64,000 nucleotides of DNA from Jaapia argillacea MUCL 33604 (Eukaryota; Basidiomycota; Agaricomycetes; Jaapiales; Jaapiaceae). The position numbers were made by a program, and so were the translations under genes. Within the stretch, counting starts at the first letter, position 1. Each line of letters starts with the position of its first letter. The notes beneath the pieces were generated by a model. That model was given only the letters and a program-made list of their open reading frames with translations. It was not told where the DNA came from and made no database searches. This document shows positions 1-64,000 of this stretch, piece by piece. The DNA lies in assembly GCA_000697665.1 (NCBI GenBank), contig KL197710.1, positions 2,269,036-2,333,035 on the forward strand, written 5' to 3'.

Positions 1-2042
1 CTCTTCCTCATCCAAAACCCAGCGTTGGGCCCATTCATGATGAAAGAGAGAGTCCAGCGCGAGAGACCACGAAGGGAATCTGGGTGGTGGATCGCAGATG
101 TTAAGAGCGTCGAGAGTGACAACATGAATGCCAATCTGTATTCAATACCATCAGATGGTTCGACTCGAGTTGTGATGTGTAGGTAACGAGACAAACCGTT
201 CAGCGATAACAACCCCCTTCTTCCCACTCCTAACCCACCCATCAGCCAATAGAGTCCTAACAGCTCTAGGTAAAACATAAAGCATCATCTCACCCCTCCT
301 CCTCCCCTCCTCAATCCAAATCGAACTCCCACAAGTCAAACATCCAGCTAATATACAACCAAAAGGGCCATCTAGGATATCATGTGAGATTTGGAATTGG
401 GGAGGGAGGAGGGAGAGGAGGTGGGGGAGGAAGAGGGTGCGGGTTAGACAGATTGTGAACCAGATTGTGGAGACGAAGGTGGAGAGGAAAGTTGCTGAGC
501 GGAGGGTTGAGAGGAGTCTGCGGAGGAGGGTGTGGGGGGAGAGGAGGTGGGAGGGGCGGGTTAGGAGGGTTGGGAGGATATGGACCTAGTTTGGGTTCTT
601 TGGTTAGTTTTAATTCTGTGCGAGGGAAGAGGAAGGGAACGTACGGGCAAGTAAATCAAAAAAGCCTCTCCAAAAGCCTTCACACCTCTCCTCCCAGCAT
701 TCCCAGCACAACTTTTCCTATCCTTCCCACCATGTATGATCTCACACGGTGCACCACCCACACCCCACCTTCCCTCTACTCCAAGTCGTTTCCAAACCTC
801 ATTGGCAGCTTCGCCACCAAAGGCGGGGAGGACTGCTGGGTCTCCCCAGGAGGGCGGGAGACCTAGGGAGGTGGAGAGGGAGGAGAAGACGTATGGGTCT
901 GTTGGTGGTGCGAGGCCGGAGGTGTAGGACCAGGTACGGGAACGGAGGTAGCGGAGGGTGGAGAGGAGGCGGGGGTCGATGTCTGCTAGGGTGGTTATCC
1001 TTGAGGTGGGTTAGATGAGGTGAGGCGGAGAGGGGTTGATGGGTTACCACTTGACGTAGGAACGGGGGAGTCTATGGGATGTTGCCTTAGTTCTGGGGGG
1101 AGGTGCGTTCGAAGGAAAAGAGGAATGACCTTTCAGGTTGGTAGAAGAAACACCACATGATTCTTGTGATTGTGAGATGGGGGTAGTTGTGGAAGTAAGT
1201 ACAGGATAGGATTGTTTTAGAGGGATGAGGAGAACGAACCTTGCACTGCTCATCCAGAAAAACAACGCATCTAATTTCGTCGTTAGTTTTTGTCTCATCT
1301 CTTTCGCTTCGTGCGTCTCGATTTGAGTGAGTTTTCCCGAAGCGTCTGAGATTGTCTTGAGAGGGGAGGACGAGTGAGAGTTTTGAGTGCGTTTGAAGAC
1401 GATGGATTGGACGGCTGTGTCCATTGCTCGGACAAAGATTAGGAGGGTGAGGTCGAGTGTTGGGGAGGGTCTTTTGGATGACGGGATGTATGAGTTGGAG
1501 GGAGGAGGGGTTGGAGGAGTCATGGGGATTGGTGCTTGAGGGGAGGGACGGCGGCGAGATTGAAGGAGGGTGATCGCGATTAGGGAGGAGATGAGATTGG
1601 AGATGAAGGATTGATGGACTGGGGAAAGGTTTACGAGGGGTGCGAACCATCGACGTAGCTTGTGCTTGAGTGAACGCAAGAGTGTAGGGTCCGAACGTGG
1701 GTCGTCATCGGTGTGGAGTGTGCGTAACAGGTGTTGGAGAGCGGCGCCTCCGCCGACAGCGACAGTGATGGCAAATGCAAAGCCTGTAACGCCGAGTTCC
1801 CGACTCAGCACTTTCTTGACACCATTCAGCCCACCAAGTTTTGTGCGGGATTTGGCAGAAGTGAGGAAAGGAACGAGGGCGGGGGTGAGCGAGAGGGAGA
1901 GGGCGAGTGCATACGTCCTGAGGGAGACTTGCAGAGGATGGTCGTCCGCGAACGAGTGCAGGAACTCGTCCACAGCGACTGTCGCATGTGCAAGCGATGT
2001 GCGCAGCCTCGAGCTCGTCGGGGGCGACGACGACGACGACAT
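1..2042 (-). CDS. TMEM135-like multi-pass membrane protein (3' end beyond window)
   Basis: The start is the ATG at 2042, giving MSSSSSPPTSSRLRTSLAHA; the coding frame still runs at position 1, so the C terminus is missing. The N-terminal exon holds a hydrophobic segment (SLRTYALALSLSLTPALVPF) and a glycine-rich one. Short exons then read SARIMWCFFYQPERLPRSYV, a Cys-bearing stretch GGAPCEIIHGG with KSCAGNAGRRG, and AFLIYLPV. A later part reads CLTCGSSIWIEEGRRRGEMM followed by LYVLPRAVRTLL. This order (Cys-rich loop, YLPV, then a Trp-Glu/Arg-Arg helix before a YxLPRA motif) is what I know from the TMEM135 family, which in animals is linked to peroxisomes, lipid droplets and mitochondrial dynamics. 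At least five introns are needed. The role in this fungus is inferred only from the family. Confidence 0.75.
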
Positions 2043-2284
2043 GCTCACCGATGTGAGCAACGTCCAGCAGGCAGCAGTTTGAGCATGGGTTTCGCGCAAA
2101 AATAGCCGAGTGTGGCGTATCACATGCAAGAAGGGTTAGGGTGCACGTGACTGAGTCACGAGACAGAAGTGATTTCAGTCACATGATCGTGACCTGATGT
2201 TCGAGTCCCCAAACGGGCGAGTGGCCTTGTGCTGCCTGCCGAGTGCTGTCTTGCCTCATTTCTCGTATTTTGTGTGATATTTAA
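2043..2284. promoter_or_regulatory. Bidirectional promoter with palindromic E-box/bZIP-like sites
   Basis: This 242-bp gap separates the divergent starts of the TMEM135-like and LIM genes. It holds a TTAGGG at about 2136-2141, CACGTG at 2144-2149, a perfect 13-bp palindrome GTGACTGAGTCAC at 2147-2159 containing the bZIP core TGAGTCA, and an inverted repeat GTCACATGATCGTGAC at 2178-2193. CACGTG is the usual bHLH site and TGAGTCA the Gcn4/AP-1 site. Binding here is an inference. Confidence 0.45.
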
Positions 2285-5200
2285 ATGGGTTTCTGTCGCA
2301 GATGCGGCGAGATTGTCAATGCCGCCCGATGCAAATGCGGTGGTACAGCAGTCGGTATGATTTCATGTTTATTCAATGTGGTCTCCTATTTTACTCAATG
2401 GCGAACCAACTTTCTTCCACAGCTCCTGTTGTTCAATGGAACGCAGGAAATAATAGAGAAGACAACACGGACAGGTGGTCGAGGACGTACGTTAAAGACA
2501 CGTCTCCCACACGCAAAGTCCAAACTCCCGCGGCCACACCCATGGCTCCCCAAACAACAGGTCCTTCCACCTCCTCCAAACGCTTTCCTCGTCCAAACTC
2601 CGTCGCAGCCCCACCAGAAACTCCTCTCAATCCCCGCGTCTCAGCCCACATCGCATCCACAACCGCTTCCCGCCCGCCTTCCCCCCTCAAACAATCCTCA
2701 TCCTCACTCAACTTAACAGACTCACCCTCGGCAGCAGCCGCACAGGGTATCCTCCAATGCCCCCACACAGGCGAACTGTCAAAAGCTTACGGCTCAGTCC
2801 TCCAACCTAAAGAATCGCTCTCAAATTTCTGTTGTTTCATATGTTCCACTCCGTTCCCTCCAGACGCGACGATATACCCAGACCCAAATCCCTCCTCACC
2901 CTCTTCCGAGACCCGTTTCCTCTGCCGCGCATGCTTCACCACAAACGGGGGCTCCAAAGGCGATTGCACCGCATGTTCCCGCCCCGTCCTCATCCTGAAA
3001 ACCGAAGGAGGCTTCGTAGAGAACTCGGGACGTGTATGGCATAAACGTTGTTTCAGATGCGAAGGCTGCTTCAAGAATATTGGGGAGAGACCAATGGTCG
3101 ATTTGATGGGTAGACCTTCTTGTGCCGATTGTTTTGATAGTTGCTTGAAGCGACCTTCTCCTGGCTCCACTAACGCCAGTCCGCAAAGAAATCAGAGGGA
3201 GGGGGAGAACCAGACTCCGAAGAAGAGTAATTTGGGAGGGACGGCTGGGAGGAAGAGTATAGATGGAAGTCCCGCGCTGGATGAGTTGGAAGCTAGGTTG
3301 GGTATCGCGAAGAGCAGGGAGGGGACTCCCGCTCCTACCACTACGACCACCACAACCGAAGATGTCGGATCCAGGTCACGAACTTTGAGCACCAATAGTG
3401 TCAAGAGTCCTTTCAGCAAGGACGTCGACCGAGAGCGAGGGTACAGTCCCCTCACTTCTCGTTACGCAGCTACTATGGCCAGCAGGGAATCCAGCCCAAC
3501 AGTCGATCGTCTTCGCGGTCGGACTGAGGGTTCTCCATTTAATCGGTTTGCCAGTCCGGAGAGGGAAGGGCGGGTATCTGCTACTTCGACTGGAAGTCCT
3601 AGGTATACGGGTAGTCCTGGTGGGAAGGTGCCTACTCAGGATGCTATCGAGGAGATGAAACGAAGGTTCTTGAGGTCTTCTATCTCTACACCTCCACCTC
3701 CTGGCCCTGCTCCCGTGACCACCCCAGCCTCTGGTCCATCAACTTCACCCCCTCCAGATCCAGACAAGTCACCCACACCACAACGTTATACATCTCGTAT
3801 CCCCCGTCCTTCAGGGTCCCTCCGGGCTAGCTTATCTTCTTCCTCCTTGAGAGGCTTGAGGGAGAGGGAAAAAGACGCGGAAGGTGTTTTGGTCTTGCCG
3901 GATATACCATCCTTGTCGATGCGGGATGTAGCTCCGCCCACACCTGATTTAGTCAGTGATTTCGGGTTTGGGAGTAGTGAAGATGGGATGGGGAGTAGTA
4001 GGAGGAGTTCTGGGCCTGTTACGCCGCCTACTTCGGTTTCTGATTGTTTGGGTGGAGGGGGAGGGACGGGGGAAGAGGAGGATGTGTTTGGAGCTGGGAA
4101 TAGGATTTATACTAAGGCGCTTGGGAGGAGTTTGGGTGGGGTTGGGAAGGCTGGGATTGGGAAATCGCAGATACCGACTCCGTCGTCGACGCAAGGGACC
4201 AAACGAGTTAGCTTGCCGTCTACCGCGCCCCTTACCATCCCCGCTTCCAATACCACCGGCACTTCATCTTTACCTACGTCTACGACGTGTGCACGCTGTC
4301 ATCTCCAACTTTTCGCTGGGACTGGGAAAGGGGGAAAGTTTGTTACGGTACCTGAAGAGCCTAGCGTGAGTGGGGTACCCCCGAAAGTGTATCATGCGGA
4401 TTGTTTTGTTTGTAAAGTTTGTGGGGATGGGTTCCCTGAACGTGGTGGGAGAGCTGTTTTCATTAGGTGTGAGATGGGGGCTTGTCATGTTGAGGTGCGT
4501 TTTTTGGTTTTCGTGTCTTTGTTCAGTGGTGAGACTGATTTTGTTTGGATAGTGCGCACCTCCGGAGAAGATTATCACGAACTATACTGGGAACACGAAC
4601 GTTTCGAACTTTACTCCTCCGTCTGAATCTGGGAGTACGAGTTCGAGGACGTATACTGCGAATATCACTACAACTCCTGCCGTTCTCAAGACTCAAACTA
4701 CTTCCCATTCAGACACTTCTCAAACATCTGCTCGTCCCCAACTCAATTCCATCTCCACCTCCCGCGGAGATAGAGACGTCGATTTTGAATTACCACCAAA
4801 GACTGCTCCTCCTACGACGACCTCCTTCCCTCGTTGGGGCAGTTCTACCACCTGTCCTGGTTGTTTCAAGAGTGTATCGCCAATGGAGAGGGGAGTGGTT
4901 CCTGGACCTCAAGGTTCTCGATGGCATGCGAGTTGTTTGGTATGTGGGGGGAAGGATGCCAAGAGGAGGACTTTTGGGTTTGGGGAGGAGAGGAAAGTGG
5001 GGAAGGAACCTGGGTGTGGGAAGAAGTTGGATAGTGCTGCTAAGAGTGATGGGGAGGGTGGGGTTTGGTGTCGGGAATGTTTGGTGAGTGCTGCTTTTTT
5101 TTTGTCCGTTTGTTTTTGGGGGTGACTGATTTTTGTGTGACTGGGGTTAGTCGTTGTTACCGACGAGTTTGAGGGAAGGGTCTCCGACTCGAACGACTCC

Positions 5201-5594
5201 TTTGATACCCACTCCTACTGGTAATGGCGCGTCTTTCTGGTCGAACCGAGGTGCGAGTACCACAGCGGCCACCACCACACCCAAAGGAGGGATCGCACCA
5301 CAATATACGGGTACTACTACCATTGCCAGACAATTTACTGGGTTGGCAGGTGGAGGTGGTGGAGGGGAATCTGCGTTGTTGAGACAATTGACGGGTGGTG
5401 GTTTGAGTCCTACGAGACAGTTGTTGGGGTCAAGTAATGTGAAGCAGGTGCCTTTGAATGGGAGTGGAGGAGCTGGGGTTAGGAGGTTTGCTAGGCCGAA
5501 GAGTGTTATTGGGATGAGGAGTGAGGGGAGGTTGAAGAGTGTTGATGAGGGGAGGGGGATGTTTTTGGTTAGGCAGTTGACTGGGGGGAAGTGA
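2285..5594 (+). CDS. Multi-LIM-domain cytoskeletal/signalling protein
   Basis: The protein starts MGFCRRCGEIVNAARCKCGG at 2285, itself a CxxC-type N terminus, then a short intron (2354 to about 2431). Long Ser/Pro-rich linkers separate zinc-binding modules: a full LIM finger around GDCTACSRPVL ... WHKRCFRCEGCF ... CADCF, a second around TTCARCHLQLF ... YHADCFVCKVCG split by an intron near 4496, and a more divergent third around TTCPGCFKSV ... WHASCLVCGG ... WCREC. The last exon (from about 5151) has repeated RQLTG-type motifs: ARQFTG, LRQLTG, TRQLLG and VRQLTGGK at the C terminus. LIM proteins act as protein-binding scaffolds, often on actin or Rho pathways, and fungal paxillin-like Pxl1 is the nearest type I can name. 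The exact orthology is uncertain. Confidence 0.8.
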
Positions 5595-6335
5595 GTCGGC
5601 GGAGGTGAGGACGGGCGGAAGTGAAGTGCTTTGGGCTGTTGATATTGTGTATTATGGATTGGGTAGCTGGCTACATTGTATATACTTGCATAGCATACCT
5701 TTCATTCCAGCTTTGTTTTCATATCGTTGCTCCACTGCGCCCACGTGCTTCTGATCTTACTGGATTGGTGGTCGGACATTTTGGGAGACAAAGGTTTGCT
5801 CTCGTAATTTGCTCGTAATTCACTGAGTTGCATGGGCAAAAGTGACGACACTCCGTCTGCTGCACTTCTACACAGAACACATCCACCCAATCCAAGTCCA
5901 ACGCTTACCTTCGTGTCCGTTCAATTATGGGCGATCAGAATCAATGTGCAAAGACACCGTGGTCGTCAAGCGTCTTCGTTGTCAAAGTTACAACTGCATC
6001 GCTTCTCGATAGCAAGCACCAAGTCAAATGTGCGAATCGACCCGCTCGCCCCCTTTCTCATCTTCTGCTTTCCTTCTGCTCTGATTTCTCTCTTTCTCTC
6101 TCTTCACTGGTTGTCGCTCTTTTCAGCGGGCCTGAGGGGCCTATTATTCCACCAGCTGGCTGTTCTATCTTCGGTTTCTCAGTTTGATTCTCCCAAAGCC
6201 CCCTTTCGAGTTCCTGTGGTATAACCTGTCATTCCTTTCTTGCCAGCTCGCCTCTTGTGCTCTTCTTGCCTCTAGGCTTTGAAAATCGAAACAGTATAAC
6301 CAGTTTTTCTTGATTCGTTTGGACAATTTCGGACA
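5595..6335. other. Intergenic region and leader of the 7TM gene
   Basis: I see no supported gene in this 741-bp gap. It carries a CT-rich tract around 6085-6105 and further pyrimidine-rich sequence up to the ATG at 6336, typical of fungal transcription-start regions. Short open frames here lack conserved motifs. Confidence 0.5.
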
Positions 6336-9308
6336 ATGTTCGTTTCCCTTGATGCTTATGGTGTTCAGTTATCCTCTTCTAAATTTGATTTGAGTAACGA
6401 TAAAGCTGTGAGTGGATTCACTACCGTTATCCATGGTTTGTTGGCTCACCTGCGTTTCTGGGATTGAAGATCAACTTCATACTTGCAGAGATTCCCTTCT
6501 TTGCTATTGGGGTTCTGGTCGTCGCGACTTTCACCTTCTTCGTTGTGTTGAACCGGGCCACGCTGTGAGTATGATTATATCTCATGCAACATTTACTGAA
6601 ACTTGATCCGTGATTGCAGTTGTATCACGTTTCTTCACGCCTCGGGTTTCCTGGCCTTCATCGCTGTCATCCTCGACTTGTCCCAAGTCCTGAACAGAGG
6701 GCTGTACAACACGGACCACGACCTTGATCTCAATTCAGTCAATGAATTATTGGTAGCCCGCGAAATATTTTTCGCCATCTCAGCCAGTCTTCGTTTCCTA
6801 TTCTTCTGGGCATTCATCAGCGAACGCCCCCCTGGCGAGACATCCACAAGAGCAACGCCCGAAGATCGTCGTCCAAACTTCCTCACTTTCAATTCGGAGG
6901 CTACGATGCATAATGGGAGTTGGCATCGTTGGGGTATCGTGGGGATATTGCTCAAGTGGATTCTTTTGGGACTGGTGATTGCCATAGCGTTGCTACAAAC
7001 GCTTTGGAGGATCGTATCATCACTCTCCAGTTTTGGGCCAGTGTACGATGCGGAATCCACCCTGGAGATCGTCGGCTCTGCCCTCTTTGGCTTGAAACTG
7101 GTTCTGAACTCCTGGCTGGTTGAGGACGGACTTCGAACCCGAGTCATGGCCTATTATGTGCCTGCATTCGTGGCCCTTTGCATGAATATAGGTATTGCTG
7201 CTGGGAATCTCAGTTATTGTGAGTGTCTCGCCTTCCTCCTTGCATTCCTGCATCCTAAAATCCTATATAGTTGCCTTCACAGAAACTACCCTGGGGAGAT
7301 TCTTACAAGCCATCGAATTCTACATCCTTATCCTCTTCATTCTCATATCCACCTTTTATAAACCCTCGAGTCAAATAGTCGCAATTCGCAGAAGGGTCCG
7401 CCCGACGTCCAGTTTCCAAGGAATAGGAGATCCTGGAGTGTTGCCTGAGATGAGAGCTTCAACATTCCGTGTCAGCCCTCCGACGGTCTCTAGCCCCTCG
7501 ACGTTTGTGATGGTCCCTCAGGTCCAACCCTCTCGTCAATCCTCCGCCTCTCGCCTATCGTCGTGGTTGATGTCTCGCCGAGGATCCTTGATTGGTCGTT
7601 CCCAGGAGCCACAGGAGCAAGACCAGGATCGGTTATGGGATCGGAGGGATATGGAGAAAGGTCTGTCCCCTGACGACGGACTCACTCCTTCGGCGGGTGA
7701 GGAGACACCTTCTCCTGGAGAGCCGAAGCAAGTCGCACAATGGAAGGACCCTGTCTACACCTCTATCGTGAAGGATACCGACAAGCCTGCTCAGAACAGC
7801 GACATCAAGGAGAATGACGAAGACCATCCATCAGAGGATTTCGTCCCACCATCTCTTTCCGTCTCGATCCTCGCTGGGGTGGAGTCCAATCCCCCTTTGG
7901 AAGATGACGATAAATCTCCCGTTACACGACCTGACTCTCCCATCCGAACCCAGTCTATGATCGGCCCTCCGGTCAAAGTCTCTCCCCCAGAGGACGAACA
8001 TCCACCATCATTCCTGGACGTCCCCCAAAATACCTCCCTCCGCGACAACCTCGAGTCCCCGATCTACGGTCTTAACGGTATCATATTTCCCGGTGGAAGG
8101 TCTCCCTCACCTCACCTGATCCCGGGCCCTGGCCAGCGTCCAATTAGCGATATCAGCTCATTAAGGTCATCTGGCATTTCAAATTTTCTACGCCAGCAGG
8201 AAGACTTGGATCGGAGTATAGCACAGCTTCGGTTATTCTCTATGCGATCGAGTGTCAGCCCTGAACCTGTGACCTCCGATGTAGAAGTCGATGTAGATCA
8301 GTCGGGAAGCGCGAGAAGTAGCGGAGAGGGTGGACTGGGAAGGAGGAAACCTGATTCGGCGAGTGCGCCGAGCGAGTTTTCATTGAGTATATTTCCGGAG
8401 CCGCCGTTGGTTTCTGGACTGGCTAGTGGCGTCGCTAGTGCCAGGACGTCGAGGAGTGGAGGGAGGGTATCGGTGGATAACGTGGTGTTTGATTTGGAGC
8501 CCCCGAGGTTGTCGGCCATCGCTGCTGAACATCGTAGGCAGCAGTCGGTTCCGACATCGATGCGGGCTGGGAGTATCGACAGCACGGGGGGTGCGAGGCT
8601 GATGCGCCCAATACGGTTCGATTCTCAGGGGACTCAGTATGACGTTACATCGTTCATTGGTCGTGAGTACTTCTAATGCGCAAAGTCACACATGCGAAAC
8701 TGATTTATTTATTTCCAGACCTCACCACCCCTGGGCACAGATCACCCCAAAGAAGTATCTCTTCAGGTCGACTAACAGACATAGAATCAGAGGAGGAACC
8801 TCCGAGCGCTGCCATCATCGCTGTTACGAGTCCCATCTCAGGGCAAGCTGCTCGCCCGAGGTTGGTGGTGGGCTCGCCCCCAGCTGCACGCGGTGGGACA
8901 GTTCTCAGTTCAGCAGTGATCGAGGATCAAATCTCCGAAACCAGAATGTCGCCTCTCGATCTAGGTGGTCGGATCAATACTTCTTCGCAAAATGCATCCG
9001 TGGAACAACAGCATGTTGATGTCAAGGACCCTGCGTCCTCGCCTTCTCTGGACAATGAAACGCCTGCTGTTGCCGCTAGTGGGCTTGGAGGATCAGGGGC
9101 ACTTCGCGGTCGAGGTAAACCAATTGTTGGTCTTCCGCCTCGACCTCGAATGGCGATCAGTGGGCCAAGAATGCGGGATGGTACGGATGGACAATCTGCG
9201 CTGGTTTCGGGCGAGTTCGAGCGTCCCAGGCCTGCACCATTGGCACTGAAGCCGTCCTTGGAGAGTGTCAGCAGTGTGGGCACGAGGAACTTTGGAATTG
9301 CAATGTAA
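6336..9308 (+). CDS. Predicted seven-transmembrane protein with long disordered tail
   Basis: I do not recognise a named family. The start MFVSLDAYGVQLSSSKFDLS is followed by two short introns (donors near 6408 and 6565). The spliced N-terminal part shows seven hydrophobic segments: IPFFAIGVLVVATFTFFVVL, FLHASGFLAFIAVILDL, IFFAISASLRFLFFWAFI, GIVGILLKWILLGLVIAIAL, IVGSALFGLKLVLNSWL, YYVPAFVALCMNIGIAAG and QAIEFYILILFILISTFY. No signal peptide is visible. After the seventh segment come roughly 600 residues rich in Ser, Pro and acidic clusters, with an intron near 8664, ending NFGIAM. The topology resembles a GPCR with a large cytoplasmic tail, but no family signature is visible, so receptor function is only a hypothesis. 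Confidence 0.7.
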
Positions 9309-9605
9309 GATATAGCATGCAGCTTTATCTCTTCGTTTAGTGTGAAGGCTTGTTGTACGATTTGATATTGAATGGTAGCTTGAAATTGAGCCATTCCCCG
9401 GGAAGGTGCTGTGACCCCGCAACGGTTGTTTACCCCGCAGACCCCGCAGTCAATGATCAGTCTGGGCCCTTGGAGCGAGAGAAGGGTTCTTCGAGCACCG
9501 CCACAAGTCACACAGAGACAGGCGCACGACGTCACTGTGCAGTGTGCAGCTCCACTGCGGGCCCGCAGCGAAACACGAGAGACCACATCTCTGTTTTCTT
9601 CCACC
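9309..9605. promoter_or_regulatory. J-protein promoter with three ACCCCGCA copies
   Basis: Three copies of ACCCCGCA lie at 9414-9421, 9432-9439 and 9441-9448. On the other strand each contains GCGGGG, which fits the SYGGRG consensus of CreA/Mig1 carbon-repression factors. Regulation by such a factor is inferred from the motif alone. Confidence 0.3.
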
Positions 9606-10491
9606 ATGTCGCAGTTCCCAGACTACTACTCCGTTTTGAAAGTTCCCAAGAATGCCTCTACAGATGAAATCCGCCAAGCGTACAAGAAAGAGTCTCTCAG
9701 GTGCGCTTCGTCGTGTGTGACGTTGGCATGACATCCACTCATCCATCCATTGTGTTAGAACACACCCGGACAGACTGTCAAATGCCACCTCGGCCGAGAA
9801 GAAACGCGCTACTGAGCAGTTTCAGGTACACCTCTTGGCGGGTCATGCTGCTCAATTCCAAATTCACTCACATAATTCGAATAGACCGTAGCGGATGCGT
9901 ATTATGTGCTCTCGGACGCAAAGCGGCGGAAGGAATATGACATGCTCTATGGATCGCAATCACGTCGCAGTGATCCCAATGCATCAGCCAGTTTCTTTGC
10001 CCAATTCGCAAATCTGTTTACTGGAGCGGGTGCGAACGGATCAGGGGCTGGCGCGCAGGGAGATACACATCCTCCTGGGCAGAGGCCAGATCCAGAAGGT
10101 GTGTTCGCGGATGTTTTCGAAGAGGTAAGCTTCATTCCCCACTCCCCCCCTGGGTGATACTGATAGCGCTACAGTTGTTGCGCCCAGAAGTAGAACGGCG
10201 TGTGCCTTGGTGGTCATACGTTGGAGCGTTTTGCGGAGCCGGGATGGGCTTCATCATCGCGAACGTCCCAGGCCTTATGCTAGGCGCCGTTGCAGGTAAT
10301 CGTCTCGGAGCAGTGAGAGATGCTAAAGGGAAGAGCGTCGCTGCAGTTTTTACCCAATTAGGAGGCGATCAGAAGGCAGAGGCACGTCGCGAACCATCAA
10401 ACTGATCAACCGTTAAATTTCATAAACTTACTTTTCCCCATTCTAGATTCTCCGTGCGTTGGCAATGAAGGTCTTGGGTTCTGCACTCTGA
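9606..10491 (+). CDS. J-domain (Hsp40) protein with C-terminal glycine-zipper membrane segment
   Basis: The first exon reads MSQFPDYYSVLKVPKNAST then EIRQAYKKESLR. The next exon begins THPDRL, giving the HPD tripeptide that activates Hsp70, and a third has AYYVLSDAKRRKEYDMLYG, completing the J domain. A Gly/Ala linker follows. The C-terminal part has WWSYVGAFCGAGMGFIIANV and GLMLGAVAGNRLGA, a glycine-zipper-like membrane segment, so the protein is probably an anchored cochaperone. The end needs a last intron at 10382-10446 with a GC donor; it joins KAE to ILRALAMKVLGSAL and a stop at 10489-10491. Without that intron the frame would end at 10405 with a less helix-like tail. Membrane identity is unknown. 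Confidence 0.85.
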
Positions 10492-10826
10492 GAGGGGAGA
10501 GGTATACGAGGTTTCTTGAGATACCCTTGCATGTATCGTAGTGTCGATGGGCTCAAATGGACTTGTTCTGTTCGCATCATTGATAGCGTTCCGAGGGACA
10601 AACGGGAGAAAGATGTCGTGGTGTCCGTGTGCGGCCGGAAGGAGTCTTGCGGAAATCCGATAGCCGAAAAGGTCACCGGATCCGACGCGATCTTGGGTGC
10701 CTAATTTCGCTGTAAATCTGAGATCCAATGTGGGGAAGGTGTGGGGAGGAATAAAAGGCAGCCGTAGACACAGACATCACCCAAGACCGTCCACAGACAG
10801 TTCTCCTCCTCCCCTCCTCCTTCGAA
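10492..10826 (+). promoter_or_regulatory. Promoter of the acyl-CoA synthetase gene with TATA-like box
   Basis: An ATAAAAGG sequence lies at 10751-10758, about 70 bp before the ATG at 10827, at a spacing suited to a TATA box. The rest of this 335-bp gap shows no gene. Confidence 0.4.
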
Positions 10827-13290
10827 ATGGCTTTCGGTGCGTAGATAAGCCCAAATCGTACCATCAGTACGCCCTCACTGACCACCACCTTCGTTCTACA
10901 GCTCAACTACTAGAGTCTTTCCGCCCTACTCCGGAGAGTATACCCCCATCCTACCCTACCTACAGGCGCCACCACCCCAAGGGCCTACCCGTACACATCC
11001 ACCCCCTCGTATGTTTCTGTCTCAGTTTTCGTCGGAGCTGTCCACCCACCTCACCTCACCTCTAGGATCCTGTCGGCTTCCTTCTGCGCGGAGCGCAAAT
11101 TTACCCCGACCAACTCGCTGTTGTACACCCCGATGTCCCGAAACCTGTAGCTTATACCTATGCCGTTTGGTCTGTATCAACCTGCACCATCATGGCATGC
11201 GGAGCACTGATAACCTCCCAGGACGCAGCGCGTTCAAAACTTGGCATATGCCCTCATCGAAGCCGGTATCAAGCCTGGTGACACTGTGGCGTGCATCGCT
11301 CCCAACTCGTATGTTCCCGAGCATCTATTATGTGACAGACAATTCTAAACAAACGAAACCAGTCCCATGATCGCAGACGCCCACCACGGAGTTCTCGCAG
11401 CGCGAGCCATCCTCTGCCCCATCAACACCCGTCTCACTAAAGCCGACGTCGACTATATCATCGATCACAGCCAAGCCAAACTGATCCTGATCGATTGGGA
11501 GTATGAGCATCTCATCAAGGGAACCAAACTCCCTACTATCGTTTGCCAGGATACTGGGAGATATGGGGACCCATATGAGGCGTTCTTGAGCAGTGGAAGG
11601 AAGTTCAGTCAAGAGAGGGGCTGGGGTGGATTGGTTGCCGAGGCAAATGAGGATGCCGGGTCTATGTTGTGCTATACGTGAGCGATTTCCAGTTCGAGAA
11701 TAGGTTGTCAGACGCTGACGAGGTTATCTGTGCAGTTCTGGTACCACTGGCAGGGTACGCCTCAATCAATTGTGGAATCTCGTCGTCTCTAATCAATTCT
11801 GGGGATTTTACAGCCCAAGGGTGTCATTACTACTCTCAGAAGTAGTTATTTGGCCGCCATTGCCAATGCTTCAGAAACACAGTAAGTCCCATTTCTATAC
11901 CTGTTCCAGTTGTAGTTCTCATGACTTCATCTCTACAGAATGACTCGGGAATCGACTTATCTCTGGTTCGTTTTCCTTGCCCGTTAACGCTTAGCAGACC
12001 CCTTACCTTTTTTCCAGGATTCTCCCCATGTTCCACGCCGCAGGATGGACTTATCCCTGGGCTATCACCTTCTCTCAAGCTACTCAAATTACCCTTCGCG
12101 CCATCCAGTTCCCTCTTATTTGGAATCACCTTCTTAACTCTGGAGTAACCCACTATTGCGGTGCTCCCACTGTCCAGGTAGGCTGAATGGTATCATTCGT
12201 GTGCAAGTACTCAATCTCCTCGACCACTTCTTAGATTGGTTTGGTCAACGCTCCCCAATGCCGACCCCTTCCTCGCAAGGTCACAGCTATTGTCGCCGGC
12301 TCTGCCCCCACCGCCCATCTCATTGGCCAGCTCGAGAAGATCGGCATTAACCCCGTCCACGTTTACGGTTTGACGTGCGTGGTGTTTTCCTTATGTCCCT
12401 ACCCATGTTCACGGAATTTGTTCGGTTACAGTGAGACTCTCGGCCCCTTCACCAAAAACTATTATCAGCCTTCATGGGCGAAGTTGTCCCACGAGGAGCG
12501 ATCGAAGTTGAGGGCTCGCCAGGGACACAGTTTCAACACCGCTGAGGAGGCCCGAGTTATCGAGCCCATCCCTGAAGACGTCAAGGGACATGTTGAGCCC
12601 GTCGATGTTCCCAGAGATGGTAAGACAGTCGGTGAGATCGTCACCCACGGCAACATCGTCATGAAGGAGGTCAGTAGAAACGCTTCTCGCCCAATTTCCC
12701 ACACTGATGATCATCATAACCCCCGATAGTACTTCCGCGACCCTGCTGCAACGAAGAAGGCCTTCCGAGGAGGTCACTTCAACTCTGGTGATCTTGCTGT
12801 CTGGTATCCCGATGGCTCTATCGCCGTTGTCGACAGAAGCAAGGATATCATCATCTCTGGTGGTGAAAACGCGTCCAGTCTAGCAATTGAGCAGGGTATG
12901 TTGTATCTCCTTCCTTGCCAGTGATACATTCTCACCTCGTCCTACTGCAGAGCTCTCCGAACATCCCGACATTCTCGAGGTGTCCGTCGTTGCCCGCCCT
13001 CACATCAAGTGGGGTGAACGCCCAATGGCCTTTGTCGTTCTCCGTCATGATGGCGAGAAGAAGTGGGCTGGCAGATTGGACGAATTCGCCGCTGACTTGA
13101 AGAAGCATGCCAAGAAGCGATTGCCCGGGTTTGCTTGCCCTGAGTGGGTGGACGTCGTCCAAGAATTACCTGTACGTACACGCCCGTCATTATACCCTAT
13201 AACCTGCTGACTCACATCCCCCTCCTCTAGAAAACCTCGACGGGTAAGATCTTGAAGACTCAGTTGCGAAAAATTGTTGCCAAACTCTAG
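10827..13290 (+). CDS. Peroxisomal AMP-dependent acyl-CoA synthetase (ANL superfamily)
   Basis: The enzyme should activate a carboxylic acid to an acyl-AMP and then an acyl-CoA. The start is MAF at 10827 with an intron right after ten bases. Downstream exons read AQLLESFRPTPESIPP, LAYALIEAGIKPGDTVACIA and CYT|SGTTGRPKGV, the AMP-binding P-loop, which is itself split by introns. Later come PMFHAAGWTYPWAI, YGLTETLGP, GHFNSGDLAVWYPDGSIAVV and the hinge DRSKDIIISGGEN. The C-terminal KTSTGKILKTQLRK carries the expected catalytic lysine. The last three residues are AKL, a peroxisomal targeting signal type 1 variant. About eleven introns are needed. The substrate is not visible; fungal relatives act on medium-chain, aromatic or other carboxylic acids, so peroxisomal fatty or aromatic acid breakdown is likely. 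Confidence 0.88.
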
Positions 13291-13535
13291 TCACTCCTTT
13301 GCCTGGGCTCATTGGATTCGTACGAGCAATGCTGCTGTTTTTTTCGGTACATAAGAGGCTACATGTAATATTAGAACTAACTCAGACTGCGTCTCGTATA
13401 CTATATTTATTGGAATGAATGTGGTTGTTCAATATCAACGTCCAAAGAAAGTCTAAATCACTCAATGAAATAGAGCAAGTACAAAAATCTTCCATATGTT
13501 GTGTCAGAATAAGATGTGAAAGAAATATATAGTGA

Positions 13536-16500
13536 TCATGATGCAGTAGGGCAGAGTCGTAGTATACGAAATGAACTTGTAGTCCTCTCACAAAGATAGA
13601 TCTCGTCATCTTTCCGTCCCAAGAATAAGACTTCCTCCTGTAAGTTGTGGTCCGGTACAACATCGGGGCCAAAAGAGAACTCGGCCTTACCGGGTGATTT
13701 GCTAGCACCAGTGCTCAGCTTCTTGGTGGGGACGCGCTGACTGGCGTGCCGTTTTACGGCGTTGCCAACAGCTGGTAGCGTGGTACCAGAGGATATCGGG
13801 GTGCCGATTCTCCAGATGAAAGGTCCTCGACGATTGATACTCGATAAGGAGGGAGCAAAGGAAGGAAGAATCGTCCTGGATTCATCTGCAGGTTTGAGGA
13901 GAGCGTCGCCAAAGTCCACAGCTTCAAGTCCTCCTTGTCGCATGGCAACTAGCACAGCGCGGTCCTTGACGTCAAATGCCTCCAGCCTCTTAACATCCCC
14001 CATCCTTCCGATCAGAGCCGATTCGTCGTCGTCGTCATCCACACTCCATACGAAGCGGCCTTTGAGAACTGATCTGCCACGAGCATCCACAATCGCTGTG
14101 CTATGTCCACCACGGGAGGAGAAGAATAGAGCAGGAGGTCCGAAATGTTTTGGCTGTGCCAGGAGAGATATAGGTGGGAGGAGGGGTTTGACCAACTCTT
14201 GCAGCGGGAGAGGAGTGTTCAATGGTGGGGGAGAGGGCCGGAAGGGATGCGTAGGATCAACACTTTGTTGCCTCAAATCTTTGAGGAGGATGAATTCCGT
14301 CTCTTCCTCACGGCGAACGGGTAGATCTGGGGGTAGAAGTCCATCTTTGTACCAAGCTTGCATCAATGAGGTCTTCCAAGGTCCTGATGACGTGTAAAAG
14401 AGTAAGTTAGACGAAGCTAACTTAAAGGACAAAAGTTACGAACCATGAACGATACCCTTGGGATCACGATAGAACCACTTGGATGGGGGGCTGAGGGCAG
14501 GAACAGGAAGGCCTGGAGGAGAGAAGTTGACTTGAGCGAGATCGACTTGGTTGGAGCCATTGACCTCGGGCTCATGCTCTGCTCGATAGTGAAGGAAGGA
14601 GGCGTAGGTAGGAGGAATAGTGTAATCGTCCGCAATAGATGCCAAGGGAACGTTAGGGGAGAATGAAAGCTGTTGGAAAGTAGTATATGGTCCCATGTGA
14701 GCGGTGGCCAAAGCAATCAATTCCTCTGTAGAAGTGGATGTGGTTGGATTAGACTGCTCGACGGGGGTTTGAGACCCTTCGGGAGGAGGTGGTATGAAAG
14801 GAGACGGGCCCATGTTGGTACTAGCGCCAGTGGGTGTCGTTGGAGTGTCTCCGATCGTGGAAGAGACGGGAACTCCGATGCTAACATTAACATTAGTATC
14901 CTCCTCGCCGGTGACGGGTTCAGGTTCTGCTCCGGGATTTTCTTCAGTTCGATTCTCACGTGCTCTTCGTCTGGCCGCTCTGCGTTCAGCACGCCCAATT
15001 CTGACCTCCCGTACTCGTACGGTGGCTGGCTCGAGGCCAAAAACGTTCTGCGAGAAGACGAGGAACACCTCCACCAAATCGTCTCCCTGGAGTTGCAGCT
15101 CCAAGGATCGAGGAGAATCCGGAAGAATGAAGGTTCGTGATAAACCAAGCGCCGTTCTATATGTTCCCGCAAACAACTCGACTTTTTCGCCGTTGTCGCC
15201 ACATAGGATCGCAAGGAAGCTAAAGAAATAATAATTTAGAATAGTGGTCTTTCTCGTATTTGGGGACAAAAACTAACCTCTTTTTTGCCGTTTCTACTGC
15301 TTTGATCAAAAGAGCACCTTTGGTCCCTGGCAGCTTCACGTACTCAAGTTTCGGGGCAGGAGCATGCGTAGCGGAGGGGTTTCCAGCCGCCTTTGCCAAA
15401 TCATTGTCGACTCGCCTAACAACAGAAGAAGCATTATCATCCGATCTCCGTGAATGAAAGGCTTCTTGAAGAAGGCGAGGGATGAAGCGTGAGTGGGGTC
15501 GTGTCGATGTCACAGCAGGAGCAGAGGTCGGTAAAGGAGCCAGGTCGGCCATGGGTTGAGTGGATTGTATCACCTCGGAAGGGGAAGAAGAAGGTCTATT
15601 ACTTGGTCCTGGCACAAGAGCAGAAGCAGATCGGAAGGATTGTGATCGCATGAGCTGACTCTGTCTCCGCTCTGCCATCATAGGTGGCGTGGGGGGTTGT
15701 AGGGAGGATGCGTCGCCATTTGCTTCCTGAGGCGATGACGGATTGCTCATGGACCCGGGACCTCGGAATACGCCGTCGAGCACAGACCACCGCCGTCTCC
15801 TCCTGGAGTTTGATTCATTCGTGACTGATCGAAGGGAATGAGCCTCCGACGTTCGAGGACTAGCCATCTCATCGTCTCCCGCCACGATAGGATGTGACGA
15901 AGTGAAAAGAATCGGTTGTTGGGCGCGACGACTCCCTACAGGAGGGAGCTCCGGTATCCGACTCTCCATAAGAGCTTCGGCAAGGGTGAGTTCTTCTCGT
16001 GGCTCTTCCGGGACAACCACTTCACCATCTTCATCTTCGTCATTGTCTTGTGAACCTTCGACCATCTGGCCAACAACCTCAGCTGATCCGTTCACGGGAA
16101 TAAATCCTTCCGGGATCGAACTTTGTGTATTAGAGGCTCGACGAAGGCCAGTCACGGTTGGTGTTGGAGATGGCTGCGGTGCCGGTATTGTACCCGTGGT
16201 TTGAGAGCGCATACCACTCAGATCCAAATTGGAAGGTCTATTTCGACGACTTGCACTATGGCCCAATACCTGCGAGCTCATGGACCGACCCGGAAGCACC
16301 GGTATGGGAGGGATCTCTACACGGGCCGGATCTGAAGGTGATACAGGTGCGGATGAAGTACCGCCAGCTGCAGCACTCGTTCGTTCATCCAAGGCTTGAC
16401 TACCACTAGCACCAGCAGCGACGATGTTGATAGCTTCATCATCACTAGAGCTTCGACCCTCGAACCAATCTCCTTTAGCATCGGGACTATGGTCTCGTTG

Positions 16501-18065
16501 AGAATCTCCATTGACACTCAGTCTAGTCATCGCACCACTGAGGACGTCGTTTACGGACGAACGCCGAACTCGCGAGTAATCGGGAGGAACGGGCACCAAA
16601 GACGTCAACTGCGGTCGAGCAGGTTCCGGTGTGGCACTGCTGTATGCAGGTGGAGGACCAGATGGTACGGGCTGTGGCGGTGTGATGATGGGTGCTACGT
16701 GGGGAGCAGATTTCTTCTTGATGACGGGTCGAGCCAGAGAAGCTATAGGTGATGGGGCGGGAGGGGCAGAGTTCGCCATCGACGAAGGTTTTCGATTCAA
16801 TTTGCCTTGTGGAATGCTCATGGACGAATTGCTCGAAGATCGGGGCTTCGCCTGCTTGTCAGCTGAGCTTCTTTTCTCGAGTGCATCTCGAATCATGGAT
16901 GACGATGCCACTCGTCTGGCTTCCTCTCGTCGCATGCGATCGCGCTCGCGACGAACTTCCACTTCCATCCTCCACTCAATAGCTTTCTTCACCTCCTCTA
17001 GGGCGTAAACTCGAACCCCATCCCTCCGACCGGCAATTGCAACGAGTACACCTCGATGCTCCATAACGACCACACTTTTGAAACTGACTCGACGCACAAG
17101 AGCATAGGGAGTTGGCGCAGGGGGTGAAATCAAGGGTAAAACATCGAGTCCTTGGGCATGGCATAATAATAAATAATGTGGTGCCAAAAAGGCCCCACTC
17201 GACGGAGGAGTGCTGAAGTGGGACGGTGACAAGTTGGACGTGATAGAGGAGAGCGAGAGGCCCAACTCTTGAAGAGTCGGAGCCGGAAGGGAGGGCGGGG
17301 GAGTACCTGGCCGTGGTACAGGCGAGGAGGCACGGGAGGGAGGTGTTGATGTTTGCTGTGGGGGTGCAGGAGATTCGGGTCGTGGTTCCTCCCTGATGGC
17401 TGACCGCGCAGATGGCGACGAGGTGGGATCACGGCGATGAATCAGGTTTGAAAAGAAACCCGACAGACGGTTGCCCGCACGAGACGGCTTGAAGGGAGTA
17501 GGTCTTAATGACTGTGACGAACCAAGAAAATCTGATGACAAAGACGCACCTCGGTGATCGACCGATTCCTACTTTGTTGCTCTTGGGAGCCCGTTGACCG
17601 GTGCGTGCGAGATGAGGGGGACGGGGGAGGTACCGGGCTAGAAGACGTGGATGGGGAAGGTGTGTGCAATGTAGGTGGTAAGCCTGGAGATGCTGGCTCC
17701 GTAACCTGCACAATGGGTACACTTCGTGAGCTGGCAGCATCGGAGAAATGCTCGTGGCCGCTCATGGGGGGACGTGAATCGACTAGATGGGAGTCGACGA
17801 CCGGACTCGTGTGCGTTTTTGGTTCCGATGTCACCTTTGGTCCTCGTATGGTCATGTCTTCGTGGTCATCATCCTCGACCTCTTGGATATCACCTCTCCC
17901 TCCACCTGCTGACATGTCATCTGTCTCTACAGTATCATGTATACTCCATTGATCGTCGTGGTCGTCAGCGGGCATTCCAGAGGCAAGTGGTGAAGCAAGA
18001 GGTGAATTGTGAAGAAAGGATGGTAGGGAGCTGGGCGAACCAAGGTTTGGCGGGATAGTTTGCAT
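13536..18065 (-). CDS. Large CNH-like protein containing a GYF domain
   Basis: The start is the ATG at 18065 (MQTIPPNLGSPSSLPSFLHN); further upstream the open frame has no ATG. An intron near 17505-17541 leads into a long exon. Residues with a CNH-like look follow: LAPHYLLLCHAQGLDVLPLI, ALVRRVSFKSVVVMEHRGVL, GRRDGVRVYALEEVKKAIEW. A stretch of over 400 Ser/Pro-rich residues comes next, then LEYVKLPGTKGALLIKAVET and AILCGDNGEKVELFAGTYRT, resembling later CNH blades. The next exons encode SKWFYRDPKGIVHG | PWKTSLMQAWYKDGLL, matching the GYF pattern (W-Y-GP-M-W-G), which binds proline-rich peptides. CNH domains bind small GTPases. A scaffold role in Rho/Rab signalling is plausible but inferred. 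The stop is at 13536-13538, and the gene converges on the acyl-CoA synthetase gene. Confidence 0.72.
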
Positions 18066-18809
18066 GGGCCAGCTTGATGGAAGCTGACTATTAGATGTCG
18101 AGCCCAAACCGAGAAGAACAAGGTCGCTCTAGCGCCTAAGTTGTAGTGAAAAGAGAAGCGGGTGAAACGACGAGCAAAGGCAGAAGGACAACGTTCCGGC
18201 TGTCCCTCTCAGGCACTCGCTTTCCCACGCCACCTTCTCCGACACGGCTGACCTACTGCTGCTTCGCGCTGCCCGGCTGCAGTTGTCACTCAACCTTGGC
18301 TTCGCTCGCAATTAATCGTATGCAGTAAGACCGAGCCTCCTCGGTTGTACCTTTTCCTCTTCATCACAACTGCCGGCCCCCATCAAACTTACTGGTCCCA
18401 GCTGCTCCTCGACCATTGGACCTGGCATCCAACTGGCATCATATCATGATCCACTGATCCCCTCCCTCTCAAATTTACATCTCTTACATTCCGAATTCCC
18501 CGGCTTGCAATTGGCAAGAAATTCTCTCATCTGCACACGTCCTTACGGCGCTGATCACAAGTTCAACGCGAACTTCGCACATCCAAGTCTCACTTGTGTC
18601 CCCCTCCCATTCATCCTATTCTTGCGTAATGATGAAGAATCGCCGACGTGTGACCGGCATCGAATATGTGGCGCTGGAATCCACCTGAACACATCCCTGG
18701 AAGACGCATGGTCGTTCCCATGAAATCTGTTGTGAGCTTGGTATAGCCATCATCACACAAGCTAATCACGGCAAGACACCAACGTGCAGCCCACCAAACA
18801 GCTTGGAAC
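18066..18809. other. Intergenic region between two minus-strand genes
   Basis: This 744-bp gap should hold the promoter of the CNH-GYF gene and the 3' untranslated region of the cyclin H gene. I see no conserved coding frame or clear motif. Confidence 0.4.
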
Positions 18810-20038
18810 TCAGTCATCATCATCTAATCCAGCAACGTCGACTGCCTCGTCCCCATGTTTCCCAGTCAACGCCTCCCCAAATGGATCACTTTCCTCCATG
18901 GTCTTTCTTACTTCCTCTGCCTTCCTCGCCCTCTTCTCCGCCGCGGCTTTCTCTTCCTGATCCTTCTTTGCCAGATACGCCTTACTGCCGACCACTTTTT
19001 CAGGGTTCTTGCACAATTTCAATCGTCTGTCCACGTCCCTAACGGCCTCCACATTCGGCGGTGACCCGTCACGTGTGATCATCTCTTGGATGGATTCGAG
19101 TATAGGCAGAACATTCTCGGAGGATTTAGAGCGGGCCCATGCGGCTGCTAGAGTTGGAGAAGATAGGGCGAGGCATGCCAAGGCTATTTGAGAAGGTGCA
19201 AATATGAGTTCGGCGTCCGTAAGTCGTGACGCTCGTATGTGAGAGAGCGCCGTGTCGTAGATTTCTGTGATTCCTTCCTTTGGAAAATCCTCAAGGCTCT
19301 ACGAAGGAGAGAATTAAATGGCGGGTTAAAGATGCTAGACACCGCGCACCTGGACGTCCAACCACAGGCCCCATAAAGCCCGATGCGGGTGCCAAACAGC
19401 AAACTCAAATCCAAGGCTTTGAGCAATCAAAAATTCCAGATCAAGGACGTCAGACGGGGATGTATTCGGTATATGAGATGTATATTCATCGAGGGAAATA
19501 GGATGGTTGCACGTCTTGGTGGCCAGAAAGAGCGCAGTCAACCTAGACAACATCGTAAAATCACCTCCAAACTTTCTTGAGACAGAGCACATACATGACA
19601 TTTTTCGGATGCCAATCCATGACAGTATTCTTCAGATAGAACCTCTTCAGATAGCTTGCAGCAGTAGCTTCCACATCCTCCGGGAACCGAAAGTGGCCAC
19701 ACAACTGTGTGATCTTGCTAACATACAGCTTTACCAGCAACCGCTCTTCATCAGCGTTCAGAAATGTGACATTTGACGAGGACCCAGGCTGAGGGAACGA
19801 GTCGTCTCAGCAACCACCATAGAGGAGAAGGGCAAAGTCGACGTGCCGATTCAGCCTCGATAGTTATCCGGATGGCAGAGACAGCGGCAGCATTCAACGA
19901 AGCGCGAGTCTGTGCGAGTTGTTCGGGAGAGTATCGCCAGTGACGATATTGTGTGCTAGCTTCGTATATCGACCTTTTATGTGCTGGCTTGGTGGATGGC
20001 TCATCATCGCCATTTGGCTGTTGTGTCGCCAGAGCCAT
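18810..20038 (-). CDS. CCL1: Cyclin H homolog (TFIIH/CAK cyclin, Ccl1/Mcs2)
   Basis: Cyclin H pairs with the CDK7-type kinase in the CAK module of TFIIH, which phosphorylates the RNA polymerase II C-terminal domain and activates other CDKs. The start is MALATQQPNGDDEPSTK at 20038, followed by SIYEASTQYRHWRYSPEQLA, the typical N-terminal helix of cyclin H. The first cyclin box follows: KITQLCGHFRFPEDVEATA, SYLKRFYLKNTVMDWHPKNV and TALFLATKTCNHPISLDEY. Then come LEFLIAQSLGFEFAVWHPHR and IYDTALSHIRASRLTDAELI followed by FAPSQIALACLAL of the second box. A charged coiled C-terminal tail ends VDVAGLDDDD. Four introns fit; the first (donor in the Ala/Arg stretch near 19850) is the least certain. The gene shares a 161-bp divergent promoter with the next gene. 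Confidence 0.9.
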
Positions 20039-20199
20039 GAGTGTCCGAAGTAATGTCGACGTCGAGAGGCAACGGGTCACTCGCGATCGGAATTATTCCA
20101 TTCAGCATCCGACCCATCTCTTCCTCTCACCGTCACTCTTTTGAACCCCTGACCGAGCGTCCGCAAAGGCACGCAGGACCGTGTGTTGTGTCTAATACC

Positions 20200-21338
20200 A
20201 TGTCAAACGCGCTGGTTCGCCTCTCTCCTTGGAATATATCCCTCGTCGTTCTTTGGTCTGTACTTTGCCTCCCAAGTTCCATCTTGGCCCAAACATTGGT
20301 CAATGGCCAGGTATTCACCAACGGTCTCGCTATCCTCGATGCACCGGCACCCCAGAGGTATGACATCTCCTATGCTCCCGATCCATTCAGTTCTCATTCC
20401 CAGCGGGCAGTGTCCAACATGCAGGAAGTAATATGCCCATAGCAATCGACGTGAGTTCCGTTGCTCTAATCGCTCTGGCTTATATTAAAGTACACCCTAG
20501 ATTTCTGGAGACGGCAAGCTTTCCCAAGCTGCGTCCGTCCCCGGGTCCGGACTCCCCACCAGCTTCGATACACTGGAAATATACCTTGTTTCCTCTCAGG
20601 CCAAGCTCAATATCACCGTATCCAGCGGACCCACTCTCCTAACCCAAGAAAGTGGAAGTACAGTGAAGCATTTGAATTGGCCCATACCAAACTGTCTCCC
20701 TTCTGGATCGTATAACGTATAGTTCCTTGGTTCTTCTCTAGATGCGGACTCGCTCACCAAGCAGGCTTTGTATAGTTCACACTTTACGAGTCATCGCACT
20801 TCAACGGAAGTCCATACTTTTCTATCACCCCTGTCCCCATCAGTATCGAGAACACGAACGTCAATGGCTCTTGTACAGATGTCAATACCCTTCTCGCTCA
20901 ACCCCAACCCTCCTCTCCACCGCCTCAAAATCCTTGGCTGGGTGCCTCAGGACCGATTACCGTCACAATCGGCCCTTCTGGCATTATGTTGCCCTCGACG
21001 ATGAAAACAGTCACGATTCCGCAGGCTACAACTGTGACAATGGTGATGGTTTCGCTGGAGACTATCACTTCGACTTCCATAACAGCTGGTTCGACCGAGG
21101 TATTCACCACCATGTAAGTACCCAGTCACACATTGTTCGTGTTCGGTAGAACTGATCACGCTGCCATTACCTGAATAGTGTCGCGTCCTCATCGACAACA
21201 ACAGTTGCCATGAAATCAGGTTCACTGGAGGCGGGGTTCGTGCCCGTGAATGGCGCTTCATCATTAAATCGAAGAGGGCCGCTGGGTTTCTTGCCCTCGT
21301 TGGGTCTCTTGCTGCTTCTGTTGGGATACTTGTACTGA
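20200..21338 (+). CDS. Secreted single-pass surface protein, uncharacterised fungal family
   Basis: The N terminus is a signal peptide (SPWNISLVVLWSVLCLPSSI then LAQTLVNGQVFTNGLAILDA). The extracellular part includes NMPIAIDISGDGKLSQAAS, LEIYLVSSQAKLNITVSSGP, STVKHLNWPIPNCLPSGSYN and YESSHFNGSPYFSITPVPIS, with NxS/T sites. A Thr-rich stalk (QATTVTMVMVSLETITSTS) is followed by an intron near 21115 and a C-terminal hydrophobic helix LGFLPSLGLLLLLLGYLY ending at the stop 21336-21338, so the protein is a type I or GPI-like membrane protein. The border of the first intron (donor after 20357) cannot be joined in frame with canonical sites as I read it: the first exon ends in phase 2 while the clearly coding frame afterwards needs another phase. 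That is either a non-canonical splice, a base error, or a real frameshift. Confidence 0.68.
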
Positions 21339-21773
21339 CATTGCGGATTCCTGAATTTTATGATGCGTGCTTGTTCGATCATTTCACGGATTCCGTCGAG
21401 ATTGAGTCCTCATTTTTTCAGTGGCCGGCCACTCGCATAATCTTTGGTACGACGCACATTAAACCTATCATCGCCAGCCGCTTAGACTGGGCTTTCAATT
21501 TTCAACCATGGTTTCCTGGGACAACCAGTTGCCTCCTCGCGACGAAATGCATGGAAATTTGGCTTTGGGGCTAATGACATCACGTGCACCGCGACGCGGT
21601 CACGATGGCCTGGTGGGTCGATCGTTTGTCGCTCCACTATATTGGCATCAAAAATGGTAGGCAATTGGACTATATAAACGGGGTTGTAGTCGCCGAGCTC
21701 TTTCACTTTCAACCACCAACTTCCATCATTCCAAACCTTAGCCTCACCCAAGTCCTCCTCATCATCGCTCAGC
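21339..21773. other. Intergenic region
   Basis: No gene is supported in this 435-bp gap. It holds the 3' end of the surface-protein transcript and the promoter of the DUF7726-like gene, with a TATATAAA-like ACTATATAAAC around 21670-21680, about 100 bp before the next ATG. Confidence 0.45.
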
Positions 21774-22638
21774 ATGGCCCCCAAGCGCAAGTCCGACGCG
21801 ATCGAAGACCTTCCTGAGATCGCAGTCCTCAATGATTCATCGACCAGTAACCAGCCTTCCGGTAGCAAGGCCACACTTGATTCACTCATCAAGGCACCGG
21901 CTGCCAAGAAAGCACGCGTCGCTGACGAGGAGGACGCGTCTACTTCGAAATCCAAGGCTGGGAAGAAGGGTAAGACTACTGCGCCTACAAGGTGGCAGGA
22001 TGTCGTCCTTGAGGGCGAAGACCAGGTGCGCGTGCCGTTGACCTCACTTCATCAACGATGCTCATCCTTCTGTCCTCAGGGTGAAGTCTCTGTTTAGTGA
22101 GTCGCACATTCTACCGTTGTCGACGCTGCTGCTCATTGCCGTCGCGGATCCAGCGATGATTGCAACGATATCAGACGAAAGATTCGCGTGCTTCAGAAGA
22201 CTCCCGATTGGAAGGTGTGCCGTCGAGTCTCTCCTCCCACCCTAGCGCGTCACTGAGAGACACTCGATAGGTTACCCATTGGCTTCGGGACATTGGCGGT
22301 GTGAACAGTAATTCATACGGACGCTTCAGTGAGTAGTCTCTAAGTATCAACTTTCGCATGTTGCATTATTGATAACATCGTTTTCGCAATTAGTGAAGGC
22401 CACTGGACCTACCGGAGGCGCTGAGAACGGCACCTACTACTCTGCGGACGTCCTTTATATCTCCGCTCGTCATGTCCTCTACTAAATGCTTATCCTTTCC
22501 AGATACGTTTATTTCGAGAAGGTGCGCATTGCAGAGGGAAAGAAGAAGACGCCTAAACGCCAGAGGAATGAGGTGGAGCACCCCAATGGTTTTCCCCTTG
22601 TTGACAGGAAGGTGATGTGGGTTTTCAGTCGACGATGA
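21774..22638 (+). CDS. DUF7726-like small basic nuclear protein
   Basis: The protein starts MAPKRKSDAIEDLPEIAVLN and has Lys/Arg-rich stretches (PAAKKARVADEED, KSKAGKKGKT) that look like nuclear localisation signals. After an intron near 22024-22078, short exons give GEVSVYDDCNDIRRKIRVLQ, TPDWKVTHWLRDIGG, NSYGRFMKATGP and then YVYFEKVRIAEGKKKTPKRQ, ending DRKVMWVFSRR. The YDDC-IRRKIR ... FL/WLR ... YVFFEKxRI order is the fungal DUF7726 pattern as I recall it. The exon border just before YVYFEK (around 22443-22502) has no canonical donor in the right phase. The function is unknown; chromatin or nucleolar work is only a guess from the composition. Confidence 0.7.
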
Positions 22639-22720
22639 TCATTGATCATGCCTATCCACAAATTCTCTTGATATTTTTACATCCACATCTTCTACTGCCC
22701 AACCTGTATACTGTATCCTG

Positions 22721-23394
22721 CTATCCATCTTCGTCTGCTACGTCTCGATCTTTTCGCCATGCCTCAATCCATTGCACGATCCGCGCGACATTCGATTCTA
22801 AGTCTTCTGTACCTTCACTCTGCAGTTCGACCACAATTTCGGACTCATATGAGGAGCGTGCTTCTTCTAACACTACCTGCATGATCTCGGCCTCGTTGTT
22901 TTCTTGAATCTTTTTGAGAGGGTAGCCGCTGTACGTCGCCAAGTGTTCAGTTCAACTCCACAGCGACTCAGGTGTCACTCACCGATTTTCTAATCGCTCC
23001 CATAGCTTCGTGTGATCACACCTCAGTACGACGACAAGATCAGCCCACCTCTCAGGGAAGATCTCGCAAGTATGCCAGTCCAGGATAACACCCCCTGCGG
23101 ACGCTAGAGGCTCCAGCTCATCGAGCAGCTATACGCTTGTACCCGTCATGAGTAAATCACTCCAAGAGCCCAAATGGATTCCCTCACCTTATCTTCGTCA
23201 ACTTCATAGCTCTGCCAATCCTGGTCAAAGGTCTCATATAATCCCTTCTCCTTCACCCATTCACCAACGTTGATGTGCTTCAGAGGGACAGGTGATTCCT
23301 GTGCTAGTAGTTGGGCATGCGTGGATTTGCCGACACCCGGTGTGCCTGTGATGATGATGGTGGGAGATGATTTTGGTGGGCTGTCCAAGGACAT
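22721..23394 (-). CDS. FAP7: Adenylate kinase-like ribosome assembly NTPase Fap7/AK6 (hCINAP)
   Basis: Fap7 helps mature the 40S ribosomal subunit (20S pre-rRNA cleavage with Rps14) and has adenylate kinase/ATPase activity. The start is MSLDSPPKSSPTIIITGTPG at 23394, with the P-loop GTPGVGKST at residues about 16-24. Next come PLKHINVGEWVKEKGLYETF and DWQSYEVDEDK; after an intron, LLDELEPL, GGVILDWHTCEIFPERWADL and VVLRCDHTKLWERLENR; after a second intron, GYPLKKIQENNEAEIMQVVL and the helical tail ending VADEDG. These match the AK6 NMP-binding, lid and core regions in order, and the length of about 185 residues fits. The gene lies tail to tail with the DUF7726-like gene, with 82 bp between the stops. 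Confidence 0.93.
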
Positions 23395-23912
23395 CCTGTA
23401 TGTTCCGAAATGCAGGGATGACCAGAAGTATCCGTCACTGGATTGACACTGAACCAATGAAAACTGTTTGCAAGTCGGAAAGAAAGCCTTGCCTATCTTC
23501 CCGAAAAGGCAACCAGCGAAAAGTTGGGCGACACATGGGGGCACACAGAGAACTAGTCCACAAATTTGTATTTGCCTGTCACCAACCGTTCGCCAAATCC
23601 TATGTAATTATTATTCAAACCGTCTCCTTGGGAGGGAGATGGTTTGTTGGAGCGTATGAGGCAGAATGTGGGGGATGAAATGGAGCCATTAAATGCCCCA
23701 CCGCGTGGTATGGGATCCAAATAAGGTGTAATGAGATTGGCTTCGTAAAGGAGTCGTAAGTCCAAACCGTTCGGTCTAGGACTGCCCTCTTGTCATGCAA
23801 TTCGGGCTCCGTTGTGGCAGGGAGGCGCCGCCTTGTTCTCCTAATGTTTCTCTCTGAGGACTGTCTCTAGTTTTTCCTCTCCCGTTGCTGGTGGCCTATC
23901 CAAGTGCTTGAG
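23395..23912. promoter_or_regulatory. Divergent promoter region
   Basis: This 518-bp gap separates the divergent FAP7 and second 7TM genes. No motif stands out and no conserved coding frame is visible. Confidence 0.4.
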
Positions 23913-26192
23913 ATGAGTCCGAGGCCACAGCTGCCTTCCGACCCACCGTCGCTGTTCTCCACCGGGACTGGATCACCTACCGGTTCCGCCCTCACCTTAT
24001 CATCTCCCAATATCCCCCTGGCGACTTCTTCAGGAAGCGCCTCCTCCTCTGCTGTGTCGGCAACGATTACGGCCTCGCCAATATGTTGCGGTCCCCCTCA
24101 ACCCTCTCCCTTGGTCGTCGAATTCGCCACGGCTCTGACAATATCTGATTACTCTCATTACTACCCTAATATCCCACCTGCCTCATTCACACCTTCATAC
24201 GAAGTTCTTGGAGATGGTTCACTCCTCAGTGCACCACTATTGGCGGACATACAGAGAATGCAGAGCAGTTTGGTCTGCCTTGGAGCCTTGTTTCTGTTGT
24301 TTCTGAGGAATGTGGTCGTTACCGTCGACTATATTCGGAGAGGACATGTGAAGCGCAAGCATCTCTTCTACGTTGTCCTCGCCAGCCAGCTGCTTGGACC
24401 GCCGGCATTCCTTTCCTTAATCATTCCTTACTTTCGCTCAGTGAACTGCAAGATGTGTGTCCCTTTCCTTTCCATCTGTTCTAATCTCTCACTATCTCTA
24501 TCCCAGCATGAATTCCCTCGTGGTAGCTTTCGTTGAATCTTCGCATTCCCTATTGGTACGTGTTTTGAACTCATATGTGACGCACAGGTTCGACTCCTAT
24601 ATAGATAACCGGAGTCCTCGGTGTCAAAGCTTATCGATGTCTGAATAACTCTCGTGCCGTTCTGGTTGTATTATCTATATTCCAGGCGTGCTCTGTGGTC
24701 GTTTCCAGTTTCCACATTGCACGCCTCCAGGCCGTCCGAGAACTTGCTGGTATGTGAATCTATATTTTGGATGGCTCAACCTGACCATACCTCAGGTGGA
24801 TGTGGCACGACCTCCGCGAGACGACTGCAAATCTTGGCCTACTTCATTTATTTTGTAGAAGCCTTATTCATATCCTGCTGTTGTCAGTCTGTCAACAGCT
24901 GCGTCACTCGTGCGCTATTGACGTATCACTTTTAGTTTTCCGTGCGATCTGGAAGGCCTCTCGTGCTCCCGCTTCTCAAGGCAGACTTACTCTCGGACCT
25001 TCCACGGCCAACCCTCGCGAGGCACCGCCCGACGAGGATGGACCGGAGTTAAGGATGTCGCGAAGAGGCTGGTGGGATTATGTTCCAGATGTTCCAAGCT
25101 CCACGGCACCCGACCCGTCCTATACTCTTGGCAGCGGTCACACCCAAAGCAGATTTCGCGACATGTGGGAGCGGTTTCGATCAATATTCTCCAGTTCTGA
25201 GCTTCCACCGAGCTTCGCGTTCCAAAGGAAGTCGTCGATTCCTGGTCCTTACCCAATCCCACAACCTCCACGGACCCCAATCCCCAGGCAAGGACTCACC
25301 CCTCCAAATGCGATACACCCTGAACAACCGTCTTCGAATCCCCATCGATTTGCCAAATTGATTCCTCGTATGCGTTTGTTTCAAGCTGTCATGCGCGACG
25401 AAGTGCGTTTTCCAGAAATTTCCACTCAGTGCTCCGAGCCTGAACTTTATCCCTTCCAGCTATGTTATACTGCCTTTATTACTTTGAGTTGTGCTACGTC
25501 TGTCATTCTTGACGTGATCGGCACGCGTTTCGGGAACGTATGGGGGCCCAATGGATGGATCGTCCTCAACTGTAAGTATTGAGTCGCTATACTCCCCTCT
25601 TGACCCCTTTGGTACTCACTCCTCATCAGGGGCCTTGATGTCTCTCTTGGTTGTGCATAGTTTTGGTCGAGTCGTTCGACGTCACGAGCGTGAGGCAATC
25701 CTCATGCACCCAGCATCTTGGGATCGTGTGTTACGCAACGAAAGATCTGTTCAACAAATCCTCTGTGAGGACCGTCAGGATCGCTGGAGGCGAGCCGACT
25801 CAGTGCAATGCGGTCGCCGTCCAGCCCGCCAAACTGCGTTGCGCTTCGATTCATACCCTGACTCGCTCGCCTGTACGAAGGAGGCTGAGGTCCCTGCTGA
25901 AGAGCCGGCGCCATTCCCATGGGACGACCTTTCGGGGTCGCTTCTGTCAGTCAGCACCTCGAAAACGCGAGCGGGAGAAACACGAGATTCACCGAAAGCG
26001 TCTCAGTTCCAAGCCAAAGAACCTCCTTCCCCTCACGAGATGTTGGAGCCCACCTCACTTGATAGGAGAGATAGCACCGGATCCAGAGCACGGACACTTT
26101 CGTCCACCCCGACTGCTGTAGGACGACCTAGTCAGGAGTCGCCATCATATCGGACACGTAGAAATTCACTAGGGCATGATTGTGTATCGTAG
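23913..26192 (+). CDS. Predicted seven-transmembrane protein, unrecognised family
   Basis: The ATG at 23913 (MSPRPQLPSDPPSLFSTGTG) opens a Ser/Thr-rich N-terminal domain that may be extracellular. Hydrophobic segments follow: SLVCLGALFLLFLRNVVVTV, LFYVVLASQLLGPPAFLSLI, MNSLVVAFVESSHSLL with ITGVLGVKAY, VLVVLSIFQACSVVVSSFHI, QILAYFIYFVEALFISCCCQ, FQLCYTAFITLSCATSVILD and GALMSLLVVHSFGRVV, seven in all. A long hydrophilic loop rich in Pro and Ser separates the fifth and sixth. The C-terminal tail, about 150 residues with KTR and RRNSLGHD motifs, ends at 26190-26192. Splicing near 24890-24960 is uncertain: the frame that best keeps the fifth segment must be joined to the frame of the loop. The layout differs from the 6.3-9.3 kb protein and I cannot show they are related. 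Confidence 0.6.
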
Positions 26193-26308
26193 ATTCTCGT
26201 ACCATGTATCCTACCATTATATTTCCATCCTTTTGTATCGTAAGTACTTATACGTCGTGACAACGTGACTAACCCGTGACGCTATCCTCCATCCTCCTCC
26301 ATCCCAGC

Positions 26309-27262
26309 ATGAATGAATCGGATGATGAACTCGTAACTGTGCTACCTGTGCACTTCTCCACTGTACATACGCCGAATGTTCACATCCATCAGTATCCATT
26401 ACTCACTCGCCCTCTACAAGTCCCCCCTTCCGCCCAAGCTTCTGGGAAACGCATCCGCGCTCGTGTAAAGCCAAGTGTACGGAGATTTGAGGTCCATGTT
26501 CCTGTAGATACTCGGCCAGAGGTTTGGAACAACGACAAAGCCAAGGAGTTAGGTGTTGCGAGGGCTGAGGATGACCGGGAGAAGAATCAAGAGAGTCAGA
26601 AGCTCAAGCTGAAGGAGGGAGAAACTCCACGGCTCAGCGAAGTTCGCCTCCGAAGCGAGCAAATTCCACAAAAAGGGTGTTATATGCTAGGCGTTGTGCG
26701 AGACGGTATGTATTTTAATGGTCGCAAACTCTCAAAAGGCATCGATGCTATTTCTTAGGACACCTGCAATTGCATCCAATCAGTGAAACACATCAGATGC
26801 GACCTACGTTAACCTACATCGACCTACTGACACGAAAAACAAAACGCTCTCGCTTTGGTGCCGATGGCGATTCTGACTCTGACGATGGGCCACCGCCTGA
26901 TCCCGACGAGGAACCCCCAGCACCCGTTCCCAAGAAGGAAAAGAAACCTGTTGGCGAGGCCAAGGAAATTCAAGTTGCTGCACGTCGAGGAGATGGTCCT
27001 CAGGCGTTGTCGGGGGGTTTATCAGCTGTTCGTCGAGAGATGTTGGTTGCCATCAGAGCTGAGGAAGATGAAAGGTGGGAGGATCTCGAGTATTGTGACG
27101 GAGATGTGCGTGTTCTTTTTCTTGCTATCTTCTTGTAGCTTATGCCATTTCTAGGATGTTGAGTCGGGCGTTGCGTTTGAGGCACTGTTTTCACAAAATC
27201 AGGAACCTCTCAAGTGTGAGACGGGCCTCGCAAACTTCCTTAGAGATATTCCTGGGCTGTAA
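26309..27262 (+). CDS. RPC37: RNA polymerase III subunit RPC5 (Rpc37/POLR3E-like)
   Basis: RPC5/Rpc37 forms a TFIIF-like dimer with Rpc53 on RNA polymerase III and acts in initiation and termination. The start MNESDDELVTVLPVHFSTVH then IHQYPLLTRPLQVPPS is the hallmark N terminus (acidic DDE, then the V-x-P-V strand and QYPL). The exon continues SGKRIRARVKPSVRRFEVHV. An intron near 26706-26759 joins GVVRD to GHLQLHPISETHQMRPTLTY, and then IDLLTRKTKRSRFGADGDSD. A second intron (27104 to about 27153) leads to VAFEALFSQNQEPLKCETGL and the stop at 27260-27262. The total of about 285 residues matches yeast Rpc37. Only 116 bp separate it from the preceding stop, with pyrimidine-rich sequence ending CCCAG just before the ATG, so a 5' UTR intron is possible. 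Confidence 0.88.
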
Positions 27263-27420
27263 TAACACGACCTGTACAACAAACCTTGTTCGGGTCCACC
27301 ATCAGATCCTCTCAGGCGCTGATCTTTGCCACTTCCATACCTTTGTGTGACCGTCACTCTGCGATCCTGATTCCTGATGGCATTCGCTGGCGCTCCCGAG
27401 CTTCCTCTTCCCGTCGCTCC

Positions 27421-30413
27421 ATGTCTCATAGTAGCGACACCGAATCTGAATCAGAGGACGACTCTGTTCTAAGCTTGGGCACCGCTGGCGTCGTCGGCTT
27501 CGGGACTGGCACTCCAGAACGTAGCCAACAAACTGTGTCTGTCGTAGGCGATCCTCGAGGAGGTGTCATAGACGCCATCATGACCTTGTCCAGTCTGGAT
27601 TTGAGCCTGCTTCGAGAAGTTGGGCATTTCATACACGTTTCAAACGCAGACGTTCACATACTGACTAGAGCGAGTCCTCCCACGAATCTATCCAACGGGC
27701 GTCTCAAGTCATACTGGACCATCTGGATGTCATAATTGGCGGGAACACTTTCCCCGATACAGATACAAGTACCTTGTTGGTGACATTTACTGAAATCGGT
27801 ACGCGTCTGGTCTCCTATCCATTCGAATCACTGACGGACTGGCGTGAAACATAGTCAATCACCAATTTATGCAACTTTTGTTTGAGTACCGTCGGATTTT
27901 TCGCTCGTTAGCGGCGACGAACCTGGCTTCTCGTGGAACCGCGTCATCCGTCGTAGTTTGCTGGGTTGATTTGATTATAGCCAAGCTCGCAGAAGCTATA
28001 CTTCTCCTTTCGGGAGGCCTAGAGTACCCGGACTTTGCTGCGGGCGGCCTGAATCAGCGGCGTGAAAGCAACGGCATCCGAGCAGCTTCTCAACTGCCAG
28101 GTAGCGTCACCCCATATGGCTCTCACACGGCATACCTTGAACCTTTTTCAGAGTCGTGGGCGGACATCATCCCTTTGATCGCATCTACGCTTGCGTCTCC
28201 TGCTGCCATCCGACTTGCCTTGTATCTTGTGTTCGGAGTTTACGTTATGGGACCACAATTGAAAGTAATTTCTCCCTGGAGTTCTGAAAGGTGAGGTTTA
28301 TCGCCCCTACCTTTGATTTTTTCCAAGTTACTCATAGAATCCAGTTGCAAGCCGTGCCAACTGATGAGCCACCTGGGGACACGTATTGATATGATGGCGG
28401 ATAGTCATGACCATTGGCAGAGCAATCACTCTCAGCAGGAAAAAGTATGCTTCGCTATGGCTGTCGTGTTGTTCTCTGTGAGTACGGTCTGTCGGAGGAA
28501 GAGTCGAGTGTTCAATCGATTTTCAGGCGGCTGATCTCGCGAAGAATGAGCACAATGATGATTCCCTTGAACCCTTTTTGCCTCGCACCCTCTCCTCCGT
28601 CTCGCGTTTGATTCAGATAATTATACCTCTATCAGATAGTAATTCAGCCTTCGAACTAATCTCTCCCGTTACGGAATTGGACCATCCCCAAGCAATTTTA
28701 GTGCATTGGGGGGCCACTATGGCCTGGAGCTGGTCAACTTGGGCCGGTTGGGAGGGGCGAATACATAACACGCATTCGACCATCCATTTGGTGAGCTGCA
28801 CTTCCAAATTTACCTCGTTTGTGCTCAAACCTTCCAAGACTGCTACCTGGCTTTTTCACTTGCATACGTCGGGCCCCGACTCCTCGCGGGAGAAACTATG
28901 GCGACCTCATTTGCGACAAGCCCTACTCTTGGACGTCTCCGCCGCGGCGAAGTCCATCAATGTAGATCTTTGCTGCCCAAGTTACTGAATGACACTCACC
29001 AGAATTTCAGACTGTCCTTCAGCAGTTTGTGACCTTCCTGTCATTAAAGGACTCGACAAGTTTTCTCGGACCTGGTTGTCCACTACTCGATGTCCTCATG
29101 AAGTTGTTATGGTCAGCTGTGCAGCTCGCTGAGCCGGAGAAATCCACGGACCAGTCTCTGCGCTTGGATCTCTGTACCAGCCTCTTGAGCCTCTTTATCC
29201 TGCTCGGGAATGCCTCAATTGAAATCCATGCTGGTAAGCTGATCGAATACCATCTCTTTATTTCCGACCCTCTAACTCGAAGAAGTCAAGGATACGATCA
29301 TAGAGACGATGACTTTGATGGAACCAGAGACCATTAGTATGGCTCTAGAGAAGTGCAAGAATGATATGCCTTTCCATTTTGCCCTAAAGTTGGACGGATG
29401 TGAGTATTAGCTCGGCCAGACCTATCGCTACTGACGATTCTGGCTAGGCATCAAGGATTTCACCAGGTGTGTGACGAGGCCAATTTTCTGCTACAGACCT
29501 TGAACTTGATATTGTAGTCGGCTATCTGAGCATCTTGCAAATGGCTCGGTCTCTCAGAGCATTTTGTCCGAGTCCAGAATGCATCTTCACCTTCTGACTG
29601 TCATCTGGTACTCAGGCATCAAAGGGTGTCTCCATCGTCAGACAGTCACCAATTTTCTGGCCCCGCTCGTGGACTGGTCACTCTGCCAAAACATACATTA
29701 CTCTGCGCATCGGGAATTCCTCGCCTCACTTTTAACATCCCTCGCATTTTTGGAATCGACGAGAGCTGGTGCATCCGTTGCCGATGTTAGCAAACTCTGG
29801 GACGATGATGCTCTCTGGCGACTCGTTTTAGCTTCTAGGAAGCCGGACCTTTCAAAAGCTTGTAGGTGCTCACTCAACACCTGACATTCTTCATGGCTAA
29901 TGTGGTTTAATAGCTGCTCTGGCTCATTATGTTTCCGAAACGGCCAACCTAGAGACATGCGACCGTCTTTGCTTTGCCGAGGCTTGGGATTTTCTACGAG
30001 ATGTGCTATTGCTGATTCTAACCAATCACTTTTTGGGAGAGGAAGAACTGCTTGCCCTAACAGTGTCTCCCTCTATCTGCCGAGCTCTCTCCGTCCTTTT
30101 GGCTAATATCGACGCTGGTACAGGTGATTTATTCCGTTTCACCTAGGGACAGTCTAATCATCTCCGGACCAGCAAAGCACATAGTATCGTCCCCATGGAC
30201 TCTGACGCTCTGCGCTGAGCTGAGAAAGTTGGTACATACGGACACAGTGCAAACACCAACCTATCGATCCCGTCTCGGAGAGATTCTTCTTCCGATGGGC
30301 AAAACAGTCTTGCGACAGGCACGGTAGTTCACCACTTAGTTTTGAGCGCCTCCCTGATTCTGAAACGCAGATGTCCCAAATTCCCGGTGTCGACGGAGGC
30401 CCTAGATCAGTAA
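27421..30413 (+). CDS. Unrecognised large helical protein, many introns
   Basis: I do not recognise the family. The protein starts MSHSSDTESESEDDSVLSLG, then AIMTLSSLDLSLLREVGHFI; after a short intron, SSHESIQRASQVILDHLDVI. Further exons read FMQLLFEYRRIFRSLAATNL, VVVCWVDLIIAKLAEAILLL, SWADIIPLIASTLASPAAIR, TVLQQFVTFLSLKDSTSFLG, LDLCTSLLSLFILLGNASIE, LHLLTVIWYSGIKGCLHRQT and VLLLILTNHFLGEEELLALT. The stop I favour is at 30411-30413. About eleven introns are needed, several with clear GT/AG sites (for example the donor at about 28478 joining VVLFS to AADLAKNE). The helical, leucine-rich pattern suggests an armadillo-like solenoid, but this is only an impression. An alternative last splice would extend the C terminus by a few residues. 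Confidence 0.55.
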
Positions 30414-30604
30414 GCGATAGATAATTCATTCTCCCCCTGGATCCCTGACCTTGCCATTCCAGAAATTGCCAAAGGTGTCGAAACGATTGATACTATATCG
30501 CGATGGTTCCATATCAACACTTCTTGTCATTCCTATCGAACATGATGATTGACTCTTCATTTCCACTCGTACACTACGAGCACTCTAGAAATCCTCAGAA
30601 CTCA

Positions 30605-32032
30605 TCAAGGCGTTGTCGTTGGGCCAGCGTCCTCGACGTAAATCCCGCTGTAATAGATGTCTGACTCGGTGATCTGCTGGACAGTCCCATTCAAGGGTAA
30701 CCTCAAGGCGCCTACCCTCTCCCGTCAAGAAGGGCCTTGCGTGAGGGACGACAGACAGACTCACCCACGTGCCAATCAGTACCTCCACTTGTGCCCAGCG
30801 TCCCGGTATAAACCTTGGTGAGAGCACTGCTATTGGTAGAAACCCAAAGCCCTCCGGGAGATCCGGTCTCCAAAATGAAGTTGTACTTGATGACGAAGGA
30901 TGAGGAATGGGAGAGGTCGACACATCAAATCTACGCACCCATGTACCCTTGATTGGTGTAACTGACCAGACGCTGGCACCGCCCGTGATTAATTGTAGTG
31001 TATCGGACACACCGGTTTGTCCTGATGGCCGGGGTGATTAAATGAGTCTTCCGAGCTGTGCGAAATGACGACGTACCGGACAATGTCCCGTACTTGATGT
31101 CCGCAGTATGCTCTGTCTTTTCATGAGTACTGTAGTGACGGATAAACAAACTCAGGCCAGACTACCTTCCCAGAAAACAATCTATCGGATGGGTTGCAGG
31201 GTAAGAAGTAGAACCAAAAGCGACAAATGAAGGGAATCGACGGACCTGGTGCTCGTACGCCGGATCTAAGTTCAAGATGCGGCAATCAGCAACTGGCTGA
31301 GGTGCAATGAATCACAAACTTACTTGGCGGGTTCACCGTCGGAATTTGGAGGGAGACGTGGAAATACCTACAGACAGAGTGCCAAACGGATACAGTTAGA
31401 CTCCAATCAGTCGAGCACAGAATGTGGCGCACAGATGTCCAGTCAGGGCATTGGTAGTCTGAGGCAAGATCTCCGTCCTAAGCATATCCCCTCCATTCCA
31501 AATTGAAGTGGAGTTGATCTTGACTTTGACACCTTGCTTCTCAGCAGTGGCTAGAATGCAAAAGATCACGAACGGTACATGACGTGGCCAGACAAGACAG
31601 GACAGCGGGGATACAGATCAAGAACGTACTGGAGGGGTTCTTGTACGTGCTGCCGAGAGTAAGCCACGACGACGCCGTCTCTCCCTGGGGGAATATAGGT
31701 AGGATAAGGAAGTAGAAGGTCTCGGGAAGGATCTTACTTGTAGATTTCCCTGCACACGGAGTGTAAGCTGCGAAGCCGAGGGTAACGTTCATGACGGAAC
31801 TCACGTAAATGTAAGTTTGGTATGCTCCCGTCTGATTATTCCAGCTCCAGTAATTGAAGTCGGCAGCTGTCCTGGATCATAGCAAACGGTCAGGAAACAG
31901 AATGGAGTCATATCGAATATGATAACATCAATGCTCCACATTAACTTACGAATAGTTATTGAAACGCCCGTCCCACAGAACAGTGGCGGACGCGATGGAA
32001 GCCAAAACAAGGAGAGCGAGGATCTGTATCAT
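30605..32032 (-). CDS. Secreted GH131 family beta-glucanase
   Basis: GH131 enzymes cleave beta-1,3/1,6- and beta-1,4-glucans and are common in wood- and plant-associated basidiomycetes. The start MIQILALLVLASIASA at 32032 is a signal peptide; TVLWDGRFNNYS follows. Exons joined in order give ADFNYWSWNNQTGAYQTYIY, SSWLTLGSTYKNPSS, AEKQGVKVKINSTSIWNGGD, MLRTEILPQTTNALTG, EHQ plus IVFWEEHTADIKYGTLSG, LQLITGGASVWSVTPIKGTW, YNFILETGSPGGLWVSTNSS and DWHVGALRLPLNGTVQQI, ending YYSGIYVEDAGPTTTP. The WDGRFN, WSW, LRTE, HQI and DWHVGxLRLP landmarks are in family order. About ten introns are needed, some bounding exons under 30 bp. It is about 240 residues with no extra carbohydrate-binding module, and lies tail to tail with the preceding gene. 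Confidence 0.85.
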
Positions 32033-33017
32033 TTCGCAAGCTGGGAAGACAGCATTCTCATTGCCCACAATTTATAGCTTTGGCAATGATAATTCCTCAT
32101 CGCGAAGGGCAAACAGCTCATGGTCATGCATAGTTCGTTGAGAACCGACGACTACCCGTATATGAGCAGCAGCTGCAGTAGCACTCCGAAGGGTTAATCG
32201 TCGGTCCGAAATCCTGCCGTTATGGGAAAGGTGAAGCGAATCGCCTCCGGAAAACAGACGTCGCCGCAGAAGAAACGTTCCTTGCTCTCGACCGCGAAGA
32301 AGTGGTGCATTTTGTACCTGTGATTGGGCAGTCGGACCAAAGTTCCCTTCAGCACTTGGCCGGGGAGTCAATGCCCCGATTCTGGTCGGCGGCACGGATC
32401 GAAGACTTGACCATGCTTGGGACATGATCGAAATGGGAGGCACAACTTGCCGTTATGTCGGTAAGTTGTACCTTTGATAGTAGAGCAATCGGATAATGGG
32501 GTACCCCGTAAGAAGTAGGTCGAGACAGGTAGCGGCAGATGATAGAGCCCGAAACAATTGAAACCCAAGGCCATTCTACTGCCATTCTTCTCTGTATGGC
32601 AGAGCTCCATGCAAAGAACGGTAGATTCCCGAGAGGATGTAAGCATTGCCATCAAACGTCAGATGGGGGAAAGGCGCTCCAACAGAAACGTCAGAGAATA
32701 GTGGAAGCTTATCATCAGGTGAGCAGCAGGTCAAGGACCCATAAAGGAGGGGTAAAGGACGGTTATCGGTAGCTCCTGAACCAGTGCTGAATCTCGAGGG
32801 TACAAAGATCAAAGCAAGTGGGAGCTAGTCAGAGCGGAACTCGGAGGCGAGCACAGACTCAAGGTGATCAAGGTAAAACGTGCTGATTGATTCAGTTTAT
32901 ATTTATCACTGACATTGTTGTGCTGCTTACTCTCCTCAGAAACTCACCGCATTCCTCCGTCTTTCTCTCAGCCCTCCTCGGTAATTTGCAACACCGCACT
33001 CGTTTCAAAACCAAATA
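32033..33017. promoter_or_regulatory. Divergent promoter region of the GH131 gene and a disordered-protein gene
   Basis: This 985-bp gap lies between divergent starts. Short open frames on both strands (for example 32072-32443 minus) show no conserved motif. I see no convincing regulatory site. Confidence 0.4.
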
Positions 33018-34382
33018 ATGTCTATTGTCGTCTCTTCCCCACAACCTCTCGCAGCCTGCCGTCGAAGGTCTCAGTCAGCCTCGACACCATCTCCTTCACC
33101 CGTCCCCGAATTAATGACAAACGATCCATGGCGATGTTCAACCAAAAGAGCGCATCCCCATCAACCCTTCAGTCCTTCGTATCGCGAGGGTTCACCCGCA
33201 GGTGCCCCGCAGAAGTGGGATGTGGATATGTGGCGGAGAGGGAAGAGAGCTAGGAAAGATTTGTCTGTGAGCCCGAATACCCGGTTGATATACATGCCAC
33301 ATCCTGATATACTCCCATCTGTTAAGCCCCCCTATGCTCCCGCAGACGACAAGCCCTTCCGAATGTCTCCTAGGAGATTATCCCTGGGCCCGGCCTCATC
33401 CATCCCAACTCGATCCCCTCCGCCAACTCCTCTACTTCCTTCAAATTCATCCGCATTCAACCTCTTCCCAGATCGTCATCGTAGCTCACGAGTCACCAGG
33501 CATACCGTCGGCTCCCCAGACCCCCAGTCATCACCTCCATCCTCCGAACTGAGTCGCGCTAATCCCGATGACGCCGATCTTGGGCGTTTGCGGTCGGATG
33601 CTTTCTGGGAGTTACGAAAGACTATTGCGGAAAGAGATGAAGGGTTCGTTAGGCGGATGAGGGATTGGGAAGAGTCGAGGTCGAGGTCAAATCTTCAAAA
33701 TAGTACTGGGAGCGGGGGAGTCCGTCGTCGGACGAGAGGAACCCTTGAAAGAGGTCGACGTCGTCCGTCATCGCATTACGGATTCCATTTCAAAGAGGAT
33801 GAAGACGACGTCATTTTCATTGAGGATACATCCATAGCCATGGGTTCTCCGAGTAGTAACAAGAAGAGGGCACTCTCGCTCGGAGACATGGAGCTAGATC
33901 CATTCCCGGGACTCATCCACCCACAAAGTCAGTGTCCTGTCCCATCCCCTCCGCCTCCAGGCAACATGGAAGAAGAGAGCGAGTGGTGTTCATCTCCCGT
34001 TGATACCTCCATATCGGGACCGTCAGGCTACTCTTCGGACGATGATTTGGCCGATTCTCGCTCCCAGGACCAGTTACAGGACCGATGTCTATTCGCTTCT
34101 TCTGTCTTCCATCCCACCCTCACGACCGCATATACTCCGGCCCTATCTCACACAGAATCCACCAACTCTTCTCTCGTATCGTTGCCCTTGCCACCGCCCT
34201 TACACTTGCCTTCGCAACCCGGTCCCATATCATCGGCTGCTGCTCGTTCCGAAAAAGCGATCGCGGCACTGAGCTTGGCTTTGGCGAACGGAGGAGCCAG
34301 TTTGAATGATTATGAAGCCTTGAGAGCGTTACAAGGAGTTAGCGTTATGGACGCTTGTGAAGTTGGAGAGATGTGGGATTAA
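33018..34382 (+). CDS. Unrecognised disordered basic protein, intronless
   Basis: A single open exon of 454 residues starts MSIVVSSPQPLAACRRRSQS at 33018. I do not recognise a family. The N-terminal third is Ser/Pro-rich with RRGKRARKDLS, a possible nuclear localisation signal. A short charged segment (SDAFWELRKTIAERDEGFVR then RMRDWEESRSR) could be a conserved helix. An acidic patch (FKEDEDDVIFIEDTS) and a Ser/Pro linker follow. The C terminus has a better ordered stretch, ARSEKAIAALSLALANGGAS then NDYEALRALQGVSVMDACEV, predicted helical and likely the most conserved part. Absence of introns is unusual beside its neighbours. Function unknown; a nuclear regulator is one possibility. Confidence 0.65.
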   Translation: MSIVVSSPQPLAACRRRSQSASTPSPSPVPELMTNDPWRCSTKRAHPHQPFSPSYREGSPAGAPQKWDVDMWRRGKRARKDLSVSPNTRLIYMPHPDILPSVKPPYAPADDKPFRMSPRRLSLGPASSIPTRSPPPTPLLPSNSSAFNLFPDRHRSSRVTRHTVGSPDPQSSPPSSELSRANPDDADLGRLRSDAFWELRKTIAERDEGFVRRMRDWEESRSRSNLQNSTGSGGVRRRTRGTLERGRRRPSSHYGFHFKEDEDDVIFIEDTSIAMGSPSSNKKRALSLGDMELDPFPGLIHPQSQCPVPSPPPPGNMEEESEWCSSPVDTSISGPSGYSSDDDLADSRSQDQLQDRCLFASSVFHPTLTTAYTPALSHTESTNSSLVSLPLPPPLHLPSQPGPISSAAARSEKAIAALSLALANGGASLNDYEALRALQGVSVMDACEVGEMWD

Positions 34383-35047
34383 TTATCTCAAGGGTTTAGC
34401 AGTGGGGGACGGAGAACGGAACATCCGTGGAATCGAAGGAAGAGAGGATCAGAGGACAGGACAAACCGAGAAGTCCTTGTACAGGGAACCAAACAGCAAT
34501 CGGTCGAGGCATACGTGACCTCTGACTGGGAGGGCAATCAAGTGTACTCATCAGCAACTCAAGCCACCGTCGTCGGCACGATCACCATCAAATCAAATCA
34601 CTATGCATATGCATTTCTCTCATCGTTGGCATTGAACACACAAATTCATCATGACCCAACCAGCCCTTTCTGTATCGTTATTTAGAAGTATTATCGAACC
34701 ATGAACTGGAATGTATGTCTGTCGACTTATCATTATTTGATTGGGATGTCTTCACTATAGTTGGACCTCCTTTGTTAAAGGGGTGGTTTTCAAATCAATA
34801 GTCCACCCACTTGATCTGCTCGAGTCGAGAGAATCCCAGGTATCCGTCTCTGGGAGGTGATTCGGAGCGTACGGACATTCGCCAACTACTTATTAACGAG
34901 GGCAAGAGGTAGAATGTCCGATGGGCCATCGACGCTGTCAACGACCGCTTCAAATCAGGACGTCGCCACAGAAGGGTTCATGTGCGCGATACAGTGCAAA
35001 GTTCAAACCCTGGCAGTTCCCTCCAAGAAACAACCCCACATGCCCGA
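34383..35047. other. Intergenic region, convergent
   Basis: This 665-bp gap lies between a plus-strand and a minus-strand 3' end. It holds a 12-bp palindrome ATGCATATGCAT at 34603-34614. No gene is supported. Confidence 0.4.
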
Positions 35048-36319
35048 CTAGGATTTTGTAAACCCTTGACCTGGGACCCAATACCAGCCATCCAGAAGCT
35101 CGATTCTCACATCTGGAAGGGTATCCTGCAGCCGCTGGGCGAGGGAGCCCACAAGGGGCGACCTTCGGCCCATCTTGGAAGTAGCGAGCTGAATCCTACG
35201 CAGTGTGGAACCCATAGCCTTCAATGACAATGCCGTATCCCGAATACGGCAGGGCCGCATCGCCCGTGTTGGGACGCCAAGAATGACTTCCACAGGAGCA
35301 TTCGATGCCCCAACTGCTTTTATGCCCGCTAGTGGTCCCCTAAATTCTCGCAGATTAGGTAGAGAGTCGTGTTCAATCGATGCCCATGGGATTGGGAGAA
35401 ACAAGTTGTCAACGCCGTGTAAAGTCTCGATGGATGGGTGTCGTCTCACGAAAGCGCTGAACACCGATGAAGAACAGGTGATATTGTTAAACGATAGAAC
35501 TTTCAGCCTTGACCAGTTGGCGTTGGTGAAGATATTGTCAAAAGAGGGTGGCGAGCTCCAGCCCATGGACTGGAAGAATACTGCCAATATCTCCAAGTTT
35601 GGGCAGCGAAGGAGGAAACGGGTAAGAGGTTCGGTGTCCAAGCCGTCCTCCTGCTCCTCCAAGATTTCCATTACTCCCGACACCATACTGAATTGGGTGA
35701 GATTGCTGAGGTCAAAAATCTACCCAAGATCATGGACAGCCAAGATCAGCGTCCTGAATTCCGTAAATCAACGTCTGATACTTACCTTGGATTTGTATAT
35801 CCAAGTATGAGATGCGGATCCGTCGCCCACTGCATCTAGTGTATTGAAATCGCCTGCTCTGAAGTCGACCACACCGAGTTCGGAAAGGCGTGGGCACGAT
35901 CGCCTCAAGGTAGTCCAAATGCCATCTCCCAAAAAATGTGGGACTGTGTCATCACATCCCCACTGTAAAGCTCTCAAATCAATCATCCACCGAAGCGCTT
36001 GACAGAACGTCGTCGTCTCCAGATCCACGGGAAGGCGCGTATTTACCCTCCTTGAATCGAATGGAGAGAATCCCCGCGGAAGTCGGTTCTCGGCGACGAT
36101 TCGGAGGGTGCGGACATGTCGAGCAAAGTGAGGGTGCATAGCTAGATGGCTCCATAGCGAGTGATGCTGAGAGGGAGCGCTGATGTAGATGTAGTCAAGT
36201 TTTGGCTCAAGAGCCACTGCGAATTGCCTGCAGACAAGTCGTAGAGTGAAGATGTCCCTCGAGCATGGGATGGCATCAACGATAGCTTCGAATATCTCAG
36301 CCGGAAGGGTTGTGAACAT
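35048..36319 (-). CDS. F-box protein, copy 1 of a tandem trio
   Basis: The start MFTTLPAEIFEAIVDAIPCS at 36319 opens an F-box (LPAEIFEAIVD ... RLVCRQFAVALEP), the Skp1-binding element of SCF ubiquitin ligases. It continues DYIYISAPSQHHSLWSHLAM, ARHVRTLRIVAENRLPRGF, FCQALRWMIDLRALQWGCDD and SCPRLSELGVVDFRAG. One intron (about 35720-35785) joins this to a second exon with IFDLSNLTQFSMV, LLRCPNLEILAV, LKVLSFNNITCSSSVF and PSIETLHG, leucine-rich-repeat-like elements that would bind the substrate. The C terminus reads RIELLDGWYWVPGQGFTKS. The same two-exon layout and WVPGQGF end occur in copy 2. The substrate is unknown. Confidence 0.82.
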
Positions 36320-36594
36320 GGTGAGATAGACTGTATATGCCAGTGATGTCCAACGGGGAGTACTTGGAAGTACAGCGCCGAGTGGCACATGTGGGTTCTG
36401 AATGGTTACTGTAGTGCACGGTCACTCAATGAAACTCTGCCATGTACAATTTCGCTTCTGAGGATGTTAAATGTCGGTATTACAACGACAGCGCAGGGAG
36501 TACGACCCAGTACGATTCGGAGACTGCGCTAGCCAGCGTACACCAAGTAAATATTGGTTCTAAGATTCAACCTGTGATCCTATTTGGAATATTC

Positions 36595-37851
36595 CTATTT
36601 TCCAACAAATCCTTGGCCAGGAACCCAACAAAACCCACTCAACAGCTCAATCCTCGCATCTGGAGCAGCACGATGAATCCACTCTGCAATGAATTCCGTA
36701 TTATTACTCCGCGAGCGTGTGGGGACAAGCTGAATCCGACGCAAGGTCGAACTCATGGCGCTGAACGCCGCCTCCAGAATGTTCCAAGCTCTCATGGCAT
36801 GGATCGCCTGGACGTTAATATTGAGGATGGTTTCTAGTGGTGCACCGGCTGCTGCGATCCAGGGGAGGGCTCCCACAGGCCCTTTGAATTCACGAAGGTT
36901 GGGTAGGGAACCTGGTTGGATGGCCTGCCATGGGATGGGGGACGCGTAGCCCTCCGCGATGTCTAAAGCCTCGATGTTGGGATGTCGGCTGAGGAATTTG
37001 TGGAAGACCTCGGGAGAACAAACCACATTGGAAAGGGATAAGATCTTCAGGTTTGGCCAGTGTCCTTGGGTAAAGATATCGTCGAAGGAGGGTGGAGAAA
37101 GGCTGATCAGCTGGGAGGGAAATCTTATCACGAGTGTGTCGAGATCTGGGCAGCGGAGGAGGAAGTTCTTCAGAGGGTCTACATTCTTATCGTCGCGTGA
37201 GGCCTCCAATGCACCTGTCACCATGCTGAACTTGGTGATGTCACAGAGATTGAATATCTTTTCAGAAGTTGATTAGTGGCATTCATTGACGAGGCCGAAA
37301 GGCTGAAGGCATACCTTGGAATTATATACCCAGGGGTGTCCGCCAGACCCATCTCCCTCAACATCGAGACGCCCGAATCTCCCAACCCTAAGGTCGACCA
37401 CACCAACTTCAGAAAGGCGAGGACAAGACTCTTTCAACGTATCCCAAACCCCATCTCCCGAAAAATGAGGGACCGAGTGATCACAACCCCATTGTATGGC
37501 TCTCAGATCAACCATCCATCGCAACGCTTGGCAGAAAGTCGATACGTCCACGTCCGGGTCACAAACCGTCCGCACCGATCTCTGATCAAATCGAGGGATT
37601 ACTCCAGGTAACCGCTGCGCAATACTGGTGATTCGGAGTGTGCGGACGTGTCGCGCAAGCTCGGGGTGAGTGGCTAAATGATGCCAGAGAGCAGAGTGTT
37701 GTGAGGGCGCGCTGATGTGGATGTACTCGAGTCTGACGAGAAGGATCCTTTCGAATTGTTTGCAGGTGAGGGCGAGGAAGAAAATGTCGGAGGGGTTGTC
37801 GATGTTGTCGACGACAGCTTCGAATAGCTCAGCTGGAAGGTTCTTGATCAT
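36595..37851 (-). CDS. F-box protein, copy 2 of a tandem trio
   Basis: The start MIKNLPAELFEAVVDNIDNP at 37851 gives an F-box (LPAELFEAVVDNI ... ALTCKQFERILL). It shares with copy 1 HISAPSQHSALWHHLATHPE, ARHVRTLRITS, FCQALRWMVDLRAIQWGCDH, PHFSGDGVW and SCPRLSEVGVVDLRVG, so the N-terminal exons are close paralogs. One intron (about 37260-37315) separates the second exon, with IFNLCDITKFSMV, LLRCPDLDTLVIRF, LKILSLSNVVCSPEVFHKF and PNIEALDIAEG. The end is RIELLSGFCWVPGQGFVGK. SCF substrate adaptor role is inferred from the F-box plus LRR-like layout. Confidence 0.82.
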
Positions 37852-38158
37852 GGTGGGACGTGGTGTGGGATGGGGTTCTCATACGTGTTGATTTGTATGG
37901 GTAATATAGACAGAGAGGAGCTGTGCAGCATTGCATTGCATGCATTGATAGGTTGACAAGGGTACGGGCACAGCCTCCAGGGATCCCTGGACCATTTTGG
38001 TTCCGAAAAATAACCCCCTAAAAGCGGTGTCGCGTGGGCCAAGTCTTCACAAACAAAATCGAAGAAGTATATGAGCAAGGGAAGTCACAGAAAGCAACGA
38101 GGAGTAGTAATAATACGGCTCCACAACCTTCCTCAAAACGACCCTCATATATACCCTC

Positions 38159-39394
38159 CTATTCCATCACAAATCCTTTAGTCGGAACCCAGAAGCTCAA
38201 ACGATCCCCCCTCAACAACTCGATCCTCACATCCGGGGCCCATTCCTGTACTAAGCGAATAACGGGTTCAAAACTCTGGCCCTTGCAGAACGAATGCGTT
38301 GCGCCAAGTTGAATACGACGCAAAGTCGGACTCAGTCTCTGTAATGCAGGGCCAAGCGGGTCTTCGTACTTGAGGGGCGCTACGTGGGCACTGAGGAGGA
38401 CCTCAAGCGGTGAACCAGCCTCGGCGATTGAGGTGAGAACCTCCAACGGTCCCATGAATTCCCGCAAGCCAGGTAACCATCCGGCTTCAAGGACATTCCA
38501 TGGAAAAGCAGTTCGATGTACTGTCTCGTGTATGGTGTGTATCGTGGGGTGTCGACTGATGAATGTAGCAAATGACCCATCAGAGCAAGTGACGCCGCCT
38601 AGGGATAGAACCTTTAGCTGCGGCCAATGGCATTGCTGGAAGATCTCATCGAGGGATACGAGGGTGGAACGGGGGTGATGGAACGACAATTCCAGTGTCA
38701 CTAGATCAGGACACCGGAGGAGGAAGTCCTTCAGGGCAGAGGTGTCAAGGTAGGTGCTTCCGAGGTCGGTCGCCATGCTAAATTTAGTCATGTTGCCGAG
38801 GTCCAACATCTAGTCGCAAGGATCGACATCCATGATCAGAACACTTCTTTTGTTATGGGCAGTAAGACGAATACAACGAACCTCGGAGTGAAGACATGAG
38901 CGCCATATATCAAGTTGTAAATCCATCTGAACAGGCGTTTGAAGCTCGTTCACAAAGAGCTCGGTGAGACGCGGGCAAGACTTTTTCACCACATCCCAAA
39001 CCCCATCCCCCACAAACTGCGGCGTCGACTCATGATTGCCCCACTTGACCGATCTCAAATCACTCATCCATCCAAGCGCCTTACAGAATTTCTCTCCAAC
39101 CAGATCCACGGAAGACTCGTGCACCTTTGCAGAGACTTGGGAGAACGCTCGAGGTAGTCGTTCTTTTTGTACGACGTGGAGGATACGGACGTGTCGCGCG
39201 TCCTCGGGGTGCTCAGCGAGGTGGTTCCATATGTCATAATGGGTAAAGGGAGCGCTAATGAAGAAGTAGTCGAGTTTTGGTGCAAGGATCTCTGCGAATT
39301 GTTTGCAGGCAAGGCCGAGGGAGATGACATCTAATGGCGAGTCGATATTATCGACGATGGCTTCCACTAACTCTGTAGGGAGAGTGCCGATCAT
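38159..39394 (-). CDS. F-box protein, copy 3 of a tandem trio, most divergent
   Basis: The start MIGTLPTELVEAIVDNIDSP at 39394 gives an F-box (LPTELVEAIVDNI ... GLACKQFAEILAPKLDY). It keeps FFISAPFTHYDIWNHLAEHP, ARHVRILHVV, WMSDLRSVKWGNHESTPQFV and SCPRLTELFVNELQ, but differs more than copies 1 and 2 do from each other. One intron (about 38813-38883) joins SE to MLDLGNMTKFSMATDLG; the second exon has LLRCPDLVTLELSF, LKVLSLGGVTCSDGSFATF and HPTIHTIHE. The end is RLSFWVPTKGFVME, where the WVPGQGF motif of the other copies has become WVPTKGF. Its distance suggests it split off first. Confidence 0.82.
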
Positions 39395-40228
39395 GGTATT
39401 GGTGGTGAGTAAATCAGGATGTGTCGAATTTGTATGTCCGCAGGCGTGCCAAGCGTCCTTTATAACGTCCTTGTTGTCGGTACCATCACGGTACCATCAC
39501 CTGGGGCTGTGCGCACGAAATGACTGGGGGCTGCGGGGGCCGCTCGTAGCGCCCACGGCAGCAACGGAGGCGGGTATGTCCATTACACAGATGAGAGATT
39601 GCTCAGCGAGATAATAAGGGGGCTGTGGAACATCGATGACAATGACTGTCGCATGACAGGACTGAGGACGAGGAGGCCATATTTACCACCCGAATTGCCC
39701 CGCATCCACCCCCACGAGCCCCGAAACGCCCCTAAAGAGTCCGCAGTGGCAGTGCAGCGGGTCTTGGCGACTCACAGCCTTTTCATCTACGCATGATAGT
39801 TGGAACGAAACCAAAATAGCAGAACCAATCCCGCCAGCAAACCGTCCATCGTATCGGGAAGTTAATCCGTCGTTCTGGTGTAAAGTCAAAGTACAGTAAG
39901 TGACGCCGCAGGAGACACGGTAACTCACGGTAACTCACGGCAATGATCACCGTGACTTCTAGATGACCACCAGAGCACTATTGGCTCTTGCTGCGGGTCG
40001 CGAGCCTTTTGACGAGCATAGACCGAGGCTTGTCAAACTCTATTCCGCAGGCAAGGCAGGATGGATGTCATCGGTCAGAATGGCACGGTATCCCCGAGGG
40101 CAAGGTGTTGGGAACTCCTTAAAAAGCTTATAAGGTTCCGAAGTCCTCAGCGGATTACACAGCAAATTAAGTGCACAGGATCAACACTTCAATCCGCAGG
40201 TTCCTCTCGAAGTTTCCGTTCTGAGAAA
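39395..40228. other. Intergenic region with short direct repeats
   Basis: This 834-bp gap between two minus-strand genes has no supported gene. It holds a doubled GGTACCATCAC at 39479-39500 and a repeated ACGGTAACTC at about 39917-39940 followed by ATCACCGTGAC. The promoter of F-box copy 3 must lie here. Confidence 0.4.
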
Positions 40229-41845
40229 TCACCATCCCCCACTTCCCCTAACCTCAACCTCCAAACATTTCCTCAAACCCTCTCTCATCTCTCCGATTCC
40301 CCACTTCTCCCCTTCCCCCTCCCCTTCGACCCCACTGAAGAAAGGCCCAACACAAACTTTCGCAACACCCGTAAACACATCTTCCAATATCCAACGTAAT
40401 CGAGGACCCGTCATCTCGATAGCTGGCTCGGCGTTGAGTTCGAGGAGGGATATGCGCCATGGGGATGAGTTTTGTTGAGGGGCCGAGGTGGAGCGAGAGG
40501 GAGGGTGATGGGAGAGGAGAAAGTCGACTCCGAATAGTTCGAATGCGTTTGGTAAAGGCTGGTGAATGGGTTCGGAGTTCAGTTCGGAAACTCCACGGAA
40601 GAAGGTAAGAGAAGGGACGAACTTGGAAATGAACAGGCATTTCAAGAGCTGCTTTGAAAGTCTCCGCTAACACTTTACCCATCCGGACCTTGACACTTTC
40701 CACATCTTCTGGCGTCAGCACTTTCCCTTCCCCATCTGCATCGCCAATGACAGACCAACCAACGAGCTCGTCCAAGAGTCTTACATACTCCTCTCCTTGT
40801 CCCGGTTGTAAACAAGTATTCGTCAAATGTCTCGCCATCTCTTGTCCTTTATTAACTCCATCGTCTGTGGATGAAGAAAAGGAGGGGGAAGGGTGGGAGT
40901 AGGGAGATGAGGAGAAGAGTGCGAGGATGTGGTTGGAGAGGTAGAGTGTTAGGGCTCCGGAGGCGACGACGTAGGCTCTAAGGTGGAACTGTTTGTTAAG
41001 AGAGGTGGGTTAGACTGGAAGTTGGCGGTAGGAGGAGAGAAGGACGAACTTTATGGCCTGTGAGAGATGGAGTGGGGGGACGGGGGACGGAAGGAGGAGA
41101 GAGGAGGAGAGGCGTGTCGATGTATTCCTGGTGTCATATGAGATTAGATTGGATGAAGAGAGGAAGGAGGACGGAAGGAGCAACTGACTTGGATAACGAA
41201 ATGTCGAAGCTGAGAAGCGACGATCGAAGTGTCGTGATCTTCCTGATCATCTTCCTGGACATCCTCTTTGTCTTCCCCTTCATCCCCGTCATCGTCCTGC
41301 TCCTCAAACTCTTCAAAAATCTCTTGCAGTCTCCCTTTGGAATCAAATAACCTAATCCCCATCCCCCGATCCGCCATCCCAGGTTTCAAGATCCACCACT
41401 TCCTCTTCTCTTCACTCTCTTCCAAATTCATGTCCAATTCGATCCCAAGCTGATACAACTCTAACATCCAAGCCTCCTCGAGCTCATCAGCCCAACAGAT
41501 TTCCACCTCCCACGTCCTCGGCACACCTTGCTTCAACAACTTCGCTCCCTCGTCGTCAGGGTGCTTTGTTGTGTAAGAATGGATCGTGCGAGAGAGGAAG
41601 TGTTTGCGGATGAGGGCTTTGCGGATTATGTAGGATGAGGAGAGGGATGAGGATGGGTGGGAGAGGGTGAGTTCGTGAGAGATGGAGTCGTAGGTTGACC
41701 ATTGGAGGAGGTTGGATGGAAGGGGAGAGGGGGTAGGGGTAGATGTGGTGTGGATGGGAAGGGAGAGGCAGGAGAGGGCCTTGCGGACCAGAGAGTCGGT
41801 GAGCGGCGCCGATGGCCAGGATACAAAGGCTGTCGTTGAAGACAT
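40229..41845 (-). CDS. Tubulin-tyrosine-ligase-like (TTL) protein, Pby1-type
   Basis: TTL-fold enzymes are ATP-grasp ligases that add amino acids to proteins. The start is MSSTTAFVSWPSAPLTDSLV at 41845. Landmarks in order: YIIRKALIRKHFL, ELDMNLEESEEKRKWWIL leading to KPGMADRGMGIRLF (ATP-binding), FVIQ|EYIDTPLLL, then HKFHLRAYVVASGALTLYLS (the family HIRxYVL strand), EMARHLTNTCLQ (compare HLTNTxxQ), NAFELFGVDFLLSH, and LLELNAEPAIEMTG (metal-binding ELNxxP). It ends VEVRGSGGW. S. cerevisiae Pby1 has such a domain next to a SurE-like phosphatase part; no SurE part is seen here. At least three introns are needed, and joining EYIDTPLLL to HKFHLR appears to need a very small intron of about 31 bp. 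It shares a 252-bp divergent promoter with MMM1. Confidence 0.85.
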
Positions 41846-42097
41846 GCGATATGTAAGATAATCTAGAGTTGTTAGAATACTCTATAGGATATTCAACGGA
41901 TATATAAGCTATCATCCAAGTCATCGCCGTTGCAGTTATTCTGGGCAGCGGCAGCGAACAGTCCCAACTTTAGACCCTAACCCCATCCGCCCCGAAAAGG
42001 AAATCCGGAAAAAGCGATATCCTGGTTTCCACTGACCGCGAGGACCCACGGCTTCGCTGGGCGTCAAGTCAACGCCGATGCTCTTCACCCATTCACC

Positions 42098-43502
42098 ATG
42101 TCCCAAAACTACCTCTTCACCCTCCAGCCCACCTTTACTCAAGGTCTCATCCTAGGCCAACTCTCCATCCTCTTCCTCCTCGCTCTCATCCTCAAATACC
42201 TCTTCCTCGAATCTTCAAATGACCCCGCCTCATCCTCACCAACCTCCGACTATCCTTTCGAGAGTTACCATCGCCATCATCACAAACATACCTCAGAAGT
42301 CGAAGTCAAAGATGCTGCCCTCACACAACAGCAACATTGGATGGCTGCGCGCAAAGCAGAGGAGGTGGTTGAAGAAGAGAACGTGGGGTTCGAGTCGGCA
42401 GAGTGGTTCAATATGTTGATACGACAGGTGAGTTTCAGTTTCTCTTGCATTGAAGTAATGTGTAAATGTGAACTTTGGTATAGGTCGTGCAGACTTATCG
42501 TTCGAAACTGAGAGATGATTTACCCGGTCCGGAGGGTGACGAAATTGCTCGGCAACGAATAGAAGACTTTGCCAACAAGATGAGACCTACAGGCGTCCTC
42601 GTACGTCTTCTCTCCATCCTCCCCGTCTCATTACCAGATACTCATGACGTGTAGGATCCCATACGAATACACTCCGTCGACCTTGGCATATCCGCACCCC
42701 GCCTCTCAAACGCCCGACTAAAACCACATAACCACTCTCCTCAACCATCCTCCGAACCCGAACTCGTACGTCCATCCCCAAACGACCCGTTCCCTATATC
42801 TCGCTTTCCCCTCTCCGACACACCACGTTCCCTCCACGCAATGACCTTCATGAAAAACTGATGGAACGTGGGCGGTTTTGTAGCAAGCTCAATTCGAACT
42901 ATCGTATACGGATACGGTATCGATATCACTATCGACAGCTTGCTTGTTCAACTACCCTTTCCCTTCTTTCGCGAGACTACCTGTCTCGCTAACAATATCG
43001 CTCTCACTTTTCTCATCACCTGTACGTATATATATTTCTTCTCCGCGCTTTCTCAAAGACTTACAACCAAACGCAGATTACACTAACAGCCCCCATACCA
43101 ACTCACCACTCACCGACCCTAACCCTCTCACTACCCCCACCTACATCCTCGGGACCAGGGTTCACACTAAACTTGAAAACGACATCGTTAATGGGGAGTA
43201 GGGCCAAATTAGCTGACGTACCCAAAGTAGGCGAGCTGATAGAAATGCAGGTATGATTCCATCCCTCCCCCTCAACCTGGTAGTCAAAGTGGAATTGAAC
43301 GATGATGTAGATACGCAAAGCACTATCGGATCGAGGGACGTGGAAGATCGTCCTTCCTGGTTTGGGAACGGTGGAAGAAGCGAAAGAGGAGATTAAGAAG
43401 GAACATGAACATAAAATGGAGGAACGGAGAGTGAAGGAGCAGATGATGAATGGGTTGGGTGGGGAGGGGGATGGAGAGGGGAGTGTGGACGTTTCGGATT
43501 GA
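42098..43502 (+). CDS. MMM1: MMM1, ERMES complex SMP-domain protein (copy A, canonical)
   Basis: Mmm1 is the ER-anchored subunit of the ER-mitochondria encounter structure and moves phospholipids between the two membranes through its SMP domain. The short N terminus MSQNYLFTLQPTF is followed by the membrane helix GLILGQLSILFLLALILKYL, the family's typical motif. The SMP domain begins FESAEWFNMLIRQVVQTYRS, then RIEDFANKMRPT, PIRIHSVDLGISAPRLS, AQFELSYTDTVSISLST, LPVSLTISLSLFSSP, SPTLTLSLPPPTSSGPGFTL and IRKALSDRGTWKIVLPGL. Five introns fit GT-AG (first 42428-42483). A charged tail ends GSVDVSD. Copy A lacks the kinase-derived leader and has the usual N terminus, so I take it as the ancestral gene. 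Confidence 0.93.
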
Positions 43503-44081
43503 GTGGTCGTAGGATGGGGAGGGGAGAGATGAGTGTTCGAGTGTGAGGCTTGATTGGATTCTCGGTATGATTGACGACATCCTCGACGACACCCATTGAG
43601 ACTACATTTGGAATCTTGCAATTGCCATACCCGACCGCCCATGTTTTCGGTTTGCATTGTACACTTCCGATGTTTCGCTTACTCCCTACTCTGCACGTTT
43701 TGATAGACCGATTACAGCAGTAGTTTCCGATATTTATTACCTTTGAAGTTCTGTTGGTTTGTTGTATTGAACGATCGTATAATTTTTTTCGTGAGCGCCT
43801 CGTTTGCTTTGTATATTTGGAGGCGGCATGGAACTTGAAGCAAGTAGCAAGATTTGAAACTCGTCCTACTACGTTTCACCACACAACATCTCTAGTGCTC
43901 TCTAGTAGCTCTAACAGTAACTCACTCTAATCTCATGGATAGGCTGCTGGGATCGATGAACTCTATGTTGTACGTACCCCTGGTGAACTCTATGTTCGTA
44001 TCCCTGGGAAGGCTACGAACATAGAGCCCGCCACCATCATCGTACAATTGACTAGCACAACGTGACTCAAGTCTGAATTCC
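43503..44081. other. Spacer between MMM1 copies A and B
   Basis: This 579-bp stretch has no gene. Near 43961-44030 a GAACTCTATGTT sequence is repeated directly and again inverted (GAACATAGAG), which could form a stem. The promoter of copy B would lie here. Confidence 0.4.
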
Positions 44082-45328
44082 ATGCCTCTCAATTCCGAAA
44101 CGCCCAAGGCGGTCAGTTCCAGTATTGCACAAAATCGTCTCGTGTTCATTCGAGGTCTCATACTTGGTCAAATATCCATCCTCTTGCTCCTGGGTCTCAA
44201 ATACGTGTTCCTGGGGTCTTTCGTCTCCGTCTTTTCGGAAACGTGGCAAACCCCCGACTATCGAAAAGATAGCCATCGTCACAACCGTTTGGCAGAGTTT
44301 GAACTCCACGATGCTGAGATGACGCGAGGAGCAACGAATGTGGGGTTCGAATCGGCCGAGTGGGCCAACATGGTGATAGCACAGGTATGTTTCGGTTTCT
44401 CTTGGGTCAGGAGCCTTATATACAAGGATTTGGTATAGGTCGTTCAGACATATCGCTCGAAAATGAGAGATGATTTACCTGGTGAGGAAGGCGATGAAAT
44501 TGTTCGGCGGCGAATTGAACATTTCGCCAATAAGATGAGACCTACCGACGTTCTCGTAAATTCCCCCTTCTCACAATTCTATCTCGTTGGCAAATTTGTG
44601 AGACTTTGGGATTGTGTGTAGGGCCCCATACGAATTCACGATGTCAACCTGGGCGTATCCGCACCCCGTGTCTCTGGCGTGCATTTAATACCACCAGCTG
44701 AACATTTTCTACGACCTTCATCCGAGAATGAACTTGTAAGTTTAGTTCCAGCCCCCCTTATACCTGCGCTTTGCGGGAATCACACATGATGCTGATGGGA
44801 TATCTTGGTTCGGTCTAGCAAGCACAATTTGAAGTATTCTACGAAGACTCAGTGTCGATATCGTTATCGACAAGTTACGTGGCCAAGATTGCTTTCCTCC
44901 CCATCCATCTACTAGTCTCCCTGCGCATCGATCTCTTGAATTTCTCTTCACCCGTACGTTGTTATTCTCACCTTTTCTCGAATACTTAAAGCCAACGCTA
45001 GATAATGCTTACAGCTCCGACAACAAATCACCCTTCGCCAACCTTGACTCTCACACTACCTCCACCTCCACCGTCAGGCCCTGGATTCACACTTGAACTC
45101 AATATGACGTCGACGTTGCACATTATCGTCCCATTAGACAATTTTCCCCTGGTGAAGGAGGCGGTCGGGATGGAGGTACGTCCACCTCCTCACTTACCTT
45201 TCATGAAATTTGTTAATGGACCTCGATAATGGGCGTAGATCCGCAAAGCTATATCGGAAGCTGGGACTGTGAAGATAGCCCTTCCAGATCTATTCGCCGC
45301 GGGAGGAGGAGTGGAGCAAGAAGTATGA
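44082..45328 (+). CDS. MMM1-like paralog, copy B
   Basis: The start MPLNSETPKAVSSSIAQNRL at 44082 aligns with residues KPLTCETPNARSSR within the leader of copy C, so the start has moved inside the kinase-derived leader. The membrane helix GLILGQISILLLLGLKYVFL is shorter by one or two residues than in A. The SMP part reads FESAEWANMVIAQ, QTYRSKMRDDLPGEEGDEIV, GPIRIHDVNLGVSAPRVSGV, FEVFYEDSVSISLSTSYVAK, LLVSLRIDLLNFSSP, PSPTLTLTLPPPPPSGPGFT and IRKAISEAGTVKIALPDLFA, with a short tail GGGVEQEV and the stop at 45326-45328. All introns have GT-AG ends and the frame is open throughout, so it may be expressed. It lacks the long charged tail of copy A. Function beyond Mmm1 likeness is unknown. Confidence 0.8.
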
Positions 45329-45374
45329 ACATAGCATGAGGAAATGCTAGCTGTGGATAGGATGGAGACCTTGG

Positions 45375-45553
45375 AAATCCAAGTCACTCAAGGCCGAGGC
45401 TACCAGCGCAAGCGCTCCTCAAGCTCAAGCTCATACTCGTCCCCCCAGTCCTCTACCAAAGCTGCATCCACCACGCCCAACGCGCCTTCCCTCTCGCTCG
45501 GTCTACTCCTACGAACGCCTCAATCAAATCGAAGAAGGTTCCTGCGGCAGTCT
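45375..45553 (+). pseudogene. Stranded 5' coding fragment of the CDK11-like gene
   Basis: This stretch matches the 5' coding part of the kinase gene at about 49464-49668 at the nucleotide level: both share AAATCCAAGT, GAGGCTACC, GCGCAAGCGCTCCTCAA and the run CCCTCTCGCTCGGTCTACTC continuing through CTACGAACGCCTCAATCAAA into GAAGAAGGTTCCT. It lacks an internal piece of some 25-30 bp and stops matching at the kinase glycine loop, where the sequence diverges. It has no start of its own in a useful context and no kinase core, so it is a dead remnant left by the duplication. Confidence 0.85.
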
Positions 45554-45844
45554 AGATGGGATATCTGTCGGTGAAGGGTGGTTCCGCATTTAGTTTCATT
45601 TTTCAGGTTGGCGGTGTTATTTACGCAAGTATAAGCACTGTTCCCTTATCCACAATAAGTTTAAAAGTGTGAAACCCGAATTCCTTGAACTTATTGTCCT
45701 TCTGAATGACAATGTGAACTTCAAGAACAAGTCACAAACGCGTTCACCACGCAAGTGATTCTCCAACTGCCTACTCGTGCACCCCATCCTTGAACCTCGT
45801 GGATAGATGGGTGTCCTGAATCGCTCTTGATCCAACGAGCATCA

Positions 45845-47243
45845 ATGGTTTCCACCGTCGCGGAATTCCCTCAGCCACCTGGTAAAAAGTTAAGATGGGG
45901 CGACGACATAGGGCCAGACGGCAGTAGTGCCCTCAGGCCCCCATCTCCCACAAGTCTGAAACCCAAGCCTCTCACTTGCGAAACACCCAACGCCCGCAGC
46001 TCGAGGACCACGAAACTTCATATCCGGTTCATTCTGGGTCTGATCCTTGGTCAATTATCCATTCTCTCGCTCCTCGGTCTCACCTTCAAATACCTGTTCC
46101 TGGAGTCTTCGGTCTCTGCCTTTGAAACGCGGGGAATCTCTGATTACAACCGTCCGACAGAGTTTGGATTCAACGATGGTGAGATGACACGAGAAGAAGC
46201 GAATGCCGGGTTCGAGTCGGCTGGGTGGTTCAACATGTTGATAGGACAGGTATGTTTCGGTTTCTCTTGGGTCAGGAATCTTATGGACAAGGGTTTAATA
46301 CAGGTCGTTCAGACATATCGCTCGAAATTGAGGGATGATTTACCTGGTGAGGAAGGTGATGAAATTGTTCGGGGACGAATCGAAGATTTTGCCAATAAGA
46401 TGAGACCTACAGACGTCGTCGTACGTCCCCCCTCCTTTCGCCTTCATTTCGTAAGCAAAATTTGAGCTGTCGGGATGTCGTGTAGGGCCACATACGAATT
46501 CACCATGTCAACCTAGGTGTATCTGCACCCCGTGTCTCGGACGTGTATCTATTACCACCAGATGAACATTTTCTACGACCTTCATCCGAGAATGAACTTG
46601 CAAGTTTAATTCTAGCCCCCCTTATACCTGCGCTTTGCGGGAGTCACACATGATACTGATGGGATATCTTGGTTCGGTCTAGCAAGCACGATTTGAAGTA
46701 TCCTATGAAGACTCAGTCTCGATATCGATATCGACAAGTTACAAGTTTGACTATCCTTTCCTCCCCTCCTACCGAGTGCCAGTCTCCCTAGACATAAATC
46801 TCTTGTTTTTCTCTTCACCCGTACGTATTCCTTACATTCCCACCTTTCTCCAGAGCTTACAATCAATATCTTGTCTTTTACAGTTAACGTTTACAGCTCC
46901 CATCCCGATTTACCCTTCGCCAACGTTGACTCTTGCATTGGATCCGCTTCCACCTTCGGAGCCTAGGTTCACACTCCGCCTGCATACGAAGTCGGTGGTG
47001 GGAGGCATGTTCAAAGACTTGCCTCAGGTGAGAGAGTTGGTCGAAGTGGAAGTATGTCTGGCTGTCTACTTTCCTCTCCTGAAAATTTGTAACGACCCTC
47101 GATGATGGGTATAGATCCACAAAGCCATTTCGGAATATGGGGCGTTGAAAATCGTCCTCCCAGATCTATTCAAGAAGCATGAACATGACGATGAGGAAAA
47201 GTCATTCTTTGAATGGGGATGGCGGGCGAGAGTGGGGATGTGA
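45845..47243 (+). CDS. Chimeric MMM1-like paralog, copy C, with kinase-like leader
   Basis: The ATG at 45845 gives MVSTVAEFPQPPGKKLRWGD and then GPDGSSALRPP, resembling the CDK11 start ([31 protein letters not shown]). About 60 residues of leader run in frame into the MMM1 helix GLILGQLSILSLLGLTFKYL. The SMP part follows: FESAGWFNMLIGQ, QTYRSKLRDDLPGEEGDEIV, GHIRIHHVNLGVSAPRVSDV, ARFEVSYEDSVSISISTSYK, VPVSLDINLLFFSSP and IHKAISEYGALKIVLPDLFK. The stop is at 47241-47243. The intron at 46601-46682 begins GCAAGT where copy B has GTAAGT, so it needs GC-AG splicing to keep the frame. If translated as read, it is a fusion with a kinase-derived N-terminal tail placed ahead of the ER anchor. Confidence 0.8.
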
Positions 47244-47797
47244 TTTCGGACTTGAAGGGTAGGGTAGATGTTTCGAGTGTATCGAGGCATCTGACATCTT
47301 GAGATCATTGATGATGATTGCGATTGAGATTATTGATGTTATGTCTGCCCAGGTCTCGTTATATGGAACAGGCGTCCACTGATTATCGCGGCTTGAAATG
47401 GGGCGAGTTGGGGACCTTGGAATGGCGTTTGTGCCGCTACCGATCAGCTTACTGGATGATCCAATGACACCCTCAGGCTCCAAGGTCGTGCCAGGGTCGT
47501 GTCTTGCTTGTTGTGAATTGCTGCGTGGGAAGGTGATCGTGAAGGGGCTTCGCACACGCAGCCACCACGACAGCTCAAGCACCTGATCCTCATGGACGGG
47601 TGGTGGCTTGGGCGACGGTTTCAAACTGCTTTTGATCCTGACTTGATCCCGCCGTGGAACAATGGTCACCACCGTCGCAGAATCTCACAAACCGCCTCCA
47701 AAACCATTAAGATGGGCTAACGACACAGGACAAGACGACTCGTCTCCTCCTCCAACGCAAAACATGCCGAGCCCGAGATCCAAGTCCGAATCGCCCA
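47244..47797 (+). other. Spacer C-D with out-of-frame kinase-like leader
   Basis: The first part (47244-47661) is spacer without a gene. From the ATG at 47662 an open frame reads MVTTVAESHKPPPKPLRWAN and GQDDSSPPP, like the start of copy C and of the kinase gene. This frame does not join the MMM1 frame of copy D: it runs on to a stop near 47949 in another register. It could act as an upstream open reading frame or be a decayed leader. Confidence 0.65.
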
Positions 47798-48965
47798 ATG
47801 CCAAACAAACTTCATCTCACGTTCGCCCAAGGTTTGATCCTTGGTCAAATATCCATCCTGTTGCTCCTTGGTCTCACCCTCAAATACTTGTTTTTGGAAT
47901 CTTCGATAACTGCGTTTGCGAAGTTCCAAGGCAACTATCCTTTCGATAGTTGTTATCACAACCGTTCGACAGAGTTTAAGGTCAAATATGGTGGGTTGAA
48001 AGAAGAGGGCGTGGAGTTCGAGTCGGCCGAGTGGTTCAATATGTTGATAGGACAGGTTAGTTTCGATTTCACTTGGATCGATGGAATTTTATGGACGGGG
48101 ATTTGGTATAGGTCGTTCAGACATATCGCTCGAAATTGAGGGATGATTTACCTGGTGAGGAAGGTAGCGAAATTGCTCGGCGACGAATAGAAGATTTTGC
48201 CAATAAGATGAGACCTACCGACGTCCTCGTACGTGCCCTCCCTTTTCCCCACTTTATTTTGGTACCAAACGCTGATACATTGGGGTGGTGTGTAGGGCCC
48301 CATACGGATTCGTCATGTAAACCTAGGAGTATCCGCACCCCGTCTCTCGCACGCGCGTCTAGTACTACCAGATGAGCTTGAACTCGTAAGTTGAACCCGA
48401 ACCGCCCACTTCACTTGACCCCCACATGATACTGATGAACGCACTTCGGTTCGGAGGTATAGCAAGCGCAATTTGAAGTATCCTACGCAGACTCAGTCTC
48501 GATATCTTTATCGACAACTTATCTGCTCAACCCTCCTATCATCCGTTTCTCTCGATTACCAGTCTCTCTGTCAATATCTCTCTTGAATTTCTCTTCACCC
48601 GTACGTATACCTATTATTCCCACCTTCTCCACCACTTACAACCAGCGGCCCCCCTTTACAGATAACGCTTACAGCTCCGATACCAAGTCACCCCTCACCA
48701 ACCTTGACTCTTGCATTACCTCCACTTTCACCGTCAGATTCCGGGTCCACGCTCGAACTCAATGTGAATTCGGCACTAGGACGCATGGCCACAATAGAAA
48801 ACTTGCCTGTGGTGAGACAGTTGGTCGAGACGAAGGTACATCTACCTGTTGTTCACTTCGCTTGTCTGCAAGTTTGTGACGAACCGGGCGCAGATCCGCA
48901 AAGCCATATCGGAATACGGGACGTTGACGATCGTCCTTCCAGATCTATTCAAAGCGGGAGGATGA
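47798..48965 (+). CDS. MMM1-like paralog, copy D
   Basis: I place the start at 47798 (MPNKLHLTFAQGLILGQIS), which restores an N terminus much like copy A, with helix GLILGQISILLLLGLTLKYL. Next come FESAEWFNMLIGQ, QTYRSKLRDDLPGEEGSEIA, GPIRIRHVNLGVSAPRLSHA, AQFEVSYADSVSISLSTTYL, LPVSLSISLLNFSSP, PSPTLTLALPPLSPSDSGST and IRKAISEYGTLTIVLPDLFK, ending AGG with the stop at 48963-48965. Introns have GT-AG ends. The linker after exon 3 (VLPDELEL) is shorter than in B and C. The upstream ATG at 47662 in another frame may reduce its translation. Confidence 0.78.
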
Positions 48966-49343
48966 GGGTGGCAAGGAGTGTGAACAACGACCAGGAAATA
49001 CTAGCTGCAGGATAGGGTGAAGATCTTGGGCAAAGATGGGGATGGTGTTTCAGCCTTTGGGGTGGGGGGGGTAGATGCTTCGAGTGTATGGATGGATTTG
49101 GTATCTTGGGTTCTTTGCACGATCTCCGGCTCTAATTGAGACGATTACTTACCTTCCATCACACCTTGGGAATTCGCTATGTTCATCGGAGTCCTCCCGT
49201 TCTCGGTATTTTCTGTGGCCTTTGAAACCTTCAGACTGTTGAAGGATCACCATTGTCAGTGTAGCCGGGCCGCTTGCCACGTGGACTGTTCTGCGCATCT
49301 GCTTCCGTCGTTGACTGTTCTTCATCCCACCCTGCATTAAGCA
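48966..49343. promoter_or_regulatory. Spacer and promoter of the CDK11-like gene
   Basis: The first 150 bp resemble the sequence downstream of copy C (shared GTAGATG.TTCGAGTGTAT), showing the duplication extends past the stop codons. The rest should hold the kinase promoter; no gene is visible. Confidence 0.45.
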
Positions 49344-50907
49344 ATGTTTTCAAGCAACGCAGAATCATCTACTCCTTCTCGAAAACGGTCAAGATGGGAT
49401 GACGAGGCAGAACAAGACGACTCTACTGCCCTCCTACCTCCCCTACAGCCAAAAAGACGTTCAAAATCCAAGTCTCTCAAAACTGAGGCTACCGGCGCAA
49501 GCGCTCCTCAACCTCATACTCGTCCACCCCCACCTCTACCAAAACTGCATCCCTCACATAGCATCTATGCACCACCGCGCATCTTCCACCCACCCTTCCT
49601 TCCCTCTCGCTCGGTCTACTCCTACGAACGCCTCAATCAAATCGAAGAAGGTTCCTATGGCGTCGTCTTTCGTGCCCGTGATAAAATCACAGGTGATATA
49701 GTCGCCCTCAAGAAACTAAAGATGGACGAAGAGAAACATGGCTTTCCCATCACCGCGTTGAGGGAGATTAATGCGTTGATGAGTTGTAGACACGAGAATG
49801 TCGTCAATATCAGAGAGGTTGTTGTGGGCGATACGTTGACACAGTACGTGGTGGATTTTTGGTGTGTTACTTAGCTCAAATGTCAATATATCTCTTTTTT
49901 TCTGCTGTTACATGTGAAATCTGGCGTGTCCCGTGGTTTGTATACACGTCCAAGAGTATTTGTGGTCATGGATTTCATCGAGCACGACCTCAAGACCCTC
50001 CTCACACTCATGCCATCTCCCTTCCTCCAATCAGAGATCAAGACCCTCATGATACAATTACTCTCAGCCGTTGGTCATTGTCACGAACGGTGGATCCTTC
50101 ATCGAGATCTCAAAACGAGTAATCTCCTGATGAACAACCGCGGGACGATCAAAGTAGCGGACTTTGGGCTTGCGAGGAGGTATGGTGATCCTGTCGGTGT
50201 GGGTGGGTTGACACAGCTCGTGGTCACGCTTTGGTATCGGTGAGCCAACTAAACTCTTCCAAGACCCGATCAGAATTAACGTCCCAACCACTACAAAGGG
50301 CACCCGAAGTCTTAATGGGAGCCACCACATACTCAACCGCCATCGACATGTGGTCTGTGGGTTGCATCTTTGCCGAACTCCTCCTCAAAGAACCCTTATT
50401 CCAAGCCAAGTCTGAACTCGAACTAATCTCCATGATTTTCAAACTCCTCGGTCCTCCTACTTCCTCTTCGTGGCCCGAATTCTCGTCGTTACCCTTGGCA
50501 AAGTCTCTATCACTTCCTGCACCACATCATGGAGGGATGAGACAGCGCTTTCAGTATTTGACGAATGCAGGTTTGGATTTGATGGGGAAGATGTTGACTT
50601 ATGATCCTGAGAGGAGGATAACAGCGGAGGAGGCCTTGCAGCATCCGTACTTCAAGTATGTAGTTTTTTGTTCCTGGATTGGTCTGTTTGACTTATGGAA
50701 TCATCTAGAGAATCGCCGTTACCGAAGCATCCCGACTTGTTTGGTTCCTTCCCCTCAGCGGCTGCGGGTGAAAAGTTCGTGGCCATGTCCTCTCATTATT
50801 TTCCCATGCTCATCATCAACCTTCATAGGCGCAGGAAATTCGACAGCCCATCAGCTCCTCGGCACGCCATCGACTACAAGCTCATCACCGACTTCGATCT
50901 TGTATAA
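49344..50907 (+). CDS. CDK11-type cyclin-dependent kinase
   Basis: A Ser/Thr kinase of the CDK10/CDK11 (PITSLRE) group, which in other eukaryotes acts with cyclin L in transcription and splicing. An N-terminal tail rich in Lys/Arg ([27 protein letters not shown]) precedes the kinase core: [29 protein letters not shown], the PITALREI helix, [57 protein letters not shown] and [18 protein letters not shown]. The EHDLKTLL and [10 protein letters not shown] motifs point to CDK11 over CDK9, though the cyclin-binding helix reads PITALRE. All catalytic residues (K, HRD, DFG, APE) are present. Four or five introns fit; the tail ends [20 protein letters not shown] then FDLV at the stop 50905-50907. Its 5' end is the source of the leaders in the MMM1 array. 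Confidence 0.9.
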
Positions 50908-51310
50908 TACCAAGGAGACACTGTATATATATCTACAATGCGTACAAGACATCAAGAAAATATGGATGGCCCTTCCGAGGGCCCATTACAATGGGCAAAC
51001 GACAGAGCTACTAATACCGAAGAGACACTGTATATATACCTACAACGTATACAAGACATCAAGAAAATATAGATAGCCCTTCCGAGGGCCCAATTACGAT
51101 GGGCGAACGACAGAGCCACCATGACAACGTAACTATGATATACGGACAAACCAAACTTCCCTGAATGCGAATCAGGGTCTACAGGCATACAGTCCCAGAT
51201 GTCAAGAAATACAGATAGCCCTCACGAGGGCCCAAATTCAATGGGCGACCGGCAGAGCCACCATGACGATGCAATTATGATATACGAACGAACCAAACAT
51301 CCTTGAATGA
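50908..51310. repeat. Three-unit imperfect tandem repeat with GC hairpin core
   Basis: Three related units of about 105-170 bp follow the kinase stop codon. Each has CATCAAGAAAATAT (or GTCAAGAAATAC), GATAGCCC, then CGAGGGCCCA and ATGGGC with GACAGAGC or GGCAGAGC. GGCCCTTCCGAGGGCC at about 50969-50983 can fold into a short stem. Units 2 and 3 also share GCCACCATGAC ... TATGATATACG ... ACCAAAC. Units start near 50908, 51012 and 51185. They could lie in the kinase 3' UTR or mark a separate small element. Confidence 0.8.
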
Positions 51311-51411
51311 CAAAACCTAGATCGTCAAGACCGTAAAGGAGATAGTATCCCAATAAGAAAGAAATCTTCATTACTTATATCCAAAGTCCTCATCCGCTTC
51401 AATGAGTGTCG

Positions 51412-53593
51412 TTAATCTTGAAAAAGCCTCCTCAATTCGTCCCTCATCCTCCTGAACCGCTCTCTTGTCTTCTCCATCTCCCCACACCTATCATAATATT
51501 CTTGCACCTCTTCAATCGTGAAACGAGACTCGGCAGCAATATCTCTTAAGGTTTGATCTACGACGTGGACGTTCGACGAAGGATGGTGGCCATTGGTATG
51601 ACCGTTGGGAGGGTGGTTGATTCGAGGTGGTTGGGGGTTCATAAGGCAACGGGTCGACGAAGTCGAAGTCGCAGCGTCACTATTATTACAATAACTTGAG
51701 TCAATCAGCATGTTGCGATTATGCGAAGGACAGGAAGGTTAGGAGCTTACTTGGGTCGTTGTCTCTTCCTAGCCTCCTCTTCTTCCTCGCTGTTCTTTCG
51801 CTTATTGATAGCCCAAGGAGGGGGCGGAGCAGTCCCAACCCTAACCTGCCACTCTTCATCCGTATCAGCCCCGTCCTCAGTCTTCTTCATGCTTGGCTCC
51901 GGCCCGGTCGCCGCCGTGGCGTCTGCATTGGCGCTAGTGTTCGCGTTATTGATAGGGGTCGGAGGATGGGAGGGTGGACCGTTCGGAGGCGCAGGAAGCC
52001 GACCAGGTGTATGGAGGTATTCGAAGAAGTGTTTGGTCTCTGGGAGGGGTTGGAGAGGGTGTGGATGGTTAGGCTGGGGTTGTTGGTGGTGCGGATGGTG
52101 TGGATGCGGAAGCATAGCTCCTGGGCCATGTGGAGGTGGGGGTTGTATAGGAGGAAGCTCTTGCATAGGATGCGGGGGGTGTAAATGTGCTTGTGGGTAG
52201 GGTTGGCCATGCCCATTCCCATGAACGGGGACTAACGGATACCCCTCTTGAATAACCCTCAACTGACCAACCCTCCCAGGGCCCAACTCTGGTCCAACAG
52301 CTCCGACGTCCCATTCCTCCTCCTCTCCCAGCCCTCCCCCAATACCGTTGTGGTTAAGGTTACTCGGACCGGGAGTCTCAAGTTTAGGTTGCGGCTTCTT
52401 ACGAGGACGTTTGGGCTTTCCTTCTGGGGCTCTGACGTAGCCGTATTGCCCCTTCTCGCCAATGACTGGTTTCTTCTGGGCTACGATGGCTGCGATGCGA
52501 AAGTCGAGACGGGTGGAGTTTTTCTTGTAGCGTTCGCGCCAGGATTGCCACGTGTGACGCGTTACCCACCCATAGTCCGGTTCGTTCGCCTGAAGAGGAT
52601 GGCATGAGGTGCATTTCAATTAAAGAACAAAATAACGGCCTACCATTTCTAGAAGCTGAATATACAACCTATTACCTGTACGACCTCCAGTCTCCTTGTA
52701 TGGTATCTTGGTAGCGATCCAATTACACAGTCGTTCCTCGTCTTGCGGTGTAAACTGCATCCGTCTGTATACCCCAGTTAAACCTAACCTGAAGGGCGGG
52801 TATAAGTAAAGACGTACTCTTCACCGGGCCGTCTCCCGCCTGGATTCTTGTACACCACTGGCGTAAACTCAACGACGTTGTTCTCGATACATTTCTTCAC
52901 CCAAAGGTAGGATTCGATGTATTTCTCGGGGACACCTTGGTAGCTGCCGACGAGGTTCTCGAACACGTCTGTCGCGGGGTCGGCGAGAATGACGCGAGCG
53001 GATTGTTGCGAAGCTGTGGGGTCACCTCCGGAGTGCTGGCAAAACCAAACGTTAGCGTCATAGCGCTCATCAAAACCTCAGATAACTGGGGGGATGTGCG
53101 GCGTACCTGGATCCGCTGACTCAAAGCCTGCCTGGCGTTGGGATTTGCGATACTGGGATGTATATGAAACTTCATCGGTTCGCCCTTGTGGGTAAAGATC
53201 TGCTTCAGCAGTTGCCCCTCGATCTTACAGGCCTCGACATAGGTATAAGGCACAAAGTGTCTTTCTGGGCGGTCTGCTGTGAGCCAACATAGCCGAAGGC
53301 GCTCCTCTTCGGCCGTTCCGGGTTGAACGAGGACAAAGCCAACTCTTGGTACTTTGGATTCGACTCTACCTCCGAGTGACTATCAAATGGGTGTTCAGAA
53401 ACGAGAGATCGGAGAAGTGGGCGAGTACATACTGTGATAGTTTCGCAGAGTTCGGCCTGGATTTCCGGGGCAAGGTCTTTTTGGATAAAGAACTTGACTG
53501 CCAGGCCGTTTGCGTCCTGGAATATTGGCTGTTAAATGAATAGAGGATGATGAGATGGATATTCAGGGATAAATAAGGGGATGTAAGCACCAT
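51412..53593 (-). CDS. Rap1-like telomere protein (BRCT plus Rap1-type Myb)
   Basis: Rap1 proteins sit at telomeres, through DNA or a TRF partner. The N terminus PIFQDANGLAVKFFIQKDLA then LGGRVESKVPRVGFVLVQPG and RPERHFVPYTYVEACKIEGQ resembles a BRCT domain. After GYF-free linker exons with YQGVPEKYIESYLWVKKCIE comes the Myb: MQFTPQDEERLCNWIATKIP, ETGGRTGNRLYIQLLEM and ANEPDYGWVTRHTWQSWRER then YKK, matching the Rap1 Myb pattern (GNxLYxxL, HTxQSWRxRY). A Pro/His-rich linker ends in a basic cluster KRQRPK. The C-terminal segment TIEEVQEYYDRCGEMEKTRE is a predicted helix. The start I favour is an ATG at 53591-53593 with an intron directly after it, giving a 3-bp first coding exon. Six or so introns; DNA target not shown. 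Confidence 0.82.
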
Positions 53594-54512
53594 GGCGTGC
53601 GGCAACGAGGGGAGGGGGAGTTAGGAAATAAGGTTAGGGTAACATCCAGAGGTTAGGGTTGTTTGCCTCTGTATTTGTTTGGCCTCAAACTCCGCAAAAT
53701 TCATATTTATCCACATCTTATATTTGCACCCTTCAATCGTGGCCTCAAAGAATCCCATCGTCCTTTACACCCGTGCCGACACGAGGCCTCCACCCGTTTC
53801 TGCAGCCCCAAGGCCTTTGTCAACTCGAAAGCAATCCTTTCTACCAAACACCCCGATCGTACCGCTACGAAACTCCGGGCCAATTTACCCTATCGAGCCC
53901 TTATCACACACACGTTGGGCTATATCCGATGATTTTCGCTTCCACGTGTCAACCACATGCCACTGGGAAGACGCCCAACCCCGGGCCAGCCAAGCTGTTT
54001 GCAAAACTCGTGTAGCAGGGCAGACATGCATGCAAGGGTTGTATCACTAAATTATGTCGTCTCATTGAAAATTTGCGTCCTTTTATTGCATCGTGTCGCT
54101 CCCAGTACGTGAATTCTGTCAAACCGGAACTCCCCCATCACTTGATGACGTCGTTGCCGAGCTCTGGAAATATTCCTCCTCAAATCGAGCCCTGCTCGGG
54201 TACCATGTGGAGCGATATGACAATACCAGCTGGTAGACCATTCGAAATTCTTTTATCTTGTCATCTGTCCCCGCAGCACACGTGTTGAGCGACAAGTGCT
54301 CGGAACAACATGCCTTCTCGGCGAGGGGTTGGGGTTGCACTCATCATCCACTACATTCTCATCCTCGAGCCTCATGTAGAGATCCAATACAGACTTTCCA
54401 CTTCCTGTCCTACGGATATACATACATTCAATAAAGCACCCATTCGTTGAACTCTAGACCATCCGTTTGAGTATTGATCATAAACAATCCAAGAAATACA
54501 CGACAGAAATGA
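53594..54512. promoter_or_regulatory. Intergenic region with two TTAGGG motifs upstream of the Rap1-like gene
   Basis: Two TTAGGG sequences lie at 53634-53639 and 53653-53658, about 40 and 60 bp before the Rap1-like ATG on the minus strand. TTAGGG is the telomere repeat of many fungi and the site of TRF/Tbf1-type Myb factors. The rest of this 919-bp gap shows only short open frames without ATG starts or known motifs, and AATAAA at about 54430. Confidence 0.5.
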
Positions 54513-56402
54513 TCAAGGTAAAACCTTCCCGGGGTTCATGATACCATTCGGGTCGAATACCTGCTTGATTCTCTTCATCATCTCGATGGCCGTGTTTGAC
54601 TTTGAGTAATGGAGGGCGTGGGTTTTCATAACGCCCACACCATGTTCAGCTGAGATGGAACCTTTGTATTTTGCTACGAAAACCGGTCAGGAAACACTAC
54701 TGTGACGAGAACGGATACGTGGTACATACCGACGAGTTCGTAGACGAAAGGCTCAAGAGCAGCTTCAATCTCGGGTGTATAAGCGTCCGCGACAACGTTT
54801 AGGTGGAGATTCCCTGTATCCGTTTCATCAGCTCACAAGGTCCGTTTCCACAATGGTGCACACTTACCATCACCAACATGCCCATACCCAATGACATGCT
54901 TCACGGCTTTAGGACCCAACAACCCCTTCTCCCTCAACCTCTCCCTCGTAACATCCACCACATCCTTGAATGAGCTCAAAGGCACCGAGATATCATACTT
55001 GTACGCCTTGCCCTCTTTCGAAACAGCTTCAGTGACACCCTCACGAAGCGCCCACATCGAAGCAAACTGTGCCGGAGTTTGTGACATGACTCCAGTATTA
55101 ATGATGGGTTTGTCGGCGGTCATAAGCGTCTCGAGGAGCTCGTTTAGTTTCTTCCACCCCAGACCAAAATATCAGCCAAATAATACCCATTAAACAGAAT
55201 TAAAGCCTCACCTCTTCGTCATGCTCCCTCTTACCGCCACTTGTCTCAATCAATACAAAACAAGCAGCCCCCTCCACATCCTCATCATTCAACGCCCTCC
55301 CCTGCCCATGCTTAACCGCCAAATCATAAGCCGTCCTATCAATATACTCAAACGCCGACATAATCTCCGAAAGTTGCCTCTTGGCAGTCTTGAACAGTGG
55401 CAACACACACTCAAAAGACGGTAACGCCAAAATCACATTATTCGAAGCTTGTGGCGCAGGAGGCGTCAAGATCGAGACACCGGTGATGATGCCCAAAGTG
55501 CCTTCTGCACCGATGAAGAGTTGTTTGAGATCGTAGCCTGTACAACGACATGAGTATGAGGGAGGTATACTGCATGTCGGGATGATTCGTGAAAACGAAC
55601 CAGTATTGTCTTTGCGGAGAGTAGAGAGGAGGTCGAGGATGGTTCCATCTGGTAAAACGACTTCCAGACCGAGGACGGTGCCGTGAAGAGACCCATAACG
55701 CATGAGTCGCAGACCACCCGCATTGGTAGCTACATTGCCACCAATTTGGCAACTTTCGGGAGATGAGGACGTGGTTTGTGGATGGAAAGGACAGAGACGT
55801 GACGTACCTGCCCTTGGCGCCCAAATCAACAGGCATGATATGGTTTTGGGGAGCAATATAGTCGGTAAGAGATTGAAGGACACATCCAGCGTCTGCCACC
55901 AAGATACCTATACCACCATCGTACAAACTGCCATAAGCCATACATCCTGCCAACCCATAATAAACGCATACCAACCAGAAACAGCATCAAAATGTCGAAC
56001 ATTCGACATGTTACCCAAATTCACCACTACCTCTCCACTACCCGTAGGCACGCTACCCCCTACCAACCCCGTGTTCCCTCCTTGTGGCACCACCCCAATC
56101 CTCTTCTCATTACAATACTTCACAATCTCACTAACCTCCTGCGTCGTCCTCGGTCTCAACACAGTTGTGCTCGTACCCTTGTACCTCCCGATCCAATCAG
56201 TGTTGTAAGGGTCTAGTTCGGATGCGGGGAGTTTGGAGGGTGAGAGGGTGGAGAGGATTGAGGAGGGTTGGAGTATGGAGGAGAAGTAGGCTAGGTCTTT
56301 TTCGGTTACTGGGTTTAGGCGGGGAGATGGGGCGACGGAATGAGACCATCGTCGTGAGGATTGGAGAGCCAAACGGCGGGCGGCCTGGCGGGTTGGGAAC
56401 AT
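54513..56402 (-). CDS. DLD2: D-2-hydroxyglutarate dehydrogenase, mitochondrial (FAD)
   Basis: The enzyme oxidises D-2-hydroxyglutarate to 2-oxoglutarate (yeast Dld2/Dld3 couple this to pyruvate or an electron acceptor). The N terminus [20 protein letters not shown] is an arginine-rich mitochondrial presequence. The FAD-binding PCMH domain reads [36 protein letters not shown], then [40 protein letters not shown] and [20 protein letters not shown]. The C-terminal domain has [42 protein letters not shown] and [14 protein letters not shown], ending [13 protein letters not shown]. This follows yeast Dld2 almost motif by motif, with the flavin-linked HVGDGNLH and SAEHG signatures. About seven introns. 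D-lactate dehydrogenase is the alternative, less likely. Confidence 0.93.
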
Positions 56403-57440
56403 TGTGTTGTCGTACAACTCAGAGAGAAACAGAGGAGCTAAATGACAAAACTCTTCTTCGACATATCCAATTTTGGAAATGTTATATATCTGCTTCGGAG
56501 ATTGGGTCCGAACACTCATCCCCTGCTACTCAAGCTGGCGAAACCATCCATGTTTCCTCATCCTGAGTATCATTATCGTCCTGGATATCTCCATCCCTCA
56601 TCAAGAGAAGCCTTCGTTCACCGTTCTCCCAACAGTGCTTGAATGAAGGAAGCAAGGTTCACGACCTTCTGACCACCTTCCCTTCTCCAAACACAAAGTT
56701 CCCGTTTCACCCCGAGTTCAAGAGCTCTAGGATCTACCTCTATTGGTAGTAACTCTCTTCCACACTGCGCAATCCAGTCGTGTGACCAAAACTAGGACTC
56801 CAGTTCTACAGTCGAGCCCACAAGGAGGGTGGAGGTGGCAAGTCGAGATCCATTCGAACCGGTATGAAGGTATAGGAAGCCGGTACAAGCAGTCTGGTAC
56901 AAGAATCACAGAAGTGTCTCCATTGTAAATGACACCAAGCGCAGAAAGAATCAAGTGCGAATGGCGTGATAAGAAATGGAATAGATCATCTTGGCTTCAA
57001 AATTGACCTATCCGACCATGGCGACACGCCGGATCAGAAGAGTACCTCGAAGCCGTGAAGAAAACGAAAGAGAGACGATGATGAACATGGTTTCCTCCTT
57101 CTGTAGGTTTTCCTGCAGGAGGGGGGAAACATGATCAATCAATTCTCCCACGCGGGAACGCTGGGCGGAGGCAGGAATCGAAAGAGAGAAAGACGGAGAA
57201 ATGTATCCCAACGATGTGATAAACACGAATCGATCGAATCTCCAGATAAAACGAGACGAACGAGGATGAAGGGAGAGGCGTCAATGTTGGCTACACATTG
57301 ACCTCGACAGATTGTGGGTAAGAGCAATCCGGGAGGCTTCGATAGAGCCGAATGAGATCACGCACACAACGAGGTCGGAGACGATATGGTATCTTGGTGT
57401 CTGGATATCGATACAATCTGGGAAAAATACATGGTGGGGA
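56403..57440. other. Intergenic region, no gene seen
   Basis: This 1,038-bp gap between two minus-strand genes is the longest in the window. Short open frames on both strands carry no recognisable motif. It must hold the promoter of the dehydrogenase gene and the 3' UTR of the DUF1764 gene. I cannot rule out a non-coding RNA. Confidence 0.35.
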
Positions 57441-58097
57441 CTAAAAACCTGGTAGATGAGGGACCGGTGAGGACACGAGGTACAGGATGAGGTGTAGGTA
57501 GGACTTACAACATTGACAATCGAATGGACATAAGGGTGTATCTGGATGCGCAGTGGGTGCGAGCCAGAAAAAGGAAGTGATCGAGGAACGTACCACCTCC
57601 CTGCTCTGTGATCCCAAGCTCATCTTCTTTGTACACGCTGAATCCCTCTTCTGTCTTCCGTCCTGTAAAAATCTCATCAGATAAAGTCGATCGACATGGG
57701 AGAAGAAAGACGTACTGTGCCCACTCCCCCTCGAGTCTTTAAACCGATCTTCAGCTTCCTTGCTGTCCTGCTTCACTTTCCTCTTCTTCGCCACTTCGAA
57801 ACTATCAGCAGCTTTCTCCAACTTTGACCGTTTGGCGCTGGCAACGGCAACTAGACGTGATGAAGGATCGACAATGGTTTCGGGAGCAGGACGTTTCTTG
57901 GATTGCTTCGACTGAGCGTCAGGACTTTTCGATTCATCAACATCAATGGTAGTCGCAGCCCCCCCGTCCTTCTTCTTCCTCTTCTTTGCCTCGACACCAG
58001 CTGACGATGAAGACGATGCCACGGGTTCCACCACTTTCGCTTTACCCTTAGCCTTTCCCGCACCCGCAAAAATGTCGTCTATTTCCGACTTGGGCAT
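57441..58097 (-). CDS. DUF1764 family protein
   Basis: A conserved eukaryotic protein of unknown function. The start MPKSEIDDIFAGAGKAKGKA at 58097 is the family's typical N terminus (SEIDDIF). A Lys/Ser-rich nuclear-type linker (AKKRKKKDGG, KKRKVKQDSKEAEDRF) follows, then KDSRGSGHRRKTEEGFSVYK and EDELGITEQGG and, after an intron, DTPLCPFDCQCCF. The family ends with CPFDCxCCF; to reach that end the last intron must leave only eight bases of final exon (G TTT TAG after a split Cys codon), at 57441-57448. Without that splice the frame would run on through 20-odd unrelated residues to the same stop. Three introns in all. Confidence 0.85.
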   Translation of the reverse strand: MPKSEIDDIFAGAGKAKGKAKVVEPVASSSSSAGVEAKKRKKKDGGAATTIDVDESKSPDAQSKQSKKRPAPETIVDPSSRLVAVASAKRSKLEKAADSFEVAKKRKVKQDSKEAEDRFKDSRGSGHSTSFFSHVDRLYLMRFLQDGRQKRDSACTKKMSLGSQSREVVRSSITSFFWLAPTAHPDTPLCPFDCQCCKSYLHLILYLVSSPVPHLPGF

Positions 58098-58601
58098 GGC
58101 CAGCAGGAGATGCGTCCCGCTCACCGTCGGAGAAATCAGAAGAGGATAAGAGTGGATGGTTCACGAGGTCAAGCATCGTCAGCGCTTGCCTCGAAATTTT
58201 TATGGGAGTAACGGCGTCACAGCGGGTGTCACCCATCAAACTTCGGACAAATGGAATTAATCCGGGATCAACGTCAGGACTGCGTTGGGCTTCATGGGGC
58301 CTCGTAGAGTGATGCAGACGGCGGCGAAAGAAGGCTGGGCGACGGGAAGAGCGGGGGGGAGGGGATGCAAGCGAGAATTCGGGGGCTGAGCGACGCTGCA
58401 GAACCGTGGCCTGAATTGGAAGGTGGTGAATTAGTGCTTCCACAATCGAACGGTCAACCCGGCTGAGCATAGTCAACACCAATTGTTCGGATTTTGGAGA
58501 GGTCATGTTGTGAGTTACGTCTCTGGTTTACCATTCGTCAGTTCCCTCATTCCCTATCGCTATTTCTCCGTTTTCCAAGGCCACAAAATGGCAGTCAAGA
58601 T
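58098..58601. promoter_or_regulatory. Divergent promoter of the DUF1764 and SWI1 genes
   Basis: This 504-bp gap separates divergent starts. I see no distinct motif. An ATG at 58588 in another frame precedes the SWI1 start by 14 bp and could be an upstream start. Confidence 0.4.
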
Positions 58602-61600
58602 ATGTTTTCCCACAGGCAACAGCAGTCGATGCCCTCGTCGTTTTTGCCTTCCACCCCTTCAAATCCCGGGCAAGAAAGCAATCCGTACTTCAATCTCGAC
58701 GCATCGCAGGCAGCGAAGCAGATGGCGGCTCTAAATGCCGCTAGTTTGGCCCGAATGAGCAACCGCTCTGCACCAGGCGGAACCTCGGCCTCATTTCTCG
58801 GAGCAACTTCGAATACCAATTTCAACGTTTTGGCCCAACAAGGCGATCCTCAAAACGATATCTCCACAACGCCTTTTAATCCCCAGGCACCAAATCATCA
58901 GCCGAACATCATCCCAATCTTCACAAACCCGGCTCCCGATCACTCCATGTCTCATCCTCCCACTGCTCCCCGTCCGCAGAACAACCAACTCCAGAACCAG
59001 CAGAACCTTCAGGCTCGCAGACGTGGCTTCCTCACCTCCCTCGCTACCCTGCACATCCAACGGAATACTCCTCTTCCCCCCGCATTGACAGGTGTCCAGT
59101 ACCCGCCTAATTACGACCCGGGAAATTCACAATGGAAATCTCTCGAATGCCCTGATCTCGGTTTCGTTCGTTTGGCGGGCAAAGATATTGACTTGTTTCG
59201 GCTATGGGGCACTGTATTGCAGGCCGGTGGGCTAGCCAAGGTGCGTTCTCACTTGCTTATCTCCCTGACTGTGCTTTACGAGAACTCTCGTCACGTCTCT
59301 CCGCCACAGGTCAATCAACAAAACGCTTGGAGTAGCCTCTTGGCTCATTTTGATTTACCTGAGCATTTCCCCAGCCAACCAGCCCAACCCGTCGTTCCTG
59401 TCCTTACCCAACTCTACATCACCCTCCTCGCCCCTTTCGACGACCAATACCGACGAAATATGATGAACCAACAACAGAAGGCTATGCTAGCCGCTCAACA
59501 AGCGCAGGGACCCCAGACGCCCGCACGACAAGTGGGTCAAATGCCTGGACCTCCTGGCATGAATCTCCAGCAGCCTCCCGGACGTCCACAACAACCAGGA
59601 TTCCCGGGGCAAGCCGGTCAGATACCCAATGGGACCATGCCAAACATGAACATGATGGGGATGGGTATGATGGCCCAGCAGCCAGGTGCTGCTGTATCCA
59701 ACCCTATACATATACCACCAGCACCTGGAGCTCCCCAGTTTCCTGGCGCGCAGCCTATGCCTTCCCAAACCCCACACCCACCATCCAATGGACATGGTGT
59801 ACCTGCAGACGCTCGTCCTCCCGTACTCAGCTCCATGCCCTCGTCAGACTCGCTGACGGGTGGGATGTCAGGGATGAACCCGATTCATCCGGTTCCTCAG
59901 CCCAATGGAGCGTCCATGGTGGGGGGTCCCAGCCAGTCGTTGGATATGAGCATGTCTGCCGAGCTCGATGGTGACGCAGAGGGGAAGAAGAGGAAATCTC
60001 GGGAATCGGAGGAATCAGACGGAAAACGTGCCCGAGCTAGAACAGGTGAGTCACCGTCGATAACCCTCCGCCCCATCACACTCCACGGGATGCTGACCCT
60101 AATAACGAGGTGGATCTGAACCCCCAGATTCATTCACTGTGAGTCCACAGAACTTTATCTGATAGATGTAACGTTCTTGTACTAAACCTTTTTCGCCGGT
60201 GCTTTTAGGGTCTTCCCCAGAATGCCGCAGCTCCGTTTGCCGCCACACCCATGCCGCCTCGTGTTCAACCATCGCGAAGGAAGATCGAATATGTCCCATT
60301 TGCGAGGGAGGTGGAGACGTATGGTGGGCGCGACCTGAACCACATCGAAGATGAGCTTGTCAGAGTCTCCAGAGGGCGCCCGCTGCGAGACATCAATGAA
60401 TGGGGCAACGTCGATATTGAAGCCTTGACGATGTCCATTCGGTCACGGTTGGCGGTAGAGTTGTCATACGCTTTGACAACTTTCACGCTACTGTCGACCA
60501 TGAGAGGTCAAACTCCTACGTCGGGTTTCCCAATCTTTCAATGCCAGGATCTCTTGGAGGAGACCCTCGATTTGTTGGAGGACATCGCTTTTGATGGTGT
60601 CGAGGAGGAGGAGGACTTCAAAGTGCCGAATGGTGACGACCACATAGTCACGCATCGCGAGATTGTCAATACTGTGCATGACGAGGGGAATCAGCCCTTC
60701 ATATCGTTGGATAAGAAGCAGGGCTCCAAAGGTTCCGAAAGAGGACCACGACAGAGGCCAGGCGACCTGATCTTAACGATTATGAACATCTTGCGCAACC
60801 TCTCTATCATTCCCGACAACCAGCAGTACCTCGCACTCCAAACTCGCCTGTTCGATCTCGTTCTCCAGGTATGTCGCGCGACATACGACAAAGATGGCGG
60901 GCTATTTGATACAATCCGTCCCACATCCCCAGTCCTCTCTCTTGCCGACTTGATCATTGTACGAAAGGACGCCCTCAATATCCTACTCAACACCGCCGGT
61001 ACACTCCAGTTATCAGCGTCGAAAACTCCCTCTTCAAGAGAGATGCGCAATGCGGCGAGAGCTTTCGAATTGATGGTATCGTTCTTGGTGGACAAAGTTG
61101 AGGCGGTTACCCCCATGGGTTGCGTGATGATGTCCGGTGTACCATTAAATGGTAACCTGAAACCTCCGACGACAGCGGACGTTGCCCTGGAAGTCTTCAC
61201 GCGACTCTGCCAACCTGACTCCAACCGGCGGGTCATCTCAAAGTCGGTCCCTCAAGATTGGCTTTGGCTTCTCCTTGAAGCTCTCATTCATCGATTGCCC
61301 TTGTCGGACGTCGACTATCAAATCGCCATGCGAGATCAATGGCTAAGCTACATCGAGAAGACTATCATGGCCATCTATTCTGTCACCTTCATGGCTCCAC
61401 CGGTGCTGAAGAATAAGATCAAGAAGAATCGGACTCTCGCTTTTGGGAGTGTGATGTTGCGAGTGGTGAAGAAGTTCATGCTTTATTCCGCCCCCGACGT
61501 GCGGGTGTTCTTTGTCGTGAGCGCTCGTAGGGCGGTGGAGGCAATGAAGCTGGTTGACGATGGCGCCGATGCATTTGATACGGGTAGCTCGTCCGCTGCT

Positions 61601-61771
61601 CCTGTCATGGCTTTCGGTATGGGGTATGGTGAGGCTGGAGAAGCGAGGGTAGAGCTTGGCACAGGACTTCTCGGTGGTCACCAGGATGAGGTTACGTGGG
61701 GCATCCTCCTGCAACCACAGTTGGACGATGTCATGTTTTCGGAACTGGACAGTCTAGCGAGAGTTGGTTGA
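58602..61771 (+). CDS. SWI1: SWI/SNF complex ARID subunit Swi1
   Basis: Swi1 is the ARID-bearing subunit of the SWI/SNF chromatin remodeller. The start is MFSHRQQQSMPSSFLPSTPS at 58602, then a Gln/Asn/Pro-rich region. The ARID domain spans RRGFLTSLATLHIQRNTPLP, LGFVRLAGKDIDLFRLWGTV, LQAGGLAK | VNQQNAWSSLLAHFDLPEH and VLTQLYITLLAPFDDQYRRN; an intron lies inside it (about 59240-59310). A long Gln/Pro/Met-rich segment and an acidic-basic patch (GDAEGKKRKSRESEESDGKR) precede two more introns (near 60045 and 60138). The C-terminal exon has VEYVPFAREVETYGGRDLNH-like sequence (KIEYVPFAREVETYGG), VELSYALTTFTLLSTM and LTIMNILRNLSIIPDNQQYL, helical repeats of the Swi1 C-terminal region. About 980 residues; the stop is at 61769-61771. 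Confidence 0.88.
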
Positions 61772-62019
61772 TCCCGATGTCCGTTGTTTTCTATCGTCTT
61801 GGAAGCTCTGTCATAGCTATCGTGTACATTTAATTTATCCTTGGTCAAGCCGTGAACGGAACATTTGTTCACTGGTGATTTGTCACTGACTGCGGCATCG
61901 GAGCCCATATCGCAAAGTGATGGCAGGCCTGTGGCTGTTGCGCTGTGTTACGAACATGGCCAGTGGATTTCTATCACAAGCTTTCTCCATAACTATCACC
62001 ACCGACCACGAACCCAGCA

Positions 62020-64000
62020 ATGGAGACAAGCATGAACGTTGAATCTTCCTTGGTACTACCGCCAACCTACTCCCAATATGAAGGCGTCGACCAGCCAGCC
62101 GATGCTGGTGTGGATCCGGAAATCCTCGTCATCCCGGCGTCTGATTCTGTCCAGTTTCAGAGTGGACATCTGGGCGTAGATGGAGAGAGAGCTGCTGTTG
62201 AAGGCGAGTTGCATATCAAGGGAGCTGAAGCAGGACGTTGGAACAAAGTGTGCGTGTAACACATTGCTCTCATTTCGTTTGTAGGTTCACTCACATAACC
62301 CCTCATCAAGAACTGTGGGCTTGCGTTCCGTCGAGTCATCGTACGGAACCTCCGTAGAGCTCGCATTGACCGAAATCACGCTATTTTCATCAAGAGGCGA
62401 CACCGATCAACTCCCGACGTCGTTCCCGTTTTCGATCCCCCTCCCGTTGGATACTTCTCAGTGTTTGCACACTGCACATTCATCTCTGGCCCATATCCTG
62501 ACGGCGAGCTTGCACCCCGACGACCCCGAGGGTTACGCGGTGTCCAAATCTATCACTGTTCACACCAGAAGATATTCCTCGCACTCATCTGGGGTCGGAA
62601 TCTCCCCACGGGAGCTTAGATTGGATACCCCCACGCTTGTCGAGGCGCAGGTTCCGCGCACGACGTTCAAGGTGGGCGAACTTGTCCCCGTTTATGTGAC
62701 AATACCCCCACCCCCTAGAGAACTCGTCGTGGATCAGGGTGTGAGGTTGCGGAACATCAGGGTGGAACTCGTGCGGATAATTCGGATTCGACGAGAGGAT
62801 GATGAAGACAGTACAGCGTCTGATTCTGATCAATCGGACGACGACGATAATGATGTCGAGGACAGCAAAGGTGCCAGCGGCAAGGACAGCGAAGTCTCGT
62901 CTTCGAGTCAACGGCCACCGTCGCCTTCATCTCATTGGAGATCTCTAAAGACGGTCATCGCTCGCTCTGGCGCGCCATGCCGTTTTCATCCCACACGACC
63001 TGTCCGGCTTCGTTTCATCTTACATCCTTACCTTCCGTCCGGTTCTCCTCCTCAGCTTCCTTCAGACCTATCGACACGAAATTTCTTGAATTTCGATACC
63101 GACTCTGATTGTGCCTCGATCTCACAAACTACCGTCCTTCACTCGGTCTCCTTCCGCCTCCACGTGTATGCCACTTTTGTTGACATGTCGAACCGTATCG
63201 AAAGGGCCTGCAAGCTGTCGACGCCTATCATTTTCTTACCTCCCGCTGCACCTTTACCCCAAGTGGATGATTCTTTGGCTGAAGATTATCGGAAAAAGCA
63301 TGATCGACCTCCTGCGAAGACCACTCGCCGTGAGGATGCTGAAGCAAGTGCACCTCATTACGATGGCGTGCCAGGTCCCAGCGTGGTCACAAACGGTGCC
63401 CCACCACCTTTCGAAGAGCGGGAAGCTCCTCCACCCTTCTTCTCCACATTAGCCGAGGCATCGACCTCCAGTCGACTCCCCACTTTCGTCGAATCTGAGA
63501 GTGATATATTCGTCCCCCCAGCTGAGGATCCAGCTCTTGGGCCTCTCGCACCACCTCCAACTCAGGATAGCATTGAAGGCGAGGGGATCTTGTTTGGATT
63601 CTCCTCTGAGGAACAATTCGATGGCCACGTCGAGAATATTCCTCGTTCATCCAGCCCACCTCCCCCGACAATTGAAATGGCACGGACAGATCCAGATGTT
63701 ACGCAGTTGGCCGGATTAGAACAGCCAAGGCATGTCATCGAGGCGTTGGAATTAGCTTTGGAGCAACATGAAGAAGCGGCCAGGGGAGGTGATTTACCTC
63801 CACCTCCACCTCCCTTGGATGATCCAGCTGATCCTCCGCCATCAATCGATTCCGATTTTCGCTCCGTTGATGGGCATCATCAAGCCCCTCGTTCGCTTTC
63901 GCCTCCTAGGCCAACGTATGCACATCCTCCGTCGGGGCTACCTGGTCCACCTCCGATGTCGAATCTCCCGAACCAAGCTCACGTTCCTCATGGACATGCA
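62020..64000 (+). CDS. Arrestin-like trafficking adaptor (3' end beyond window)
   Basis: The start is METSMNVESSLVLPPTYSQY at 62020; an intron (about 62249-62285) joins RWNKV to a long exon still open at 64000. Arrestin-fold-like strands follow: VESSYGTSVELALTEITLFS, TSFPFSIPLPLDTSQ, LTASLHPDDPEGYAVSKSIT, FKVGELVPVYVTIPPPPREL, LRNIRVELVRIIRIRRED, GAPCRFHPTRPVRLRFILHP and TTVLHSVSFRLHVYATFVDM. This alternation of strands with a VxRxxFxxGExVPVxV-type motif is what alpha-arrestins and Bul-type adaptors show; they link Rsp5 ubiquitin ligase to membrane cargo. LPPTYSQY and later PPPFEEREAP could be PY-like Rsp5 sites (PPTY fits PPxY). The tail is Pro-rich and disordered. Family placement is fair; cargo unknown. 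Confidence 0.65.

Follow-up and report, generated by a model that had tools for sequence, protein, structure and literature searches.

Mmm1 is the ER-anchored SMP lipid-transfer subunit of ERMES and normally comes as one gene per genome. The window analyzed here, a stretch of 64,000 nucleotides from Jaapia argillacea MUCL 33604, holds a row of four Mmm1-like genes next to a CDK11 kinase gene, with sequence resembling the start of that kinase ahead of some of them. This raises the question of how such an array could have arisen, and what might have become of its additional copies and of the kinase-like leaders joined to them.

A tandem array of four Mmm1 genes

All four copies lie on the forward strand, and their splice models were made by hand, being predicted from the sequence alone. 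Copy A (42098-43502) codes for 353 aa in exons 42098-42427, 42484-42600, 42655-42765, 42884-43021, 43077-43250 and 43311-43502; copy B (44082-45328) codes for 310 aa in exons 44082-44384, 44439-44555, 44622-44735, 44819-44953, 45002-45175 and 45239-45328; copy C (45845-47243), the chimeric version, codes for 356 aa in exons 45845-46249, 46304-46420, 46486-46599, 46683-46820, 46884-47051 and 47115-47243; and copy D (47798-48965), read from the ATG at 47798, codes for 282 aa in exons 47798-48055, 48112-48228, 48296-48385, 48463-48600, 48662-48835 and 48894-48965. Thus spliced, each copy features six exons and five introns in homologous places, with every intron in phase 0, and none of the four contains an internal stop. 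The 20 introns all end in AG acceptors and 19 of them begin with GT donors, the sole exception being the GC donor of intron 3 of C. Further, the Pfam MMM1 profile, whose cut-off is 21.9 bits, recognizes all four copies above that threshold, with 108.7 bits for A, 82.0 for D, 63.7 for C and 41.5 for B. The tandem of four MMM1-like genes proposed in the initial annotation is thus borne out.

A nucleotide alignment of the four copies together with the kinase 5′ end established the homology of the copies, as well as a likeness between the kinase and the leaders of C and D that exceeds that of shuffled sequence. The identity of the aligned units is 75.7% for B and C, 72.1% for C and D, and 70.8% for B and D. 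It might be supposed that the assembly had made a false tandem out of a single gene. We rejected this explanation because the divergence between the aligned units, approximately 25-30%, is far above sequencing error or haplotype difference; the array also lies in the interior of its contig, more than 2.2 Mb from the contig start, and an artefact of this kind strikes us as exceedingly improbable.

Mmm1 identity of the copies and their genomic setting

The MMM1 profile, 244 positions long, covers A in two stretches and B, C and D in a single stretch apiece that falls between profile positions 15 and 144. Among solved structures, A has its closest relative in the Z. rouxii Mmm1 (PDB 5yk6, E 1.6e-21, residues 98-298), and so does C (residues 123-320, E 7e-7). 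In A, a hydrophobic stretch starting at residue 16, GLILGQLSILFLLALIL, was judged by eye to be a putative transmembrane (TM) segment. The array copies would share with the fungal Mmm1, the ERMES subunit represented by the Z. rouxii structures 5YK6 and 5YK7, a TM-like stretch followed by an SMP domain.

We found no second Mmm1 locus in the 43.7-Mb assembly using the array DNA, the B exon-1 peptide, or the MMM1 profile as queries. Outside the array, the array DNA matched only CDK11 itself, and the B exon-1 peptide matched only the four copies. The profile search, which was run exon by exon, missed B and C and gives lower bounds, returned five rows: three within the array (two from A and one from D) and two elsewhere. 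For both of the further genes outside the array, Pfam reports MMM1 alone; from their layouts and N termini we take one to be a PH-like plus SMP gene and the other to be an Mdm12-like gene, and on these grounds we rejected them as candidates for a second Mmm1 locus. The genome also has one Mdm10 locus. The array seems to hold the only Mmm1 of this genome, and A is likely its normal, working version.

The CDK11 gene and the leaders derived from it

The array is followed on the same strand by an intact CDK11 gene, the donor of the leaders (49344-50907; 428 aa; exons 49344-49843, 49955-50239, 50299-50655, 50709-50774 and 50829-50907). Its product is closest to CDK11, scoring 416 bits to CDK11B versus 280 bits to the best CDK1 chain; CDK11B accounts for its three best PDB matches, and the Pkinase profile recovers it with 221 bits. 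Its kinase domain is like that of human CDK11B, whereas the part preceding the kinase domain is here about 90 residues, and pieces of this part have been copied into the array twice.

The leader of C (45845-45997, end approximate), placed by DNA and protein alignment and a frame check, and that of D (47662-47797) both match the start of CDK11. As DNA, the D leader clearly matches the 5′ end of CDK11, its score being reached by 0 of 1000 dinucleotide shuffles, and the C leader matches it moderately (10 of 1000). At the protein level, none of 2000 shuffles reached the score against the first CDK11 codons for either leader, so both exceed shuffled sequence. For the B leader, likeness to the kinase is undetectable both as DNA, against the 5′ end of CDK11 (685 of 1000 dinucleotide shuffles reach its score), and as protein (1793 of 2000 shuffles), and the region upstream of A shows none as DNA (600 of 1000 dinucleotide shuffles). 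The C and D leaders do align with one another (E 4e-6 as DNA; as protein, no shuffle out of 2000 reaches the score), and the alignment of B to C begins at 44068, 14 bases 5′ of the B ATG at 44082, and takes in the distal leader. The B leader (44068-44120, end approximate) is thus a remnant of the distal part of a C-type leader, demonstrated through C rather than through the kinase. The earlier claim that the leaders resemble the CDK11 start therefore stands for C and D, and for B solely by way of C. The run AAGATGGG followed by ACAAGACGACTC, quoted for these leaders in the initial annotation, occurs unaltered in both D and CDK11, and C has AAGATGGG without ACAAGACGACTC.

The copies also differ in how the leader is read. 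In C, the whole leader is in frame with the Mmm1 part; in B, the last part alone is translated, as the B ATG falls inside the remnant; and in D, the leader does not share the frame of the SMP part but lies in an open frame of its own, which continues to 47949 (95 aa), and the SMP frame can begin at the ATG at 47798. We considered whether splicing could restore a chimeric D: five GT-AG candidates were found, none with a consensus donor, and we judged this unlikely. As the frames are read here, D does not encode a chimeric protein, and a full in-frame chimera is encoded by C only.

Searching the genome with the CDK11 5′ end as DNA gave two matches, CDK11 itself and a piece behind B. The CDK11 start as protein gave six; four of these are at other loci and span query residues 53-164, on the kinase-domain side. 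Neither search recovered the C or D leaders, and similarly diverged copies elsewhere would escape both. Within the reach of these searches, we rejected a dispersed or mobile leader, as the DNA matches lie in the array locus only and the protein matches elsewhere belong to the kinase-domain side.

The piece behind B, which is absent from the initial annotation, is a fragment of CDK11 exon 1 (codons about 38-107) lying immediately 3′ of that copy, at about 45366-45551 on the forward strand. It matches CDK11 with an E value of 4e-38 as DNA and 83% amino acid identity over codons 38-107, with pS 0.21 and pN 0.13 across 61 aligned codons. The C and D leaders are more diverged from CDK11 than this fragment, differing at 30-38% of sites. 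A short stretch 5′ of the fragment has its counterpart on the 3′ side of D (score 42; maximum of 200 shuffles 28), from which it would appear that the 3′ end of an Mmm1 gene was brought together with CDK11 exon 1 behind B in a recombination of its own. The fragment would mark an event separate from the fusion that gave rise to the leaders.

Origin of the array

The homology of the C and D leaders supports the earlier proposal of a tandem duplication adjoining CDK11 with capture of the first kinase codons ahead of Mmm1. We infer that the neighboring pair Mmm1-CDK11 was duplicated in tandem, with breakpoints in exon 1 of CDK11 (at about codon 50) and near the Mmm1 start. Such a duplication would have brought the opening kinase codons into frame upstream of the Mmm1 TM segment, and the fused unit would then have been amplified to yield B, C and D. 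C and D align through both leader and SMP domain, and B and C through the distal leader; this sharing speaks for a single fusion and its later amplification rather than for repeated fusions, a reading that draws on one genome, and it leaves unsupported the earlier suggestion that the kinase was cut early each time. Part of the spacer behind C is also similar to the spacer behind D (score 48; maximum of 200 shuffles 29), as would be expected of a repeated unit.

In a tree of four rows, the order of which we do not press, B and C pair as sisters at 100% bootstrap, both with and without a tract of unusual likeness between them (44751-44824 in B and about 46615-46688 in C, forward strand). Of 5000 permutations, 2 score as high as this best B-C segment, as against 456 for the best segment of B-D and 157 for that of C-D, which suggests that the tract is the product of a gene conversion. 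The conversion would have come after the amplification. As for the leader, B would have lost its front, that of D would have slipped out of frame, and C would have kept it.

Selection on the additional copies

Comparisons of A with B-D gave dS of 0.97-1.12 and ω of 0.26-0.37 by NG86, and ω of 0.28-0.43 by YN00 and ML. Among B-D, NG86 gave dS of 0.41-0.44 and ω of 0.48-0.62, and YN00 and ML gave ω of 0.63-0.83. A branch-model codon likelihood over 268 shared codons assigned ω of 0.22 to the branch joining A, which also takes in the stem of B-D, and 0.75 to the remainder (p 2e-7 for the difference); the departure of 0.75 from 1 is marginal (p 0.036). Taken singly, none of the copies differs significantly from 1 (B 0.96, p 0.88; C 0.61, p 0.08; D 0.65, p 0.19). 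The ω of 0.75 on the non-A branches amounts to relaxed constraint, and judged by their codon substitutions B-D are open frames evolving under it. Gaps not divisible by 3 in the exon alignments of the six pairs (8, 7, 6, 4, 5 and 0) were attributed to gap placement by the nucleotide aligner and were not used.

Relaxed constraint invites the explanation that B-D are decaying pseudogenes, silent or useless since the amplification, whose open frames reflect luck or a recent loss. The ω of B near 1 (with C and D at about 0.6), the broken leader frame of D and the GC donor in C are what one would expect of decay, as is the fate of conserved residues: of the 63 residues on which A and Z. rouxii Mmm1 agree, B retains 33, C 39 and D 42, and of the 127 other aligned residues they retain 85, 80 and 85, respectively. 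Preferential retention of the A/yeast-shared residues is thus absent in B-D (Fisher p 0.058 for B, where fewer are kept, and 1 for both C and D), in a comparison made without an ortholog positive control. However, all three copies are free of stops at approximately 0.2 substitutions per site, an outcome that neutral change, simulated in the form of substitutions only at 0.17-0.20 substitutions per site, produced in just 4-21 of 2000 trials for each copy. This objection is weakened by the simulation at 0.10 substitutions per site, where zero stops are less unlikely (59-129 of 2000 trials). The near-complete set of splice signals also speaks against decay, as does exon 2, which is still constrained and has the lowest ω among B-D (pooled 0.21, bootstrap 0.07-0.69, versus 0.54-0.79 for the other exons). 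On balance, we regard plain decay as unlikely.

B-D look to have been released from the ordinary Mmm1 task while still coding for protein, either until recently or now. Of the 63 residues common to A and Z. rouxii, 16 are altered or absent in all three; together with the presence of four tandem copies and the CDK11-derived tail of C, this sets the array apart from the fungal Mmm1 as otherwise known.

The kinase-derived tail and possible roles of B-D

Between the C and D leaders, 25 of 80 sites are different, with counts of 6, 9 and 10 over the three codon positions, and their JC distance of 0.40 is close to the synonymous distance between the two copies (0.44 by NG86, 0.37 by YN00 and 0.34 by ML). 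No amino acid constraint on the C/D tail was seen in these 80 sites, though weak constraint would be compatible with so few. With the leader drifting roughly as fast as synonymous sites do, the tail has the look of a passenger. The suggestion that it confers a new function is not supported, given that the whole leader is in frame in C only and that C and D have diverged there at about the synonymous level.

The accompanying premise that the lumenal N terminus of Mmm1 is normally short does not hold generally: 110 residues precede the TM of Z. rouxii Mmm1 (PMC10648710), and residues 1-97 of the yeast Mmm1 are termed lumenal and dispensable (PMC13151913). A long tail, then, need not harm the protein, nor need it help. 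The net charge of the 15 residues before and after the putative TM is 0/-1 in A, +2/0 in B, +4/0 in C and +1/+1 in D. By the positive-inside rule, which relates the charge around a TM to its topology, the +4/0 of C could mean that its tail is cytosolic.

These features bear on a further explanation, namely that B-D constitute a new set of neofunctionalized or regulatory Mmm1-derived SMP proteins, in which constraint has narrowed to the exon-2 region and the yeast-shared residues have been let go. Such proteins might pair with A or act at another ER contact, thereby dampening or redirecting ERMES, with the kinase-derived start of C, basic before the TM, changing how that protein is inserted and seated in the ER membrane. 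The kept frames of B-D, the concentration of their constraint in exon 2 and the differing charges around the TM would fit such a role. So would the helix positions that we equate, by spacing alone, with F201, V205, I208, I209 and F212, which are hydrophobic in all copies, with a change of F to A in B. The corresponding residues of yeast Mmm1 are lipid-contact positions mutated in PMC13151913, and Mmm1 paralogs of Parabasalia are reported with a modelled heterodimer backed by coIP (PMC10648710). Against this stand the lack of visible amino acid constraint on the tail and the behavior of exon 2, which in comparisons with A, too, is under tighter constraint than any other exon (ω 0.12) and so shows nothing new; its bootstrap interval among B-D also overlaps that of exons 4 and 5 (0.42-0.96). 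The constraint on exon 2 in the A comparisons led us to lower our estimate of this explanation, and we hold it to be quite improbable. It is possible that B-D act as rival copies with altered ERMES function, as the initial annotation had offered.

Taken together, we think it probable that a single fusion at a tandem-duplication breakpoint produced a unit that was then amplified, with conversion between B and C, leaving A as the normal Mmm1, B-D as released SMP proteins and the tail as a passenger. This best explains the shared phase-0 introns, the intact frames, the leader homology, the likeness of the spacers, the contrast in ω, the loss of residues and the divergence of the tail; it is weakened by the marginal test of ω against 1, the moderate DNA match of the C leader, and the stop-free outcomes in the simulation at the lower divergence. 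On this single-fusion account, B-D would probably make ER-anchored SMP proteins without the usual job of Mmm1.

Comparison with known systems

Chimeric genes arise at tandem-duplication breakpoints, and fusion genes have reportedly been found in Oryza. The array resembles such chimeras in that the 5′ coding end of a neighbor is joined to a duplicated gene; it differs in that no constraint is visible on the captured piece, which just one of the three copies keeps fully in frame. No report of a fungal Mmm1 duplication or of an Mmm1-CDK11 fusion was recognized among the matches listed in our literature search. Outside the fungi, PMC10648710 describes expanded, non-identical Mmm1 paralogs within one genome in Parabasalia, including two copies without a TM in T. 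vaginalis. The likeness to these protists lies in the several non-identical Mmm1 copies per genome; here they form one tandem array with a leader from a neighboring gene, and no link between the two is implied.

Implications

As we read it, the array would record the stepwise birth of a chimeric gene, with fusion, amplification, frame loss, truncation and conversion all within a 9-kb stretch. If B-D are made, this genome would offer a natural series of adjacent Mmm1 variants, in which a normal copy is followed by three released ones. Such a series could reveal which residues ERMES needs, and whether extra copies of Mmm1 compete with the normal one.

Features in and around the SMP gene array

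The intact kinase gene CDK11 (49344-50907, forward strand) has near its start, at codons 12-21, a stretch of 10 residues (49377-49406) that resembles the U2AF ligand motif (ULM). The RW of this stretch is retained in the CDK11-derived leader of copy C (45845 to about 45997) and the CDK11-like leader of copy D (47662-47797) of the tandem Mmm1-type SMP genes. A ULM is reported for SAP30BP, a partner of CDK11, in a passage of PMC13324802. Directly behind CDK11, the region 50905-51309 contains tandem repeats of 107 nt (two copies, 89% matches), along with two related 103-nt copies (84%) and a palindrome-like short stretch inside the repeats.

Within the array, intron 3 of copy C (46600-46682) begins with GCAAGT, compared to GTAAGT in copy B. 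On the other side of copy A, the adjoining gene on the reverse strand (41144-41845) scores 27.5 bits against the tubulin-tyrosine ligase family, for which the cut-off is 20.1. Elsewhere in the window, open frames on the forward strand feature an ARID domain (58473-60119; 40.1 bits) and a LIM domain (2278-4626; 37.7 bits).
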